58,079 nucleotides of DNA from Bacilli bacterium (GTDB lineage: Bacteria; Bacillota_I; Bacilli_A; RFN20; CAG-826): positions 1 to 58,079 of the forward strand of contig JAFUEZ010000014.1 of NCBI GenBank assembly GCA_017470115.1. Direction: 5' to 3'. This document shows, piece by piece, positions 1 through 58,079 of this stretch. How positions within the stretch are numbered: the first letter of the stretch is position 1; every line of letters begins with the position of its first letter. Under the pieces are notes generated by a model. The model saw only the letters and a program-made list of their open reading frames with translations. It searched no databases and was not told where the DNA came from. A program made the position numbers and the translations under genes.

Positions 1-27
1 CTCTTTTGTCATATGCTTTTGTTTCAT
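1..27 (-). CDS. Partial 5' end of an outward-facing gene, left copy
   Basis: Nine codons reading MKQKHMTKE run off the left edge on the minus strand. A strong ribosome binding site (AAAGGAGGTC) lies 5 nt before the ATG. The same upstream sequence and first eight codons recur at the right edge facing the other way, so this is one of two identical-looking gene starts. Nothing more of the protein is visible and no function can be assigned. Confidence 0.5.
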
Positions 28-140
28 ATGTTGACCTCCTTTCGACGGAAGCATAGACATATAAAACATAACATTTGTAAGAGAAAATGCCGAAAAACAA
101 AGTTTAATTCTAAAAACGGAATTAAGTTTTTCAAGTTATA
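3..140. repeat. Inverted repeat, left copy (138 bp)
   Basis: Bases 3-140 are the exact reverse complement of 57942-58079; every base was compared and no mismatch was found. The repeat covers the start codon, ribosome binding site and about 110 bp of upstream sequence of the outward-facing partial gene. Identity stops at base 141. The other copy ends at the window edge, so the true repeat probably extends further outward. Confidence 0.95.
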
Positions 141-207
141 TCTATTCGTTTTTTTAAATAAAAAAGTAGAAATGAATTCAAGTTTGTATTAATATATTAA
201 AGCAATT

Positions 208-283
208 GGGGCTTTAGCTCAGTTGGGAGAGCGCTTCCATGGCATGGAAGAGGTCACCGGTTCGATCCCGGCAAGCTCCACCA
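208..283 (+). tRNA. tRNA-Ala (GGC anticodon)
   Basis: A complete cloverleaf can be drawn. The 7-bp acceptor stem is GGGGCTT with AAGCTCC. The D arm is GCTC/GAGC and the anticodon stem is CTTCC/GGAAG. The seven-base loop ATGGCAT gives anticodon GGC (alanine, codon GCC). The T arm is CCGG with TTCGATC, and CCA is encoded. A TATATT box at 193-198 is a possible -10. Confidence 0.96.
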
Positions 284-294
284 GTTGAAATTAT

Positions 295-323
295 AACTTT
301 GATTTATGTCAAAGTTTTTTTAT
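295..323 (+). terminator. Terminator after tRNA-Ala
   Basis: The 8-bp stem AACTTTGA / TCAAAGTT has a 6-nt loop and is followed by a run of T. Confidence 0.8.
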
Positions 324-333
324 TTATAAAAAA

Positions 334-362
334 TTGAAATAAAGATAACTTAATTTTATAAT
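334..362 (+). promoter_or_regulatory. Sigma-A promoter abutting the S41 gene start
   Basis: TTGAAA (334-339), a 17-nt spacer and TATAAT (357-362) lie only 6 nt before the ATG at 369. The predicted transcript therefore starts at or next to the A of the start codon, and no Shine-Dalgarno is present. Confidence 0.8.
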
Positions 363-368
363 CGTTGT

Positions 369-2411
369 ATGAAAAAAGTTCCATTTATTATTCCTTTTTT
401 ACTATTAAATTCTTGTGGTTTTCCAAGCACGCAAGAAGATTTAATTTCAATTTATAATGACAAATCACGTCTTTATATTGATAAATTAGACGATGAAGAA
501 TCTTGTCTTTTAAAAACATATCATCATAAGAATTTTGGCGATATTCCATATGTTTTGCTTGATGAATTTTGTGATACTTTTGAAAAAACTGATTTTAAAC
601 AAAAACCAACATATAAAATAGAGGAAGATAAGTTCATCGTTACAGGGCAAAACGGCGGAACTTTTACATTTGATGCTAAAAAAGATCTCGTCACTACATC
701 TAGTGATGTGAATTTAATGGCTCTTGCTATAAGAACTACAAATAATGGCATTCCAAATGACATGTATAAAAAAAGCGAGACTTTAAATTTCGTTAGAGAA
801 AGTTCAAAAACCAAATATATTGATAGCGGTCATGAAAGAATTTATGATTGTAAAAAATATAATTTCGATATTGTATTTGAAGATGGCAAATATTACGCTC
901 CATTTTCATTACTTAGCTACATATTTTATGGCAATATAAACAATGCATATCTTTACAATGGTAAAAATTATTTTGATTGTGATTGCCTTGGAACTACTGA
1001 ACCATCTGGTCCATATTGTTATTCTTCAAAAGGAAACTTCTTATTAGATAGAAGTGGAGGAAAATTTGGAGCTGTTTTATTTAAAATGGTTGATCCAAAA
1101 GAGAAAAACGAAGCTTATAGATTTGAAAATATTATTGAAAGTAGTAAACAATTAACTGTTTTTTCGCTCCTTAATGATGGAACTGGAACATTAAAAACAT
1201 ACGATGATAAAGGCAATTTAATTGATGATGGCGTTTTTGTTAAAGCAACATATACACTTAATGAAGATAAAAGTGAAATTACAATAAAGTATTTTTCAGT
1301 ATTAGATATGGAAGATACTGAGCCAATTTCAGATATATCAACACTTAGAATCAATCTTGATGAAACAAATTTTGGTAAGCAAACACGTAGCAAAGCAGTA
1401 GCTGATTTCACTTATCAAGAATTAAGGTTCGCAATGTATGAATTATATGGTAATACTCGCAATAATGAAGTGAAAGATTTTGATAAATTTATTAAAGATA
1501 AAGAGTATAAAGAAGACTTGTTATCTCTTGATGCAAAAACTTATGATGATGCTATGGCAAAATTTCTTCTTGAAGGAGTGGATGATGCTCATACTACGAT
1601 TCAATATCCATCAATTTATGATTTGCCAACGATGTCAAACGCAAATGAATATTCTGTAAAGCACGAAGGCATAAGAAGAAAAACAATTACTGACACATTA
1701 ATTGCTAATCAAAATAAAAGAAAGTCAAAGGGTTTACCTGATGGCGGATTAGATATAGTAGGGAAAACAGCTTTTATTACTTTTGATGCATTTGCAACAA
1801 ATACTAAAATTAAATCATTTGATTCTTATAAAAACACAAATCCAAGCGATTATGTAGATTCTCCAATGGATTTGTTTGCTTCGAGTTTTAACAAAATTAA
1901 AGAAAATAATGATGTGGAAAATGTTGTCGTTGATTTGACATGCAATGGTGGAGGAAATGTAAATGGTCTTGCTTATTTATTAGGCTATTTTACAAAAGAT
2001 CCATCAATTCTTATTCATTTTGGATTTAATAATTCGATTTATGAATATCATTATGAAGTTGATTTAAATCAAGATGGTGTTTTTGCTGGAGAAGGAGATA
2101 CTTTTGAAGGCAAATATAATTTTTATATTATGACTAGTGACGCTTCATTTAGCTGTGCTAATCATCTATCAACACTATGTCGAAATATAGGTTTTGGAAA
2201 AGTAATCGGTGAGAAAAATGGTGGAGGATCTTGTGTTATTTCTATGCTAACTAATTCTTCTGGTTATCTTTATCATTCATCAAGTGAATGGACATCATTA
2301 TTAAAAGAAAATGGAAAATATTCCACAAACGATTATGGAGTTGAACCAGATATCAAAATAGATTCTTCACATTTTTATGATCACGAATATATTGATCAAT
2401 TGTTACGATAA
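369..2411 (+). CDS. S41 family peptidase-like lipoprotein
   Basis: This is a predicted surface lipoprotein of 680 aa with a short signal peptide and lipobox LLNSC (Cys16). The C-terminal part resembles the catalytic core of family S41 (C-terminal processing / tail-specific proteases): a VVVDLTCNGGG strand-loop near residues 519-529 and SFSCAN at 593-598, which corresponds to the nucleophile motif. The Lys of the classical Ctp motif is not seen where expected; GGG is there instead, as in other lineages of the family. A DLNQDG segment at 565-570 looks like a metal-binding loop. The substrate is unknown. A paralogue lies at 3714. Translation starts directly at the predicted transcription start. 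Confidence 0.85.
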   Translation: MKKVPFIIPFLLLNSCGFPSTQEDLISIYNDKSRLYIDKLDDEESCLLKTYHHKNFGDIPYVLLDEFCDTFEKTDFKQKPTYKIEEDKFIVTGQNGGTFTFDAKKDLVTTSSDVNLMALAIRTTNNGIPNDMYKKSETLNFVRESSKTKYIDSGHERIYDCKKYNFDIVFEDGKYYAPFSLLSYIFYGNINNAYLYNGKNYFDCDCLGTTEPSGPYCYSSKGNFLLDRSGGKFGAVLFKMVDPKEKNEAYRFENIIESSKQLTVFSLLNDGTGTLKTYDDKGNLIDDGVFVKATYTLNEDKSEITIKYFSVLDMEDTEPISDISTLRINLDETNFGKQTRSKAVADFTYQELRFAMYELYGNTRNNEVKDFDKFIKDKEYKEDLLSLDAKTYDDAMAKFLLEGVDDAHTTIQYPSIYDLPTMSNANEYSVKHEGIRRKTITDTLIANQNKRKSKGLPDGGLDIVGKTAFITFDAFATNTKIKSFDSYKNTNPSDYVDSPMDLFASSFNKIKENNDVENVVVDLTCNGGGNVNGLAYLLGYFTKDPSILIHFGFNNSIYEYHYEVDLNQDGVFAGEGDTFEGKYNFYIMTSDASFSCANHLSTLCRNIGFGKVIGEKNGGGSCVISMLTNSSGYLYHSSSEWTSLLKENGKYSTNDYGVEPDIKIDSSHFYDHEYIDQLLR

Positions 2412-2480
2412 TTTTTAGTGGCAAAATTAAAATATCAAAATAATTAATTTAATTATTTAAAATACATTTTTAATTTCAAA

Positions 2481-2504
2481 GTGTGATTTAAATCACGTTT
2501 TTAA
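2481..2504 (+). terminator. Terminator after first S41 gene
   Basis: The stem GTGATT / AATCAC is followed by GTTTTT. Confidence 0.65.
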
Positions 2505-2610
2505 GGGTATTAGTTTTCGAAATTCAACATAAAGATTGTTATTTCTATAAACAATATTGAATTTTGTTAACAAACGCTTCTTTTTTCTTTTTAGGAAAGA
2601 AAAATAAAAG

Positions 2611-2616
2611 TATAAT
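2611..2616 (+). promoter_or_regulatory. -10 box close to GGDEF gene start
   Basis: A perfect TATAAT lies 7 nt before the ATG at 2624. The -35 region is T-rich without a good match. No ribosome binding site precedes the ATG, so the mRNA is probably leaderless. Confidence 0.55.
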
Positions 2617-2623
2617 ATTCAAG

Positions 2624-3694
2624 ATGGAAGCATTTAAACTATACTTATTACAAAATTGGGTATTATTACTTGTTTTAGGAGCATTCGCTGTAATGCTTTT
2701 TACGACTTCTTTTTTAAGCAAAAAAGCAACAAACCGTATGCTCATTTTGGTTTTTACAATATTTGTTTTATCAATTACAGTTTTCATTGAATTTTATTTA
2801 GAGCCATGCAAAGAAAATAATTTAATTAAAGAGATTTTGATGTCGATTAGGTATAGTTCGACACCTTTTATTTTGGCTCTTGTTATATTTGCTTTAGTTA
2901 AACGTCAAAAAGCATTTGTTTTTATTCCTGCAGGATTACTTTTAATTATCAATATTATTTCAATTTTTACAGGCATAGTATTTTCTCATAATGATGCTGG
3001 TAATTTAGTTAGAGGTCCGTTAGGCTTTGTTCCATATGTGATTTCTGGTCTTTATATTGTTTTATTAATTTGGCTTTTAATTTCAAATAGCAACAAGAGA
3101 ATGATTGAAATTGTCCCTATAATATTTTTCAGTTTTGCTCTTATTTCGGGAGTTGTTTTCCCATTTATTTTTGGAGCCGCTTATTCTCAAATTTTCTGTT
3201 CAATAATGGCGATTGCTTTATTTATTTATTATGTTTTCTTGGTACTTCAATTAGTAAAAAAAGATCCTTTAACAGGCTTACTAAATCGTCAAACTTATTA
3301 TGGAGATATCGAAAGAAGTGAAAAAGATATTAATGCCATTATTTCTTTAGATATGAATGGACTTAAAATGGTTAATGATACTTATGGACATGCAGAAGGA
3401 GATGAAGCGTTAATTAGTTTAGCAATTTGTTTTACAAAAGCTTGTGGACCAAGGCAATCTGCATATAGACTCGGTGGAGATGAATTTGCAATTGTTTGTA
3501 AAAAAACATCAGAAGAAGATGTTAAAAAACTTGTTAGTAAAATAGAAAAATATGTTTCAGAAACAAAATATACAGTTTCAATTGGATATTGTTATCAACA
3601 TGAAGGTTTTGATAAACCAGATGATTTATTAAAAGAATCTGATAAGAGAATGTACGATAACAAAGCCGAATTTTATAAACATATTAATGATTAA
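2624..3694 (+). CDS. Membrane-anchored GGDEF (diguanylate cyclase) protein
   Basis: The protein has 356 aa. Several hydrophobic segments fill the first ~220 residues, followed by a complete GGDEF domain: DPLTGLLNR, then LDMNGLKMVNDTYGH, then RLGGDEF with GGDEF at 284-288. These motifs are those of an active cyclase making c-di-GMP from two GTP. The RxxD inhibitory site that normally lies five residues upstream is not seen (RQSA is there), so product inhibition through it is unlikely. The start at 2624 is chosen because an upstream in-frame ATG would lie before the -10 box. The gene is followed 19 nt later by the second S41 lipoprotein, which has its own ribosome binding site, suggesting one operon. 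Confidence 0.85.
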   Translation: MEAFKLYLLQNWVLLLVLGAFAVMLFTTSFLSKKATNRMLILVFTIFVLSITVFIEFYLEPCKENNLIKEILMSIRYSSTPFILALVIFALVKRQKAFVFIPAGLLLIINIISIFTGIVFSHNDAGNLVRGPLGFVPYVISGLYIVLLIWLLISNSNKRMIEIVPIIFFSFALISGVVFPFIFGAAYSQIFCSIMAIALFIYYVFLVLQLVKKDPLTGLLNRQTYYGDIERSEKDINAIISLDMNGLKMVNDTYGHAEGDEALISLAICFTKACGPRQSAYRLGGDEFAIVCKKTSEEDVKKLVSKIEKYVSETKYTVSIGYCYQHEGFDKPDDLLKESDKRMYDNKAEFYKHIND

Positions 3695-3713
3695 TATATT
3701 TGGAGGATTAATT

Positions 3714-5558
3714 ATGAAATTTAAAAAACATGTATTTCTTTTACCATTCGTAGCATTAGCAACAAGTTGTACTATCACAATTAATGTTGACGATTTAGAA
3801 CCAGAAGAAGATTATGAGATTCACGAAGTTAAAGTTGATCATTATAACATTTCTTATGTTCCATTTTTAAATGAAGATCCTGAGTCATTGACATTTGAAG
3901 GAGAATGGAAAGATTTTAAAACTAAAGATCAATTTACATTCTGCTATTTAGGAAATGATGAAGAAGTACCATACGTTAGTTTAGATACTTACATTTCATT
4001 GCTAAGTAAAGATTTTAAAGAAAATATTTCAACTAGTACAACAGAAGAGGGTTCATCTTCAATTTTAGAAATCAAAAATGGTGAAAACAAGCTTGTTTCT
4101 TATAGATTTGATAGAAGCGAAAAGAAGGTAACTAGAAGTCCAGGTTCTCTTGAGGGCGCCATTAAACCAGCAAACAAACTTAAGAATTCTGTCACTGATT
4201 ATATTCAAATGAACGAAGAAGTTATTAGTAATGCTAATAGTGATTTTGTTTATTCATGGGCATGTACTGGTTTTAAAACATTCACATATAATGAAAAGAA
4301 TTATTTCCCATTATCATTACTTGATTTACAAATTTCTAAAGATACTGGACGATATTTATTATATGTTGGTGGATTGAAATCAATTTATGAAGTTTGTGAT
4401 GTTGCTCAATATGTACAGGTAGCTCTGTCAATGGATATTAATGGAACATCTTCATATAGAAAAGCATCTGATTTTTTAGGTGAAAACTATGGTAAAAAGT
4501 TCTTTAATTCAGAAAAGAATCAAGTTGAATTACCAAGATATTTAACAAGTTATAATCGTGACGCTTTCTATTATGTAATGGATAATTTCTATGGTTTAGG
4601 CGAAACAATTGGCTATAAATCAATGGCAAAATTCATCGACAATACAGTTTATGCTGAGCAAATGTTAAGTCCTGAAGGTGGAACAAGGGCAGAAGCATAT
4701 TCATACGTTTGTAGCATTTTAAATGATGGTCACACAGGATTTTCTGGCTGTGCAGCAGCTGCTGAAGGTACAGGATTAGGTATTGCATATTCTCAAACAT
4801 TACTTAACGATCGTAATGCTTTAAATAATATTTTAAGAGATAGAAGAACTGCAGAATTAGAAAAAGCTGGTCCAAGCACAATTGCTACCGATGTTAGATA
4901 TAGTACCGATGGTAAAACTGCATATTTCAGTTTTGATGAATTCAAAGCTGTTGTTTATGATCCAGCACAAGGCTTAAACGATAGCGATAAATATGACGAT
5001 ACTTATCTACTTTTCTTAAGAAATTTAAACGAAATTAAAGCAAAAGGCGGAGTTAAAAATGTTGTTATCGATGACTCTATTAATGGTGGAGGCTACGTTG
5101 GTCAACTTTGCAAACTTTTATGTCTTTTAAGTAAAGATAATAGTTCAACAATTTATTTTAGAAATCGTGAAAATAATTCAATTGGAAAAGTCACAAGTAA
5201 AGTTGATGTTAACTTAGATGGTAAAATTGATGAAAACGATAAAACTTTTGGAAATGATTTCAAATTCTTCCTCGTGACTTCTTCATATTCATTCTCTTGC
5301 GGAAATGCCTTACCATGTTATTGCCGTGATTTACAATTAGCTGGTATAGTTGGAAGTAAAACCGGTGGTGGAGAATGTATTGTTGGCTTTAATCAACTTC
5401 CATATGCATCTTCAGTTACACATTCATCAAATACTCATTTAGGATATTATGATGAAACTCAAAAAATATTCTATGGATATGAATCTGGAGCAGCCCCAAC
5501 AATAGCTTTTAGCGGTAATTATTATGATGTTGATGCTGTAGCAAGTAAACTTGGTTAA
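3714..5558 (+). CDS. S41 family peptidase-like lipoprotein (paralogue)
   Basis: The protein has 614 aa, a signal peptide and lipobox LATSC (Cys19). It shares the layout of the gene at 369: NVVIDDSINGGG ending near residue 460, then a DVNLDGKIDEND loop at 498-509, then SFSCGN at 526-531 and KTGGGEC. The DVNLDGKIDEND loop fits the 12-residue EF-hand/dockerin calcium pattern. These motifs point to an S41-type protease fold at the cell surface. The start is set by GGAGG 8 nt upstream of ATG 3714; an upstream in-frame ATG at 3687 overlaps the GGDEF gene and lacks such a site. It is probably co-transcribed with the GGDEF gene. Confidence 0.85.
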   Translation: MKFKKHVFLLPFVALATSCTITINVDDLEPEEDYEIHEVKVDHYNISYVPFLNEDPESLTFEGEWKDFKTKDQFTFCYLGNDEEVPYVSLDTYISLLSKDFKENISTSTTEEGSSSILEIKNGENKLVSYRFDRSEKKVTRSPGSLEGAIKPANKLKNSVTDYIQMNEEVISNANSDFVYSWACTGFKTFTYNEKNYFPLSLLDLQISKDTGRYLLYVGGLKSIYEVCDVAQYVQVALSMDINGTSSYRKASDFLGENYGKKFFNSEKNQVELPRYLTSYNRDAFYYVMDNFYGLGETIGYKSMAKFIDNTVYAEQMLSPEGGTRAEAYSYVCSILNDGHTGFSGCAAAAEGTGLGIAYSQTLLNDRNALNNILRDRRTAELEKAGPSTIATDVRYSTDGKTAYFSFDEFKAVVYDPAQGLNDSDKYDDTYLLFLRNLNEIKAKGGVKNVVIDDSINGGGYVGQLCKLLCLLSKDNSSTIYFRNRENNSIGKVTSKVDVNLDGKIDENDKTFGNDFKFFLVTSSYSFSCGNALPCYCRDLQLAGIVGSKTGGGECIVGFNQLPYASSVTHSSNTHLGYYDETQKIFYGYESGAAPTIAFSGNYYDVDAVASKLG

Positions 5559-5559
5559 T

Positions 5560-5712
5560 AAAGTCTTTGTCGGCTATGTTAATCTTAATGTTGGACAAAA
5601 TACAATAGTCAATACACGTAATGAAACTGCTCCACCCAGTAGTGTATATAATTGGTGGGGAATTAGACTATCAGCTCAATCAGCAACAATCTCTAATAAA
5701 GCTGCTGAATAG
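5560..5712 (+). pseudogene. Possible C-terminal remnant of a secreted protein
   Basis: Directly after the S41 stop, in another frame, an open stretch without a start codon ends at TAG 5710-5712. It reads like real protein: it contains KVFVGYVNLNVGQNT, then NETAPPSSVYNWWGIRLS and ends SNKAAE. The balanced composition, with two Trp and a Pro-Pro, is unlike random AT-rich translation. It is probably the tail of a deleted gene. The family was not recognised. Confidence 0.4.
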
Positions 5713-5736
5713 GTAGAAATCTAATTTTATTAATTT

Positions 5737-5765
5737 AACTGGGAATTTACTTCCCAGTTTTTATT
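5737..5765 (+). terminator. Terminator downstream of S41/GGDEF operon
   Basis: The 9-bp stem AACTGGGAA / TTCCCAGTT has a 5-nt loop and is followed by TTTTATTTT. Confidence 0.85.
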
Positions 5766-5790
5766 TTAAAGTTGAAATTTACTAAATTAG

Positions 5791-5819
5791 CAAAAACCCT
5801 GCAAAACCTGAATATTTTT
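5791..5819. repeat. 29-nt intergenic repeat, copy 1
   Basis: The sequence begins CAAAAACCCTGCAAAACCT and ends AATATTTTT. It matches 21275-21303 with one mismatch (G versus C at position 20). It lies about 150 nt upstream of guaA. Function unknown. Confidence 0.6.
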
Positions 5820-5861
5820 CATTAAATTTGATAAAAATATATTTAGAAAAGGAGTTTTAAA

Positions 5862-5882
5862 ATGCATGATATTGAATATTAA
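5862..5882 (+). other. Six-codon mini-ORF upstream of guaA
   Basis: ATG followed by HDIEY and TAA has an excellent ribosome binding site (AAAAGGAG, 7 nt spacing). A TTTTCA-N16-TATATT promoter may lie just upstream. It could be a leader peptide, or a gene start that decayed. The guaA start is 65 nt further on. Confidence 0.3.
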
Positions 5883-5947
5883 TATAAAATTTATTTCTAA
5901 TTTTGATATGCATAGAAATACAATTAGATTTATTAAGGGAGAATTTT

Positions 5948-6928
5948 ATGGCAAATGATTTAAGAGATCCAAAGATGGAAAGAATAAATAATGCCAAACT
6001 TGCTCAAGACTTTATTGAAGAACAAGTTGAAGCTATAAGGAAACAAGTTGGAAATAAAAAAGTCCTACTTGCTTTGTCTGGTGGAGTTGATTCATCGGTT
6101 TGTGCAGCGCTTTTAATCAAAGCAATTGGCTCCAATTTAACTTGTGTCCATGTCAATCATGGTTTGCTTAGAAAAGGTGAATCAGAACAGGTAATTAAAG
6201 TATTCAAGGAACAACTCGGTGCAAATTTAATTTATGTTGATGCTGTAGATAGATTTTTAGATGCATTAGCAGGAGTTGAAGATCCTGAAACTAAAAGAAA
6301 AATTATTGGAAAAATCTTCATTGATGTTTTTGCAGAAGAAGCTAGAAAACTTAATGATGTCACTTTTTTGGCTCAAGGAACAATTTATCCAGATATTTTA
6401 GAAAGTAAAGGTATTAAAGCGCATCACAATGTTGGTGGCTTACCTGAAGATTTACATTTTGAACTTGTTGAGCCAGTTAAATTCCTTTATAAAGACGAAG
6501 TTAGAGTTATTGGTGAACAACTTGGCTTACCTGCTTCAATGGTTTATCGTCAACCATTCCCAGGTCCAGGATTAGGTGTCAGATGTCCAGGCGCTATTAC
6601 TCGTGAAAGATTAGAATGTGTCAGAGAAAGTGATGCAATTTTAAGAGAAGAATTTGCTAAGGCTGGATTAGATAAAAAAGTTTGGCAATATTTCACAATT
6701 GTTCCTCCATTTAAATCTACTGGAATTAAAGATAACAAAAGAACATTTGAATATGCCGTTGTTTTAAGAGCGGTTAATTCAATTGATGCAACAAGTGCAA
6801 CAGTTGAAGAGATTCCTTATGAATTATTATTCAAAATAAGAGATAGAATTTTAAGAGAAGTTAAAGGCGTCAATCGTGTTTTAGTTGATATTTCACCAAA
6901 ACCAGTTGCAACAATTGAGTGGGAATAA
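5948..6928 (+). CDS. guaA: GMP synthase ATP-pyrophosphatase subunit (no glutaminase domain)
   Basis: The protein aminates XMP to GMP with ATP. It has 326 aa and contains the PP-loop SGGVDSS (residues 44-50), the XMP-binding region with FPGPGLGVRCPG, and the C-terminal dimerisation domain ending KPVATIEWE. Bacterial GuaA is normally about 510-525 aa with an N-terminal class I glutamine amidotransferase. That domain is absent here, so the enzyme must use free ammonia or a separate glutaminase subunit not in this window. The start at 5948 is chosen for AAGGGAG 6 nt upstream; an earlier in-frame ATG at 5903 adds 15 unfamiliar residues. It forms an operon with xpt 2 nt downstream. Confidence 0.92.
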   Translation: MANDLRDPKMERINNAKLAQDFIEEQVEAIRKQVGNKKVLLALSGGVDSSVCAALLIKAIGSNLTCVHVNHGLLRKGESEQVIKVFKEQLGANLIYVDAVDRFLDALAGVEDPETKRKIIGKIFIDVFAEEARKLNDVTFLAQGTIYPDILESKGIKAHHNVGGLPEDLHFELVEPVKFLYKDEVRVIGEQLGLPASMVYRQPFPGPGLGVRCPGAITRERLECVRESDAILREEFAKAGLDKKVWQYFTIVPPFKSTGIKDNKRTFEYAVVLRAVNSIDATSATVEEIPYELLFKIRDRILREVKGVNRVLVDISPKPVATIEWE

Positions 6929-6930
6929 TT

Positions 6931-7509
6931 ATGAAAGAGCTAGAAAAAGAAATTTTAGAAAAAGGCATCATCATTAACAGCGAGATTGTTAAGATTGATA
7001 GTTTTTTAAATCATCAAATTAATATCGAACTTTTCATGAAAATTGCTCAACACTTTAAAAAACATTTTGGTGATCGAAAAGTCGATAAAATTATGACTAT
7101 TGAAACAAGTGGAATCGCATTAGCTTTTGCAGCAGCTTTAGAATTTAAAACTAAAAATCTAGTTTTTGCTAAAAAGAACAAATCTGCAATTACTGGGGAT
7201 AATGTATATAAGTCAGAAGTTTATTCATTTACGAAAAAGAAAACAAATACGATAACAATCGATAAAATGTACGTTCAACCAGGTGAGAATATTTTAATTG
7301 TTGATGACTTTTTAGCAGCAGGAAGTGCTGGTTGTGGATTAATTGATATTTGTCGACAAGCCGGAGCAAATGTAGTTGGTTTTGCAGTGGCAGTTGAAAA
7401 ATCTTTCCAAGGCGGAAGAAAGAAAATTGAAGATTTAGGTGTTAAAGTTTATAGTGGAGCATCAATAAAAAGTATTGAAAATGGCACTATAATTTTTGAT
7501 CATCATTAA
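6931..7509 (+). CDS. xpt: Xanthine phosphoribosyltransferase
   Basis: The enzyme converts xanthine plus PRPP to XMP, the substrate of the GMP synthase encoded just upstream. The protein has 192 aa, typical for Xpt. It has the PRPP-binding loop ILIVDDFLAAG (121-131) and the N-terminal ETSGIALAFAAALE segment of this type I PRTase. It follows guaA after 2 nt and is probably translated by coupling, as no strong separate ribosome binding site is visible. Together the two genes make a xanthine-to-GMP salvage unit. Confidence 0.93.
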   Translation: MKELEKEILEKGIIINSEIVKIDSFLNHQINIELFMKIAQHFKKHFGDRKVDKIMTIETSGIALAFAAALEFKTKNLVFAKKNKSAITGDNVYKSEVYSFTKKKTNTITIDKMYVQPGENILIVDDFLAAGSAGCGLIDICRQAGANVVGFAVAVEKSFQGGRKKIEDLGVKVYSGASIKSIENGTIIFDHH

Positions 7510-7540
7510 TATTTTTTAACTCTGTTTTAAAGAAATATTT

Positions 7541-7577
7541 AGCCTATAAATTATTGATATTTATGGGCTTTTCTTTT
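7541..7577 (+). terminator. Terminator of guaA-xpt
   Basis: The 11-bp stem AGCCTATAAAT / ATTTATGGGCT has one G-U pair and is followed by TTTTCTTTT. Confidence 0.88.
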
Positions 7578-7579
7578 AG

Positions 7580-7591
7580 GTAAGCGCTTAC
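7580..7591. promoter_or_regulatory. Palindromic operator, LacI/CcpA-like
   Basis: GTAAGCGCTTAC is a perfect 12-bp palindrome. With its flanks it matches 11 of 14 positions of the catabolite-response-element type TGAAAGCGCTTTCA. It lies 44 bp upstream of the -35 of the nucleoside transporter promoter. The binding protein is unknown. Confidence 0.45.
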
Positions 7592-7635
7592 AAATTAAGA
7601 TAAAATTAAGTTTACTTAGAAATGACTTTTAAGGC

Positions 7636-7664
7636 TTTACATTCGATTTTTAATTGGCCATAAT
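7636..7664 (+). promoter_or_regulatory. Promoter of the riboswitch-controlled ABC operon
   Basis: TTTACA (7636-7641), exactly 17 nt, then CATAAT (7659-7664); each box is 5/6 to consensus. The expected start near 7671 is just upstream of the guanine aptamer. Confidence 0.7.
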
Positions 7665-7682
7665 CAAATTGTCGATAGGTCG

Positions 7683-7745
7683 ACTCGTATAATTCCTTAA
7701 TTGGTAGGAAGTCTCTACGCTAAACCGGAATTTAGCACTACGAAT
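7683..7745 (+). promoter_or_regulatory. Purine (guanine-type) riboswitch aptamer
   Basis: P1 is TCGTA (7685-7689) with TACGA (7739-7743). TATAA follows P1. P2 is TTCC/GGAA. J2/3 reads GTCTCTAC (consensus GTTTCTAC). P3 is GCTAAA/TTTAGC. The specificity base before the P1 3' strand is C7738, equivalent to C74 of the xpt aptamer, which selects guanine or hypoxanthine over adenine. It controls the nucleoside transporter genes downstream. Confidence 0.88.
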
Positions 7746-7778
7746 GATTTTTTAATTTTTTAAAAATTTTTTGTAATT

Positions 7779-7806
7779 GAGGCTCTTATACGGAGCTGTT
7801 TTTTGT
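7779..7806 (+). terminator. Riboswitch expression-platform terminator
   Basis: The short stem GGCTC / GAGCT is followed by GTTTTTTG. It lies between the guanine aptamer and the lipoprotein ribosome binding site. Confidence 0.55.
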
Positions 7807-7821
7807 TTAAGGAGGGGTAAA

Positions 7822-9051
7822 ATGAACAAATTAACACGCACATTATTATGTTCTTCCGTTCTTGCTGCATCAGTTTTTGGAGCAGCATCATGTGGAGCTG
7901 ATTCACCATTAAAAGCAATTGCAAAAGAAGACATTAAAATTGGTCTCATTTGCTTACACGATCAAAGTTCAACATATGATAAGAACTTTATCGATTCAAT
8001 GAACGCAGCTGTTTCTGAATTAGGTTTACAACCATCACAACTCGTTCTCAAAACCAATATCGCAGAATCAGAAGATTGCTACAATACAGCTACTGAATTA
8101 GCAGATAGTGGTTGTAATATCATTTTTGCCGACAGCTTCGGTCATGAGTCACATTTATTAAGAGCTGCTGAAGAATTCCCAGAAGTTCGTTTCGCACATG
8201 CTACTGGTACAACAGCACATACAAAAAAGAAAGCAAATTTCTACAATGCTTTTGCAAATATTTATCAAGGTAGATACCTTGCTGGTGTTGCAGGCGGATT
8301 AAAATTAAAAGAAATGATCGACAACAACACATTACCAGCAACAAGTAAAAAGGACGATAAAGGAAATTATAAACTTGGTTATGTTGGCGCTTTCCCATAT
8401 GCTGAAGTTAAATCAGGTTATACATCATGGTTCTTAGGCGTTCAATCAGTTGTTCCTAATGTTTCCATGGATGTCACATTCACTGGTTCATGGTATGATC
8501 CAGTTAAAGAAGGAGCAGGTGCAACAAAATTAATTGGTAATGGCGCAGCTTTAATCTCGCAACACGCTGACTCAATGGGTGCTCCAGATGTTTGTAAAGC
8601 AGCAGGTATTCCTAATGTTTCATACAACGGTTCAACAGAAAGTACATGTTCAGGTTCATTCATCGTTTCTTCAAAGATCGATTGGGCTCCTTACTTTAAA
8701 TTCTTAGTTAATTCTGCTATTAACAACACAAAGATTCCTTACGATTTCACAGGAACACTTGCTGATGGTTCAGTTAAATTAACAGAATTTGGTGCAGCAG
8801 CAGCAGCCGGCACAGCTGATAAAGTCGCTGAAGTTAGAACAAAATTAGAAAACGGTTCATTAAAAGTTTTTGATACAAATAAATTCACAGTTAAAGGTCA
8901 AAAATTAACATCTTATAAAGCAGATGTTGATGATGATGGAACATTTTCACATGAAACTGAAGTTATCAAAGATGGATATTTCCATGAATCAGAATATCGT
9001 TCAGCTCCATATTTTGATATCGACATTGACGGTATTAATCCTGAACTTTAA
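7822..9051 (+). CDS. BMP family nucleoside-binding lipoprotein of ABC transporter
   Basis: This is the substrate-binding component of a purine-nucleoside-type ABC importer. It has 409 aa, a signal peptide with lipobox GAASC (Cys24), then a Med/BMP-type (PnrA-like) fold with IKIGLICLHDQSSTYDKNF and ANIYQGRYLAGVAGG. The start is chosen for GGAGGGG 6 nt upstream of ATG 7822; an earlier in-frame ATG at 7777 overlaps the terminator and lacks a signal sequence. The guanine riboswitch upstream supports purine nucleosides or bases as ligand. It is the first gene of a four-gene transport operon. Confidence 0.93.
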   Translation: MNKLTRTLLCSSVLAASVFGAASCGADSPLKAIAKEDIKIGLICLHDQSSTYDKNFIDSMNAAVSELGLQPSQLVLKTNIAESEDCYNTATELADSGCNIIFADSFGHESHLLRAAEEFPEVRFAHATGTTAHTKKKANFYNAFANIYQGRYLAGVAGGLKLKEMIDNNTLPATSKKDDKGNYKLGYVGAFPYAEVKSGYTSWFLGVQSVVPNVSMDVTFTGSWYDPVKEGAGATKLIGNGAALISQHADSMGAPDVCKAAGIPNVSYNGSTESTCSGSFIVSSKIDWAPYFKFLVNSAINNTKIPYDFTGTLADGSVKLTEFGAAAAAGTADKVAEVRTKLENGSLKVFDTNKFTVKGQKLTSYKADVDDDGTFSHETEVIKDGYFHESEYRSAPYFDIDIDGINPEL

Positions 9052-9062
9052 TTTAATTTTAA

Positions 9063-9084
9063 AGGGAGATCAATGAATCTCCCT
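9063..9084 (+). promoter_or_regulatory. Intergenic hairpin covering a mini-ORF start
   Basis: The 8-bp stem AGGGAGAT / ATCTCCCT has the loop CAATGA, so the ribosome binding site is paired and the mini-ORF ATG sits in the loop. It lies between the binding-protein gene and the ATPase gene and may lower expression of downstream components. Confidence 0.6.
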
Positions 9085-9102
9085 CTTTATCTTTTAATAT
9101 AA
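9073..9102 (+). CDS. Nine-codon mini-ORF coupled to the ATPase gene
   Basis: ATG 9073 encodes MNLPLYLLI and stops at TAA 9100-9102. AAAGGGAG precedes it. The stop overlaps the ATPase start as TAATG. The ATPase gene has no ribosome binding site of its own, so this mini-ORF is a plausible translational relay. Confidence 0.4.
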   Translation: MNLPLYLLI

Positions 9103-10904
9103 TGAAATCTATTAGACTTGAAAATATCAGTAAGGCTTTTGGTTGGATTAAGGCCTTAGATGACATTTCTCTTCAAATAAATGAAGGAGAAATTTTAGCA
9201 CTTTTAGGTGAAAATGGTTCGGGCAAAACTTCTTTAATGAATGTTATTGCTGGAATTTATCATCCTGATCAAGGCGACGTTTTTATTGACGATGAAAAAG
9301 TGACGATTTCTTCTCCAAAAGATGCTTTCAAGTACAAAATAGGAATGATTCATCAACATTTTAAACTTGTAAATGTTTTTACTGCTGTTGAAAACATTGT
9401 TTTAGGTTTAGAAAAAAGTGATTACAAGAAGTTCAAAGAAGAACAAATTAAAACTGAAGAAGAGTTTTTCGCTAAACTCAAAGGAGTTAGAGAGCCTTCA
9501 AATGTCGAAGTTGCTAATGCAAAATCAAGAATTTATCATTCAGGAAAATATGATTTAAATTTTGCTAGACAAAAAGTTATTCAAATTTGTAATCAATATG
9601 GTTTTAAAATCGATCCAGATAAACATGTTTATGACATGTCTGTCAGTGAGAAACAAAACTTAGAAATTGTTAAAGCGTTATTTAGAGGTGTTGACCTTTT
9701 AATTCTTGATGAACCTACAGCCGTTTTGACTCCTCAAGAGATCAAAGTTTTGTTTAAAATTTTGAAAAACATGAAAGCTGATGGCAAAACCGTGATTATA
9801 ATCACACATAAACTTAATGAAGTTATGGAAATAAGTGATAGAGTAGAGGTTTTGCGTAAAGGTAAATATATTGGTGGCGTTAAAACAAGCGAGACAAATC
9901 CAGCTCAATTAACTGAAATGATGGTTGGTAAAAAAGTCGAGCTTGAAATTAGACGAGATACTCCAGTCAATCCTGATTTAAGACTTGAAATTAATAATGT
10001 TACCCTTGTTAAAGAAGGTGTAAAAGTTTTAGACAATGTAAATTTACAAGTCAATGGTGGTGAAATTTTAGGTATTGCTGGAATTTCTGGAAGTGGCCAA
10101 AAAGAACTTCTTGAATGTGTTGCTGGTCTTCAAAAGGCTAAAAGTGGAGATATTATTTTCCATAATCCAAAAGAGAACAAACCTGTTACATTTTTCCACA
10201 AAGATTTAAAGCAAATCAAAGAACTTGCCGCTCAAGGCAAATTCCATGATCCTGATGGAAATAAAATTGACTTAACAGGATTAAAAGATAAAGAGATAAG
10301 AAAAATGGTTGAAGAGGAAAAAATCATTTTCTATGAAAATGAAATCATGCCTTTAAATGATAAAACTCCTCTTGAAATTAGAAATTTAGGTATCAAACTT
10401 TCATTCGTTCCTGAAGATCGTTTAGGAATGGGCTTAGTTGGAGAAATGAATTTAACTCAAAATATGGCATTAAGATCTTTTAGAAAAGGAAAAGGTATGA
10501 ATGTCGAAATGAAAAAACCTGAGCGACTTGCTGAACATATCGTTAAAGAATTTGGCGTTGTTACTCCAAATTTAAATACTCCTGTAGGTAGACTTTCAGG
10601 TGGAAACATTCAAAAATTATTAGTTGGAAGAGAAATTTCTTCAAATCCAAAAATTTTAATGACTGCTTATCCAGTAAGAGGTTTGGATATTAATACTTCT
10701 TATTATATATATAATCTTTTGAACGACCAAAAGAACGCAAGATGCGCTGTAATCTATGTTGGTGAAGACTTAGATGTTTTACTTGCTTTATGTGATCGTT
10801 TGGCCGTTATTTATCAAGGTAAAATTACTGGAGTAGTTGACCCACATAAAGTTACAAAAGAACAAGTTGGTATTTTAATGACAGGAGGTAGTATTGATGC
10901 TTAA
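9102..10904 (+). CDS. Nucleoside ABC transporter ATPase, two fused ABC domains
   Basis: The protein has 600 aa with two ABC cassettes in the RbsA/NupO arrangement. The first has Walker A GENGSGKT (36-43), MSVSEKQ in place of the signature (179-185) and LLILDEPTAVLTPQE. The second has a degenerate Walker A GISGSGQKE (327-335) and signature LSGGN. Family members are about 500-520 aa. The extra length is a charged insert of roughly 45 residues before the first signature and another of about 50 in the second cassette. It energises uptake of the ligand bound by the upstream lipoprotein, with two permeases downstream. No ribosome binding site precedes the ATG; see the mini-ORF at 9073. Confidence 0.93.
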   Translation: MKSIRLENISKAFGWIKALDDISLQINEGEILALLGENGSGKTSLMNVIAGIYHPDQGDVFIDDEKVTISSPKDAFKYKIGMIHQHFKLVNVFTAVENIVLGLEKSDYKKFKEEQIKTEEEFFAKLKGVREPSNVEVANAKSRIYHSGKYDLNFARQKVIQICNQYGFKIDPDKHVYDMSVSEKQNLEIVKALFRGVDLLILDEPTAVLTPQEIKVLFKILKNMKADGKTVIIITHKLNEVMEISDRVEVLRKGKYIGGVKTSETNPAQLTEMMVGKKVELEIRRDTPVNPDLRLEINNVTLVKEGVKVLDNVNLQVNGGEILGIAGISGSGQKELLECVAGLQKAKSGDIIFHNPKENKPVTFFHKDLKQIKELAAQGKFHDPDGNKIDLTGLKDKEIRKMVEEEKIIFYENEIMPLNDKTPLEIRNLGIKLSFVPEDRLGMGLVGEMNLTQNMALRSFRKGKGMNVEMKKPERLAEHIVKEFGVVTPNLNTPVGRLSGGNIQKLLVGREISSNPKILMTAYPVRGLDINTSYYIYNLLNDQKNARCAVIYVGEDLDVLLALCDRLAVIYQGKITGVVDPHKVTKEQVGILMTGGSIDA

Positions 10905-12006
10905 AAATTTCTTTAAAGAAAATGACTTCATACGTATCTCCCGTAGAATGGAAATTCCTACCTGGAAAAAGTGGGTTTTTAAAATTGCAGGTGTACTTGC
11001 AGGATTCCTTTTTGCTGCAATCGTAGTTTCATTTATTAGCCCAGGTTCATTCTTTAAATTTTTCGAATCTTTGATTGTTGGTAATTTTACTACAGTTAGA
11101 AAACTTTTAGTTTTATTTGAAGAAGTTGCAATTTTGTTCCTTATATCATGCGCGCTTGCTCCAGCATTTAAGATGAAATTCTGGAACATTGGTGCAGAGG
11201 GGCAAGTTTTAATGGCTTGTCTTGGTACTGTCATTGGAATGTTTTTTATCGCTCCAAATGTACCAAATGCTGTTGCTTTAATAATTGAATTATTATTAGC
11301 AGTTACTTTTGGAGTAGTTTGGTCTTTGATTCCTACATTATTTAAAGCTTTCTTTAATACAAATGAAACTCTCTTCACTTTAATGATGAATTATATCGCT
11401 AAAGGAATCGTTGCATTAATGATTACTCTTTGGATTAAAAACGGATCTGGTGTCATTCCGGTTTTAGAATATGGTCGACTTCCTAGAATTGGTGGTCAAA
11501 ACTACATAATTAATATTATTGTTGCTGTAGTAATTGGAGTCATTTTTGCTTTCTATATGATGAGAAGTAAACAAGGATTTGAGATTTCTGTTTTAGGTGG
11601 CTCTAGAAACACTGCAAAATATGTTGGAATCGATGTTAAAAAAGTTTTAATTAGAACGATGATAATTACTGGAGTAATTTGTGGAATAGTAGGATTCTTG
11701 CTTGTCGCAGGTGCAAGTTACTCAATGAATGAAAATACAGTTTCAGGAAGAGGATTTACAGCAATTTTAGTTTGCTGGTTAGCTGGTTTTAATATTCCTG
11801 AAATGGCTGGAGTTAGTTTCCTTGTTGCTTTTATGAAGTATGGTGCAAGAGAAGTTGAATCTTCATTACATGTTGGCGGATCTTTTGTAGATATCGTTGT
11901 TGGTGTATTCTTCTTTGTTGTCATTGCATCTAATTTCTTCATCACGAATCAAGTTAAAATTAACTTCAAAGCTTTTAAAAAGAAGAAAAAGGAGGTAATT
12001 GAATAA
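10897..12006 (+). CDS. Nucleoside ABC transporter permease 1
   Basis: The protein has 369 aa and is a polytopic inner membrane protein of the BPD_transp_2 / NupP type, with the characteristic segment FKMKFWNIGAEGQ and a later GGSRNTAKYVGID. It pairs with the second permease to form the translocation channel. AGGAGG lies 8 nt upstream of ATG 10897 and a TTG at 10894 is an alternative start. The gene overlaps the end of the ATPase gene by 8 nt. Confidence 0.93.
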   Translation: MLKNFFKENDFIRISRRMEIPTWKKWVFKIAGVLAGFLFAAIVVSFISPGSFFKFFESLIVGNFTTVRKLLVLFEEVAILFLISCALAPAFKMKFWNIGAEGQVLMACLGTVIGMFFIAPNVPNAVALIIELLLAVTFGVVWSLIPTLFKAFFNTNETLFTLMMNYIAKGIVALMITLWIKNGSGVIPVLEYGRLPRIGGQNYIINIIVAVVIGVIFAFYMMRSKQGFEISVLGGSRNTAKYVGIDVKKVLIRTMIITGVICGIVGFLLVAGASYSMNENTVSGRGFTAILVCWLAGFNIPEMAGVSFLVAFMKYGAREVESSLHVGGSFVDIVVGVFFFVVIASNFFITNQVKINFKAFKKKKKEVIE

Positions 12007-12968
12007 TGTTTATAACCTTCTTACGTAACGCAATTAGATTTTCGACAATCTTCTTATTTGGTTCAACAGGAGAAACAATTGTTGAAAAATCAGGACATTT
12101 AAATATGGGAATTCCAGGTGTTATGTGTATTGGAGCACTTGCTGGATGTGCAGGCATGTCAATTTATTTCAATACTTTGACAGATCCTTCTCAAATTAAT
12201 TTATTTGGAGCAGTTGTTTTAGGAATTTTATTTACTATAGTTTCTGGAGCAATTTGTGGTGTTATATTCTCATTTTTCACTGTCACTTTAAGATGTAATC
12301 AAAACATTACTGGTTTAACATTAACAACTTTAGGCGCAGGCATTAATTTATTCGTCTTCAAAAGATTAGAAACTTTCTCAAGTTATTTTGGAAAAGCATC
12401 AGATGGGTTTAGAAATTTGTTCCAAGTTGAAGTTGGTGCAAATTGGTTTACTGATGTTTTCTTATCATACGGAATCTTAGTTTATCTAGCGATTATTATT
12501 GCAGTAGTTGCAACAATTATTTTTAGTAAAACAAGAGTTGGATTAAATCTTAAAGCTGTAGGTGAATCTCCAGCAACAGCAGATAGTGCTGGAATCAGTG
12601 TCACGCGTTATAGATATCTTGCAACAATTATCGGATGTTCGATTGCTTCACTTGGTGGTTTATTCATGATCATGGACTATTTAGGTGGAAATATTGAATA
12701 CGGCCTTGATGAATATGGCTGGTTAGCTGTTGCAATAGTTATCTTCTCAATGTGGAAGCCACATTTTGGAATTTTAGCTTCATTTATCTTTGGTGCGCTT
12801 TATATTGCTCCAAGTTATTTGAATGCTTCTTTTGCTATGAAAAACGTCATAAAGATGATTCCTTATGTAGTTACAATAGCGGTTTTAGTCGTTACTAGTA
12901 TATTAAATAAGAAAGGAAATCAGCCACCAGAGGGATTAGGCATAAATTACGATAGAGAAAAGAGGTAA
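12006..12968 (+). CDS. Nucleoside ABC transporter permease 2
   Basis: The protein has 320 aa and is multi-spanning, of the NupQ type. It starts with the typical region GETIVEKSGHLNMGIPG and contains VGLNLKAVGESPATADSAGI. The start overlaps the previous stop as TAATG, with AAGGAGG upstream, so the two permeases are translationally coupled. It is the last gene of the riboswitch-controlled operon. Confidence 0.93.
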   Translation: MFITFLRNAIRFSTIFLFGSTGETIVEKSGHLNMGIPGVMCIGALAGCAGMSIYFNTLTDPSQINLFGAVVLGILFTIVSGAICGVIFSFFTVTLRCNQNITGLTLTTLGAGINLFVFKRLETFSSYFGKASDGFRNLFQVEVGANWFTDVFLSYGILVYLAIIIAVVATIIFSKTRVGLNLKAVGESPATADSAGISVTRYRYLATIIGCSIASLGGLFMIMDYLGGNIEYGLDEYGWLAVAIVIFSMWKPHFGILASFIFGALYIAPSYLNASFAMKNVIKMIPYVVTIAVLVVTSILNKKGNQPPEGLGINYDREKR

Positions 12969-12999
12969 AATAATAACTTAGTTATTATTTTAAATTCTT
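12969..12999 (+). terminator. Weak AT-rich terminator after the ABC operon
   Basis: The 9-bp stem AATAATAAC / GTTATTATT has the loop TTA and is followed by TTAAATTCTTT. Confidence 0.5.
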
Positions 13000-13022
13000 T
13001 ATTAATTTTTTGAAAAATCTAT

Positions 13023-13050
13023 TGTCTAAAACCTGAATGCGTGGTAAACT
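13023..13050 (+). promoter_or_regulatory. Promoter of leader / permease-upp operon
   Basis: TTGTCT (13023-13028), 16 nt, then an extended -10 TGGTAAACT (TAAACT at 13045-13050). The gap from the -10 to the leader ATG is 7 nt, so transcription should begin at or one base before that ATG. Confidence 0.55.
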
Positions 13051-13057
13051 TACAACA

Positions 13058-13168
13058 ATGAAAAATTTAGTACGAGCAAAGTTTAATGATAAGTTAGGTT
13101 GCTTCGGCATTCCTGGTTTTGAAGTCTCTTTTCTCGTCTATAATGTTTCTTTCTTTACTCGTCCTTAG
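13058..13168 (+). CDS. Putative 36-aa leader peptide of the permease-upp operon
   Basis: An uninterrupted frame starts MKNLVRAKF and ends FLVYNVSFFTRP with TAG at 13166-13168. It begins about 7 nt after the predicted -10 and has no ribosome binding site, so it would be translated from a leaderless RNA. Its last codons form the 5' arm of the terminator at 13156-13177 and its stop lies in the terminator loop. The final third is very rich in U and pyrimidine codons. This layout is that of a pyrBI-like attenuation leader. It is possible but unproven that the frame is incidental to an RNA-only switch. Confidence 0.5.
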   Translation: MKNLVRAKFNDKLGCFGIPGFEVSFLVYNVSFFTRP

Positions 13169-13185
13169 TGTCGAGTATTTTTTTT
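13072..13185 (+). promoter_or_regulatory. Attenuator with mutually exclusive hairpins before permease-upp
   Basis: The terminator is TACTCG (13156-13161) with CGAGTA (13172-13177), then eight T. ACGAG (13072-13076) can pair with CTCGT at 13133-13137. Alternatively ACGAGCAAAG (13072-13081) can pair with CTTTACTCGT (13153-13162) apart from one mismatch, which would block the terminator. An inner hairpin AGG-TGC-UUCG-GCA-CCT (13096-13114) precedes a U-rich stretch. No known aptamer was recognised. Confidence 0.65.
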
Positions 13186-13201
13186 GATAGGGGGGTCAAA
13201 T

Positions 13202-14767
13202 ATGGGAAACAACTTAATTTACCAAGTTGAAGACAAGCCAAAGTTTAGTAAACTCTTGCTATTTGCTCTTCAACAAGTCCTTGCCGTTTTAGCTGCTACA
13301 ATTGCAGTTCCAACGATCATTGGACTTCCAACCCAAATTCCTGCAGCTATCTTAGGAGCTGGTGTTGGAACAATCGTTTATTTGCTCTTTACAAAGTTTA
13401 AGAGCCCAGTCGTCATTTCAAGCTCATTTGCATTCCTTGGAGCACTTGCTAACGCAGTAGCCTTCGGTTATCTAGGAATCGTACTTGGTGCTATCTTTGC
13501 TGGACTTGTCTATGTTGTAATAGCATTAATCATTAAATTCGTTGGTACTGGATGGATTCATAAACTCATGCCAGCTGCAATCATTGGTCCTACCGTTGCA
13601 TTAATTGGTCTTTCACTTGCTGGAGCAGCTATGGGAGATATCACAAAAGCAACCGGTGGAAATATCGGATATGATTTAGTTGCATTATTCTGTGGTTTAG
13701 TTACATTCATGACTGTTATTATTTGCTCAGTTCAAAACAGATTTAAAGGTGCTAGATTAATTCCTTTCATTATTGGTATTTTAGCTGGTTATGCAGTCGC
13801 TAGTATCTTCTCAATATTTGGTTATGTTTTCGATGTTGATTATCTTAAACTCGTCGATTGGTCACCACTTGTTAACAATTTCAAAAATATTAATTTTACA
13901 TCATTCTTAGATTATCCACGTGTCGGTCTTGTTGAAGGCATTATGGAACTTGTTAACGGAGTTCCATCACGTGAAATTATGAACGCCTATATGGCAAATA
14001 ACGGCATTGTTATTGAAGGTGCTGCTGAATTAACAGATGTCGCATTACTTGAAGCAATTAAAGCAGCAAATGGTGGAGTTGGTCCACAAATCTTAAATTG
14101 GACAGGCGTTGCAACTTGTGCATTAGCATTCATTCCTGTTGCTCTTGTTACATTTGCTGAACACGTCGCAGATCATACAAATCTTGGAACAATTATTGAT
14201 AGACCACTTTTAGAAGAACCAGGCTTAAAGAGAACTTTACTTGGTGATGGTGTTGGCTCAATTGCTGGTACATTATTTGGTATTTGTCCAAATACAACTT
14301 ATGGTGAATCAGTTGGTTGTGTTGCAATCACAAGAAATGCTTCAGTTAAAACAATCTTAGTCGCAGCATTAATGTTAATTGGATTATCATTTGTATCACC
14401 ATTAAACGCATTACTTAGAACAATTCCAAATTGTGTCATGGGTGGTGTTTGCTTAACACTTTATGGATTCATTGCTGTTAGCGGATTAAAGATGTTTAAA
14501 GATCTTGATCTCGGCGATAATAAAAATTTATTTACAGTTGCTGTTATTTTAATTACAGGTATCGGTGGCCTCGTTATTAATATCCCAATCGGTGGTGGCA
14601 ATGTTATTCAAATCACTTCAATAGCAACTGCATTAATTCTTGGTATTATCACAAACAATGTTTGTAAGTTTGTTGAAAAGAGAAATAAAAAAGAAGGTGA
14701 AGAAACTCCTGTAGCTGAAGAAGCTGCACCAGCTGAAGAACCATCAGAAGCTAAAGAAGGTGAATAA
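13202..14767 (+). CDS. NCS2 family uracil/xanthine permease
   Basis: The protein has 521 aa and about twelve or more membrane segments. Hallmarks of the nucleobase-cation symporter-2 family are the N-terminal LLFALQQVLAVLAATIAVP and the central region with FAEHVADHTNLGTIIDR followed by GICPNTTYGESVG. The adjacent upp gene favours uracil, but a xanthine/uracil range cannot be excluded. The C-terminal ~25 residues are an acidic Ala/Glu/Pro tail. The start at 13202 is set by GGGGGG 7 nt upstream; an in-frame ATG at 13184 lies in the terminator T-tract. Confidence 0.93.
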   Translation: MGNNLIYQVEDKPKFSKLLLFALQQVLAVLAATIAVPTIIGLPTQIPAAILGAGVGTIVYLLFTKFKSPVVISSSFAFLGALANAVAFGYLGIVLGAIFAGLVYVVIALIIKFVGTGWIHKLMPAAIIGPTVALIGLSLAGAAMGDITKATGGNIGYDLVALFCGLVTFMTVIICSVQNRFKGARLIPFIIGILAGYAVASIFSIFGYVFDVDYLKLVDWSPLVNNFKNINFTSFLDYPRVGLVEGIMELVNGVPSREIMNAYMANNGIVIEGAAELTDVALLEAIKAANGGVGPQILNWTGVATCALAFIPVALVTFAEHVADHTNLGTIIDRPLLEEPGLKRTLLGDGVGSIAGTLFGICPNTTYGESVGCVAITRNASVKTILVAALMLIGLSFVSPLNALLRTIPNCVMGGVCLTLYGFIAVSGLKMFKDLDLGDNKNLFTVAVILITGIGGLVINIPIGGGNVIQITSIATALILGIITNNVCKFVEKRNKKEGEETPVAEEAAPAEEPSEAKEGE

Positions 14768-14769
14768 TC

Positions 14770-15429
14770 ATGTTAAAAGATTTTGATTTAAAGAAATATA
14801 AAAACGCAAAATTATTGGAACATCCTCTTTTAATCCATAAAATTACAAATTTAAGAGATGTTAATACTAAACCAAATTTATTCAAACAACTCGTTAAAGA
14901 AATCTCTATTCTTGAAGGATATGAAGCTTTAAGAGATCTTGATACTTACAATATTGAAGTTGAAACTCCAATTGAAAAGACAATTCAACCAAGAGTTCAT
15001 AAGAGTCAACTTTGTTTTGTTCCTATCTTAAGAGCGGGGCTTGGAATGGCAGATGGCATGTCAGAATTATTACCTGGATGTACATTCGGTCATATTGGTT
15101 TATATAGAAACGAAGAAACACATGAACCAGTTGAATATTATTGCAAACTTCCAAGCGATATTGCCGAACGTAATGTCTATTTATTAGATCCAATGCTTGC
15201 AACTGGAGGAAGTGCAATAGATGCTGTTAAGATTTTAAAAAATCATGGTGCAAAGAAAATTACATTTATTTGTATAATTGCTGCTCCAGAAGGTGTTAAA
15301 GCATTCTGCGAAGCAAATCCAGATATTCCTCTTTATATCGGTGTTATCGATAGAGAATTAAACGAAAAAGCCTATATTTGCCCAGGACTTGGAGATTGTG
15401 GCGATAGAATCTTTGGTACAGTTAAATAA
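14770..15429 (+). CDS. upp: Uracil phosphoribosyltransferase
   Basis: The enzyme makes UMP from uracil and PRPP. It has 219 aa, close to the usual ~209. It has the family signatures CFVPILRAGLGMADGM, the PRPP loop LLDPMLATGGSA and the C-terminal uracil-binding YICPGLGDCGDRIFGT. It starts 2 nt after the permease stop, so uptake and phosphoribosylation of the base are coupled in one operon under the attenuator leader. Confidence 0.96.
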   Translation: MLKDFDLKKYKNAKLLEHPLLIHKITNLRDVNTKPNLFKQLVKEISILEGYEALRDLDTYNIEVETPIEKTIQPRVHKSQLCFVPILRAGLGMADGMSELLPGCTFGHIGLYRNEETHEPVEYYCKLPSDIAERNVYLLDPMLATGGSAIDAVKILKNHGAKKITFICIIAAPEGVKAFCEANPDIPLYIGVIDRELNEKAYICPGLGDCGDRIFGTVK

Positions 15430-15453
15430 ATAATTTCTTTCAAAATATATAAG

Positions 15454-15485
15454 AATTGATCTCTTTATGAGGTCAATTTTTATTT
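15454..15485 (+). terminator. Terminator after upp
   Basis: The 10-bp stem AATTGATCTC / GAGGTCAATT has one G-U and the loop TTTAT, and is followed by TTTTATTT. Confidence 0.85.
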
Positions 15486-15559
15486 GACATTTATTAATTA
15501 ATAAAGGTATTTAATTTAAGAAATAAGAATATTATTTTATAATATTAGAGAGGTACGTT

Positions 15560-16477
15560 ATGGGATTATTAACTAAAGCAGTAATTAAAATCGAAACAAA
15601 TTCTTTTGATAAAAATAACGCAAAGTTATGGAAAGATATGCCTACGATTGAAGGTGTTAAAGTCACCGATGGTTTAAATTACACAAATGATAAAGAAGAA
15701 GAATTTAGATTATTCAATATCTATGAGCCAGTAGATTCTATAGATTCATTACCTGTTGTGATTGATATTCATGGTGGCGGATGGATGTATGGCGATAGAA
15801 ATCTTAATGGTGAATTTGCTAAATATTGTGCTTCTTTAGGTACGAAAGTTTTAACATTCAGTTATCGAATTCTTGATAAAGTTAAGCTTATAGAAATGGT
15901 TCAAGATGTATTTGAATTTATGCACTATATTTCAAAAAACGCTGCAGAACTCCGTTTAAATTTAAAAAAATGTGCAATAGTTGGTGATTCTGCTGGTGGT
16001 CATTTAGCTCTTTTATTTATGGCAATTAATGCTTCGAAAGAGCTTCAAGAGATTTATAAAGTTGAACCAGTTGATTTAGATGTTTCATTTATTTGCCTTC
16101 AACATGCTTGTGCATCTTTAACTGATACTATATTTGAAGGTAAGAGCAAGTTCCTTGATATTGCGATGAATTTCTATAGAAAAGCTTTGTTTGGTAGAAA
16201 GCGGAAAACTGACAAAATTTATTTAAATTCCAGTATTGATCAATTTGTTAAATATCTTAAACTTCCAAAAGTGTTAGTTGTAAGCGCAACTGGAGATGAT
16301 TTAAAAAAGAATAACGATTTCATGCTAAAAGTATTTGATGAAAATGACATTAAATATGAATATAAAGAATATGAGGGACTATTTCATGTCTTTCAAGTCA
16401 TGAAATATGACTTAAAAGAATCTAAAGAAATTAATTCATATATGATAGAATTATTTAAACAAAGTAGAAAGGAGTAA
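15560..16477 (+). CDS. Alpha/beta hydrolase (HSL-type carboxylesterase)
   Basis: The protein has 305 aa and no signal peptide. The oxyanion-hole motif HGGGW is at 71-75 and the nucleophile elbow GDSAGG at 142-147 (Ser144). Near the C-terminus VVSATGDD and EGLFHVF supply the Asp and His candidates. This is the bacterial hormone-sensitive-lipase-like esterase pattern; the substrate is unknown. A TATAAT at 15538-15543 and AGAGAGG before the ATG support the start. The gene ends 4 nt before the M6-type protease gene, so they share a transcript. Confidence 0.88.
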   Translation: MGLLTKAVIKIETNSFDKNNAKLWKDMPTIEGVKVTDGLNYTNDKEEEFRLFNIYEPVDSIDSLPVVIDIHGGGWMYGDRNLNGEFAKYCASLGTKVLTFSYRILDKVKLIEMVQDVFEFMHYISKNAAELRLNLKKCAIVGDSAGGHLALLFMAINASKELQEIYKVEPVDLDVSFICLQHACASLTDTIFEGKSKFLDIAMNFYRKALFGRKRKTDKIYLNSSIDQFVKYLKLPKVLVVSATGDDLKKNNDFMLKVFDENDIKYEYKEYEGLFHVFQVMKYDLKESKEINSYMIELFKQSRKE

Positions 16478-16481
16478 GCAT

Positions 16482-18038
16482 ATGAAAAAAAGAAATGTAT
16501 TCAAGGTTTTAGGAATAGCTACGATGCTATCTGCAACTGCGCTTGCTTTAACTTCTTGTGCAGACTTTTTAAAACAACTTTTTGATTTAGTTACTACCGA
16601 ACTAGGTATTACTGAAGAATACGATCCAGATGAATTTGCCACAACAGTTCAAGAAAATGGAGAATATTCTAAATTTAATTATCAACAACTATATGAAGCC
16701 AATCATGATGCTATCACACCAGGGAAAGGCACAGTAAATATTTTAGTTGTTCCGGTTCAATGGAAAGATTTAACTACTTTTACATCTAATGATTTATCTA
16801 CAATTAATGCCGCATTTAATGGGACAAAAGAAGATAATACAAATGATTATTGGGAAAGTGTAAAAAGTTTTTATTATAAATCTAGTAATGGGATTTTAAA
16901 TTTCAATTTTACTGTTTCTGATATTTATGTTCCTACATATAGGTCAAGTATTTTCTTAAGCCAAGTTGATGATTATGGAACTGAAACTTCAACCTTGCTT
17001 GATGAAATGGAATCAAGAGGAGTCACAGTTAAAGGGTCAAGAGTTAATTTTAAAGATTCTAAGTGGGATTCAAATAATGATAAATATATGGATGGAATTT
17101 GGATGATCTACAATGAGAAAGATTCTGGAAAAGTAGACACTACACATTTCTGGGCATATGTTACTAATTATTATGGAGAAAATACGAATTCTGGTCTTGG
17201 AAGATATGGCAATTGTGCGCTTTCATTCCTTTATGAGGACTCTATAAAAGGACATGACGCTCACACTTTAATTCATGAAACTGGGCATATGTTAGGCTTA
17301 GATGATTATTACGATTACAATAATCCAGATAATGATTATTCTTTTGATGGTGGATTAAACATGATGAATTTGAACATCGGTGATCATGATTCTTATTCAA
17401 AGTACTCACTTGGATGGACAAAATCATTGGTCGTTAATGAAAGCAAAACTTATACTTTAAAACCATTTGAAGAGAGTTTTGATAGTTTAATTATTCCTTC
17501 AGGAAGTTATAACGAATCATGCTTTAGCGAATATTATTTAATTGAATTCTATACTCCAACAGGTCTATTTAAACTTGACGCAACTCATAATTATAGACTT
17601 CAATATCCTAAGTTTTTTACGCAAAAAGGCCTCAGAATCCGGCATATTGATGCAAGATTGGCAATGGCAAATTATAACGGAACGACTTTCAATTTTGAAA
17701 ATTATTTAGATAGTACAATTACTAAGATTCCTGAAATTAGTGGCACATCATCATATATAAGATATCCAGTTGTTGCTCATACAAACAGTTTAAACGACAG
17801 AAATAGAAACAAAGACCGAAAGCCATTAATTGAACTTGCCTCAAGAACTCAAACTCGTTTATATCGAAATCGCTATGCTAACGATTTAGACCTTTATAAA
17901 AAAGGTGATACAATTAATGCAAGCAGTTTGTCTGAAACATTAAGTAATGGAAAATTCTATGATGGATCTTCATTTACCGCACAAATTACAGTTGATGATA
18001 TCACCGATGAAGCTGCAACATTAACTATTTCATTATAA
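16482..18038 (+). CDS. M6-type zinc metalloprotease-like lipoprotein
   Basis: The protein has 518 aa. The signal peptide has lipobox ALTSC (Cys26). The zinc motif HETGHMLGLDDYYD at 265-278 matches the HExxHxxGxxD pattern of immune-inhibitor-A-like (M6) peptidases, with a following Met (GGLNMMNL) that may provide the Met-turn. An SNNDKYMDGIWM segment before it may bind calcium. It is predicted to act at the outer face of the membrane on peptides. AAAGGAG lies 8 nt upstream of the ATG. Confidence 0.87.
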   Translation: MKKRNVFKVLGIATMLSATALALTSCADFLKQLFDLVTTELGITEEYDPDEFATTVQENGEYSKFNYQQLYEANHDAITPGKGTVNILVVPVQWKDLTTFTSNDLSTINAAFNGTKEDNTNDYWESVKSFYYKSSNGILNFNFTVSDIYVPTYRSSIFLSQVDDYGTETSTLLDEMESRGVTVKGSRVNFKDSKWDSNNDKYMDGIWMIYNEKDSGKVDTTHFWAYVTNYYGENTNSGLGRYGNCALSFLYEDSIKGHDAHTLIHETGHMLGLDDYYDYNNPDNDYSFDGGLNMMNLNIGDHDSYSKYSLGWTKSLVVNESKTYTLKPFEESFDSLIIPSGSYNESCFSEYYLIEFYTPTGLFKLDATHNYRLQYPKFFTQKGLRIRHIDARLAMANYNGTTFNFENYLDSTITKIPEISGTSSYIRYPVVAHTNSLNDRNRNKDRKPLIELASRTQTRLYRNRYANDLDLYKKGDTINASSLSETLSNGKFYDGSSFTAQITVDDITDEAATLTISL

Positions 18039-18067
18039 TGTAAAATTTACATATTTATTGTTATTTT

Positions 18068-18090
18068 AAAAGGCTTCATTGAAGCCTTTT
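18068..18090. terminator. Bidirectional terminator between protease and pncB
   Basis: AAAAGGCTTC / GAAGCCTTTT with a 3-nt loop has A and T runs on both sides, so it serves the plus-strand protease gene and the minus-strand nadE-pncB operon. Confidence 0.88.
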
Positions 18091-18103
18091 AATATGTGAA
18101 ATT

Positions 18104-19306
18104 TTATCTTTTATCTTTTTCTCTATCAAGCCTATAAGCAACTGATGATTTAAGATATTTTAAGAAATTAGGATCATCGCACATTTCTTTTCCTTCGCAA
18201 TCACTTAATTTTGCAACAGGTCTGCCATTAACGTATTGTAATTTTATGACGATATTTAAAGGTTCGACTTTTGTATCATTACTAACATAAGTTCCAATTC
18301 CAAAAGCAACTCCAATTTGATCACTAAATGTGTCATATAATTCTTGTGCTTTATCAAAATTTAAAGAGTCAGAGAAAAGAAGTGTCTTTCCTTTTAAATA
18401 TATATTATATTTTTTGTAATGATTGATCATTTTTTCAGCCCATTCATATGGATCACCTGAATCATGTCTAACGCCACTATAGTTATTGGTCATTGATCTA
18501 TCAAAATCAAGTAAGAAAAGGTCAGTTGTAATGGTATCTGTTAAAGCAGTACCATTATCTCCTAAATATTCTACATACCAATCCTTCATAGCATAATGAT
18601 TTGTATAAGCCAAAGGAATTTTATCGATACCTTGATACATTTGGACATATTCATGAGCATAAGTACCAATTGGTGTTAGTCCATATTTCATTGCTAAATA
18701 AACATTTGATGTACCAGCAAGGTTTTTAGTTTCACTTTTTAAGCGCCTAATTACTTCATCTTGCCAATCTCTTGAAAGCCTACGTCTACAACCAAATTCA
18801 GCAAACTTAAAAGTGTAGGTTCCATCATTAAATTTCTTTATTTTTTCGTTTAATCTTTCTCTAGCTGATTCAACAAGTTCATCATAGTCATATTTGAGTC
18901 TAAAATATGTTTCATTAATAATTTCTAAAAGATAGATTTCAAATTGCATTGCGCTAAACAATGGTCCTTTAATATCAACAACTAATTCACCATTTGGTGT
19001 TAAAGATGTCGAAACATAATCTCTAATTGGATGATATAATCTTAAAAATTGAATATAATCCTCTTTTATGAAACGAATAGAGCGTAAATAATTTAATTCT
19101 TCATTTGTAAAAGAAAGAGTACAAAGATGATCAATTTGGTCATTGATTTCATCTAACATTTCTTTTGTAAAGACAATATTCTTGTTTCTGCATTTGAAAA
19201 AATATTCACCAACCAAGTCAGTATGTTTATGAAATATGACTTGATTCATATTAAATTTATAAAGGTCTGTATCAAGAAGTGAATTGATAATAGGTTCAAG
19301 TTTCAT
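18104..19306 (-). CDS. pncB: Nicotinate phosphoribosyltransferase
   Basis: This is the first step of NAD salvage from nicotinate (nicotinate + PRPP + ATP to NaMN). The protein has 400 aa, the size of the short PncB class. It has the N-terminal LLDTDLYKFNMNQVI, the central FAEFGCRRRLS, GTSNVYLAMKYGL with PIGTYAHEYVQM, and GVRHDSGDPYEWAEK. It lies 2 nt downstream of nadE in a minus-strand operon, with AAGGAGAATT as ribosome binding site. Confidence 0.95.
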   Translation of the reverse strand: MKLEPIINSLLDTDLYKFNMNQVIFHKHTDLVGEYFFKCRNKNIVFTKEMLDEINDQIDHLCTLSFTNEELNYLRSIRFIKEDYIQFLRLYHPIRDYVSTSLTPNGELVVDIKGPLFSAMQFEIYLLEIINETYFRLKYDYDELVESARERLNEKIKKFNDGTYTFKFAEFGCRRRLSRDWQDEVIRRLKSETKNLAGTSNVYLAMKYGLTPIGTYAHEYVQMYQGIDKIPLAYTNHYAMKDWYVEYLGDNGTALTDTITTDLFLLDFDRSMTNNYSGVRHDSGDPYEWAEKMINHYKKYNIYLKGKTLLFSDSLNFDKAQELYDTFSDQIGVAFGIGTYVSNDTKVEPLNIVIKLQYVNGRPVAKLSDCEGKEMCDDPNFLKYLKSSVAYRLDREKDKR

Positions 19307-19308
19307 CT

Positions 19309-20040
19309 TTAATTCTCCTTTTTATAAGCAGGCATTGGAAGTAATTTGTGAAGATTGATTTTATGCAAATAATCAATTCTTTTTTTGGTGTTTTCATCTG
19401 AAATCTCGCCTGTTCTAATATATTTATCTAAAACTTCATAAGAGAAACCTAATTTTTCTTCATCAGATTTCCCGCTCATTCCATCTTCAGGAATCTTTTC
19501 AACAAACTTATCTGGAAGGCCCAATTCTCTACCAATAATTCTAACTTCAGTTTTTGTGAAAGCAGAAATAGGAGAAAAATCTCCAGCCGCATCACCAAAT
19601 TTTGTTGAATAGCCAACATAATCTTCACTTAAATTGCAAGTGTTAGCAACTCTGCCATTATATAAAGCAGAGATACCATAAAGAGTAGTCATTCTAATTC
19701 GAGCAGGAGTATTGGTTTTATATGCATCGATTAAATTTGGATCTTTTCCAACTTTAGATTCGATTTCAGCTTTCAATGTCTCAACTGGTTCTTTTATATT
19801 AATGATTAAATGTTTAATTCCTAAAAGTTGAACAAGTTCTTTTGATACATCGATATCATGTTGTTCACCGCAAGGCATTAAAACACCAATTACTCTTTCT
19901 TTGCCAAGAGTTTTAACCAACAAAGCAGCAACAACAGATGAATCTGTTCCTCCAGAAATTCCAATTATTGCATTACAAGTAGGGCCGTTTTTAGCAAAAT
20001 AATCCTTAATCCATTCAATTACTTTCTCTGAATATAGCAT
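19309..20040 (-). CDS. nadE: NH3-dependent NAD synthetase
   Basis: The enzyme amidates nicotinate adenine dinucleotide to NAD with ATP and ammonia. The protein has 243 aa, without the nitrilase-type glutaminase domain of long NadE forms. The PP-loop GISGGTDSS is near residues 28-36, followed by GVLMPCGEQHD, NLSEDYVGYSTKFGDAAGDFSP and a late KIPEDGMSGKSDEEKLG. AAGGAGTTAAAT precedes the ATG. It pairs with pncB for nicotinate salvage; the intermediate adenylyltransferase nadD is not in this window. Confidence 0.95.
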   Translation of the reverse strand: MLYSEKVIEWIKDYFAKNGPTCNAIIGISGGTDSSVVAALLVKTLGKERVIGVLMPCGEQHDIDVSKELVQLLGIKHLIINIKEPVETLKAEIESKVGKDPNLIDAYKTNTPARIRMTTLYGISALYNGRVANTCNLSEDYVGYSTKFGDAAGDFSPISAFTKTEVRIIGRELGLPDKFVEKIPEDGMSGKSDEEKLGFSYEVLDKYIRTGEISDENTKKRIDYLHKINLHKLLPMPAYKKEN

Positions 20041-20154
20041 ATTTAACTCCTTAACTAGTAAATTCTAGCAAAAAAGAGCGTTTATTTATATTAATTTGTT
20101 TATTTTTTAAATTTTTAATTTAAAATATTAACTTGAAAAGAAAAGAGTTAAAGT

Positions 20155-21273
20155 ATGGAAGAAGTGAAGAGAAGTGTAAAAGATTACCTCAAATTATTAA
20201 AAGAAAAAGCCATGACTACTACAAATGGTATGGCTATTGGGCTTTTTGGCACTTTAATTATAGGTACAATTATAAATTTATTTGCAAAAATTCCTGGTGC
20301 TGGCTTTATTTCAACTTGGGCTTTAGCTATTCAGGGTTTAATGGGAGCTGGAATCGGTTTAGGTGTTGCTCTTTCTTTAAAAAAATCAGGTATTGCTACA
20401 GTCGCAATCACAGCAGCAGGATTCGTAGGAAATTTTGCATTTATCTGGGTGACAAGTGGTTGGATGCCAACTGCTGAACTTTATAATGTTTTTCAGATTG
20501 GCGATCCTTTAAGTTGTTATATTTCTTCGATTTTAGCAGTAGTAGCTATTACTTATATAAATCAAAAAAAGACGCCTGTTGACTTAATTTTAATACCATT
20601 AGTTGGCTTAGTTGCGGCAATTTTATATTCTGCATTTTTAGCTGAATGGGTACATTTTGTTACGTTATTTATTGGATGGCTTATTGAGGTTTCAACTAAT
20701 GCTGTTCCGTTTATCATGTGTATTTTGATTTCAGTGTTAACTGGAATGGCTTTGACTGCACCAATATCAAGTGTTGCAATTTGTGTTGCTATTTCAATCG
20801 GAAACACTCCATTAGCTGCAGCGGCAGCTTTAATTGGATGTTCAACACAAATGGTTGGATTTGCAGTTCAAACAGCGAGAGATAATAAGTGGGGCTCAGT
20901 TTTAGCTGTTGGATTAGGAACATCAATGCTTCAATTTAAAAATATAATTAAGAATCCTATTATTTGGCTTCCAACTATAATTACAAGTGCAATTTTAGGA
21001 CCATTTGCTATGCTTATGCCATTAGAAAATGCTCAATATTATATTGATAATGGACTTACAAGTACTTTATCAGTAGGAGCAGGTATGGGAACTAGTGGAT
21101 TAGTTGGTCCATTAAACTTTTTAGCAGCTACTGATTATAATTGGATAATTATTTTAGAGATTGTCGGATTATGTATTTTAGCTCCAATTGTATTAGTGTT
21201 TTTCTTAGATTTATTGCTTAGAAAAGTAAATTTAATAAAACAGGGTGATTTATCATTAAAGAGTGATATTTAA
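20155..21273 (+). CDS. PTS EIIC-like integral membrane transporter
   Basis: The protein has 372 aa and is very hydrophobic, with about nine to ten membrane segments. The N-terminal soluble KRSVKDYLKLLKEKAMTT is followed by NGMAIGLFGTLIIGTIIN. It resembles the EIIC_2 family (Pfam PTS_EIIC_2) by its glycine-rich loop ALIQ-like repeats and a late GAGMGTSGLVGPL, but this is from memory of the family. No IIA or IIB partner is nearby, so phosphotransfer-coupled sugar import is uncertain. Only a weak ribosome binding site (AAGAG) is seen. Confidence 0.65.
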   Translation: MEEVKRSVKDYLKLLKEKAMTTTNGMAIGLFGTLIIGTIINLFAKIPGAGFISTWALAIQGLMGAGIGLGVALSLKKSGIATVAITAAGFVGNFAFIWVTSGWMPTAELYNVFQIGDPLSCYISSILAVVAITYINQKKTPVDLILIPLVGLVAAILYSAFLAEWVHFVTLFIGWLIEVSTNAVPFIMCILISVLTGMALTAPISSVAICVAISIGNTPLAAAAALIGCSTQMVGFAVQTARDNKWGSVLAVGLGTSMLQFKNIIKNPIIWLPTIITSAILGPFAMLMPLENAQYYIDNGLTSTLSVGAGMGTSGLVGPLNFLAATDYNWIIILEIVGLCILAPIVLVFFLDLLLRKVNLIKQGDLSLKSDI

Positions 21274-21274
21274 A

Positions 21275-21303
21275 CAAAAACCCTGCAAAACCTCAATATT
21301 TTT
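21275..21303. repeat. 29-nt intergenic repeat, copy 2
   Basis: Same as 5791-5819 with one mismatch. It lies immediately after the EIIC-like stop codon and just before the bidirectional terminator. Confidence 0.6.
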
Positions 21304-21308
21304 ATGAT

Positions 21309-21334
21309 AAAAGGACTTGATTTTAAGTTCTTTT
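21309..21334. terminator. Bidirectional terminator between EIIC-like gene and udk
   Basis: AAAAGGACTT / AAGTTCTTTT with one G-U pair and a 6-nt loop. It overlaps the last bases of udk on the minus strand. Confidence 0.75.
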
Positions 21335-21947
21335 AATTATCTAAATAGTCTTTTATGATCATCGATAAAACATTAATTGAGTTGTTTTGTATGCCATCAT
21401 TATTGATGATTAAATCAGCATAATATTGAGATGGCCCAATGATTTCTTCAAACATTGGTTGAACTGTTTCAAAATATTGTTTAATAACTGAATCGTATGA
21501 TCTGCCTCTTTCTTTAGTATCACGTTCGATACGTCTTACCAATCTTCTTTCATTGCTTGCTTTAATGAAGACTTTGAGGTCGCCATAACTTCTAACTTCT
21601 TTATCAACTAAAGCCATAATTCCTTCAACAATAATGACTTTTTTTGGTTCTATATATTCAGTCTTTGATGAACGATTATGAATTGTAAAATCATAAATAG
21701 GTTTATCAATTCCTTGACCATTTTTTAAAGCTTTAATATGTTCTCTCATCAATTTCCAATCGAAAGCCTTAGGGTGATCATAGTTTTGTTTAGCTCTTTC
21801 TTCAAATGGCATATTTGTGAGTTCTTTATAATAATCATCAATAGAAAAATGGAGAATATTCTCCTCTCCGAGCAATTTGCAGACTTCATTAATAACATGT
21901 GTTTTTCCGCTTGCGCTACCGCCACCAACTAAGACAATTTTGATCAT
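21333..21947 (-). CDS. udk: Uridine kinase
   Basis: The enzyme phosphorylates uridine/cytidine to UMP/CMP. The protein has 204 aa, typical for Udk. It has the P-loop GGGSASGKT near residues 8-16, the nucleoside-binding FSIDDYYKEL, NYDHPKAFD, and PIYDFTIHNR with VEGIMAL and the lid RRIERDTKERGRSYD. A promoter-like sequence ends 8 nt before the ATG, so translation may be nearly leaderless. It complements upp in pyrimidine salvage. Confidence 0.93.
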   Translation of the reverse strand: MIKIVLVGGGSASGKTHVINEVCKLLGEENILHFSIDDYYKELTNMPFEERAKQNYDHPKAFDWKLMREHIKALKNGQGIDKPIYDFTIHNRSSKTEYIEPKKVIIVEGIMALVDKEVRSYGDLKVFIKASNERRLVRRIERDTKERGRSYDSVIKQYFETVQPMFEEIIGPSQYYADLIINNDGIQNNSINVLSMIIKDYLDN

Positions 21948-21955
21948 AAAAATAC

Positions 21956-21984
21956 CCTATAAAAATATATCATGAGACTAGCAA
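21956..21984 (-). promoter_or_regulatory. Promoter of udk
   Basis: On the minus strand: TTGCTA, 17 nt, TATAGG, then 8 nt to the udk ATG. Confidence 0.5.
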
Positions 21985-22130
21985 TATTTCATTAAATAGT
22001 TGAAAAATAGTTATTCATGAGTACTAAATTTAAACTAAAAACATACTTAGTAATTTACTAGTAGTTTTTTAGTAGTTAATTTTTAAATTAAAAGTCATAT
22101 GTTTTAATACAAGTTTAATTTACATTGTGT

Positions 22131-22136
22131 TAAAAT
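22131..22136 (+). promoter_or_regulatory. -10 box abutting the small membrane protein gene
   Basis: TAAAAT ends 6 nt before ATG 22143. No ribosome binding site is present and the -35 match is poor. The 195-nt gap between udk and this gene holds both divergent promoters and the T-rich near-repeat TAGTAGTTTTTTAGTAGTT, and nothing else I could identify. Confidence 0.45.
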
Positions 22137-22142
22137 TTTGAC

Positions 22143-22424
22143 ATGTTAGAAGCATCAACAAGGACTGAAAAATATAAGTCTTATAGAGCTGAAATTAAGA
22201 CTGATGAATATTACGGAATCAGTAAAAAACCTGTAATTTCTAAAAAACCAGTAGTTAAGCAACCTGTTAATGAGTCTGAAAATACACAAGAAAATGGTTT
22301 TTTTAAGAATTATGCTGCTAAGAATAGACTTAAGACGATTCTATACATTTTGTTTGTTGTAGTTGTTGTTGGTTTGTTACTATTTTTATTAATTTATTTT
22401 GGGGAGCAGTTTTTGAATTTCTAG
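22143..22424 (+). CDS. Small C-terminally anchored membrane protein, function unknown
   Basis: The protein has 93 aa and was not recognised. The first ~60 residues are charged and include a short repeat KKPVISKKPVVKQPV. A single hydrophobic segment (LYILFVVVVVGLLLFLLIYF) sits near the C-terminus, so it is probably a tail-anchored protein with the N-terminus in the cytoplasm. It lies 1 nt upstream of cmk in a cmk-der operon, so it may be the operon's first gene. Its start follows the -10 box directly. Confidence 0.65.
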   Translation: MLEASTRTEKYKSYRAEIKTDEYYGISKKPVISKKPVVKQPVNESENTQENGFFKNYAAKNRLKTILYILFVVVVVGLLLFLLIYFGEQFLNF

Positions 22425-22425
22425 T

Positions 22426-23091
22426 ATGAGAACTTACAGTATTGCAATAGATGGCCCAAGTGCAAGCGGCAAATCTACAGTTGCGAAAATTATTGCTAAA
22501 AGATTAGGTTATATTTATGTTGATACAGGTGCTATGTATCGTGCTTTTACTCTTGCGGTTTTAAGAGCAGGAATTGACCCTAAAGATGAAGAAAAAAGTT
22601 GCACATTAATTGGCAAAATTAATATTTCTTTTGATTCTGAGAATAACATTACTCTTGATGGTGAAAATGTTGCAAAGGAAGTCAGAACTAACGAAGTTGC
22701 TGATAATGTAAGCTATATTGCAAGTTATAAAGAAATTAGATTATTTTTAGTCGAAGCTCAAAGAAAAATTGCTCAAAATGTTTCCGTTGTTATGGATGGT
22801 AGAGATATTGGAACTTACGTTTTACAAAATGCTGATTTAAAGATCTTCCAAATTGCATCTGCTGAAGAAAGAGCAAAAAGAAGATATTTAGAAAATAAAG
22901 AAAAGGGTTTAAAGACTAGTTACGAAGAATGTTTAGAAAACGTTAATAAACGTGATTATATTGATTCTCATCGTGCTTTTTGCCCTTTAAGACCTGCTGA
23001 AAACAGTGTACAAATTAATACTACAGAAATGACAATTGGAGAAGTTGTAAATAGAATTTTACAATTAGCTGCCGAAAGAGGTCTTAGATAA
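22426..23091 (+). CDS. cmk: Cytidylate kinase
   Basis: The enzyme phosphorylates CMP/dCMP with ATP. The protein has 221 aa, full length. It has the P-loop DGPSASGKST near residues 9-18, VDTGAMYRAFT, MDGRDIGTYVLQNADLKIF and the late RDYIDSHRAFCPLRPAEN segment, variants of the normal family motifs. It starts 1 nt after the small membrane protein and its stop overlaps der as TAATG. The cmk-der-HU order echoes the cmk, engA and hbs region of Bacillus. Confidence 0.96.
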   Translation: MRTYSIAIDGPSASGKSTVAKIIAKRLGYIYVDTGAMYRAFTLAVLRAGIDPKDEEKSCTLIGKINISFDSENNITLDGENVAKEVRTNEVADNVSYIASYKEIRLFLVEAQRKIAQNVSVVMDGRDIGTYVLQNADLKIFQIASAEERAKRRYLENKEKGLKTSYEECLENVNKRDYIDSHRAFCPLRPAENSVQINTTEMTIGEVVNRILQLAAERGLR

Positions 23092-24398
23092 TGTCATTAG
23101 GATTAGTTGCTATTGTTGGTTCTCCAAGTGTTGGAAAATCAACTATTTTTAATCGTATAATCGGTGAGAAAAAATCGATTATTGAGGAACAAAGAGGTAT
23201 CACCAGAGATAGAATATATTCTCATGCCTCTTGGCTTACTAAAGAATTTGATATTGTTGATACCGGAGGTATAGAAATTGAAAATAGACCTTTTCAACAG
23301 CAAATCAGAATGCAAGCCGAAATAGCTGTCAATGAAGCTGATGTCATTGTTTTTGTCGTTGATGGGCAAATTGGTTTAAATGATGATGATAGACTTGTAG
23401 CAACAATGCTATATAAATCAAAGAAACCTTGCATTTTAGTCGTTAATAAAATTGATGAAAATCATTTAAAGAACAATATTTATGAATTCTATTCATTAGG
23501 TTTAGGTGATCCTATTGCGTGTAGTGGCGCACATGGTGTTGGAATCGGTGATATTTTAGATAGAATTATTGAACTCTTACCTAAAAAAGAGGGCGAATAC
23601 AATGATGAAGGATTAAGATTTTCGATTATAGGTAGGCCAAATGTAGGAAAATCATCACTTTGTAATGCTATATTAAATGAAAATAGAGTCATTGTTTCTA
23701 ATATTGAAGGAACGACAAGAGATGCTATCGATACAAAATTTGTTAGAAACAATAAAGAATATGTTGTTATCGATACAGCAGGACTTAAAAAACGTGGAAA
23801 AATTTATGAATCTATTGATAAATATGCTGCGTTAAGAGCTTTAAGAGCAATTGATTCAAGTGATGTTTGCTTGCTTGTTATTGATGGAAGTCAAGGAATT
23901 AAAGAACAAGATAAACACGTTGTTGGATATGCAATGGAATCAAAAAAGGCCATCATTATCGTTGTTAATAAATGGGACCTTGTTAAAAAAGACAATAATA
24001 CAATGAACGAATTTACAAAAAATATTAGAAGTGAATTTAAGTTCTTAGACTATGTTCCTATTGTATATACCTCAGCTATTAATAAGTTAAGAATTGATGA
24101 TATTTTTGATCTTTTAAATAAAGTTTATGAATCTTACACCTTCCAAATTCAAACAAGTGTTTTAAATGATATTATTCAAGATGTTCAAATGATGAATGAA
24201 ACACCAGATTTTAATGGTGGTAGATGTAGAATTTATTATGCTCAACAAGTATCAACAAAGCCATTAACAATTGCATTATTTGTTAATGAGCCAACATGGA
24301 TGCATTTTTCATACTTGAGATATATTGAAAATCGTATAAGAGATTCATTTGAACTTATCGGTTCACCAATAAATTTAGTGTTAAGAAAACGAAAATAA
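23091..24398 (+). CDS. der: Ribosome-associated GTPase Der (EngA)
   Basis: Der is an essential GTPase for 50S subunit assembly. The protein has 435 aa and two tandem G domains: GSPSVGKST near residue 10 with DTGG, then GRPNVGKSS near residue 181 with DTAGL and NKWD. A C-terminal KH-like domain ends INLVLRKRK. It is full length and translated coupled to cmk through TAATG. Confidence 0.97.
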   Translation: MSLGLVAIVGSPSVGKSTIFNRIIGEKKSIIEEQRGITRDRIYSHASWLTKEFDIVDTGGIEIENRPFQQQIRMQAEIAVNEADVIVFVVDGQIGLNDDDRLVATMLYKSKKPCILVVNKIDENHLKNNIYEFYSLGLGDPIACSGAHGVGIGDILDRIIELLPKKEGEYNDEGLRFSIIGRPNVGKSSLCNAILNENRVIVSNIEGTTRDAIDTKFVRNNKEYVVIDTAGLKKRGKIYESIDKYAALRALRAIDSSDVCLLVIDGSQGIKEQDKHVVGYAMESKKAIIIVVNKWDLVKKDNNTMNEFTKNIRSEFKFLDYVPIVYTSAINKLRIDDIFDLLNKVYESYTFQIQTSVLNDIIQDVQMMNETPDFNGGRCRIYYAQQVSTKPLTIALFVNEPTWMHFSYLRYIENRIRDSFELIGSPINLVLRKRK

Positions 24399-24430
24399 AA
24401 TCGAAAAATAGGCAAAAAATAGGCAAAAAT

Positions 24431-24459
24431 GCGGTTTAGTTTGCTAAACTGCTTTTTTT
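24431..24459 (+). terminator. Terminator of the cmk-der operon
   Basis: The 9-bp stem GCGGTTTAG / CTAAACTGC has one G-U and the loop TTTG and is followed by seven T. Two tandem copies of ATAGGCAAAAA lie just upstream. Confidence 0.92.
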
Positions 24460-24494
24460 ATGTTTAAATCTAAATTGAAAGGAGATGAGAAATA

Positions 24495-24770
24495 ATGAAT
24501 AAAGCAGAATTAGTAGCCGCTATCTCATCAAAAGCAGGTTTAACAAAAAAGGACGTTGATATTGTTGTCGATTTATTATTTGATGAAATCGAAAACGTTT
24601 TAGCCGAAGGAGGCGAAGTTAAAATTTCAGGTTTCGGTAATTTCTTCGTCAAAGACAGAAAAGAAAGAATCGGAACAAGCCCAGTTGGTGCTCACGAAAG
24701 AATTAAAATTCCTGCAACAAAGACTGTTGGTTTCAAACCAAGCAAAAACATTAAAGCAGCTGTCAAATAA
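24495..24770 (+). CDS. hup: DNA-binding protein HU
   Basis: HU is a nucleoid-associated dimer that bends DNA. The protein has 91 aa: MNKAELVAAISSKAGL, GEVKISGFGNFFVKDRKER and the DNA-binding arm region with GTSPVGAHERIKIPATKT. It is full length. AAAGGAGATGAG precedes the ATG, and the gene is monocistronic between two terminators. Confidence 0.97.
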   Translation: MNKAELVAAISSKAGLTKKDVDIVVDLLFDEIENVLAEGGEVKISGFGNFFVKDRKERIGTSPVGAHERIKIPATKTVGFKPSKNIKAAVK

Positions 24771-24796
24771 TAATTAAACTTTAAATGTTATAAAAG

Positions 24797-24821
24797 AGAC
24801 TAATTTAATTAGTCTTTTTTA
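24797..24821 (+). terminator. Terminator after HU gene
   Basis: AGACTAAT / ATTAGTCT with a 3-nt loop and a T run. Confidence 0.88.
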
Positions 24822-24851
24822 ATACTAAAATTTGATACAATTTAACTAGGT

Positions 24852-25472
24852 ATGAATGAGTTATTTGATTATTTGAAGAATATATTTAACAAAAATGGTT
24901 TCAGACTTTATATGATTGGTTCAACTAGTCGTGATTATCTATTAAATAGAAAGATAAGAGATTATGATTTTGTTACCGATGCTGAGCCTCAAGAAGTAGC
25001 AAAATTTTTAGATTGTGATCTAACTTTTTCAAAATTTGGCTGTGTTAAATATAAAATCGATAATAATCATATTGATATAGTTACCTTAAGAAAAGAATTT
25101 TCTTATGAAGATAATAGACATCCAAATAAAGTTGAATTTATAAAGGATGTTAATGAAGATTATAAAAGAAGAGATCTAACAATAAATGCGATATATATCG
25201 ATGAAAATTATAATATATTAGATGTTTCAAAAACTGGTTATGATGATTTAAAATCGAGAACACTTCGTTTTATTGGTGATCCATTAACTAGAATTCAAGA
25301 AGACCCATTAAGAATTTTAAGAGCAAAAAGATTTGCATTAGAATATAATTTAAATATTGACGATTCTCTTGCTAAGATTTTAAAAGATAATGAACATTTA
25401 TTATCTCGATTAAATAAAGCGAAAATTGATGAAGAAAATCGAAAATTAAAAGCAGTGGAGGAATTGCTATGA
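24852..25472 (+). CDS. Short class II CCA-adding / poly(A) polymerase-type nucleotidyltransferase
   Basis: The protein has 206 aa. It has the class II head-domain motifs in order: GSTSRDYLLNRKIRDYDFVTD (motif A, with Asp pair DYD), RRDLTINAIY (motif B), DPLRILRAKRFAL (motif C) and DEENRKLKAVEELL resembling motif D. It ends there, whereas CCA-adding enzymes usually have 370-450 aa with body and tail domains that grip the tRNA. It may be a naturally minimal CCA enzyme or a truncated relative. Its stop overlaps the dnaD-like start by 4 nt. TACAAT ends 10 nt before the ATG. Confidence 0.8.
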   Translation: MNELFDYLKNIFNKNGFRLYMIGSTSRDYLLNRKIRDYDFVTDAEPQEVAKFLDCDLTFSKFGCVKYKIDNNHIDIVTLRKEFSYEDNRHPNKVEFIKDVNEDYKRRDLTINAIYIDENYNILDVSKTGYDDLKSRTLRFIGDPLTRIQEDPLRILRAKRFALEYNLNIDDSLAKILKDNEHLLSRLNKAKIDEENRKLKAVEELL

Positions 25473-26044
25473 ATAAAATCACAAATGTAGTTAATTTTAC
25501 TTACTTATTAGTTGAGTTTTATAAAGTGTTAGGTTTGAGCGAAAACGAACTTGCTGTTATTCTTGTCATCGAACATTTGTCGCAACAAGAAAATGATTTA
25601 ATTACTGCTCCAATGATTTCTTTAAAAATGAATTTAAGCGAGAAGGAAATTGATGAAATTTTAGCAAAACTATATACTGCAAAAATGCTTGAAATTGAGA
25701 CAAGAGGAAATAGAACTTTAACGAGCTTAAAACCTCTTCAAGATATGGTTTATAAAGCTTTTCAACGTTCAATCTTTTCTGAAGAAGAAATTGAAAAAGA
25801 TAGAGAACTCGATGAAGTAAGAAGACGTGTCCTTGCTGAAATGGAAAAATTACTTAATCGAACATTATCTCCAATTGAAGTCGACAGAGTAAATAGTTGG
25901 ATCACTGAAGGTGTTTCTGAAGACATTATTATGAATTCTATTTTGGATGCAAAAGCTAAAAATCAAACCAGTATAAATAATGTTGATCGCTACATTTTAT
26001 ATAGAATGAGAAGAGAAGATAAATCAGGAAATGAACTTAAGTGA
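25469..26044 (+). CDS. dnaD: DnaD-like replication initiation protein
   Basis: DnaD helps load the replicative helicase in Firmicutes. The protein has 191 aa. The N-terminal half is a winged-helix-like domain with many short helices; the C-terminal half (EEEIEKDRELDEVRRRVLAEMEKLLNRTLSPIEVD and on) fits the DnaD/DnaB_2 domain ending near YILYRMRRE. It is shorter than Bacillus DnaD (about 232 aa). Its position directly before nth, overlapping by 14 nt, is the same as in Bacillus and strengthens the call. A GGAGG site precedes the ATG. Confidence 0.85.
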   Translation: MNKITNVVNFTYLLVEFYKVLGLSENELAVILVIEHLSQQENDLITAPMISLKMNLSEKEIDEILAKLYTAKMLEIETRGNRTLTSLKPLQDMVYKAFQRSIFSEEEIEKDRELDEVRRRVLAEMEKLLNRTLSPIEVDRVNSWITEGVSEDIIMNSILDAKAKNQTSINNVDRYILYRMRREDKSGNELK

Positions 26045-26663
26045 TCGAGCAATAATTATCCAAAAATATTTTGATGAAATTTTGCCAAATCCTGGATGTG
26101 AATTAACTTACACAACGGATTATGGCTTTTTAATTTCCGTCATGTTAAGTGCACAAACAACTGATAAAAAAGTAAATAAAGTTACAGATGTTTTGTTTAG
26201 CAAATATCCAACTTTGCAAGATTTAGAAAATGCAGATATTAACGATATTGAAGCGATAATTAGACCTCTTGGTTTAAGCAAAACTAAAGCTAAAAATGTA
26301 AAAGCAATTGTGCACTCTTTATTGATTGATTTTAATGGAGTTGTTCCTAAAACTAAAGAGGAATTAATGAAACTTCCAGGAGTAGGAAATAAAACAAGTA
26401 ATGTAGTCTTAATTGAATTATTTAAAGTACCTGCTTTCCCGGTTGATACACATGTATTTAGAACTTCTAAACGATTAAATTTAGCAAGTGAAGAAGATGA
26501 TGTTTTGGAAGTTGAAACAAAATTAAAGAAGATTTTTCCAAAAGAAAATTGGATTAAGTTACATCATCAATTTATCCATTTTGGACGATATTATTGTAAA
26601 GCAATATCACCTAAATGTGATGACTGTAAACTTAAGGGAATATGTAAAAAATACGAAAATTAA
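26031..26663 (+). CDS. nth: Endonuclease III (DNA glycosylase/AP lyase)
   Basis: The enzyme removes oxidised pyrimidines and cleaves abasic sites. The protein has 210 aa, full length. The helix-hairpin-helix LMKLPGVGNKTSNVVL carries the catalytic Lys. FPVDTHVFRTSKRL carries the catalytic Asp. The 4Fe-4S cluster loop at the C-terminus has four Cys in CKAISPKCDDCKLKGIC. It overlaps dnaD upstream and ends 4 nt inside the convergent recU gene. Confidence 0.96.
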   Translation: MNLSDRAIIIQKYFDEILPNPGCELTYTTDYGFLISVMLSAQTTDKKVNKVTDVLFSKYPTLQDLENADINDIEAIIRPLGLSKTKAKNVKAIVHSLLIDFNGVVPKTKEELMKLPGVGNKTSNVVLIELFKVPAFPVDTHVFRTSKRLNLASEEDDVLEVETKLKKIFPKENWIKLHHQFIHFGRYYCKAISPKCDDCKLKGICKKYEN

Positions 26664-27205
26664 AATATAAAATCATCAATTTCTTTGATGTAATTAAGTG
26701 GAGGATTTAATCCTCTTTTTATTTCGATTCCCTTTTCTTCAAAATATTTTAACGGAATTGATTTTTTATTCTGCGTTTCAATAAAATTAAAAAGATCAAA
26801 GCTAAATAAAATATAATATTTTTCCAGGTTATAAAACTCTACAAAAATAAATGAAACGCCATTATTCATGATGACGTTTTTAGCGTGCTCAAATTGATTT
26901 TTTCTAATGTTTGAAAGTGGAAAACTTGTTTTCGAAGATACACTTTTTGCTTCAAAATCAATGAATCTTCCCTTATAAACCCCACAATAATCTGTTGTAG
27001 ATTTATATTCAAAATATGCCTCAGTTATCGTATTATTTTCGCATTTCACAATTTTTATTGGAGTAGGTTTTTTGTAAATTAAAGCAATTTTATTTTCTTT
27101 ATAAAATTCATTAGATTCATTTATTTCTTTTTCGAAGGACATCCCTCGATTTTTATAATTTATAAATTTATTATCTTCGGTAATTTGAAATGGTATTTTT
27201 ATCAT
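26660..27205 (-). CDS. recU: Holliday junction resolvase RecU
   Basis: The protein has 181 aa with the RecU core: GMSFEKEINESNEFY at the start of the domain, ALIYKKPTPI, DYCGVYKGRFIDFEAK with the catalytic Asp and Glu-x-Lys, and FPLSNIRKNQFEH. It resolves recombination intermediates and works with RecA, encoded 3 kb away. It overlaps the upstream exonuclease gene by 4 nt. The dnaD, nth and recU neighbourhood is conserved in Firmicutes. Confidence 0.92.
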   Translation of the reverse strand: MIKIPFQITEDNKFINYKNRGMSFEKEINESNEFYKENKIALIYKKPTPIKIVKCENNTITEAYFEYKSTTDYCGVYKGRFIDFEAKSVSSKTSFPLSNIRKNQFEHAKNVIMNNGVSFIFVEFYNLEKYYILFSFDLFNFIETQNKKSIPLKYFEEKGIEIKRGLNPPLNYIKEIDDFIF

Positions 27206-27927
27206 TTAATCTCCTCGTCAATCGCTTTGATGAGATCTTTATAATCTAAAGAACCTTCATCGATGAGTTTGTTTAAAGCTTTAACGAGTGGGACTGGAAG
27301 ATGAGGATTTTTCTTAATAACTTTTAAGTATTCTTCACGAACAATAGTCTTTTCTTTAAGAAAAGCATTATAAAGGTATGCTAAATTGATTGCATCGTAT
27401 TCAGGGTCGTGAAGTTCGCCTTTTATTTCGACATTAAATTTCTTGCAAGCATCAGCTAGGGAGAGTTGCTCATTACGATCGCTTCTGACAAATTTAGAGA
27501 ATATGTGATTGAAATCAATATTCTTTTTATGAATTTTGTTTACAAAATCATCCTCTTCAAGATTATTTAATAATGCTGTTTCGTGAAGTAAACGCATATC
27601 GTAACCACCGAAAGTCATGAAAGAAGTGAAATTTAAATCTTTACCAACATAATTTTTGAATTTTTCAATCGCATCTTCAAAATTTAAACCGTATTGGAAA
27701 AGATATAAATCAGTGATTCCGGTTAAGTTTTCAACAAAAGGACCAACAACACCTTCAGAAGCAACAAAAACTTTAAAAGGTTTATGGAATTTTTTAATTT
27801 GCTTCTTACTATCAAGTTCACATTTCACTGCGCCTATAGCAATGATTTCTTGAGTAAGTTGTGTTCCTTCAAAATCAATGAAGACAATTTGAGTAGCATC
27901 GTTTAATTTACTTGTAAGTAATTTCAT
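27202..27927 (-). CDS. DEDD-type 3'-5' exonuclease domain protein
   Basis: The protein has 241 aa. An N-terminal DnaQ-like fold starts VFIDFEGTQ (first Asp and Glu of the DEDD set), has YDMRLLHE in the middle and ends the nuclease part with HDPEYDAINLAYLYN, matching exonuclease motif III of the DEDDh type. The remaining ~60 residues are helical and of unknown role. It is co-transcribed with recU, which suggests a DNA repair or processing function, but RNA could equally be the substrate. Confidence 0.8.
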   Translation of the reverse strand: MKLLTSKLNDATQIVFIDFEGTQLTQEIIAIGAVKCELDSKKQIKKFHKPFKVFVASEGVVGPFVENLTGITDLYLFQYGLNFEDAIEKFKNYVGKDLNFTSFMTFGGYDMRLLHETALLNNLEEDDFVNKIHKKNIDFNHIFSKFVRSDRNEQLSLADACKKFNVEIKGELHDPEYDAINLAYLYNAFLKEKTIVREEYLKVIKKNPHLPVPLVKALNKLIDEGSLDYKDLIKAIDEEIK

Positions 27928-27936
27928 ACTTTTTTG

Positions 27937-27965
27937 ATTATAAATTTAGACTTTTCAACTTTCAA
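27937..27965 (-). promoter_or_regulatory. Promoter of the exonuclease-recU operon
   Basis: On the minus strand: TTGAAA, 17 nt, TATAAT, then 9 nt to the ATG. No Shine-Dalgarno is seen, so the 5' leader would be only two or three bases. Confidence 0.75.
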
Positions 27966-28007
27966 TAAGAACTAGAATAAAAAAAGTGCAAATTTGCATG
28001 GATTTTA

Positions 28008-28036
28008 TTGAATAAAATGAGGAGTTTTAATATAAT
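28008..28036 (+). promoter_or_regulatory. Promoter of gpsB-rnpB
   Basis: TTGAAT (28008-28013), 17 nt, TATAAT (28031-28036). The predicted start is near 28043. Confidence 0.75.
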
Positions 28037-28058
28037 TAAAACTACTAGGAAAAGACTA

Positions 28059-28415
28059 ATGAAACTATTACTTTCGTCAAAAGAAATCTTGAATAAGAAG
28101 TTTAAAGCGAATCAAAAGGGTTATGATCCAGATGATGTAGATGCTTTTTTAGATAAGGTTCTTGAAGACTATAAGCAAATTGGAAAAGAAGTTTCAACTT
28201 ATGAAGAAAAGATTACTGAATTGAAGAGGGAAAACGAAAGCTTAAAAACTAAGTTACGTGATAAAGAAGCAGCAATTTCTATGCAAAAATCTAAAAATGC
28301 TGCGCTTACCACTCCTCATCAAAAATCACTTGATAATATTGAACTTCTTCAAAGATGTTCAGCTTATGAAAAGAAATTATATTCCTTAGGAATTGATCCT
28401 AGCAAAATCAAGTAA
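28059..28415 (+). CDS. gpsB: Cell division protein GpsB (DivIVA family)
   Basis: The protein has 118 aa. The N-terminal DivIVA/GpsB domain reads SSKEILNKKFKANQKGYDPDDVDAFLDKVLEDY, then a coiled coil rich in Glu and Lys, then a short C-terminal helical piece (ELLQRCSAYEKKLYSLG). It co-ordinates cell-wall synthesis enzymes, so its presence argues for a walled organism. The start at 28059 fits the family N-terminus and lies downstream of the predicted transcription start; an in-frame TTG at 28008 lies in the promoter. RnpB follows immediately, as in Bacillus. Confidence 0.92.
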   Translation: MKLLLSSKEILNKKFKANQKGYDPDDVDAFLDKVLEDYKQIGKEVSTYEEKITELKRENESLKTKLRDKEAAISMQKSKNAALTTPHQKSLDNIELLQRCSAYEKKLYSLGIDPSKIK

Positions 28416-28416
28416 A

Positions 28417-28770
28417 CATTTCAGTCCATGCAATCGCTGGTTCCTTAGTGAATTAGAGGAAAGTCCATGCTCGCACATTCTGCGATGAATGTAGTGATTA
28501 AGCTAACTTAAAAAATAAGGTTAGGCACTTTGGAGAAAGTGACGGCGAATTGAATCCTAAAAGGTAACTCATGGTGAAGATTTGTAACGTGCCACAGAGA
28601 CGAATTTATTTGAAAAAATAAAATGAAACGATGGTAAACCCCTTAAGCGAGAAACTCAAAATTAGGTAGAGGAAATCGAAAAGGAGAAGTGAATCTGATT
28701 CGATAAGCACTTGTGCTTAGATAAATGATTGCATAAAACATAACATGGCTTACGGACTGAAAACTCATTC
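28417..28770 (+). ncRNA. rnpB: RNase P RNA
   Basis: This is the catalytic RNA that matures tRNA 5' ends. The outer P1 helix pairs TTTCAGTCC (28419-28427) with GGACTGAAA (28754-28762). Universally conserved blocks are present: AGAGGAAAGTCCATGCTCGC near 28456, GCCACAGAGACG, GAAACGATGGTAAACCCC, and near the end AACATGGCTTACGGACTG. The content and the gpsB linkage fit a Firmicutes type B RNA. Ends are approximate. Confidence 0.95.
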
Positions 28771-28776
28771 TAATTT

Positions 28777-29445
28777 ATGAACAAAGTCAACTTACCAACA
28801 AAATTTACTATTATTAGAATCGCAACGGGAATACTCCTTGTTTTAATTTTGGTTGTTTTGTATTTCTTTGATCAATTCGGAGTAATTTCTATCAAAGATG
28901 CAGGTAACATTTACCTTTTAGGTAATGTTGATGGTCCTTCAATAAATTGGATAATGGTCATTGTTGCAGTAGTTTTCATAATTGCTTGCCTTACAGATTT
29001 AATTGATGGCAAATTGGCTCGAAAAATGAACCTTGTAACTGATTTAGGTAAATTTCTAGATCCTTTAGCAGACAAATTATTAGTAAATTCACTCATGGTG
29101 TTTTTGGCTCTTAATTTCGTTAGTTTATCTGGTGATGTAAAATTCCCATTTTTCTGCGTTATTATCATGATTGTTCGTGATTTAGTAGTTGATGGATTGC
29201 GTTTTATGGCAGCTCATAAACAAGTCGTTATTGCCGCAAATATTTTTGGAAAAATAAAGACTGTTATGCAAATGATTGCACTAGTTGCCGTTTTAATTAA
29301 TGGTTTCCCATTTGTGTTTCTTGATTATAATTGGCCAATCTATTTACATATCTCTGATTGGCTTTGTTATATTGCCACATTCTTTAGTGTTTTAAGTGGA
29401 ATTATTTATGTAAAACAAAACGCACATGTTTTAGGAGGAGAGTAA
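28777..29445 (+). CDS. pgsA: CDP-diacylglycerol-glycerol-3-phosphate 3-phosphatidyltransferase
   Basis: The enzyme makes phosphatidylglycerolphosphate from CDP-diacylglycerol. The protein has 222 aa and several membrane segments. The CDP-alcohol phosphotransferase motif is DGKLARKMNLVTDLGKFLD followed by PLAD, with all four Asp in place. The start lies only 14 nt after the last paired base of RNase P RNA, with no visible ribosome binding site or terminator between them. It begins the conserved pgsA-cinA-recA-rny string. Confidence 0.95.
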   Translation: MNKVNLPTKFTIIRIATGILLVLILVVLYFFDQFGVISIKDAGNIYLLGNVDGPSINWIMVIVAVVFIIACLTDLIDGKLARKMNLVTDLGKFLDPLADKLLVNSLMVFLALNFVSLSGDVKFPFFCVIIMIVRDLVVDGLRFMAAHKQVVIAANIFGKIKTVMQMIALVAVLINGFPFVFLDYNWPIYLHISDWLCYIATFFSVLSGIIYVKQNAHVLGGE

Positions 29446-29446
29446 C

Positions 29447-29917
29447 ATGATTAATGCTCAAAGACTTTTAGATGTCTTAAGCCAAAAAGGCTTAACACTC
29501 GGTTCAGTTGAATCATTCACTGGTGGATTATTTGCTGAAGAATTTACACAAATTGAAGGTGCTAGTAAAGTTTTCAAAGGTGGTTTAGTTACATACTCAA
29601 AAGAAGCGAAAGTTGAACTTTTGGGTATTCCAGAAGAATATATCAATGAAAATGGAGCTGTTAGTTGGGAAGTTTGTCAACAAATGGCTTTAAAAGGCGC
29701 CAAATTATTAAAAACTGACGTTACAGTCGCTTTCACTGGAAATGCTGGTCCTGGTAAAGAAGATGGAAAAGCATCAGTTGGTGAAACATATAGTGCAATT
29801 GTCTATAACGGACAAATTTGGCCTATCCCATTACATTTAGATAAAGAAAGAAACGAATTAAGAGAATTTGTTGTCAATGCTGTTGCTGACGCTATTCTTT
29901 CTATCGTAAATGAATAA
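29447..29917 (+). CDS. cinA: CinA C-terminal domain protein (nicotinamide-nucleotide amidase)
   Basis: The protein has 156 aa and contains only the CinA/PncC domain: LGSVESFTGGLFAEEFTQIEGASKVFKGGLVTYS and VAFTGNAGPGKEDGKASVG. It probably deamidates NMN to NaMN, feeding the same NAD pathway as pncB and nadE. Longer CinA proteins carry an N-terminal molybdopterin-binding-like domain, absent here. AGGAGGAGAG precedes the ATG and recA follows. Confidence 0.93.
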   Translation: MINAQRLLDVLSQKGLTLGSVESFTGGLFAEEFTQIEGASKVFKGGLVTYSKEAKVELLGIPEEYINENGAVSWEVCQQMALKGAKLLKTDVTVAFTGNAGPGKEDGKASVGETYSAIVYNGQIWPIPLHLDKERNELREFVVNAVADAILSIVNE

Positions 29918-30011
29918 TTTTTGTCATTTTTTTGAATTATTTTAAGTTTTTTTAAAATTTTTCGGAAAAATTTCGTTTTCAAATCCCTTGTATTAGTAGA
30001 AAGGAGTTTTT

Positions 30012-31028
30012 ATGACTAACAAAACAAATAACGTCGAAGACAATTTAAAAACCGTTCTACAACAAATCGAACACGAATTCGGCAAGGGTTCCGTCATTAG
30101 ATTAGGTGATCAACCTAATGTAGATATGGATTGTATTCCAAGTGGATCTATCTTATTAGATGAATGTCTTGGAATTGGAGGATATCCAAAAGGAAGGATC
30201 GTAGAGATTTATGGTCCTGAAAGTAGTGGCAAAACTACGCTTGCTTTAACTGCTATTGCAGAAGTGCAAAAACGTGGTGGAACCGCTGCATTTATTGATG
30301 CTGAAAATAGTATCGATCCAGATTATGCGAAAAATTTAGGAGTCGATATTGATAATCTCATTTTGAGCCAACCAAATAATGGTGAAGAGGCTTTAGAGAT
30401 TGTTGAACGACTCGCAAAGAGTGGAGCTTTTTCACTCATTGTTGTTGATAGCGTTGCTGCACTCGTTCCTCAACAAGAACTCGAAGGAATGATGACAGAT
30501 AGCAGCATCGGACTTCAGGCAAGATTGATGTCTAAAGCGATGAGAAAAATTACTGCCGTTTTAAATAAAAACGAATGTACAGTTATTTTTATCAATCAAA
30601 TTAGAGAAAAAGTGGGAGTAATTTACGGGAGTAACGAAACTACAACTGGTGGTAGAGCCTTAAAATTCTTCTCATCAATTAGAATTGATATTAGGAGAAG
30701 TGAAGCAATTAAAGAAGGTTCAGACATTATTGGTAATGTTGCTGTTATCAAGGTTGTCAAAAATAAAGTTGCACCACCATTTAAGAGCTGTAAAGTTGAC
30801 ATAATTTATGGAAAAGGAATTTCCAAAGAAGGTGAACTTTTAGATCTTGCTGTCTTACGCGGAATTGTTCACAAAAAAGGCGTATGGTATGAAGTTTATA
30901 ATCAAAGAATGGGCCAAGGTAGAGACACAGCTAAGCAATTTTTAGCTGAAAACCCTGAAATATTTGAAAAAATTAAACAAGAAATTTTAACTGGTGAAAT
31001 TCCATTAATGGAACAAGCCGAAGATTAA
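30012..31028 (+). CDS. recA: Recombinase RecA
   Basis: The protein has 338 aa, full length. It has Walker [26 protein letters not shown], the L1 region [22 protein letters not shown], the [14 protein letters not shown] strand and the L2 segment [16 protein letters not shown]. It directs homologous recombination and the SOS response. AAAGGAG lies 6 nt before the ATG. The 94-nt upstream region is very AT-rich, with an AAATTTTT / AAAAATTT hairpin; I did not find a recognisable Bacillus-type LexA box. Confidence 0.98.
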
Positions 31029-31100
31029 TTACATATAAAATATTAAGAGCTCAAATTTTCTTTTCATGGATCGACACTTTTCATAGAAAAGGAGTTTAAT

Positions 31101-32708
31101 ATGATAAATTTACCTATTATCAGCTTACTTACTGATGGAGATGGTATATCAGTTGTCCTTTTAGTTGTATTACCAATAGTTGCTTTAATTATTGGTGGAA
31201 TTGTTGGATTTATAATCTGCTTAGTTTTGCCTCAACAAAAGGCTAAACGCGCTAAAATAAACGCTGAAAAAATTATAAACGAAGCGAATATTAATGCTGA
31301 AAAAATACAAAAAAATGCTCAACTTGATGCCAAACAAACAGTTTTCGAAATGAAAAAAGAAGCTGAAAAGGACATTAAAGAAAGAAAACAAGAGGTAGTT
31401 GTTCAAGAAAACAAATTACTTCAAAGAGAACAATCAATTGATAATCGTGATAAAGCTTTGCTTAAAAAGGAAGAGATGATCCAGTCTAAGGAGGATCAAC
31501 TCGACCACCAAATTGAAGATAACAAAAAGAAAGCAAAAGTTTTAGATGAGAAGATTAATTCAATTATTGTTGAACTTGAAAACATAGCTAAATTAACCGA
31601 AAAAGATGCGCGTGATGAGATATTTAGACGTGTTGAAGAAAAAGAGCAACAAAGCATTGCTAAATATATGAAAGAACGTGAAGAGGCTGCTGAAGCTGAA
31701 GCAGATGAAAAATCAAGAGATATTTTAGCTTATGCAATTTCACGTCATGCTCAAGAAGTTACTACAGAAAGAACAATTGCTACAATTTCACTCCCAAGCG
31801 ATGAAATGAAGGGAAGAATCATCGGTCGTGAAGGAAGAAACATTAAGAGTTTAGAACAAATGCTTGGCGTTGATATCATTATCGATGATACTCCTGAAGC
31901 AATTACAGTTAGCTGTTTTAATCCTATTAGAAGAGAAATCGCTTCAAGAGCTCTTAATACTTTGATAAAAGATGGTCGTATTCAACCAGGACGTATTGAA
32001 GAAGTCGTCCAAAAATGCGAAAAAGAAGTCAATGAAGCCATGAAAAAGGCTGGTGAAGATGCAGTATTTAAACTTGGCTTAGGCAATATGAATAAAGAAC
32101 TTGTTGCCCTTATTGGTAGATTAAAGTTCAGAACTTCATATGGTCAAAATCAATTAGAACATTGCGTTGAAACAGCTCAACTTTGTGGAGCAATGGCTGC
32201 TGAACTTGGAATTAATCAACAACTTGCTAAACGTGCAGGTTTATTACATGACATTGGTAAAGGTTTAGATTTTGAAATGGAAGGAAGCCACGTAGAACTT
32301 GGCGCAAGAATTGCTAAAAAATATGGTGAAAGCGATCTCATCATTAACGCAATTGAAGCACACCATGGTGATGTTCCTGCAAAATCAATTATCGCTTATC
32401 TTGTCATAGCTGCTGATACATTAAGTGCTGCTAGACCAGGTGCTAGAAGCGAAACTCTTGAAACTTATATCAAGAGAGTTGAACAACTTGAAACTATTTG
32501 TAAGTCTTATGAAGGCGTACAACAATGCTATGCAATGCAAAGTGGACGTGAAGTAAGAGTTATGGTTATTCCAGAAAAGATTAACGATCTTCAAGCTTTC
32601 AAACTTGCTAAAGATATTAAAGAAAGAATAGAAACAGAAATGACTTATCCTGGTCAAATCAAGGTTAATGTCATTCGTGAATATAGAGCACAAGAAGTTG
32701 CAAAATAA
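31101..32708 (+). CDS. rny: Ribonuclease Y
   Basis: RNase Y is the membrane-anchored endoribonuclease that initiates mRNA decay in Firmicutes. The protein has 535 aa. An N-terminal transmembrane helix (residues ~18-42) is followed by a long Glu/Lys-rich coiled coil to about residue 200. The KH domain contains GRIIGREGRNIKSLEQMLGVD, and the HD domain has LLHDIGKGLDFE with SHVELGARIAKKYG and EAHHGD. AAAAGGAG precedes the ATG. The stop overlaps ymdB as TAATG. Confidence 0.97.
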   Translation: MINLPIISLLTDGDGISVVLLVVLPIVALIIGGIVGFIICLVLPQQKAKRAKINAEKIINEANINAEKIQKNAQLDAKQTVFEMKKEAEKDIKERKQEVVVQENKLLQREQSIDNRDKALLKKEEMIQSKEDQLDHQIEDNKKKAKVLDEKINSIIVELENIAKLTEKDARDEIFRRVEEKEQQSIAKYMKEREEAAEAEADEKSRDILAYAISRHAQEVTTERTIATISLPSDEMKGRIIGREGRNIKSLEQMLGVDIIIDDTPEAITVSCFNPIRREIASRALNTLIKDGRIQPGRIEEVVQKCEKEVNEAMKKAGEDAVFKLGLGNMNKELVALIGRLKFRTSYGQNQLEHCVETAQLCGAMAAELGINQQLAKRAGLLHDIGKGLDFEMEGSHVELGARIAKKYGESDLIINAIEAHHGDVPAKSIIAYLVIAADTLSAARPGARSETLETYIKRVEQLETICKSYEGVQQCYAMQSGREVRVMVIPEKINDLQAFKLAKDIKERIETEMTYPGQIKVNVIREYRAQEVAK

Positions 32709-33499
32709 TGAATATTCTATTTATCGGAGATATAGTTGGAAAAGTTGGAAGAAAGGCTCTAAAAGAGAACCTTTCTTTTGTTAAAAATAAATACCAAATT
32801 GACTTTGTAATTGCTAATGGTGAAAACATTTCAAATGGCAGAGGAATGAACGAAAATCATTATAATTTTTTGCTCGATGAAGGTGTTGACTGCATTACTT
32901 TAGGCAATCATTATAATGACCGTGAAGAACTTGCTAATTATATAGATTTTGCTCCTGAAATCGTCCGTCCGCTTAATATAAAGGATGAATTTCCTGGAGA
33001 AGGAAGCAAGATTTATGATTGTAATGGTATAAAAATTAGAGTTACAAATCTTCTTGGAGTTGCCTATATGAAAGAAGAATCCCTAGATCCTTATCTTTCA
33101 ATTAAGCCAATTATTGAAAACGATGATAGCGACATTCATATTATTGATTTTCATGCTGAAGCAACTGGAGAAAAGAAAGCATTTGCGTATGCGCTTAAAA
33201 ATAGTGTGAGTGCAGTTTTAGGAACTCATACACATGTTCAAACTCGAGATGCTCAAATCTTAAACACTGGAATTTTATATATTTCAGATGTTGGAATGTG
33301 TGGTTCTTATAACAGTGTTTTAGGAGATGAAATCGATAGCGTAGTTGAGCGAATTATTTATCATAACGAAAACGCTAGATTCAAATTATTAGAAGATGAT
33401 GACCGCTTATTTAATGCGGTTGTGCTTCGCTTTGATGATTATACATTTAAACCATTAGGAATAGAGTCTTTATATATTATAAAGAAGAAAGGAGAATAA
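32708..33499 (+). CDS. ymdB: YmdB-family metallophosphoesterase
   Basis: The protein has 263 aa. Metal-binding motifs are in order: NILFIGDIVGKVGR, ANGENISNGRGM, TLGNHYND, DFHAEATGEKKAF and LGTHTHVQTRDAQIL with DVGMCG. In Bacillus YmdB is a 2',3'-cyclic nucleotide phosphodiesterase acting on cAMP/RNA-type substrates, encoded next to rny as here. It is translationally coupled to rny. Confidence 0.94.
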   Translation: MNILFIGDIVGKVGRKALKENLSFVKNKYQIDFVIANGENISNGRGMNENHYNFLLDEGVDCITLGNHYNDREELANYIDFAPEIVRPLNIKDEFPGEGSKIYDCNGIKIRVTNLLGVAYMKEESLDPYLSIKPIIENDDSDIHIIDFHAEATGEKKAFAYALKNSVSAVLGTHTHVQTRDAQILNTGILYISDVGMCGSYNSVLGDEIDSVVERIIYHNENARFKLLEDDDRLFNAVVLRFDDYTFKPLGIESLYIIKKKGE

Positions 33500-33501
33500 C
33501 G

Positions 33502-34938
33502 ATGAAAGTTGAATACTTAAATACACCTGATATGGGCAAGGCTCGTAGAAGAACAAGTGAAGTCGACACTGTCGATTATTCTTACGTTCCAAGTGAAGAT
33601 TTGAAGTCTAGATTTGTTGGCAAAAAAGTATATGTAAGAACATATGGATGTCAAGCAAATATTAGAGACGAAGAAACGATGTTAGGCTTGCTTTCAACAA
33701 TCGGAGTTACTCCTACTGAAAATAAAAGTGAAGCTGAAATTGCGATATTAAATACATGCGCTGTTAGAGAAAATGCAGAAGATAAAGTCTATGCAGAAAT
33801 TGGAGAATTTAAGCATTATAAACACAAAAACAAAAATTTAATTCTCATTCTTTGCGGATGCATGGTTGAACAAAAACATATTGTTGATGATGTCTTAGCT
33901 AAATTTCCTCATGTAGATATTTTCTTTGGTACACACGATGTTCAAGATTTACTCAAACTTTTAGATTTATATATTCATAAAAAACAACGTTATATTGATG
34001 TTTCTTCTAAAGAAGGAAGCATTATTGAAAACTTACCTGTTAAACGTTTAGACAATGCTAAAGCATTCGTAAATATTACATATGGATGTGATAAGTTTTG
34101 TACTTATTGCATAGTTCCTTATACAAGAGGAAAAGAAAGAAGTAGAAACGCAAAAGACATTCTAAAAGAGTGCAGAGAACTTGTTAAACAAGGGTATCAA
34201 GAGATCACGCTTTTAGGCCAAAATGTTGATGCTTATGGAAAGGATTTAGTTGGTGGATTAAGTTTTGCTGAACTATTAGATGAAGTTGCTAAACTTGGCA
34301 TTCCTAGACTTAGATTTTTAACATCTTACCCTACAGATTTTAAAGATGAAGTGATCGATGTAATGGCAAAACACGATAACATTATGAAGTATCTTCATTT
34401 TCCAATTCAAAGCGGAAGCGATGATATTTTAAAAAAGATGGGAAGACGTTATACTAGTGAGCAATACTTAGAAATTGTGCGTAAAATACGTGAAAAAATC
34501 CCTAATATTGCTTTATCGACTGATATAATTGTTGGCTTTCCAAACGAAACTTATGAAGACGTTCAAAAGACGATTGATGTAGCTCTTAAAGCTGACTATT
34601 CTAGCGCATTTACTTTTATTTATTCTCCAAGAAATGGAACACCTGCTGCAAAACTTGTAGACAATGTGACTAACGAAGAAAAAGTAAAAAGATTTAAAGA
34701 ATTAGTTAAGGCGCTTGAAGTTAATTTTGAAAAACACGCTAATGAAATGGTTGGTACAATTCAAAAAGTCCTAGTTGATGGACCATCGAAGAAAAATAAA
34801 GAAATTTTATCTGGTTATACTGAATCAAATAAAGTTGTTAATTTTAAAGGAAGCAGTGATTTAATAGGAAAAATTATTAATGTAAAAATTACTGAAAGTC
34901 ATGTTTATTCATTGACAGGAGAAATAGTAAATGAATGA
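33502..34938 (+). CDS. miaB: tRNA (ms2io6A/ms2i6A37) methylthiotransferase MiaB
   Basis: MiaB is a radical SAM enzyme adding methylthio to i6A37 of tRNA, downstream of MiaA, which is encoded two genes on. The protein has 478 aa. The N-terminal UPF0004 domain has VYVRTYGCQANIRDEE and CGCMVEQ (three cluster Cys with the one in NTCAV). The radical SAM core has YGCDKFCTYCIVPYTRGKER (CxxxCxxC). A C-terminal TRAM domain follows. AAAGGAG lies before the ATG. Confidence 0.97.
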   Translation: MKVEYLNTPDMGKARRRTSEVDTVDYSYVPSEDLKSRFVGKKVYVRTYGCQANIRDEETMLGLLSTIGVTPTENKSEAEIAILNTCAVRENAEDKVYAEIGEFKHYKHKNKNLILILCGCMVEQKHIVDDVLAKFPHVDIFFGTHDVQDLLKLLDLYIHKKQRYIDVSSKEGSIIENLPVKRLDNAKAFVNITYGCDKFCTYCIVPYTRGKERSRNAKDILKECRELVKQGYQEITLLGQNVDAYGKDLVGGLSFAELLDEVAKLGIPRLRFLTSYPTDFKDEVIDVMAKHDNIMKYLHFPIQSGSDDILKKMGRRYTSEQYLEIVRKIREKIPNIALSTDIIVGFPNETYEDVQKTIDVALKADYSSAFTFIYSPRNGTPAAKLVDNVTNEEKVKRFKELVKALEVNFEKHANEMVGTIQKVLVDGPSKKNKEILSGYTESNKVVNFKGSSDLIGKIINVKITESHVYSLTGEIVNE

Positions 34939-35224
34939 TCTGATTAGAAGCGATTTAAAAACTATTAAAGAATTAATTTGCGAAGAAGAATTAGTTAAAG
35001 AATATGTAAAAGTGAAATCTCAAATTGATTCATCTCCTTATATAAAAAGTTTAAAAAATGAAATGAAATTTTATAAAAAATGTGAGATGAATGATGAAGA
35101 AAGAGAAAACTATTACAACACTAAAAATAAGTTAGATAGTGATCCACTTTTATCTAATTTTGAAAATCTTAAAAAAGAAGTGGAGCAGTTCAAAAGAGAA
35201 ATCAAAGAAATTTTAGAATTATGA
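34931..35224 (+). CDS. ricA: YlbF/YmcA family protein (RicA-like)
   Basis: The protein has 97 aa and is all-helical and highly charged, with EELVKEYVKVKSQIDSSPYIKSLKNEM followed by a second helical pair ending EQFKREIKEIL. In Bacillus YmcA (RicA), YlbF and YaaT form a complex that tunes RNase Y, and ymcA follows miaB exactly as here. It overlaps miaB by 8 nt and miaA by 4 nt. Assignment to RicA rather than another YlbF-type member rests mainly on synteny. Confidence 0.8.
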   Translation: MNDLIRSDLKTIKELICEEELVKEYVKVKSQIDSSPYIKSLKNEMKFYKKCEMNDEERENYYNTKNKLDSDPLLSNFENLKKEVEQFKREIKEILEL

Positions 35225-36096
35225 TTTATGCAATTTTAGGCCCAACATGTTCTGGAAAAAGTGATTTAGCAGAAAAGTTAAGTCTTGATTTTAATTTCCC
35301 AATTATAAATTTTGATGCATTTCAAGTTTATAAAGAAATTAAAAAAGGAACGGCTAAGCCTAATATAACTGAAGAAAATAAATCTAGATATTATTTATAT
35401 GATTTTGTTTCTATTAAAGATAATTTTGATGTAATGAATTATCAAAAAATAGGAAGAGAAACTTTAAAAAAGTTTAATAACGATAATGTCATTCTTGTTG
35501 GTGGAACTGGTTTATATTTGAAGGCACTTTTATTCGATTATAAATTCATGGATGAAGAAAAGATGCCAGACGATTATAAAAAAGATTCAACAAATAATGA
35601 TTTATATGAAGAATTATTAAAAATTGATGAAAATGATGCTCTAAAGATTGGCCAAAATAATAGAAAAAGACTATTAAGAGCGCTTTATATTTATGAAGTT
35701 CATGGCAAATCTAAAAGTGAATTGAATGATAATGGTAAAGACAAACTTCTTTATGAGAATGTTACCTTTATCGGATTAGATCCTGATAGAGACGAACTAT
35801 ATAATCTCATTAATAAAAGGGTCGACAAAATGTTCGAAAATGGGTTAGTTGAAGAAGTAAAAGAACTCTTTAGTCACTATGATAATTCCTTAAGAGCTTT
35901 TCAAGCAATTGGTTATAAAGAATTCTTAGTTGAACAGAATATTGAAAAAGTAAAAGAATTAATAAAAAAGAACACAAGAAATTATGCAAAAAGGCAGTTA
36001 ACGTTCTTCAAAAACCAGTACAAAAATGTAATTTGGTTTAAAAATATAGATGAAGCTTATTTTTATTTTAAAAATAAATCTTATAATGGATTATAA
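35221..36096 (+). CDS. miaA: tRNA dimethylallyltransferase MiaA
   Basis: MiaA transfers a dimethylallyl group to A37 of tRNA reading UNN codons, producing the substrate for MiaB. The protein has 291 aa: P-loop AILGPTCSGKSDLA near residues 4-17, NFDAFQVYKEIKKGTAKP (the usual DSxQVYR is DAFQVYK here), VGGTGLYLKALL and LRAFQAIGYKEF. It is full length. It overlaps the ricA-like gene by 4 nt, suggesting tight coupling. Confidence 0.95.
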   Translation: MIYAILGPTCSGKSDLAEKLSLDFNFPIINFDAFQVYKEIKKGTAKPNITEENKSRYYLYDFVSIKDNFDVMNYQKIGRETLKKFNNDNVILVGGTGLYLKALLFDYKFMDEEKMPDDYKKDSTNNDLYEELLKIDENDALKIGQNNRKRLLRALYIYEVHGKSKSELNDNGKDKLLYENVTFIGLDPDRDELYNLINKRVDKMFENGLVEEVKELFSHYDNSLRAFQAIGYKEFLVEQNIEKVKELIKKNTRNYAKRQLTFFKNQYKNVIWFKNIDEAYFYFKNKSYNGL

Positions 36097-36115
36097 TTAT
36101 TAAGGGGGATTAATT

Positions 36116-37729
36116 ATGGCATTACAGAATATTGAAAAGATCGCAAAAAAGATAGGAATTAACGAAAAATATTTAGAAAAATATGGAAATTATAAAGCTA
36201 AAGTTAGTGCTGATATTAATAAAGAGATAGAGAAAAATCCAAATGGTAAATTAGTTTTAGTTACAGCTATTACACCAACAAAAGCAGGTGAAGGAAAAAC
36301 AACTGCTAGTATCGCACTTTTGGATGGTTTAGCAAAAATAAATGAAAAAGCAATCGTATGTTTAAGAGAGCCATCACTTGGTCCAGTTTTTGGTCTTAAA
36401 GGTGGTGCAACTGGTGGCGGAAAGGTCACTGTTGAACCTTCTGAAGATATCAATTTACATTTCACAGGCGACATGCATGCTTTAACGAGTTCAATTAACT
36501 TAATTGCAGCCGTTATTGACAACCATATTTATCAAGGAAATGAATTAAATATCAATCCTGATCGTATTCTTTGGAAACGTGCACTCGATATGAATGATCG
36601 TGAATTAAGACTTATTCAAGAAGGATTAGGAAGTTCTGCAAACGGAATTAAGCGTGAATCAAGTTTTGAAATCACTGTTGCTAGTGAATTAATGGCGATT
36701 TTATGTATTTCAAGTGATGAAGAAGACTTCAAAAAGAGAGTTGGCGATATAATTGTTGCTTATAATTTCTCAAATGAACCAGTTTATCTTAGAGACTTGA
36801 GAATCTCCAATGCGATTATGAAGCTTATGAGACAAGCTTTAATGCCAAACTTAGTTCAAACACAAGAAAACAATCCAGCATTTATTCATGGTGGACCATT
36901 TGCAAATATTGCTCATGGTTGCTGTAGCTTAATTTCATTGAAATTAGCTTTAAAATTATCACCTATTACAATTACAGAAGCTGGTTTTGCTGCTGATTTA
37001 GGTGCTGAAAAATTCTTAGATATTGCCGCTAGAGTTGGAAAATTAAAACCTGATTGTGTTGTTTTAGTTGCTACAATTAGAGCTTTAAAACTCCATGGTG
37101 GTGTTTTATTTGAAGAACTTGATAAAGAAAATCTTGAAGCGTTAGAAAAAGGATTTGAAAACTTTGAACAACATTATTTCAATTTAAAGAAATATGGTGT
37201 TCCGGTTGTTGCTGCAATTAACCATTTTGCTCAAGATACTAAGAACGAAATCAAATTACTTGAAAGCTTATTCAATGCTAGAGGTATAAAATTTGCTTTC
37301 TTAGATGGTTTCCTTAAAGGTGGAAATGGAAGTACTGAACTTGCAAATAAAGTTATTGAAACACTTCATACAACAGTTTCTAAATACAAACCTTTATATG
37401 AACTTAATGAATCTATTCAAGAAAAAATTGAAAAGATTGCAAAAGAAATTTATAGAGCTAGAGGTGTAGTTTATACAGAAAAAGCTTTACAAGATATAAA
37501 AGATATCGAAGCTTTGAATAAAGGTAATTTGCCAATTTGTATTGCAAAAACACCTTCAAGTTTCTCTGATGATCCAAAGCTTTTGAATTGTCCAAAAGAT
37601 TTTGATTTAAGAGTTAGAGAAGTTAAATTATCAAATGGTGCAGGCTTTATTGTTGCGCTTGCTGGAAATATTTTAACAATGCCTGGATTACCAAAAGTTC
37701 CTGCTGCAGTTAAAATGGAGGACGAATAA
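36116..37729 (+). CDS. fhs: Formate-tetrahydrofolate ligase
   Basis: The enzyme makes 10-formyl-THF from formate, THF and ATP, supplying one-carbon units for purine and fMet-tRNA synthesis. The protein has 537 aa, slightly short of the typical ~555. It has the P-loop ITPTKAGEGKTT near residues 53-64, REPSLGPVFGLKGGATGGG, HFTGDMHALTSSINLIAA and ITEAGFAADLGAEKF. AAGGGGGAT precedes the ATG. No other folate gene is adjacent. Confidence 0.97.
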   Translation: MALQNIEKIAKKIGINEKYLEKYGNYKAKVSADINKEIEKNPNGKLVLVTAITPTKAGEGKTTASIALLDGLAKINEKAIVCLREPSLGPVFGLKGGATGGGKVTVEPSEDINLHFTGDMHALTSSINLIAAVIDNHIYQGNELNINPDRILWKRALDMNDRELRLIQEGLGSSANGIKRESSFEITVASELMAILCISSDEEDFKKRVGDIIVAYNFSNEPVYLRDLRISNAIMKLMRQALMPNLVQTQENNPAFIHGGPFANIAHGCCSLISLKLALKLSPITITEAGFAADLGAEKFLDIAARVGKLKPDCVVLVATIRALKLHGGVLFEELDKENLEALEKGFENFEQHYFNLKKYGVPVVAAINHFAQDTKNEIKLLESLFNARGIKFAFLDGFLKGGNGSTELANKVIETLHTTVSKYKPLYELNESIQEKIEKIAKEIYRARGVVYTEKALQDIKDIEALNKGNLPICIAKTPSSFSDDPKLLNCPKDFDLRVREVKLSNGAGFIVALAGNILTMPGLPKVPAAVKMEDE

Positions 37730-37731
37730 AA

Positions 37732-39273
37732 GTGTCTGATGATTTAAAAGATACACAACAAGTTGATTTTGATACCTCTGATAATGCTCTTGAAGACCCA
37801 TCTAGTCGATTAGATAATCTTGATCTAGGTGAGGCCATTAAGGAAGATATCGAGGAGCAAAAGCAAAAAGAAGAAGATAAAGAAGAAGTTGCTACTAAAA
37901 AGAACAACTACAAATACTTTATTTATCTTTTCATTATTCTTGCAATTACTGCATTTGTTTTATGGTACAACTTAACTCGTAAAGTTGATATGCCTGGTTC
38001 AAGCGAGCAGGTATATGTTTACGAGACAATTGGAGATATCTTCTCATCGATGAATATCGGATTTTTCTCGATGTTTATCGGATTTATTTTTGTTGGATTC
38101 ATGTTCTCTTCTTTAATGATTTATTTATATGCAAGATTATATACTAAACATTATAAATACCATCAAGCTATGGCAAATGCCTCAATTGGGTCCTTCTATA
38201 GTGCAATTACGCCTGGAGCAAGTGGTGGACAATTTGCTCAGGTTGTTACATATAAAAAGCAAGGCATTCCTGTTAGTAATGGTGCATCAATATTTGTAAT
38301 GCAATTTATTATCCATCAAACTGTTTTGATTTTATTTGGAATTATTTCGTTAGCAACAAGATTTAATGTAATTTTAGATTTAAATATTATTCCAATTACG
38401 ATTGGTGAATTTACATTAAATATTCCTATTTGGATATTTATTGTATTTGGATTTGGTGTTAACTTATTAGTTATTTTAGGCCTTATTTTCATGTCGTATT
38501 CATGGAAATTTCAACACTTCGTTTTAAACGTTGTGATTGGCTTTTTAGCTAAAATTAAAATCGTTAAAAACCCAGATGAAAAAAGAAAAGATCTTCTTAT
38601 TCAAGTAACTAATTATAGAATTGAATTGAGACGTCTTTTAACTAATATACCTTTTGCATTAACTATTGCTGTTTTACAAGCAGCAGTAATGATTATTTCA
38701 GAATTAGCTCCATTCTTCTCAGGCTTGGCTTTAGGCGGATTTGATCCTAATACAACAAATTTTGCTCTTAAGGCTTTTGATACTTGTGTCTTTATGAATT
38801 TCCATCAAATGGTTACTGGATTAATTCCAATCCCTGGAAGTGCAGGCGTTTCTGAGCTTGTATTTAGTTCATTATTTGGTCCAAATCCAAGAGGAAATTT
38901 CTTTACTGCACCTGATTTTTATTCAACTGGTGGTTTAAACATTTTACTTCTTGTTTGGAGATTTGGAACGTTCTATATTCCATTTATTGTTAATGGCATT
39001 GTTTCTGCAACCTATAGAACAAGAGGAGTTCCTGTTACTGATAGAATTATTCCTCCTGGAAATAGAAAAACTATGCTTACAATTCAACTTAATACATACG
39101 ATGAGCGTAAAAAGACTAGCGATTATGCGTTCGAAACAAAATCTCTTGAAAGAAAAGAACTTATTGAGAAGTTATCTTTAAAGAAAACTACTAAGTCAAA
39201 AAAACCAAAGTCAAAAGGTGAAACTAAAACCGAGATCGTTGATAACATTGAAATAGGAGAAGAAAACAAGTGA
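37732..39273 (+). CDS. Flippase-like membrane protein (LPG synthase TM-domain / UPF0104 family)
   Basis: The protein has 513 aa and starts at GTG with GGAGG 10 nt upstream. An acidic cytoplasmic N-terminus (~50 residues) precedes about eight to nine membrane helices. The family motifs TPGASGGQFAQVV and LIPIPGSAGVSEL are present, and a Lys/Glu-rich cytoplasmic tail follows. Members include the lipid-flipping domain of MprF and YbhN-like proteins; the synthase domain of MprF is absent. It overlaps the downstream glycosyltransferase by 4 nt, so it may move the glycolipid made by that enzyme; this role is inferred. Confidence 0.82.
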   Translation: MSDDLKDTQQVDFDTSDNALEDPSSRLDNLDLGEAIKEDIEEQKQKEEDKEEVATKKNNYKYFIYLFIILAITAFVLWYNLTRKVDMPGSSEQVYVYETIGDIFSSMNIGFFSMFIGFIFVGFMFSSLMIYLYARLYTKHYKYHQAMANASIGSFYSAITPGASGGQFAQVVTYKKQGIPVSNGASIFVMQFIIHQTVLILFGIISLATRFNVILDLNIIPITIGEFTLNIPIWIFIVFGFGVNLLVILGLIFMSYSWKFQHFVLNVVIGFLAKIKIVKNPDEKRKDLLIQVTNYRIELRRLLTNIPFALTIAVLQAAVMIISELAPFFSGLALGGFDPNTTNFALKAFDTCVFMNFHQMVTGLIPIPGSAGVSELVFSSLFGPNPRGNFFTAPDFYSTGGLNILLLVWRFGTFYIPFIVNGIVSATYRTRGVPVTDRIIPPGNRKTMLTIQLNTYDERKKTSDYAFETKSLERKELIEKLSLKKTTKSKKPKSKGETKTEIVDNIEIGEENK

Positions 39274-40436
39274 ATATTGCTATTTTTACCGATACATATT
39301 TACCTGACATAAATGGCGTTGCTACTAGTTGCAACACTCTTTTCAATATTTTAAGAAAGCATAATCATAAAGTTTATGTTATTTGCCCTGGTGAAAAGTT
39401 CGAATTCAATGATAATATTTTGCGTATACCAGGCTTAGAATTAAAAAATCTCTATGGATATAGATTATCATTCATTTGGGATGAACAAGGATTCCAAATT
39501 TTAAAGAATTTAGATCTTGACTTGGTTCACATAAATACTGATTTTGGTGTTGGCCAATTTGGGATGAGCGTTGCTACAAAACTTAATATTCCAATCGTTT
39601 TTACATATCACACAATGTATGAAGATTATACTTATTATTGGCTTAAAGGTTTCTTAGATAGATTTTCAAAATGGGCCATTCGTGAGTTTGAAAAAACGAC
39701 TATGAATAGAGCTAGTGAAATAATTTCTCCATCAATTAAAACGATGAATTATTTACGTTCTATAGGTGTTGAAAAATATATTAACATTGTCCCTACTGGA
39801 TTTGATTTTTCTAGATTTGAAAAAAATGAAGAACATTTAAAAGAAGTTGAGAATTTACGAGAAGAGCTAGGCTATAAAAAAGACGATTATATTGCACTTT
39901 GTTTAGGTCGTATTGCTCACGAAAAGAGTTATGATATCATTCTAAAAGGCTTCGAAAAATATTTAGAAAAATATGGTAGAAAGAATACTTATTTGTTGGT
40001 TGTAGGCGATGGACCTGATAAAGAAGAACTTGAAAATTTAGCTAACGAATTAAATATTCAAGATTACGTTAAATTTATTGGTAAAGTTAATAATGAGGAT
40101 GTTCCAAAATATTATTGGATTAGTGATGTATTTTTGAACTCTTCAATAAGTGAAACACAAGGTCTAACTTTTATGGAAGCTATGGCTAGTAGCATTCCTA
40201 TTTTATGTAGATTTGATAATTCCCTTGTTGGAATCATTGATAATAAAAAAACTGGATTCTTCTATATTGACGAAGAAGATCTTCCTGAAAAATTAGAATA
40301 CGTTAAGAATCTTGGAAAAGAAAAACTTGATGCGATTTGCCTTAAAGCAATTGCTTCAATTGATGAATTTTCCGAAAAAAATTTTTATTACAAAATTTTA
40401 GAGGTATATAATCGTGCAATTAGAAAATCTTGGTAA
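39270..40436 (+). CDS. GT4 glycosyltransferase, glycolipid-synthase-like
   Basis: The protein has 388 aa and the start GTG overlaps the flippase stop. It has the two Rossmann halves of a GT-B fold: N-terminal IAIFTDTYLPDINGVATS, central HTMYEDYTYYW, and donor-site features LCLGRIAHEKS and the SETQGLTFMEAMASS segment with the ExxxxxxxE-type motif. Close overall to the diacylglycerol glucosyltransferases that make membrane glycolipid or lipoteichoic acid anchors. The acceptor is inferred, not shown. Confidence 0.85.
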   Translation: MNIAIFTDTYLPDINGVATSCNTLFNILRKHNHKVYVICPGEKFEFNDNILRIPGLELKNLYGYRLSFIWDEQGFQILKNLDLDLVHINTDFGVGQFGMSVATKLNIPIVFTYHTMYEDYTYYWLKGFLDRFSKWAIREFEKTTMNRASEIISPSIKTMNYLRSIGVEKYINIVPTGFDFSRFEKNEEHLKEVENLREELGYKKDDYIALCLGRIAHEKSYDIILKGFEKYLEKYGRKNTYLLVVGDGPDKEELENLANELNIQDYVKFIGKVNNEDVPKYYWISDVFLNSSISETQGLTFMEAMASSIPILCRFDNSLVGIIDNKKTGFFYIDEEDLPEKLEYVKNLGKEKLDAICLKAIASIDEFSEKNFYYKILEVYNRAIRKSW

Positions 40437-41223
40437 TATAAAAATTAAATATAAAATCAAAAGTGATTACGTTGTTTTTGATATTGATGGCGATAAATAT
40501 AAAGTATCTGTTGATTTCTTTAATAGCTTAAATATCGATGAAAATATAATTGCTTCGGATTATTTAATTGAACAAATTAAATCTGAAGCTATGGTACAAA
40601 AAATTGTTAATTATTGTAGAAAATTGGCTGTTAAAAAGCCATATAGTGAAAGCCAACTTATTAAAAAGATTAACAAGAAATTTGATAATCCAAAAGAATT
40701 GAAGAGGGCTTTTAGTGCTTTAAGAAATTCTAATATTTTTGATGATGAGAACTATATTCAAAACTATAAAGAATATTTTGATAATAATCTTTATGGAAAA
40801 TATTACATCATCAATTATTTTAGAAATCAGAACGTTAAGCAACGTGTCATTGATTCGCTTGAATTTGATGAGCAATTTGAGATGGAAAAAGCCAAAAAAT
40901 TTTTTGAGCAACTTAAAAATAAATATATAAGAAATAATTACGCTAAACAAAAAAAGAAGATATATGATTTGATGCTTTTTAGAGGCTATTCCGTTGAAAT
41001 TATTCTTGATGTACTTAATAGTCTTGAAATAGATGAAACTAAAGAAAAGAAGAAGTTAATTAACTCCTATTTGAAAATTAAAAATAAACTTAATCGCAGC
41101 AGCAAATATGGTGTTGTTGATATAAATAGCAAGATTGTTAACAAATTAATTGCTCAAGGCTATAATTATTCACTAATTAGTGAAGTAATTGCAATGGATA
41201 AGAGAGGTGAACTCGATGATTAG
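40414..41223 (+). CDS. recX: Regulatory protein RecX
   Basis: RecX modulates RecA filaments. The protein has 269 aa, long like the Firmicutes RecX type. A Lys-rich N-terminal segment is followed by three-helix repeats: CRKLAVKKPYSESQLIKKINKKF, FDDENYIQNYKEYF, KKKIYDLMLFRGYSVEII and later KLIAQGYNYSLISEVI. The GTG start lies behind AGAGG inside the glycosyltransferase 3' end (23-nt overlap). The next gene overlaps by 8 nt. Confidence 0.87.
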   Translation: MQLENLGNIKIKYKIKSDYVVFDIDGDKYKVSVDFFNSLNIDENIIASDYLIEQIKSEAMVQKIVNYCRKLAVKKPYSESQLIKKINKKFDNPKELKRAFSALRNSNIFDDENYIQNYKEYFDNNLYGKYYIINYFRNQNVKQRVIDSLEFDEQFEMEKAKKFFEQLKNKYIRNNYAKQKKKIYDLMLFRGYSVEIILDVLNSLEIDETKEKKKLINSYLKIKNKLNRSSKYGVVDINSKIVNKLIAQGYNYSLISEVIAMDKRGELDD

Positions 41224-42142
41224 CGATTTAAAAGATGGAAACCATGTAAAAGATTATTTTTTGGTAAAAGAAGCTGTTAAAGGAGTGAGTGCAACCGGTT
41301 TAAATTACTTAAATATTCTTCTACAAGATAAAACAGGTGTTATTGAAGCAAAAAAACGGGATATTAATCAAAAAGATATTGATACTTTTAAAAGCGGAGA
41401 AATCGTTCAATTAACTGGAGATGTTTATGATTATAAAGGCAAACTCCAGGTTAAAGTTTTTAATGCTGAATTGATTGATAAAAAATATGCTGATCTTAAA
41501 AACTTTTTAGTTGATTCGCCTAAACCTTTTGATGAATTAGTTGAAAGATTCAATTATTTTAAAAATAGTGTTAAAAATTCTGATTGCAAAGCAATTTTAA
41601 ATGCAGTTTTTGAAAAATATTATGATAAATATGTATCTTTTCCTGCCGCAACAAAAAATCATCATGAATTTTATCATGGGTTACTTTATCACTCAGTTAG
41701 TATGTGCGAAATGGCTGAAGCTGCCGCTAAAAACTATGAAAATATTAATCGTGATTTATTAATTACTGGTTGTTTATTACATGATATAGGTAAAACTGTT
41801 GAACTATCTGGTCCAGTTGCAACTAAATATACAGATGAAGGAAATTTATTAGGGCATTTAACAATAGGATTCAATATTGTTAAGGATACATGTGATAGTT
41901 TAAATATTAAAAGTGATATTCCATTACAACTTGAACACATGATATTATCTCACCATGGAAAACTAGAATTTGGAGCATGTGTATTGCCACTCACAAGAGA
42001 AGCTTTGATTCTTTCGATGATTGATGATATGGATGCAAAAATGATGATGCTTGATAAAGCTTTAGCAGATGTTAAACCAGGTGAATATAGTGAAAAAATA
42101 TTTGGATTAGATAATAGAAGTTTCTATAAAGGGCAAGAGTAA
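41216..42142 (+). CDS. yhaM: YhaM-family 3'-5' exoribonuclease
   Basis: The protein has 308 aa. An N-terminal OB-fold-like nucleic acid binding part (about residues 15-90, with LQDKTGVIEAK and GEIVQLTGDVYDYKGKLQVKV) is followed by an HD domain with HHEFYHGLLYHSVSM, LLHDIGKTVEL and ILSHHGKLEFG. This matches YhaM, a minor 3' exonuclease of Firmicutes. The start at 41216 has AGAGAGGTG upstream; an earlier ATG at 41189 lies inside recX without a site. Confidence 0.93.
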   Translation: MISDLKDGNHVKDYFLVKEAVKGVSATGLNYLNILLQDKTGVIEAKKRDINQKDIDTFKSGEIVQLTGDVYDYKGKLQVKVFNAELIDKKYADLKNFLVDSPKPFDELVERFNYFKNSVKNSDCKAILNAVFEKYYDKYVSFPAATKNHHEFYHGLLYHSVSMCEMAEAAAKNYENINRDLLITGCLLHDIGKTVELSGPVATKYTDEGNLLGHLTIGFNIVKDTCDSLNIKSDIPLQLEHMILSHHGKLEFGACVLPLTREALILSMIDDMDAKMMMLDKALADVKPGEYSEKIFGLDNRSFYKGQE

Positions 42143-42167
42143 AAGGCGCTAAATGCGGTCTTTTATA
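42141..42167 (+). terminator. Possible imperfect terminator after yhaM
   Basis: AAAAGGC with GGTCTTTT forms an interrupted stem followed by TTTTATATT. Confidence 0.4.
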
Positions 42168-42243
42168 TTAATTAAATATAATTTATATAAAAACTTTAAA
42201 AATGTTTTTTAAAATTTATAATTATTTTTATAAGAGGTGTTTT

Positions 42244-44418
42244 ATGAGAAATAATTTTAAAAATTCAGCACTTATTTTATCTAGTTTATTTTTACTTGGA
42301 TTAGCTTCTTGTGGTGATTCGAATAGTAGTAATAATGATGAAACACCTATACCTATTATTGAAGAAGATCCAGTTGGTGATATTTTTGGTGATGACGTAA
42401 CACAAGCCATTGAATCAGAAGAGAAATTAGTATTAACAAGTACTCAAGTCGGTACAAAGAATAAAAATACTTGTATTTATAAAAGCATTTCTACAAATGT
42501 AGAAGAAGGCGGGACATCAGTTTCTTATTCATCATATTATGTTCCAAAAGGCGCATGTACAGATGGTACATATATTTATACAATTTTAAACGCTAAAACT
42601 GGTACAAGTAAGGGTACTGGATATGATGTTGGCATTATTGCTAAATTTGATACAAGTTTAAATGTTATTTCTTATACAAATAGAAGCTTCGTTTGGGGTA
42701 ATAAGGTAAGATTAAATTATTTTGAAGGATACTTATATGTTACATCAACTGATGCAAATGATATCACTTCATATGGCGATTCAATTGTTTATAGTGGAGG
42801 CGCTTTAAAATTTGATACAAATCTTAAATTAATCGATGATGGTTATACTTTTAATTTAGAAATCGATGCTGATGGATATGTTGAATATATAGGGAACTAT
42901 AAAGAAAAAGTAGCTGCTATTTATAATGATAATGGTGATAGGAAATTATATTTAATAGAAAAAAACAGCGATAAATACGAAGTTAAAGAAACATCAATAG
43001 ATTTTTATAATACTCCAAATGGAAGACACTTAAATGGTATTCAAGTTAAGGAAAATTATATTTATGGTATTTATTTTGTTAACGGATCTTGTGAATTAGG
43101 TGTTTTAGATTGGTCAGGAAATATAATTTCTTTTGAAACAATTGATAACCCAGATGAAGGAACTTCAACTAATTTTAATTATCAATCAATATTAGAAATT
43201 CATGGAAGATTATATTATACAATCTCAAATTGGGGCACCTATAATGGATTTGGTTTATATAATGTTAAAAATCAATATTATGATGAAAACCAAGTAATGT
43301 ATACTGTATCGTTTGATACAAATGGCTCAGATAAAAAAGTACGACATCAAATAGTGCTCTCAGGTGAAGATATTCTACCTGTAAATACTGAATATTCATA
43401 TACTGATAAAAATGGTAAAGAATATGAATTTGTATTAGATGGCTGGTATGAAAATCCTGCTACAAAATTTGATTTTGAGACAAAAATAACTCATGATTAT
43501 GTTTTAAAAGCTAAATGGACTTTTGATGATGAATTTTTTGCCGTAAAAGAAAATGCTGAAGTTAGAGCTAAAGGAACTGCAGCAAGAATCATGTCTTTTA
43601 ATGTTTTATGTGATGATTACAACAATAAACCTCCAGTAGATGATAAAAGAGCTAATCAAGTATTTAATTGTATTGAAAGATATCTCCCAGATGTAGTTGG
43701 TTTACAAGAATTCGATGATGAATTTTATGCAAAAAGCGACACACTTCTTGATGGATATAAAATTGTAAATAGAAGCAATAATAAAGTAAATGGTCATACT
43801 AATTATTCAACTATTGCTTATAACGCATCTACAGTTAGATTAGTTAATTATGAACAAATTAGATTAACTCCAAACGATAATGATAATTGTAGAAATCTTA
43901 CAAAAGCATTATTTGAATTTATTTCTGGAGATTATGAAGGAAAACAATTCATTGTTACCTCAAATCATTGGAATTTAACTGATAGTGCAAGAGTTCAACA
44001 AGCTAAATTTGTTGGTGAATATTATAATTCTTGGAGAGAACAATATGGATATGATGTTCCAATCTTTATGACTGGTGACTGGAATTCTAGTGATATTCAA
44101 GAATCATATTCAACATTACTTGAAACAGCTGATAATTTATATGATACAAAACACGCAGAAAAAATTGGTTTAATATGTGATAATTACCATTTAGGTAATG
44201 GTCTTGCTCCAGCAACAATTGAAAAAGCAACCAATATTTCATATTTCTGGACAAGAGGAAGAGAATCATTCCTTCCAAGTAATGTTAAATCAACAAACAC
44301 AGTAGATCATATATTTGCTGATGAAGATGTAACATCATTATTTGCCGATACAATAGTAGATGATGATGCACTTGGATGTTCTGACCATGCTCCAATATAT
44401 TCTGATTTAATGTGGTGA
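42244..44418 (+). CDS. Lipoprotein with endonuclease/exonuclease/phosphatase domain
   Basis: The protein has 724 aa. The signal peptide has lipobox GLASC (Cys23) and a Ser/Asn-rich linker follows. Residues ~60-340 form a beta-rich region of unknown family. A Listeria/Bacteroides-type (InlB B-repeat-like) module containing VSFDTNG, FVLDGWYENP and YVLKAKWTFD covers about 350-430. The C-terminal metal-dependent EEP domain has MSFNVL (450-455), LQEF (Glu489), GDWNSSD (612-617) and SDHAPI (Asp714, His715). It could be a surface nuclease or a phosphodiesterase/sphingomyelinase-type enzyme. AAGAGG precedes ATG 42244. Confidence 0.83.
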   Translation: MRNNFKNSALILSSLFLLGLASCGDSNSSNNDETPIPIIEEDPVGDIFGDDVTQAIESEEKLVLTSTQVGTKNKNTCIYKSISTNVEEGGTSVSYSSYYVPKGACTDGTYIYTILNAKTGTSKGTGYDVGIIAKFDTSLNVISYTNRSFVWGNKVRLNYFEGYLYVTSTDANDITSYGDSIVYSGGALKFDTNLKLIDDGYTFNLEIDADGYVEYIGNYKEKVAAIYNDNGDRKLYLIEKNSDKYEVKETSIDFYNTPNGRHLNGIQVKENYIYGIYFVNGSCELGVLDWSGNIISFETIDNPDEGTSTNFNYQSILEIHGRLYYTISNWGTYNGFGLYNVKNQYYDENQVMYTVSFDTNGSDKKVRHQIVLSGEDILPVNTEYSYTDKNGKEYEFVLDGWYENPATKFDFETKITHDYVLKAKWTFDDEFFAVKENAEVRAKGTAARIMSFNVLCDDYNNKPPVDDKRANQVFNCIERYLPDVVGLQEFDDEFYAKSDTLLDGYKIVNRSNNKVNGHTNYSTIAYNASTVRLVNYEQIRLTPNDNDNCRNLTKALFEFISGDYEGKQFIVTSNHWNLTDSARVQQAKFVGEYYNSWREQYGYDVPIFMTGDWNSSDIQESYSTLLETADNLYDTKHAEKIGLICDNYHLGNGLAPATIEKATNISYFWTRGRESFLPSNVKSTNTVDHIFADEDVTSLFADTIVDDDALGCSDHAPIYSDLMW

Positions 44419-44503
44419 TATTTCATGTGGGGATTTAAAATTTTATTTCACTTTCTCATTTTAAAGTTGTAATACATATCAACATATAGAAGAGGAAAAA
44501 GAA

Positions 44504-44698
44504 GTGAAATTAAGAAATAACTTAAAAGCATCATTAATTTTAAAGATTTTATAGGCTGTGATAGTAATTGTTGGTACAATTTTATCTTTTGTAATGCCAA
44601 ATCTTGCTAAAGATAATAAAGTTAGATCACCATTTTTATTATCTTCAGTGCGTTTTGATAATAAAAAAAGCGACTTAATCGAAATTAAGCGCCTTTGA
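44504..44698 (+). pseudogene. Small membrane protein gene with in-frame TAG
   Basis: Behind a good ribosome binding site (AGAGGAAAAAG) a GTG frame reads MKLRNNLKASLILKIL, then TAG at 44552-44554. It continues open as AVIVIVGTILSFVMPNLAKD to TGA 44696. The hydrophobic helix spanning the stop makes sense only as one protein, so this looks like a nonsense-broken gene. Its distal codons overlap the minus-strand terminator of the HIT gene. Apart from this and a T-rich stretch, I see nothing in the 299-nt gap 44419-44717. Confidence 0.5.
44663..44692 (-). terminator. Terminator of the HIT gene
   Basis: On the minus strand GCGCTTAAT / ATTAAGTCGC forms a stem with one bulge and a TTCG loop, followed by seven T. 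Confidence 0.8.
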
Positions 44699-44717
44699 TT
44701 TGTTTAAATTTTGAAAA

Positions 44718-45137
44718 TTACTTTAAATTTTCTTTTAATTCTTCAGCAAGTGCAGGTAAATTTACGTCATCAATTTTATTAAATTCAAGACATAAGCCAT
44801 CAGGTGCATTGTATCTAGGAATTACATGAACATGGAAGTGCATTACTGTTTGACCAGCTGCTTCATAACAATTAGATAAAATGTTAACACCTTTAGCACC
44901 GAGTTGTTTAATTTGCACTTGGCCAATACGTTGAGCTAAATCATAAACTTTGTGCATAATATCTTTAGGACAACTTAAGAAATTTTCATAATGGCCTTTA
45001 GTAACAACTAATGTATGTCCATATGAGACAGGGTTTACATCTAAGAACGCTACAACATCATCGTCTTCATAAAGTATTGTAGAAGGAATAATTTTATTAG
45101 CGATTTTACAAAAAATACAATTTTGATCGAATTTCAT
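44718..45137 (-). CDS. HIT family nucleotide-binding protein
   Basis: The protein has 139 aa. The zinc-binding start CIFCKIANKIIPSTILYEDD and the histidine triad HFHVHVIPRY are both intact, as in the Hit/HinT branch (purine nucleoside phosphoramidase or dinucleotide hydrolase). AAAGGAGG lies 8 nt before the ATG. It has its own terminator and follows, in the same direction, the two foldase-like lipoproteins; a terminator separates them. Confidence 0.94.
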   Translation of the reverse strand: MKFDQNCIFCKIANKIIPSTILYEDDDVVAFLDVNPVSYGHTLVVTKGHYENFLSCPKDIMHKVYDLAQRIGQVQIKQLGAKGVNILSNCYEAAGQTVMHFHVHVIPRYNAPDGLCLEFNKIDDVNLPALAEELKENLK

Positions 45138-45162
45138 TTTATTAGCCTCCTTTAAATTGTTA

Positions 45163-45187
45163 AAAAAGGCCTTAGTAAGGCCTTTTT
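45163..45187 (-). terminator. Terminator after the foldase-like lipoprotein pair
   Basis: AAAAAGGCCTTA with TAAGGCCTTTTTT is a near-perfect palindromic stem with T and A runs on both sides, located just after the stop of the 629-aa gene. Confidence 0.88.
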
Positions 45188-45188
45188 A

Positions 45189-47078
45189 TTAATTTTCGAA
45201 TAATTTTGGATATGTTGATTTGAAGTAATCAAATACATCTTGATCGTGGTAATTGATATTACATTGCTCTAAGTAATATGTTAAAGCGTTTGTAGTATAA
45301 GTTGAACCAGTTGCAAGTGTATAAGCTGATCTTCTAACTTTATCTTCAATTACAGTTTTTTCTTCAGCAGTTGTATCGTCATCGATTGAAACTAAATCTG
45401 GAGTAACGACATCGATAATTTCAACAACATAGAAGTTGCTTCCATCTTCCCAAATAATTGAATCTTCAGCACTTGAATAGTTATCTTTCTTTAAGAAGAA
45501 GTGTTCTTGAGCGGTATTTGTCTTATAGATATACCAACCTTGGTAACCAGCAGTAGATTGAGCTGGGCCCCATTCGTTCATTAAACCATAAGCATAGAGT
45601 TTATTTTTAATGTCTGTTGGTAATCCAGAAGCATCTTTTGTATACCAGCCTTCTGTTTGATAATTCTTAACTCTGATGTCATCAGTTTTAATTTCTAAAC
45701 CTACAATTGGGTCATAAGTAATTGAATCAATTGAAGTGAATGATGAGTAATTTGATGAATTGTTTGTATTTCCATCATGAGTTAATGTTGAATAATCGTC
45801 AATTAAATCAGCATATGGTGTATTTTTATAGTAACTTAAGTCTCTACCATCACCATAATCTTGAATATATCCAAGTCCTGCGTGACCATCTAAGTTTGCA
45901 GATGGGTTGTCGCTTGTAGCAGTGCCAAAGATTGATTGAGCTAATGCTTTTGTATGGGTTGGATCTTTTTCAATATCAGATGTAACACCTTTCCAAGCAT
46001 TTGAAGCAATTTCGAATTTAGCGTTAGTTGCTAAATCTAAATTTTCTTGTACGCTTGATGCGTTTCCAGTGATATAACTTCCGACAAATTCTTTCATGAA
46101 TCTGGTGCCATTTTTAGCATCATTATCAGAAATTGAGATGTAATTAACTTTTCTTGATTGAGTATTTCCAACAGCACTATATTGTTCTTGGATAATATAT
46201 TGTTCAACAAGTAAGTTTTGAATAATTGTAGGAAGAATTGAATTGTTTACATAATCAAGATAGTAGTTGACATGTAAAACCTTTTTAATGTTTGCAAGAC
46301 CTTCAGGGCTTGTAGTATTAAATTTTCTATCAATTAATACACCATCAGTAAATCCGTGTGTGGTATATGAAGCAGGATTATTTAAATCAAATTCTTCAAA
46401 ACCATTGAACAATTCATCACTACCAACTGTTTCATAAGTATAGTGATTTTGATATGTTGGGTTTTCATAAAGAACTGTTTCTGCATCGACTTCAGCACCT
46501 GTAGCATCAACGATAGTATAAAGTTTCTTGTAGATATCTCTAGCAAATAAGACTTCATAGAAACGATTGTTTCTCTTATAAGTAGAAGTGTTAGCTTCAT
46601 CCCATAATGTTGTAACAACCTTTTCTTCGATTAATGCTTTAATTGCATCAAGTCTATCTTCAAATTGGCCAACAGCTGGATCATCATCTTCCATAGTTAA
46701 TTTGAAAGCTGTATGTTTCCAGTTTCTATATGCTTTATGTGAAGAAATGAATGCTTTTTGCTCTTCGCTTGATTTGCCATCATAATCAGTTAAAGCGACT
46801 TTAAATCCTGAATCGCTAACTGAATCTTGTTGAATTTCGAATTTACCTAAAACTTTTTCTGCAATACTAACAGCAAGTAAGTTTTTAACATCTGATGAAT
46901 ATGAACTTCCAGTTCTAATTGAATCATAGATAGTTGTTAATGTGTTGTGATCTAAAACAATTGTTGTATCGGTTAAAGAATCATCACCATTAACTGGATA
47001 AGCAGTGATTCTATCACAGGATGAAAGTAATAAAACAGTTGCTGCGCCAAATGCTAATAAAGCGTTTTTCTTTTTCAT
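45189..47078 (-). CDS. Large lipoprotein, PrsA/SurA-like without a clear parvulin domain
   Basis: The protein has 629 aa with lipobox LLSSC (Cys21). Function not recognised. The N-terminal part has alternating helical segments like the SurA/PrsA chaperone region. The long middle is Asn/Ser/Thr-rich. The C-terminal segment has FYVVEIIDVVTPDLVSID, which resembles the strand-rich end of foldases. No histidine-containing parvulin strand such as VKHIL is present. It lies 13 nt downstream of the parvulin lipoprotein gene with GGAGGGAAAAG as site, so the two are probably co-expressed and may be diverged duplicates. Confidence 0.7.
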   Translation of the reverse strand: MKKKNALLAFGAATVLLLSSCDRITAYPVNGDDSLTDTTIVLDHNTLTTIYDSIRTGSSYSSDVKNLLAVSIAEKVLGKFEIQQDSVSDSGFKVALTDYDGKSSEEQKAFISSHKAYRNWKHTAFKLTMEDDDPAVGQFEDRLDAIKALIEEKVVTTLWDEANTSTYKRNNRFYEVLFARDIYKKLYTIVDATGAEVDAETVLYENPTYQNHYTYETVGSDELFNGFEEFDLNNPASYTTHGFTDGVLIDRKFNTTSPEGLANIKKVLHVNYYLDYVNNSILPTIIQNLLVEQYIIQEQYSAVGNTQSRKVNYISISDNDAKNGTRFMKEFVGSYITGNASSVQENLDLATNAKFEIASNAWKGVTSDIEKDPTHTKALAQSIFGTATSDNPSANLDGHAGLGYIQDYGDGRDLSYYKNTPYADLIDDYSTLTHDGNTNNSSNYSSFTSIDSITYDPIVGLEIKTDDIRVKNYQTEGWYTKDASGLPTDIKNKLYAYGLMNEWGPAQSTAGYQGWYIYKTNTAQEHFFLKKDNYSSAEDSIIWEDGSNFYVVEIIDVVTPDLVSIDDDTTAEEKTVIEDKVRRSAYTLATGSTYTTNALTYYLEQCNINYHDQDVFDYFKSTYPKLFEN

Positions 47079-47091
47079 GACTTTTCCCTCC

Positions 47092-49233
47092 TTATCCTAA
47101 ATAGATTGCAGAACTTTTGCCTGCATCGATGTTATCGTACTTGGTGTTATAACCAGCGCCGCCTTCTTTATAAAGACTTGCATCACCAAAGTTTGTAGCT
47201 AAGATTTCTGGTAATAAGTAATACATTCTCTCGTTAGTTTGAGCTTTGATTTGGTTGTCATAAGCTGTCCAGCTATCTTCGAGTGATTTTGTATTGCTAA
47301 TTTCTTTATCTTTTAATTGAATTGCGACATATTTGTCGACGATTCCTTGAACATCAACGTTATTAATCTTATTAAGTTTAATTCTTAAGTCACCATTAGT
47401 GTCTCTGTTTAACCAATAATATTTGTTATAAGTTGTAACATTTTCTTCTAATGCGCTATCAATATTTCCACGTTTTTCAGCGTATGTATCATATGTATAG
47501 TCAACAAATGAATCAGCAGTGATGTAATTTGATTGGACATATGTTTTCTTTGGAACATACATTGTCTTGCCATTTGGTAATGTTGTTGGAACATTAGGGA
47601 ATGATTCAAGATATTGTGGTCTCATTGTTTCAGGATCTAAAGCGTTAACACTCTTTGGATCTTCAGGAGCAAAATATTCTTCTAATGATGTTTTGAATTT
47701 CTCAGCTTCAGTTGTTGATAAGCCTTGTGATGTGTAATTTGCGATTGTATTTTCGAAGTTAACATCATCAACATCGAAACCTGATCTTTCAATAACAATG
47801 AAGTGGACACCACCGGAACTTTCTTTATTTCTAACGACAAGAATAGGATTCTTTTCGTTATCAACTAAGATTTTCTTTGTGACATCAGTGCCATTGATTT
47901 TGAATGTGTATTCAACAAAGTTTTGATCTGAAACGCCTTCAATTGAACTTGCTGTGCCTTTTGTTGCATAGTGACCAGTATCATCGATATCTGTAAATAC
48001 GTTGTTACCGCTAATTCCATCTAATCTCTTATGATAACCAGCAGCATTTGTTGGACTTGGGTTATTTAAATCGCTTGATCCGCCAGTTAATTCAGCACTA
48101 GTCCAAGCTTCTTCATAAGTAATAAAGCCAACGTTTCTATTTTGGAAGTATTTATTGAAGTAGATGTTTCTTGGTAAGTAATCTTCATCACCACCATAAA
48201 CAGTTTTACCACCACCAAAAGTAGTGACATCTTTTGTTTCTTCTAATTTTTTAAGAACGCCAACAGGGATAAATGTTGCGCCAAAATCTTCTAAATTATT
48301 CTTAACATTTTCAGGAATGTGTAAGTTTTCTAATTTTTCTTCATATTTAGAATCTAAACCTGCACCTGTTCCATCGACATATTTGTTATTAAGGAGTAAG
48401 TCCCAGGTGTATGAACCTAATTTAAATTCATTAACGAAACCTGTACTTGCTGACATGATGTAATCACCACCAGAATCTTTTGAACCTGGATCTTCTGAGT
48501 AGTTTTTAGCGACTTCAGCAAAATCAACACCTTCAGTAAGTCTCATAACCATCTCATATAAGTTATGGGCATTATCACTTGAAATGTGACCATGTGTATA
48601 ACCATAGTCTTGTGATGCATCTGTTTTAATTAAAATATGTTTGACGTGATAAGGAACATAGTTTTCTAAATATCCTTCTTTACCCCAAAGTAAGTTGTAT
48701 TCTTGTTGAAGTTTCAATTCTTCTTCATCGGTGAAATCTGAACTATCCCAAGCTTTGAAGGTATCTAAGAATTCTTCATCGACTTTTTCAGTCATTTCAG
48801 AATAAATAGTATCAAGATAAAATTCTTTATCTTTAGCTTCGTTAGTCATATTAGCTTCATCATAGCCTTTACTAGTCAAATAGTCGTACCAGTTTTGACC
48901 TGCGTCTTCAGCTTTTTCTTTTTCACTTGCGATTGTATTTTCAGTGGCTTCAGTGACATCTGCCATATAATCACTTAAGATACCGCCTTTTTCAAATGAT
49001 GAACGAACAACAATCTCATATAAAGCATTATATAATGCTTGAGCATGAGAAGTTCTATCTTCATTAACATACTTTGCAAGAATATCATCTGTTGACAAAC
49101 TATAAGATTCACCTTGGTAATTGTAACTTAAAATAACACCTTCTTTATTCCAGGAGATGTTGTCACAACTAGAAAGAGTGATTGTAGCAATAGCAGTGAG
49201 AGCTAGACTTATAACTTTCTTTCTATTCTTCAT
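47092..49233 (-). CDS. PrsA-like foldase lipoprotein with parvulin-type PPIase domain
   Basis: The protein has 713 aa with lipobox TLSSC (Cys23). A parvulin-like domain starts at YHVKHILIKTD (195-205), contains DFAEVAKNYSEDPGSKDSGGDY (238-258) and is followed by a long C-terminal extension absent from usual ~290-aa PrsA proteins. The tail has GGVHFIVIERSGFD, which also recalls a parvulin strand. It probably assists folding of exported proteins at the membrane surface, where this genome places several lipoprotein enzymes. GAAAGGAAT precedes the ATG. It is first of a two-gene unit. Confidence 0.82.
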   Translation of the reverse strand: MKNRKKVISLALTAIATITLSSCDNISWNKEGVILSYNYQGESYSLSTDDILAKYVNEDRTSHAQALYNALYEIVVRSSFEKGGILSDYMADVTEATENTIASEKEKAEDAGQNWYDYLTSKGYDEANMTNEAKDKEFYLDTIYSEMTEKVDEEFLDTFKAWDSSDFTDEEELKLQQEYNLLWGKEGYLENYVPYHVKHILIKTDASQDYGYTHGHISSDNAHNLYEMVMRLTEGVDFAEVAKNYSEDPGSKDSGGDYIMSASTGFVNEFKLGSYTWDLLLNNKYVDGTGAGLDSKYEEKLENLHIPENVKNNLEDFGATFIPVGVLKKLEETKDVTTFGGGKTVYGGDEDYLPRNIYFNKYFQNRNVGFITYEEAWTSAELTGGSSDLNNPSPTNAAGYHKRLDGISGNNVFTDIDDTGHYATKGTASSIEGVSDQNFVEYTFKINGTDVTKKILVDNEKNPILVVRNKESSGGVHFIVIERSGFDVDDVNFENTIANYTSQGLSTTEAEKFKTSLEEYFAPEDPKSVNALDPETMRPQYLESFPNVPTTLPNGKTMYVPKKTYVQSNYITADSFVDYTYDTYAEKRGNIDSALEENVTTYNKYYWLNRDTNGDLRIKLNKINNVDVQGIVDKYVAIQLKDKEISNTKSLEDSWTAYDNQIKAQTNERMYYLLPEILATNFGDASLYKEGGAGYNTKYDNIDAGKSSAIYLG

Positions 49234-49416
49234 ATAGTATTCCTTTCAATAAATATCATTGTACATGCAAATAGCCTTATAATTTTATATTATAAGCGTG
49301 ATGAAAACAACAATTATTTTAATTTTGTCGTTTGTTTTTTATAAAAACAAATGTGATTATACCAAAAAGTTTTATTTCTATGAAATAATATGATGGAAAT
49401 TTTATTATCATTTCGA

Positions 49417-49445
49417 TTTACGAGTAATGTTGATTAGTATAAAAT
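49417..49445 (+). promoter_or_regulatory. Promoter of the suf operon
   Basis: TTTACG (49417-49422), 17 nt, TAAAAT (49440-49445). The start would be near 49452. The divergent 49234-49451 gap also contains an inverted repeat around TTTGTTTTTTATAAAAACAA (near 49330) and a TATAAT-rich stretch for the minus-strand genes. Confidence 0.55.
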
Positions 49446-49466
49446 GTTGCAATGAAGGAATTCAGT

Positions 49467-50300
49467 ATGAAAAAACTTGTTATAAAGAACTTACATGTAA
49501 GTGTTGAAGAAAAAGAGATTTTAAAAGGATTAGACCTTGTTGTTAACGAAGGTGAAGTTGTTGCTGTGCTTGGACCAAATGGGCATGGTAAATCAACTTT
49601 ATTAAACGCAATAATGGGAAATCCAAGATATAAAGTAACAGAAGGCGAAATTTTTCTAGACGATCAAAACGTTCTTGAAATGAGCGTTGATGAAAGAAGT
49701 AAAGCCGGATTATTTTTAGCTTTCCAAACGCCTGCCGAAATTCCTGGAGTTAATTCTTCTGAATTTTTAAAAGCAGCAATTAATGAACATAACGAAAAAC
49801 GTTTATCTCTATATCAATTTTATAAAGTTCTCGATACAGCAAGTAAAGAAGTTAATATTCCTTTTGAAATGTTTAATAGAAATCTTAATGATGGATTTAG
49901 TGGTGGCGAAAAGAAACGTAATGAAATTTTACAAATGATGCTACTTAATCCTAACATTGCAATGCTTGATGAAATTGACAGTGGTCTTGATGTTGATGCA
50001 ATTAATACTGTTAGTGATTGCATAAATAAGCAACACAAAGAAAAAGGAACTGGTTTCTTAATCATTTCTCACTATGCAAGATTATTTGAACTTGTTAAAC
50101 CAACAAGAACTGTTGTTATTGTTAATGGCAAAGTTGTTTGTGAGGGTGGTCCAGAAATTTATAAAAAGATTGATAAATTTGGCTATGAATGGATCAAGAA
50201 AGAATATGGTGTCAGTATTGAAAAAGAAGAACAACCAATGAACAAAGTTTCACTTGGCACATGTGCCACAAAAGAAGTAATTACAAATGGAAATAAATAA
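49467..50300 (+). CDS. sufC: Fe-S assembly ATPase SufC
   Basis: SufC is the ABC-type ATPase of the SufBCD scaffold. The protein has 277 aa from this start: Walker A GPNGHGKST, FLAFQTPAEIPGV (Q-loop region typical of SufC), signature FSGGEKKRNEI, Walker B NIAMLDEIDSGLDVDA and ISHYARL. The extra C-terminal tail ends KEVITNGNK. ATG 49467 is chosen because AGGA lies 7 nt before it and the protein begins MKKLVIKNLHV like family members. ATG 49452, which would be leaderless, adds five residues. Confidence 0.95.
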   Translation: MKKLVIKNLHVSVEEKEILKGLDLVVNEGEVVAVLGPNGHGKSTLLNAIMGNPRYKVTEGEIFLDDQNVLEMSVDERSKAGLFLAFQTPAEIPGVNSSEFLKAAINEHNEKRLSLYQFYKVLDTASKEVNIPFEMFNRNLNDGFSGGEKKRNEILQMMLLNPNIAMLDEIDSGLDVDAINTVSDCINKQHKEKGTGFLIISHYARLFELVKPTRTVVIVNGKVVCEGGPEIYKKIDKFGYEWIKKEYGVSIEKEEQPMNKVSLGTCATKEVITNGNK

Positions 50301-51075
50301 GGTAGAAAATAACGTTTTAAACATAGTTGAATCAGGTCAATTTGATCTCAATTTTTTGCTTGATTCTGAACTTGTTATTAACGTCTTCGATAACCTTAGT
50401 GTTACATTTGATTTAAGGAAATATAACGATAAAAATATCCTTATTAATGTAGGCAAAAACAGTGTTTGTGAATTAAGATTTATTGTCGAAAACACAGAAA
50501 AAACATTGAATTTGCAGGGTTTTTGTGCTGATAATGCAGTATTTAATGTATATTATGCTGATTTATCTGATGGAAATACTCATATAAATATTGAGTCAAA
50601 TCTTAAAGGGAAAGAGTCAAAAACAGACATTAGATATTCTGTTATTAGTAGAGATTTGAATCTCAAAAAATACAATATTTCTATTAATCATTTCAATGAT
50701 AAAACTAAATCAAATTTTGAAGGTTTTGGTGTTGCAACGGGCACTAGTGAAGTTGTTTCAAATTGTGTTTCCCATATACATGAAAAATGCATCAAAAGTG
50801 AAGCTCATCAAATATCAAAAATTATTCTATTTGATGAAAAGAGTAAAGCACATGCCGATCCTGTATTAAAAATTGATTGTGATGATGTTATTGCAAGCCA
50901 TGGTGTTGCAATTGGCGCTTTAAATAATGATCATATTTTCTATTTAAAATCTAGAGGACTTACCAATGATGAGGCTCGTAGATTAATCGTTTTAGGGTAT
51001 CTTTTACCAATTAAGAATTATTTTGGTGAAAAAGATGCTGAAAAAATTGCTAATCAAATTAATGGAGATTTTTAA
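50287..51075 (+). CDS. sufD: Fe-S assembly protein SufD
   Basis: The protein has 262 aa, shorter than typical SufD (350-440 aa), the missing part being at the N-terminus. The beta-helix core and the conserved C-terminal part are recognisable: KAHADPVLKIDCDDVIASHGVAIGALNNDHIFYLKSRGLTNDEARRLIVLGYL, quoted here only in pieces as KAHADP, DDVIASHG and SRGLTNDEARRL. It partners SufB and SufC in cluster assembly. It overlaps sufC by 14 nt and sufS by 1 nt. Confidence 0.9.
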   Translation: MEINKVENNVLNIVESGQFDLNFLLDSELVINVFDNLSVTFDLRKYNDKNILINVGKNSVCELRFIVENTEKTLNLQGFCADNAVFNVYYADLSDGNTHINIESNLKGKESKTDIRYSVISRDLNLKKYNISINHFNDKTKSNFEGFGVATGTSEVVSNCVSHIHEKCIKSEAHQISKIILFDEKSKAHADPVLKIDCDDVIASHGVAIGALNNDHIFYLKSRGLTNDEARRLIVLGYLLPIKNYFGEKDAEKIANQINGDF

Positions 51076-52310
51076 TGTTTGATGTATATAAAATAAGAAA
51101 AGATTTTCCAATGTTAGATGGTTCAAAGACCAATTTTAATGGTGCTCCATTAGTTTATCTTGATAATGCCGCAACAACGTTTAAGCCTCAATGTGTAATC
51201 GATGCTTGTTCTAGTTATTATTTGGAAGAAAATGCTAATTCGCATAGAGGCGACTATGATTTAGCTTTTGCAGTAGATAAAAAAGTAGATTGTATTCGAC
51301 AAAAAGTAGCTGATTTTATCAATGCGAAAAAGCAAGAAATTGTCTTCACAAGTGGATGCTCAATGGCGATGAATTTAATCGCCTATGGTTTTGGAGCTAA
51401 ATTTTTAAAACCTGGAGATGAGATAATTCTTACTGAAGCAGAACATGCAAGTAATGTTTTACCATGGTTCAAAATTTCCGAAATCACTGGTGCAGTTATC
51501 AAATATATCGATTTAGATAAAGATGGTAGAGCTACGCCAGAGAACTTAAGAAAAGTAATTACAAAAAATACAAAAGTTGTTAGTGTCGCTCAGATTACTA
51601 ATGTTTTAGGCTATAAAATCGATATTAAGGAAATGAGCAAAATAGCACATGAAAATGGTGCAATATTAATTTGCGACGCTGCTCAATCATGTCCACATAT
51701 GAAGATTGATGTAAAAGACTTAGATTGTGATTTCTTAACTGCAAGCGCTCATAAAATGTGTGGCCCAACAGGAATTGGCTTCTTGTATGGTAAATTCGCT
51801 TTACTTGAAAAGATGGATCCACTCTTAACAGGTGGAGGCGATAATGCTAGATTTGATATGTGTGGTAATGTCGCTTTCTTAGTTCCACCAGCAAAATTTG
51901 AAGCTGGAACAATGAATCTTAGTGGCATTTATGGATTTGGCGCAGCTATCGATTATTTAAATAAAGTTGGAATGGACAATATAGAAAAACATGAATTTGA
52001 ATTAAGAAAATATGCCATTTCAAAGTTAAAAACCTTGCAAAACCTCATTATTTATAACGAAAATGCTGATTCTGGGATCATTACACTTAATGTCAAAAAT
52101 GTATTTGCTCAAGACGAAGCAAGTTATTTAAATAGCAAAGGAATTTGCGTAAGAAGCGGAGAGCATTGCGCTAAGTTGCTTAAAGAACGTTTGAAAACAA
52201 TGGCTACAGTAAGAGTTAGTTTCTACTTTTATAACACTAAAGAAGAAATTGATGTTCTTGTTGAGGCACTTAAAAATGGAGGTAATTTTTTAGATGCATA
52301 TTTCAATTGA
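51075..52310 (+). CDS. sufS: Cysteine desulfurase SufS
   Basis: SufS is a PLP enzyme supplying sulfur from cysteine. The protein has 411 aa, full length: DNAATTFKPQCVIDA, NSHRGDYDLA, TSGCSMAMN, EHASNVLPW, CDAAQSCPHM, the PLP-Lys in SAHKMCGPTGIGFLYG and the active Cys in RSGEHCAK. It starts on the last base of the sufD stop (TAATG) and is followed by sufU with a 17-nt overlap. Confidence 0.97.
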   Translation: MFDVYKIRKDFPMLDGSKTNFNGAPLVYLDNAATTFKPQCVIDACSSYYLEENANSHRGDYDLAFAVDKKVDCIRQKVADFINAKKQEIVFTSGCSMAMNLIAYGFGAKFLKPGDEIILTEAEHASNVLPWFKISEITGAVIKYIDLDKDGRATPENLRKVITKNTKVVSVAQITNVLGYKIDIKEMSKIAHENGAILICDAAQSCPHMKIDVKDLDCDFLTASAHKMCGPTGIGFLYGKFALLEKMDPLLTGGGDNARFDMCGNVAFLVPPAKFEAGTMNLSGIYGFGAAIDYLNKVGMDNIEKHEFELRKYAISKLKTLQNLIIYNENADSGIITLNVKNVFAQDEASYLNSKGICVRSGEHCAKLLKERLKTMATVRVSFYFYNTKEEIDVLVEALKNGGNFLDAYFN

Positions 52311-52731
52311 TCCTAATATGATGCGTGAAATTATCATGGATCATTATTCAAGTCCATTACATAAATTAACTCCAAAAAATGAAGAAGAATATAAGACAAT
52401 TGTCATGGATAGTGACAGTTGTATTGACAATATTAAACTTTTTATTAAAGAGAAGGATGATGTAATTGTTGAAGCATGTTTTGATGGTGTTGCTTGTGCG
52501 ATTTCTACAGCAAGTACAGACATTTTATGTGATTTAATCACTGGAAAAACTGTTAAGGAAGCTAATTACATTATTGAACAATATGAAAATATGATTTATG
52601 AAAGAGAATACGATGATTCAGTACTTGAAGAACTTGTCGCTTTCATGAATACACATAAACAAGCATCAAGAATTAAATGTGCAACTATTGGATTTACTGG
52701 TGTAAGTTCAATTATTAATGGTAAGAAATAA
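52294..52731 (+). CDS. sufU: SufU zinc-dependent sulfurtransferase / scaffold-like protein
   Basis: SufU accepts sulfur from SufS. The protein has 145 aa. The expected zinc ligands appear as Cys and Asp in DSCIDNIKL (family CGD is CID here), Cys in [10 protein letters not shown] and Cys in [14 protein letters not shown] lies 12 nt before ATG 52294. It sits between sufS and sufB, the order sufCDSUB of Firmicutes. Confidence 0.94.
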
Positions 52732-54134
52732 TGAGTAACAAAGAACAATTTAAAAAAGATAGAGAATATCAATACGATTTTAAAGATGATGTAAAAAGCA
52801 TTTTTTCAACTGGTACTGGACTTTCTGAAGACATTATTCGTGCCATTTCAAAAGAAAAAAATGAGCCAGAATGGATGCTAGAATTTAGACTCGATGCATA
52901 TCGTAAGTTTATAAAGATGCCAAATCCATCATTTGGGCCAGATGTTTCTAATTTAGATTTTGATAGTTATACATATTACACAAGATATGTTAAAGGCGAT
53001 AAAACTGATCGGAATGATGTTCCTGAGACAATTAAAAAAACTTTTAATAAACTTGGCATTCCTGAACAAGAACAAAAATACTTGAGTGGCGCTGCTACAC
53101 AATATGAATCTGAAATGGTTTACCATAACATGCTTAAAGAAGTCGAAGAAAAAGGCGTTATTTTCCTTTCCACTGATATGGCTTTGCAAAAATTTCCTGA
53201 TTTATTTAAGAAGTTTTTTGGTACTGTTGTTCCAGTTGCCGATAACAAATTTAGTGCATTAAATGGAGCTGTTTGGAGTGGTGGAAGTTTTATTTATGTT
53301 CCAAAAGGTGTTCATTTAGACAAACCTTTGCAATCGTATTTTAGAATTAATAATGAAAAAACAGGTCAATTTGAAAGAACTTTAATTGTTTGTGATGAAG
53401 GTAGCGATGTTCATTATGTAGAAGGATGTACTGCACCTATATATAGTAAAGAAAGTTTACATGCTGCTGTTGTTGAAATAATTATCATGAAAAATGCAAA
53501 ATGTAGATATTCAACAGTTCAAAATTGGTCGAATAATATCGTAAATTTAGTTACAAAAAGAGCTGTTTGTTATGAGAACGCTGTCATGGAATGGATTGAT
53601 GGAAATATTGGTTCTCAAATTAATATGAAATATCCTGGATGTATATTGAAAGAACCAGGTGCGAAGGGAATTTGTATTTCAATTGCTGTTGCTGGAAAAG
53701 GCCAATATCAAGATGCTGGTGCAAGAATGATTCATGAAGCACCTAATACTACGAGCTCAGTTATTTCTAAATCTATAGTTAAAAATGGTGGAATTTGTAA
53801 TTATAGAGGCACTGTTAGAATAAAAGAAGAAGCAATTAATTCAAGAACACATATTGAATGTGATACCTTAATTTTAGATGATATTTCTAAATCAGATACA
53901 ATCCCAAAGAATGAATGTAAAAATAACTCTAGTTTCTTTGAACATGAAGCTACCGTTAGTAAGATAGATGAAGATCAATTATTTTATCTAATGAGTAGAG
54001 GAATTAAAGAGAAAGATGCAGTTCAAATGATTATTATGGGATTCATTGAGCCATTTTCAAGGGAATTGCCAATGGAATATGCGGTTGAATTAAATCAACT
54101 TATCAAAATGGATATGGAAGGTAGCGTTGGTTAG
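52731..54134 (+). CDS. sufB: Fe-S assembly scaffold protein SufB
   Basis: The protein has 467 aa, full length. It has the N-terminal [42 protein letters not shown] and, near the end, [30 protein letters not shown] with the conserved Cys and Glu-His. It completes the SufBCD complex and overlaps sufU as TAATG. It ends with TAG, showing that TAG is read as stop here. Confidence 0.97.
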
Positions 54135-54145
54135 ACGCTATTTTT
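54122..54145 (+). terminator. Short terminator overlapping the sufB stop codon
   Basis: TAGCG / CGCTA with a 9-nt loop that contains the TAG stop, followed by TTTTT. Confidence 0.6.
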
Positions 54146-54186
54146 CATGATAAATAAAAAATATTAAACTTATTAAATAAAAAATA

Positions 54187-54192
54187 TATAAT
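54187..54192 (+). promoter_or_regulatory. -10 box abutting mnmG
   Basis: TATAAT ends 7 nt before ATG 54200. No ribosome binding site is present, so the mRNA is probably leaderless. Confidence 0.55.
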
Positions 54193-54199
54193 ATTTTTC

Positions 54200-56074
54200 A
54201 TGAATTTAGATTATGACGTTATTGTAGTTGGTGGCGGGCATGCTGGCTGTGAAGCAGCTCTCGCTTGTGCAAATAGAGGCGATAAGACCTTGCTTATCAC
54301 TCTCAATTTAAGCATGGCTGCAAATATGCCTTGTAATCCTTCAATTGGCGGTAGTGCTAAAGGTATTGTTGTAAGAGAAGTGGATTGCCTTGGTGGAGCA
54401 ATGGGAAAAGTTGCTGATCAAGAGTATCTACAAATGAAAATGCTTAATACCAAAAAAGGACCTGGTGTTCAATGTTTAAGAGCACAAGCAGATAAAAAAC
54501 GCTATCCTGCCAATATGCAAAAATTACTTAAAAGTAATCCTAATTTAACTATTGTTGAAGATGAAGTTAAAAGAGTTCTTCATGATGATTGTAAAGTAAT
54601 CGGAGTAGCAACAAACAATAAAGAATACTATTCAAAAGCTGTTATTTTAACAACTGGCACATATATGAATAGCGAAATTTTAAGAGGACATCATAAATTT
54701 GTTGGCGGACCAGATGGTGAAAACGCATCTGTTGGTTTAAGCGATTCATTAAGAGAAATGGGGATAAAATTGTTCCGTTTAAAAACAGGCACTCCTCAAC
54801 GTATTGCAAAAGAAAGTATTGATTTTTCTAAGGCGATTATTCAATACGGGAACGTTGAAGACCAAGCTTTTAGCTATGAGACACATTCATTTACTAAGAT
54901 AGAAGATCAAATCCCATGTTGGTTAATTTACACAACTCCAGAAACACACAGAATTATTAATGAGCACTTGTTAGAAAGTGCAATGTATGGTGGAATTGTC
55001 CAAGGAGTTGGGCCAAGATACTGTCCTTCAATTGAAGATAAAATAGTTAGATTTGCCGATAAACCAAGACATCAATTATTTTTGGAACCTGAAAGTTTTG
55101 ATACAAATAGTATATATCTGCAGGGTTTTTCAACAAGCATGCCAGAAAACGTGCAGGATTTAATGGTCCATTCTTTACCTGGATTAGAAAATGCAAAAAT
55201 CTTAAAATACGCATATGCGATTGAATATGATGCTATAGAAACTGAAGAATATTCCTCAAATTTAATGATTAAAAAACGGCCTGGATTATTTATTGCTGGT
55301 CAAATTTGTGGTACAAGCGGGTATGAAGAAGCTGCTGGTTTAGGTATTATGGCAGGAATTAATGCTTCTTTATTTATTAAAGGTGAAGAGCCATTTATTC
55401 TTAAAAGAGATGAGGCTTATATTGGTGTTATGATTGATGATTTAATCACAAAGGGAACAAAAGAGCCTTACAGATTATTGTCTTCAAGAGCTGAATATAG
55501 ATTGTTGCTTAGAAGCGATAATGCTGATATGAGATTAACTGATTATGGATATAAATATGGTCTTATTTCTCAAAAACGTTATGATGAGTTCAACAAGAAA
55601 AGAAACGCAATTAATGAAATTTATAAAGTGTTAGATACCAAACATTTTGGTGAGACTAGTCCAATTAATGATTATTTAATGTCTTTAGGGTATGAAAGAT
55701 TAACAAGTGGTGTAAAAGCCAAAGATATTTTAAAACGTAATGGAGTTTCGTATAAATTACTTAAAAACTATTTAGATATCGATCCAAATTTAGATTTAGA
55801 TTTGCTTGGTGAATTTGAACTTGAAGTCGCTATTAAATATGAAGGTTATATCGAAAGTGAAAAGAAAGATGCAGAAAAGTTTAGAAAATTAGAAAACATA
55901 AAACTAAGACAAGATATCGATTATTTGAATATGGATGGTTTGCGAATCGAGGCAAGGCAAAAACTTGATAAAGTTAGACCTTCAACAATCGGCCAAGCTG
56001 GAAGAATTAGTGGTGTTAATCCTGCAGATATCTCGATTTTAGTTATGAATTTGAGAAAATTAAAAGAAATATGA
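54200..56074 (+). CDS. mnmG: tRNA uridine-5-carboxymethylaminomethyl modification enzyme MnmG (GidA)
   Basis: MnmG, with MnmE, installs cmnm5 on U34 of tRNAs. The protein has 624 aa, full length: FAD-binding VIVVGGGHAGCEAALACANRGD, NPSIGGSAKGIVVREVDCLGGAMG, TGTYMNSEILRGH, FRLKTGTPQR and GQICGTSGYEEAAGLGIMAGINA, each shortened in reading here to the core. It overlaps rsmG by 4 nt. MnmE is not in this window. Confidence 0.97.
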   Translation: MNLDYDVIVVGGGHAGCEAALACANRGDKTLLITLNLSMAANMPCNPSIGGSAKGIVVREVDCLGGAMGKVADQEYLQMKMLNTKKGPGVQCLRAQADKKRYPANMQKLLKSNPNLTIVEDEVKRVLHDDCKVIGVATNNKEYYSKAVILTTGTYMNSEILRGHHKFVGGPDGENASVGLSDSLREMGIKLFRLKTGTPQRIAKESIDFSKAIIQYGNVEDQAFSYETHSFTKIEDQIPCWLIYTTPETHRIINEHLLESAMYGGIVQGVGPRYCPSIEDKIVRFADKPRHQLFLEPESFDTNSIYLQGFSTSMPENVQDLMVHSLPGLENAKILKYAYAIEYDAIETEEYSSNLMIKKRPGLFIAGQICGTSGYEEAAGLGIMAGINASLFIKGEEPFILKRDEAYIGVMIDDLITKGTKEPYRLLSSRAEYRLLLRSDNADMRLTDYGYKYGLISQKRYDEFNKKRNAINEIYKVLDTKHFGETSPINDYLMSLGYERLTSGVKAKDILKRNGVSYKLLKNYLDIDPNLDLDLLGEFELEVAIKYEGYIESEKKDAEKFRKLENIKLRQDIDYLNMDGLRIEARQKLDKVRPSTIGQAGRISGVNPADISILVMNLRKLKEI

Positions 56075-56769
56075 GAGTAAGTGATTTAAAAACTATAAAT
56101 TTTTTGCATCTAAATGATGAGCAAATTCAAAAACTAGAGTTTTACATGAATTATACATTAGAAGAAAATTCTAAATTTAATTTGACTCGCAATGATAATG
56201 CTGAGGATTTTATTATTAAAAATATTTTAGATTCTTTACTGATTGTAAAAGATAATAATTTAGAGAATTCATATGTTTTAGATCTTGGAAGCGGTGCAGG
56301 TCTTCCAGGTATACCACTAGCAATTTACTATAAAACTACTAATTTTCTACTACTGGAGCCAACGCTTAAAAGAGCAAATTTTTTAAAGAGATGCAAAGAG
56401 TTATTAAATCTAGAAAACGTTACTATAGTTTCAGCTAGAGCGGAAGATTATATTAAAGAAAACAATCGAGAAAAATTTGATTTTGTTGTTTCTAGAGCCG
56501 TTTCAAAATTAAATATATTAACAGAACTTTCTATACCTTTCTTAAAGGTGAACGGAAGTTTAATTGCTTATAAAGGTTTGAATTATCAAAGTGAAATTAA
56601 TGAAGCTAAAAATGCATTAGATGTTTTATCTTCTACAGTTGCAAGTATTCAAGAAGTTAATTTGCCATTTACCGAAGAAAATAGATTTAATTTAGTAATT
56701 ACTAAACTAGGAAAAACTACTAATAAATATCCTAGAAGCTACAAAGAAATTACTAAAAAACCACTATAA
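56071..56769 (+). CDS. rsmG: 16S rRNA (guanine-527-N7) methyltransferase RsmG (GidB)
   Basis: The protein has 232 aa, full length. It has the SAM-binding motif YVLDLGSGAGLPGIPLAI, LLEPTLKRANFLK, VSARAED and FVVSRAVSKL. The mnmG-rsmG pairing is the common one near many bacterial origins. It is translationally coupled to mnmG (ATGA-type overlap). Confidence 0.96.
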   Translation: MRVSDLKTINFLHLNDEQIQKLEFYMNYTLEENSKFNLTRNDNAEDFIIKNILDSLLIVKDNNLENSYVLDLGSGAGLPGIPLAIYYKTTNFLLLEPTLKRANFLKRCKELLNLENVTIVSARAEDYIKENNREKFDFVVSRAVSKLNILTELSIPFLKVNGSLIAYKGLNYQSEINEAKNALDVLSSTVASIQEVNLPFTEENRFNLVITKLGKTTNKYPRSYKEITKKPL

Positions 56770-56802
56770 AATATTTTTATTTTTTAGCTATTGATTTATA
56801 AT

Positions 56803-56920
56803 AATCTTGCTTCAGGGATAGGTGAAATTCCTTATTGGCGGTGATACCCCGCGAGATTTGTTTCAAGAATAGGTGCAATTCCTATGGCAACAGTATAGTC
56901 TGGATGGAAGAAGTGATTTT
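56803..56920 (+). promoter_or_regulatory. FMN riboswitch
   Basis: Conserved blocks appear in order: CTTCAGGG-like start (TTCAGGGATAGG), GTGAAATTCC, GGCGGTGAT, CCCCGCGAG, AGGTGCAATTCC and the closing ACAGTATAGTCTGGATGGAAG (given in parts). P1 pairs TGCTTC with GAAG. A TATAAT at 56797-56802 overlaps its upstream edge as a possible -10. It controls ribU directly downstream. Confidence 0.95.
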
Positions 56921-56928
56921 CTTTTTAT

Positions 56929-56959
56929 GGACCTGAAGTATGGAGGTCCTTTTATTTTT
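56929..56959 (+). terminator. FMN riboswitch terminator touching the ribU start
   Basis: GGACCT / AGGTCC stem with a 9-nt loop, then TTTTATTTTT immediately followed by the ribU ATG. The loop and 3' arm contain GGAGG, the only Shine-Dalgarno-like sequence for ribU, 13 nt from the ATG. Confidence 0.8.
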
Positions 56960-57640
56960 ATGAAAAACGAAAAAACAGTTGAAATTGAAGAGAGTAATGA
57001 GGTTTCAACAAAGAAAAAACATCGATTATCATCGAAAGAAGTAGTCAATTATATTACTCAAACAGCAATTTTTGGTGGTTTAGCTGCAATTTTATATTGT
57101 GTACCAATATTCCAATTCAATTTACTATTTGTTGCACCAGGATTTATGAAAATCCATCTTGATGATATTCCTATTTTATTATCAAGTTTAGCAAGCGGCC
57201 CTTTAATTGGTGTATTTGAACTTATTTTAAAGACATTAATTAAGCTACCTATGACATCAACTTTATGTGTAGGAGAATTAGGCGATTTGATGTATTCATT
57301 GGCTCTAATTTTACCTGCGTCATTAATTTATAAGTATAATAGAACCATCAAAGGGGCAATAATTGGCATCGGAACCGGTTTAATATCGACTTTATTCTTC
57401 TCTTCAGTTGTTAACCTTTATACAATTTTCCCATTCTATAAGTGGTTATGGCACTTAGATGATGGTTTTATTGCAAGTAGTTTTGATTCGATATTTAAGT
57501 GGGGGATCACAAATGATGGTGATATTCGTTTGGCGGTTCTATTATTACCATTTAATGCTATAAAAAATGCGATTGTTATCACTGTAACATTCATCGCATA
57601 TAAACCATTAAGATTTTTATTAGAAAAGGTCTATAAGTAA
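56960..57640 (+). CDS. ribU: Riboflavin ECF transporter S component RibU
   Basis: RibU binds riboflavin in the membrane and works with the shared ECF EcfA/A'/T module, which is encoded elsewhere. The protein has 226 aa. After a charged N-terminus (~35 residues) come about six helices with the S-component features TQTAIFGGLAAILY, the region after LLFVAPGFMKIHLDDIP, and ILKTLIKLPMTSTLCVGELGDL. The FMN riboswitch upstream confirms the vitamin. The start at 56960 follows the terminator T-tract; an in-frame ATG at 56873 lies inside the aptamer. Confidence 0.95.
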   Translation: MKNEKTVEIEESNEVSTKKKHRLSSKEVVNYITQTAIFGGLAAILYCVPIFQFNLLFVAPGFMKIHLDDIPILLSSLASGPLIGVFELILKTLIKLPMTSTLCVGELGDLMYSLALILPASLIYKYNRTIKGAIIGIGTGLISTLFFSSVVNLYTIFPFYKWLWHLDDGFIASSFDSIFKWGITNDGDIRLAVLLLPFNAIKNAIVITVTFIAYKPLRFLLEKVYK

Positions 57641-57643
57641 AAT

Positions 57644-57669
57644 AAAAGAAGCCAATTGGCTTCTTTTAT
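57644..57669. terminator. Bidirectional terminator between ribU and ferredoxin
   Basis: AAAAGAAGCCAATTGGCTTC palindrome followed by TTTTATT, with an A run on the other side. Confidence 0.88.
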
Positions 57670-57681
57670 TATTTTCTGAAA

Positions 57682-57858
57682 TTATTCAGCTTCAATTGCT
57701 CCGACTGGGCAGCTTCCCATTGCATCTTCGCCAGAAGCATCATCGATTTCAGCGATGACTCTTGCTTTGCCTTCGTCGTCAAATTCGAATGCATCTGGAT
57801 ATGTTCCGACACAAAGTCCACAACCGATGCATGCGTCTGAATTAACTCTTAATTTCAT
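57682..57858 (-). CDS. Small 4Fe-4S ferredoxin
   Basis: The protein has 58 aa. Cluster ligands are Cys10, Cys13 and Cys16 in ACIGCGLCVG and the distal Cys50 in GSCPVGAIEAE, the single-cluster [4Fe-4S] arrangement (other ferredoxins have two CxxCxxCxxxC sets). The protein is acidic, as expected for an electron carrier. GGAGGCC lies 5 nt before the ATG. It may serve radical SAM enzymes such as MiaB, but no partner is adjacent. Confidence 0.95.
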   Translation of the reverse strand: MKLRVNSDACIGCGLCVGTYPDAFEFDDEGKARVIAEIDDASGEDAMGSCPVGAIEAE

Positions 57859-57886
57859 TTTTTGGCCTCCGTTATAACGTAATTAA

Positions 57887-57915
57887 ATAATAAGATTCTT
57901 TCTGGAGTTAATCAA
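57887..57915 (-). promoter_or_regulatory. Promoter of the ferredoxin gene
   Basis: On the minus strand: TTGATT, 17 nt, TATTAT. The start would be about 22 nt before the ATG, leaving room for the ribosome binding site. Confidence 0.6.
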
Positions 57916-57941
57916 GACTAATTCTTAAGTAAAAACAATTG

Positions 57942-58079
57942 TATAACTTGAAAAACTTAATTCCGTTTTTAGAATTAAACTTTGTTTTTCGGCATTTTCT
58001 CTTACAAATGTTATGTTTTATATGTCTATGCTTCCGTCGAAAGGAGGTCAACATATGAAACAAAAGCATATGACAAAAG
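57942..58079. repeat. Inverted repeat, right copy (138 bp)
   Basis: Exact reverse complement of 3-140. It carries an extended -10-like TGTTATGTT (58010-58018 region), a ribosome binding site and the first codons of an outward-facing gene. It ends at the window edge. Confidence 0.95.
58055..58079 (+). CDS. Partial 5' end of an outward-facing gene, right copy
   Basis: Eight codons MKQKHMTK run off the right edge behind AAAGGAGGTC. The nucleotide sequence is identical to the left-edge partial gene. Function unknown. Confidence 0.5.

Follow-up and report, generated by a model that had tools for sequence, protein, structure and literature searches.

How is uracil salvage controlled in a Firmicute that seems to lack PyrR? 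PyrR is generally credited with pyrimidine control in Firmicutes, a group in which ribosome-coupled attenuation is considered rare. The stretch of DNA analysed here (the window, 58,079 nucleotides from an uncultured gut-type bacterium of the Bacilli) carries an operon for an NCS2 permease and uracil phosphoribosyltransferase (upp) behind a leader in which a short open reading frame runs into an intrinsic terminator. The initial annotation read this as UTP-sensitive attenuation of the kind seen at Escherichia coli pyrBI, with an RNA-only switch as the alternative. From comparison with related leaders, we put the probability that the leader attenuates transcription through ribosome coupling as in pyrBI, sensing UTP and possibly CTP, at about 0.8.

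Organization of the permease-upp leader

The permease-upp operon (13202-15429) follows a leader of ~130 nt that has an extended -10 promoter to itself. A hairpin near 12966-12992, belonging to the nucleoside-type ABC operon upstream, sets this leader apart from that operon. The promoter, frame, terminator, UUCG hairpin and the ACGAG and CUCGU motifs all lie where the initial annotation had placed them. The parts are as follows.

13022-13050, + strand: promoter, with -35 TTGTCT (13022-13027), a 17-nt spacer and extended -10 TGGTAAACT (hexamer 13045-13050); from the sequence
13058-13168, + strand: leader peptide frame of 36 codons, MKNLVRAKFNDKLGCFGIPGFEVSFLVYNVSFFTRP, with its TAG (13166-13168) in the terminator loop; from the sequence and relatives
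13096-13114, + strand: UUCG hairpin 5' of the pyrimidine-rich tract, a possible pause hairpin; from folding
13115-13155, + strand: pyrimidine-rich tract, a proposed slow zone for RNA polymerase; from composition
13156-13185, + strand: intrinsic terminator (attenuator), TACTCGTC-CTTAGT-GTCGAGTA followed by T8; from sequence, folding and relatives
13189-13196, + strand: Shine-Dalgarno (SD) sequence of the permease gene, AGGGGGGT; from the sequence
13202-14767, + strand: NCS2 nucleobase permease, probably for uracil, since upp comes immediately after it in the window and in most relatives
14770-15429, + strand: upp, uracil phosphoribosyltransferase (TIGR01091, 253 bits; cut-off 208)

An intrinsic terminator thus stands between the promoter and the first structural gene, as in pyrBI-type systems. 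Its arms (13156-13163 and 13170-13177) contain one T-T mismatch and are followed by the T8 run at 13178-13185; ACGAG lies at 13072-13076 and CUCGU at 13133-13137. From the terminator hairpin to the permease start codon there are 24 nt in the window, and the corresponding spacing across the family is merely 20-37 nt, so that no second promoter fits 3' of the terminator. An extended -10 box of the TG(A/G)TAAAGT type is retained in most family relatives in a comparison of promoters, and upp lies 3' of the permease in most loci whose sequence extends far enough (exceptions include L020, L030, L031 and L064).

The leader frame and its stop position are retained in relatives

The window by itself is no proof of translation, since an ATG frame of 20-50 codons ending at the terminator arises in ~14% of shuffled versions of its leader, and the fold of the complete leader is only marginally more stable than that of shuffles (z = -1.4). 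Because the window alone hardly exceeds chance, we gathered the leaders of NCS2 relatives, both within the window's family (Bacilli) and among Clostridia, leaving out by hand those with the terminator of an upstream gene and those with a PyrR element. This yielded 46 leaders with a premature terminator, which were scored for a frame of 20-50 codons ending at the terminator, with the expectation taken from dinucleotide shuffling of single leaders. Such a frame was found in 41 of the 46 leaders, related genomes included, against 5.7 expected, and a frame together with a ribosome-binding site in 37 (0.7 expected). Of the five exceptions, two (L037 and L039) turned out to be leaders of the PyrR type. 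The picture was similar in a Clostridia family added afterwards (43 genomes around L059), where 22/25 leaders have the frame against 0.5 expected from mononucleotide shuffles. About 18 of these leaders are new: L287 and L288 correspond to the loci already listed as L059 and L060, and the leaders of L062 and L061 recur as L294 and L296. One exception in this sample, L290, has a PyrR motif visible by eye.

The leader stops overlap the terminator arm in 80% of cases, at a median position of +1, whereas among ordinary pairs of a long ORF and a terminator in the same DNA (n = 184) the median stop falls 18 nt short of the arm and 8% of stops overlap it (p = 4e-21). The window locus (L018 in our set) and the leaders L019 and L042 all have exactly 36 codons, a TAG in the same loop and the same terminator. 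A search of relatives with the leader DNA showed that L005 shares the terminator, the other matches being mostly AT-rich noise. Between genera the peptide sequence diverges while its length and stop position are retained, and the terminator arms likewise vary in sequence with their pairing retained; among seven close relatives the pooled pN/pS is ~0.5. Taken with the pyrimidine-rich tract described below, this stop placement, the retained length of otherwise divergent peptides and the pN/pS value fit a frame that is kept for being translated and for where it lies, and not for the protein it encodes. The proposal of a pyrBI-like leader peptide is thereby strengthened, its homologues keeping frame, stop position and terminator, the last of which had been named as a check on attenuation itself. 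In a single case upstream of the permease (L022, in genome G092), a leader frame of 48 codons extends across the entire terminator, like that of E. coli PyrL.

A pyrimidine-rich tract precedes the terminator

In all 41 leaders with a frame, the last 40 nt before the terminator are pyrimidine-rich (70%, as compared with 45% in the frame's 5' part), and T content rises from 27% earlier in the frame to 45%. The corresponding 40 nt of the window are 72% pyrimidine and 55% T, and E. coli pyrL, fetched for comparison, likewise has 72% pyrimidine before its terminator. The stretch that the initial annotation called U-rich is therefore T-rich, as described, but is better termed pyrimidine-rich than purely U-rich; C as well as U is abundant in the family tract, so that CTP may also be a signal. 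We propose the tract as a pause region for RNA polymerase.

Hairpins at the position of the UUCG hairpin average -8.4 kcal/mol in the window's family against -5.2 in shuffles, although the window's own hairpin is not clearly stronger than expected (-5.5 against -4.6 kcal/mol). Clostridia leaders, compared with shuffles in the same way, have no structure beyond the terminator and no hairpin before the tract. We therefore discarded a pause hairpin as a general feature; as its equivalents are lacking in Clostridia, the UUCG hairpin can be an accessory at most.

The leader frame alternates with a PyrR element among relatives

In 13 relatives, two of them (G099 and G118) within the window's own family, a PyrR-type element occupies the same place before the same permease. 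All 13 genomes encode pyrR, as compared with 6 of the 39 genomes with a leader peptide (Fisher 4e-8, uncorrected for ancestry). The earlier remark that Firmicutes usually use PyrR was thus apt, since relatives with PyrR do use PyrR loops at this very gene.

Rfam under-detects the PyrR-type elements of this clade: those of L190, L192, L195, L203, L212, L257, L279-L281, L283 and L284 either go undetected or reach no more than 43 bits, where the RF00515 gathering score is 54. We therefore built a clade-specific sequence model (R1, 39 positions) from clade PyrR elements, which finds such elements including those of L212, L037 and L039, none of which was used in building it. This model finds no PyrR element in the window, nor in any leader-peptide locus that was searched, and RF00515 gives none in the window locus at E up to 1, in line with the first reading of the leader as having no PyrR loop.

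In the window genome (96% complete) we found no PyrR and no pyrB match; among the PF00156 proteins of this genome are hpt, xpt, apt and upp, and we saw no pyrE in that group. Given these three absences, the organism probably depends on uracil uptake. A pyrL-like leader before pyrimidine biosynthesis genes was also sought and set aside: none was present in the operons fetched from two leader-bearing genomes (G065 and G281), a point against the pyrBI-type reading, and in G287 and G289 a PyrR-type leader precedes pyrR. That PyrR element and leader peptide replace each other before one gene points to pyrimidine sensing by the leader; this exchange is the best evidence for such sensing, which we consider likely.

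Other explanations for the leader

Could the frame be an accident of an RNA-only switch, based on an unrecognised aptamer or on an ACGAG antiterminator, as the initial annotation had allowed? The ACGAG-CUCGU pairing is present in the lowest-energy fold, and terminators of this sort often sit behind riboswitches. Across 41 leaders, however, pairing of the leader to the two terminator arms is at the level of shuffled sequences (mean z -0.12 and -0.20), ACGAG is not retained in the closest relatives L019 and L042, and the leader matches no Rfam model at gathering scores, nor any described riboswitch class. With no pairing above the shuffled level, both the ACGAG switch and a riboswitch-like antiterminator lack support. 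With the Clostridia leaders unstructured beyond the terminator and the frame conserved far above chance, we gave up both forms of this reading as very unlikely. The stop placement bears on another explanation, in which an ordinary small gene is followed by its own terminator and the permease is expressed by constitutive leak-through, with no regulation. Terminators in Bacillus subtilis do lie a few nucleotides past stop codons (PMC7858274), yet ordinary genes in the same DNA stop well ahead of the arm and seldom overlap it. Peptides that are not conserved between genera, a family spacing with no room for a downstream promoter, and PyrR attenuators in the same place in relatives likewise make an unregulated gene improbable.

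It is also very unlikely, we think, that the leader is a ribosome-coupled attenuator responding to some other signal, namely an amino acid, general translation speed or a ribosome-stalling drug, even though its architecture is common to leader-peptide systems such as the hisS leaders (PMC2965389) and bmrCD (PMC4191407). No codon run for a regulating amino acid is shared among relatives, and no single-codon run is common to the leader peptides listed in either leader sample; the excess of Phe, Ser, Leu and Ile follows from their pyrimidine-rich codons. Nor is there an antiterminator for a stalled ribosome to release, and the operon serves uracil salvage and alternates with PyrR control. Pyrimidine-sensing, ribosome-coupled attenuation thus remains our preferred reading, the architecture itself being very probably that of a ribosome-coupled attenuator.

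Start of the leader peptide

In the window, the ATG of the leader frame (13058) lies 7 nt after the -10 box and has no SD sequence, whereas in most family relatives the ATG follows the -10 by ~18-24 nt and has one. The leaderless start originally proposed thus appears to hold for the window and does not extend to most of its relatives. Among the same-genus genomes sampled there was no congener with a permease-upp operon with which to compare this SD-less start. Two further genes in the window with protein-family matches, mnmG (54200) and a CCA-adding-type gene (24852), lack an SD and have TATAAT-like -10 boxes ending 7 and 10 nt ahead of the ATG; since they share this arrangement, leaderless starts seem usable in the organism. 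A third ORF has a similar look (reverse-complement offset 30152, at ~27.2-27.9 kb of the window on the minus strand).

A proposed mechanism and its relation to known systems

With pyrimidine nucleotides plentiful, RNA polymerase would move quickly through the pyrimidine-rich end of the leader gene, so that the terminator hairpin would form before the first ribosome arrives and transcription of permease and upp would stop. When UTP, and perhaps CTP, is scarce, the polymerase would slow in the tract, allowing the ribosome on the leader peptide to catch up and to reach the stop codon in the 5' side or loop of the terminator. Its footprint would then cover the 5' arm, and transcription would read through by ribosome occlusion of the terminator. 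Coupling is not to be taken for granted in Firmicutes, because the RNA polymerase of B. subtilis outruns its ribosomes (reviewed in PMC7858274). In a host of this kind termination might be the default, with scarcity restoring coupling.

The arrangement resembles E. coli pyrBI in its short frame overlapping an intrinsic terminator (translated in pyrBI, predicted to be so here, where its conservation suggests that it brings a ribosome onto the terminator), in the pyrimidine operon downstream, in the tract just before the terminator, where composition predicts pausing, and in requiring no alternative antiterminator hairpin. It differs in that the stop usually lies in the 5' arm or loop of the terminator whereas that of PyrL lies beyond it, in the gene controlled (uracil permease-upp), in its Firmicute host and, in the window, in its apparently leaderless start; no sequence homology to pyrL is claimed. 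PyrR-binding attenuators (RF00515) likewise place a premature terminator before pyrimidine genes, but need PyrR and an RNA site and no leader frame, and neither protein nor site was found for the window. In the leader-peptide attenuators of Firmicutes, such as the hisS/hisZ leaders and bmrCD of B. subtilis, ribosome position in a short frame also decides termination in a Gram-positive host, although these sense codons or drugs through alternative RNA hairpins, of which none is seen here.

No description of such a leader upstream of a Firmicute uracil permease turned up in the literature consulted, mainly that outside subscription journals; pyrBI-type control is known from E. coli, and by this measure the leader would be new to Firmicutes. 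Attenuation of this type has probably evolved independently and is distributed over Bacilli and Clostridia; an origin independent of enterobacterial pyrL seems the more likely, and the peptides are too short and divergent for comparison. We lean, with some reserve, towards a fuller scenario that combines an independent Firmicute origin, exchange with PyrR at one gene, a default off state until scarcity restores coupling and, in the window, operation from a leaderless mRNA. Similar leaders may be spotted by a simple rule: a short frame, a stop in the terminator arm and a pyrimidine-rich tract before that arm.

Further features of the window and of related leaders

The window permease is absent from all same-genus genomes sampled and is 84% identical to that of G107, from another genus, making a transfer between genera possible. 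Elsewhere in the window we noted a purine riboswitch (7665-7760, 51.6 bits) in front of the genes for the BMP-type lipoprotein and ABC transporter upstream of the permease-upp operon, class B RNase P RNA (28422-28756) and an FMN riboswitch (56804-56919). Among the relatives, L077, L092 and L098 share a near-identical block, TCTTTAAACTCTTCTTCTTTAAA (SLNSSSLN), around which their frames have diverged and changed in length without loss of reading frame, and this block is a candidate pause or arrest sequence.
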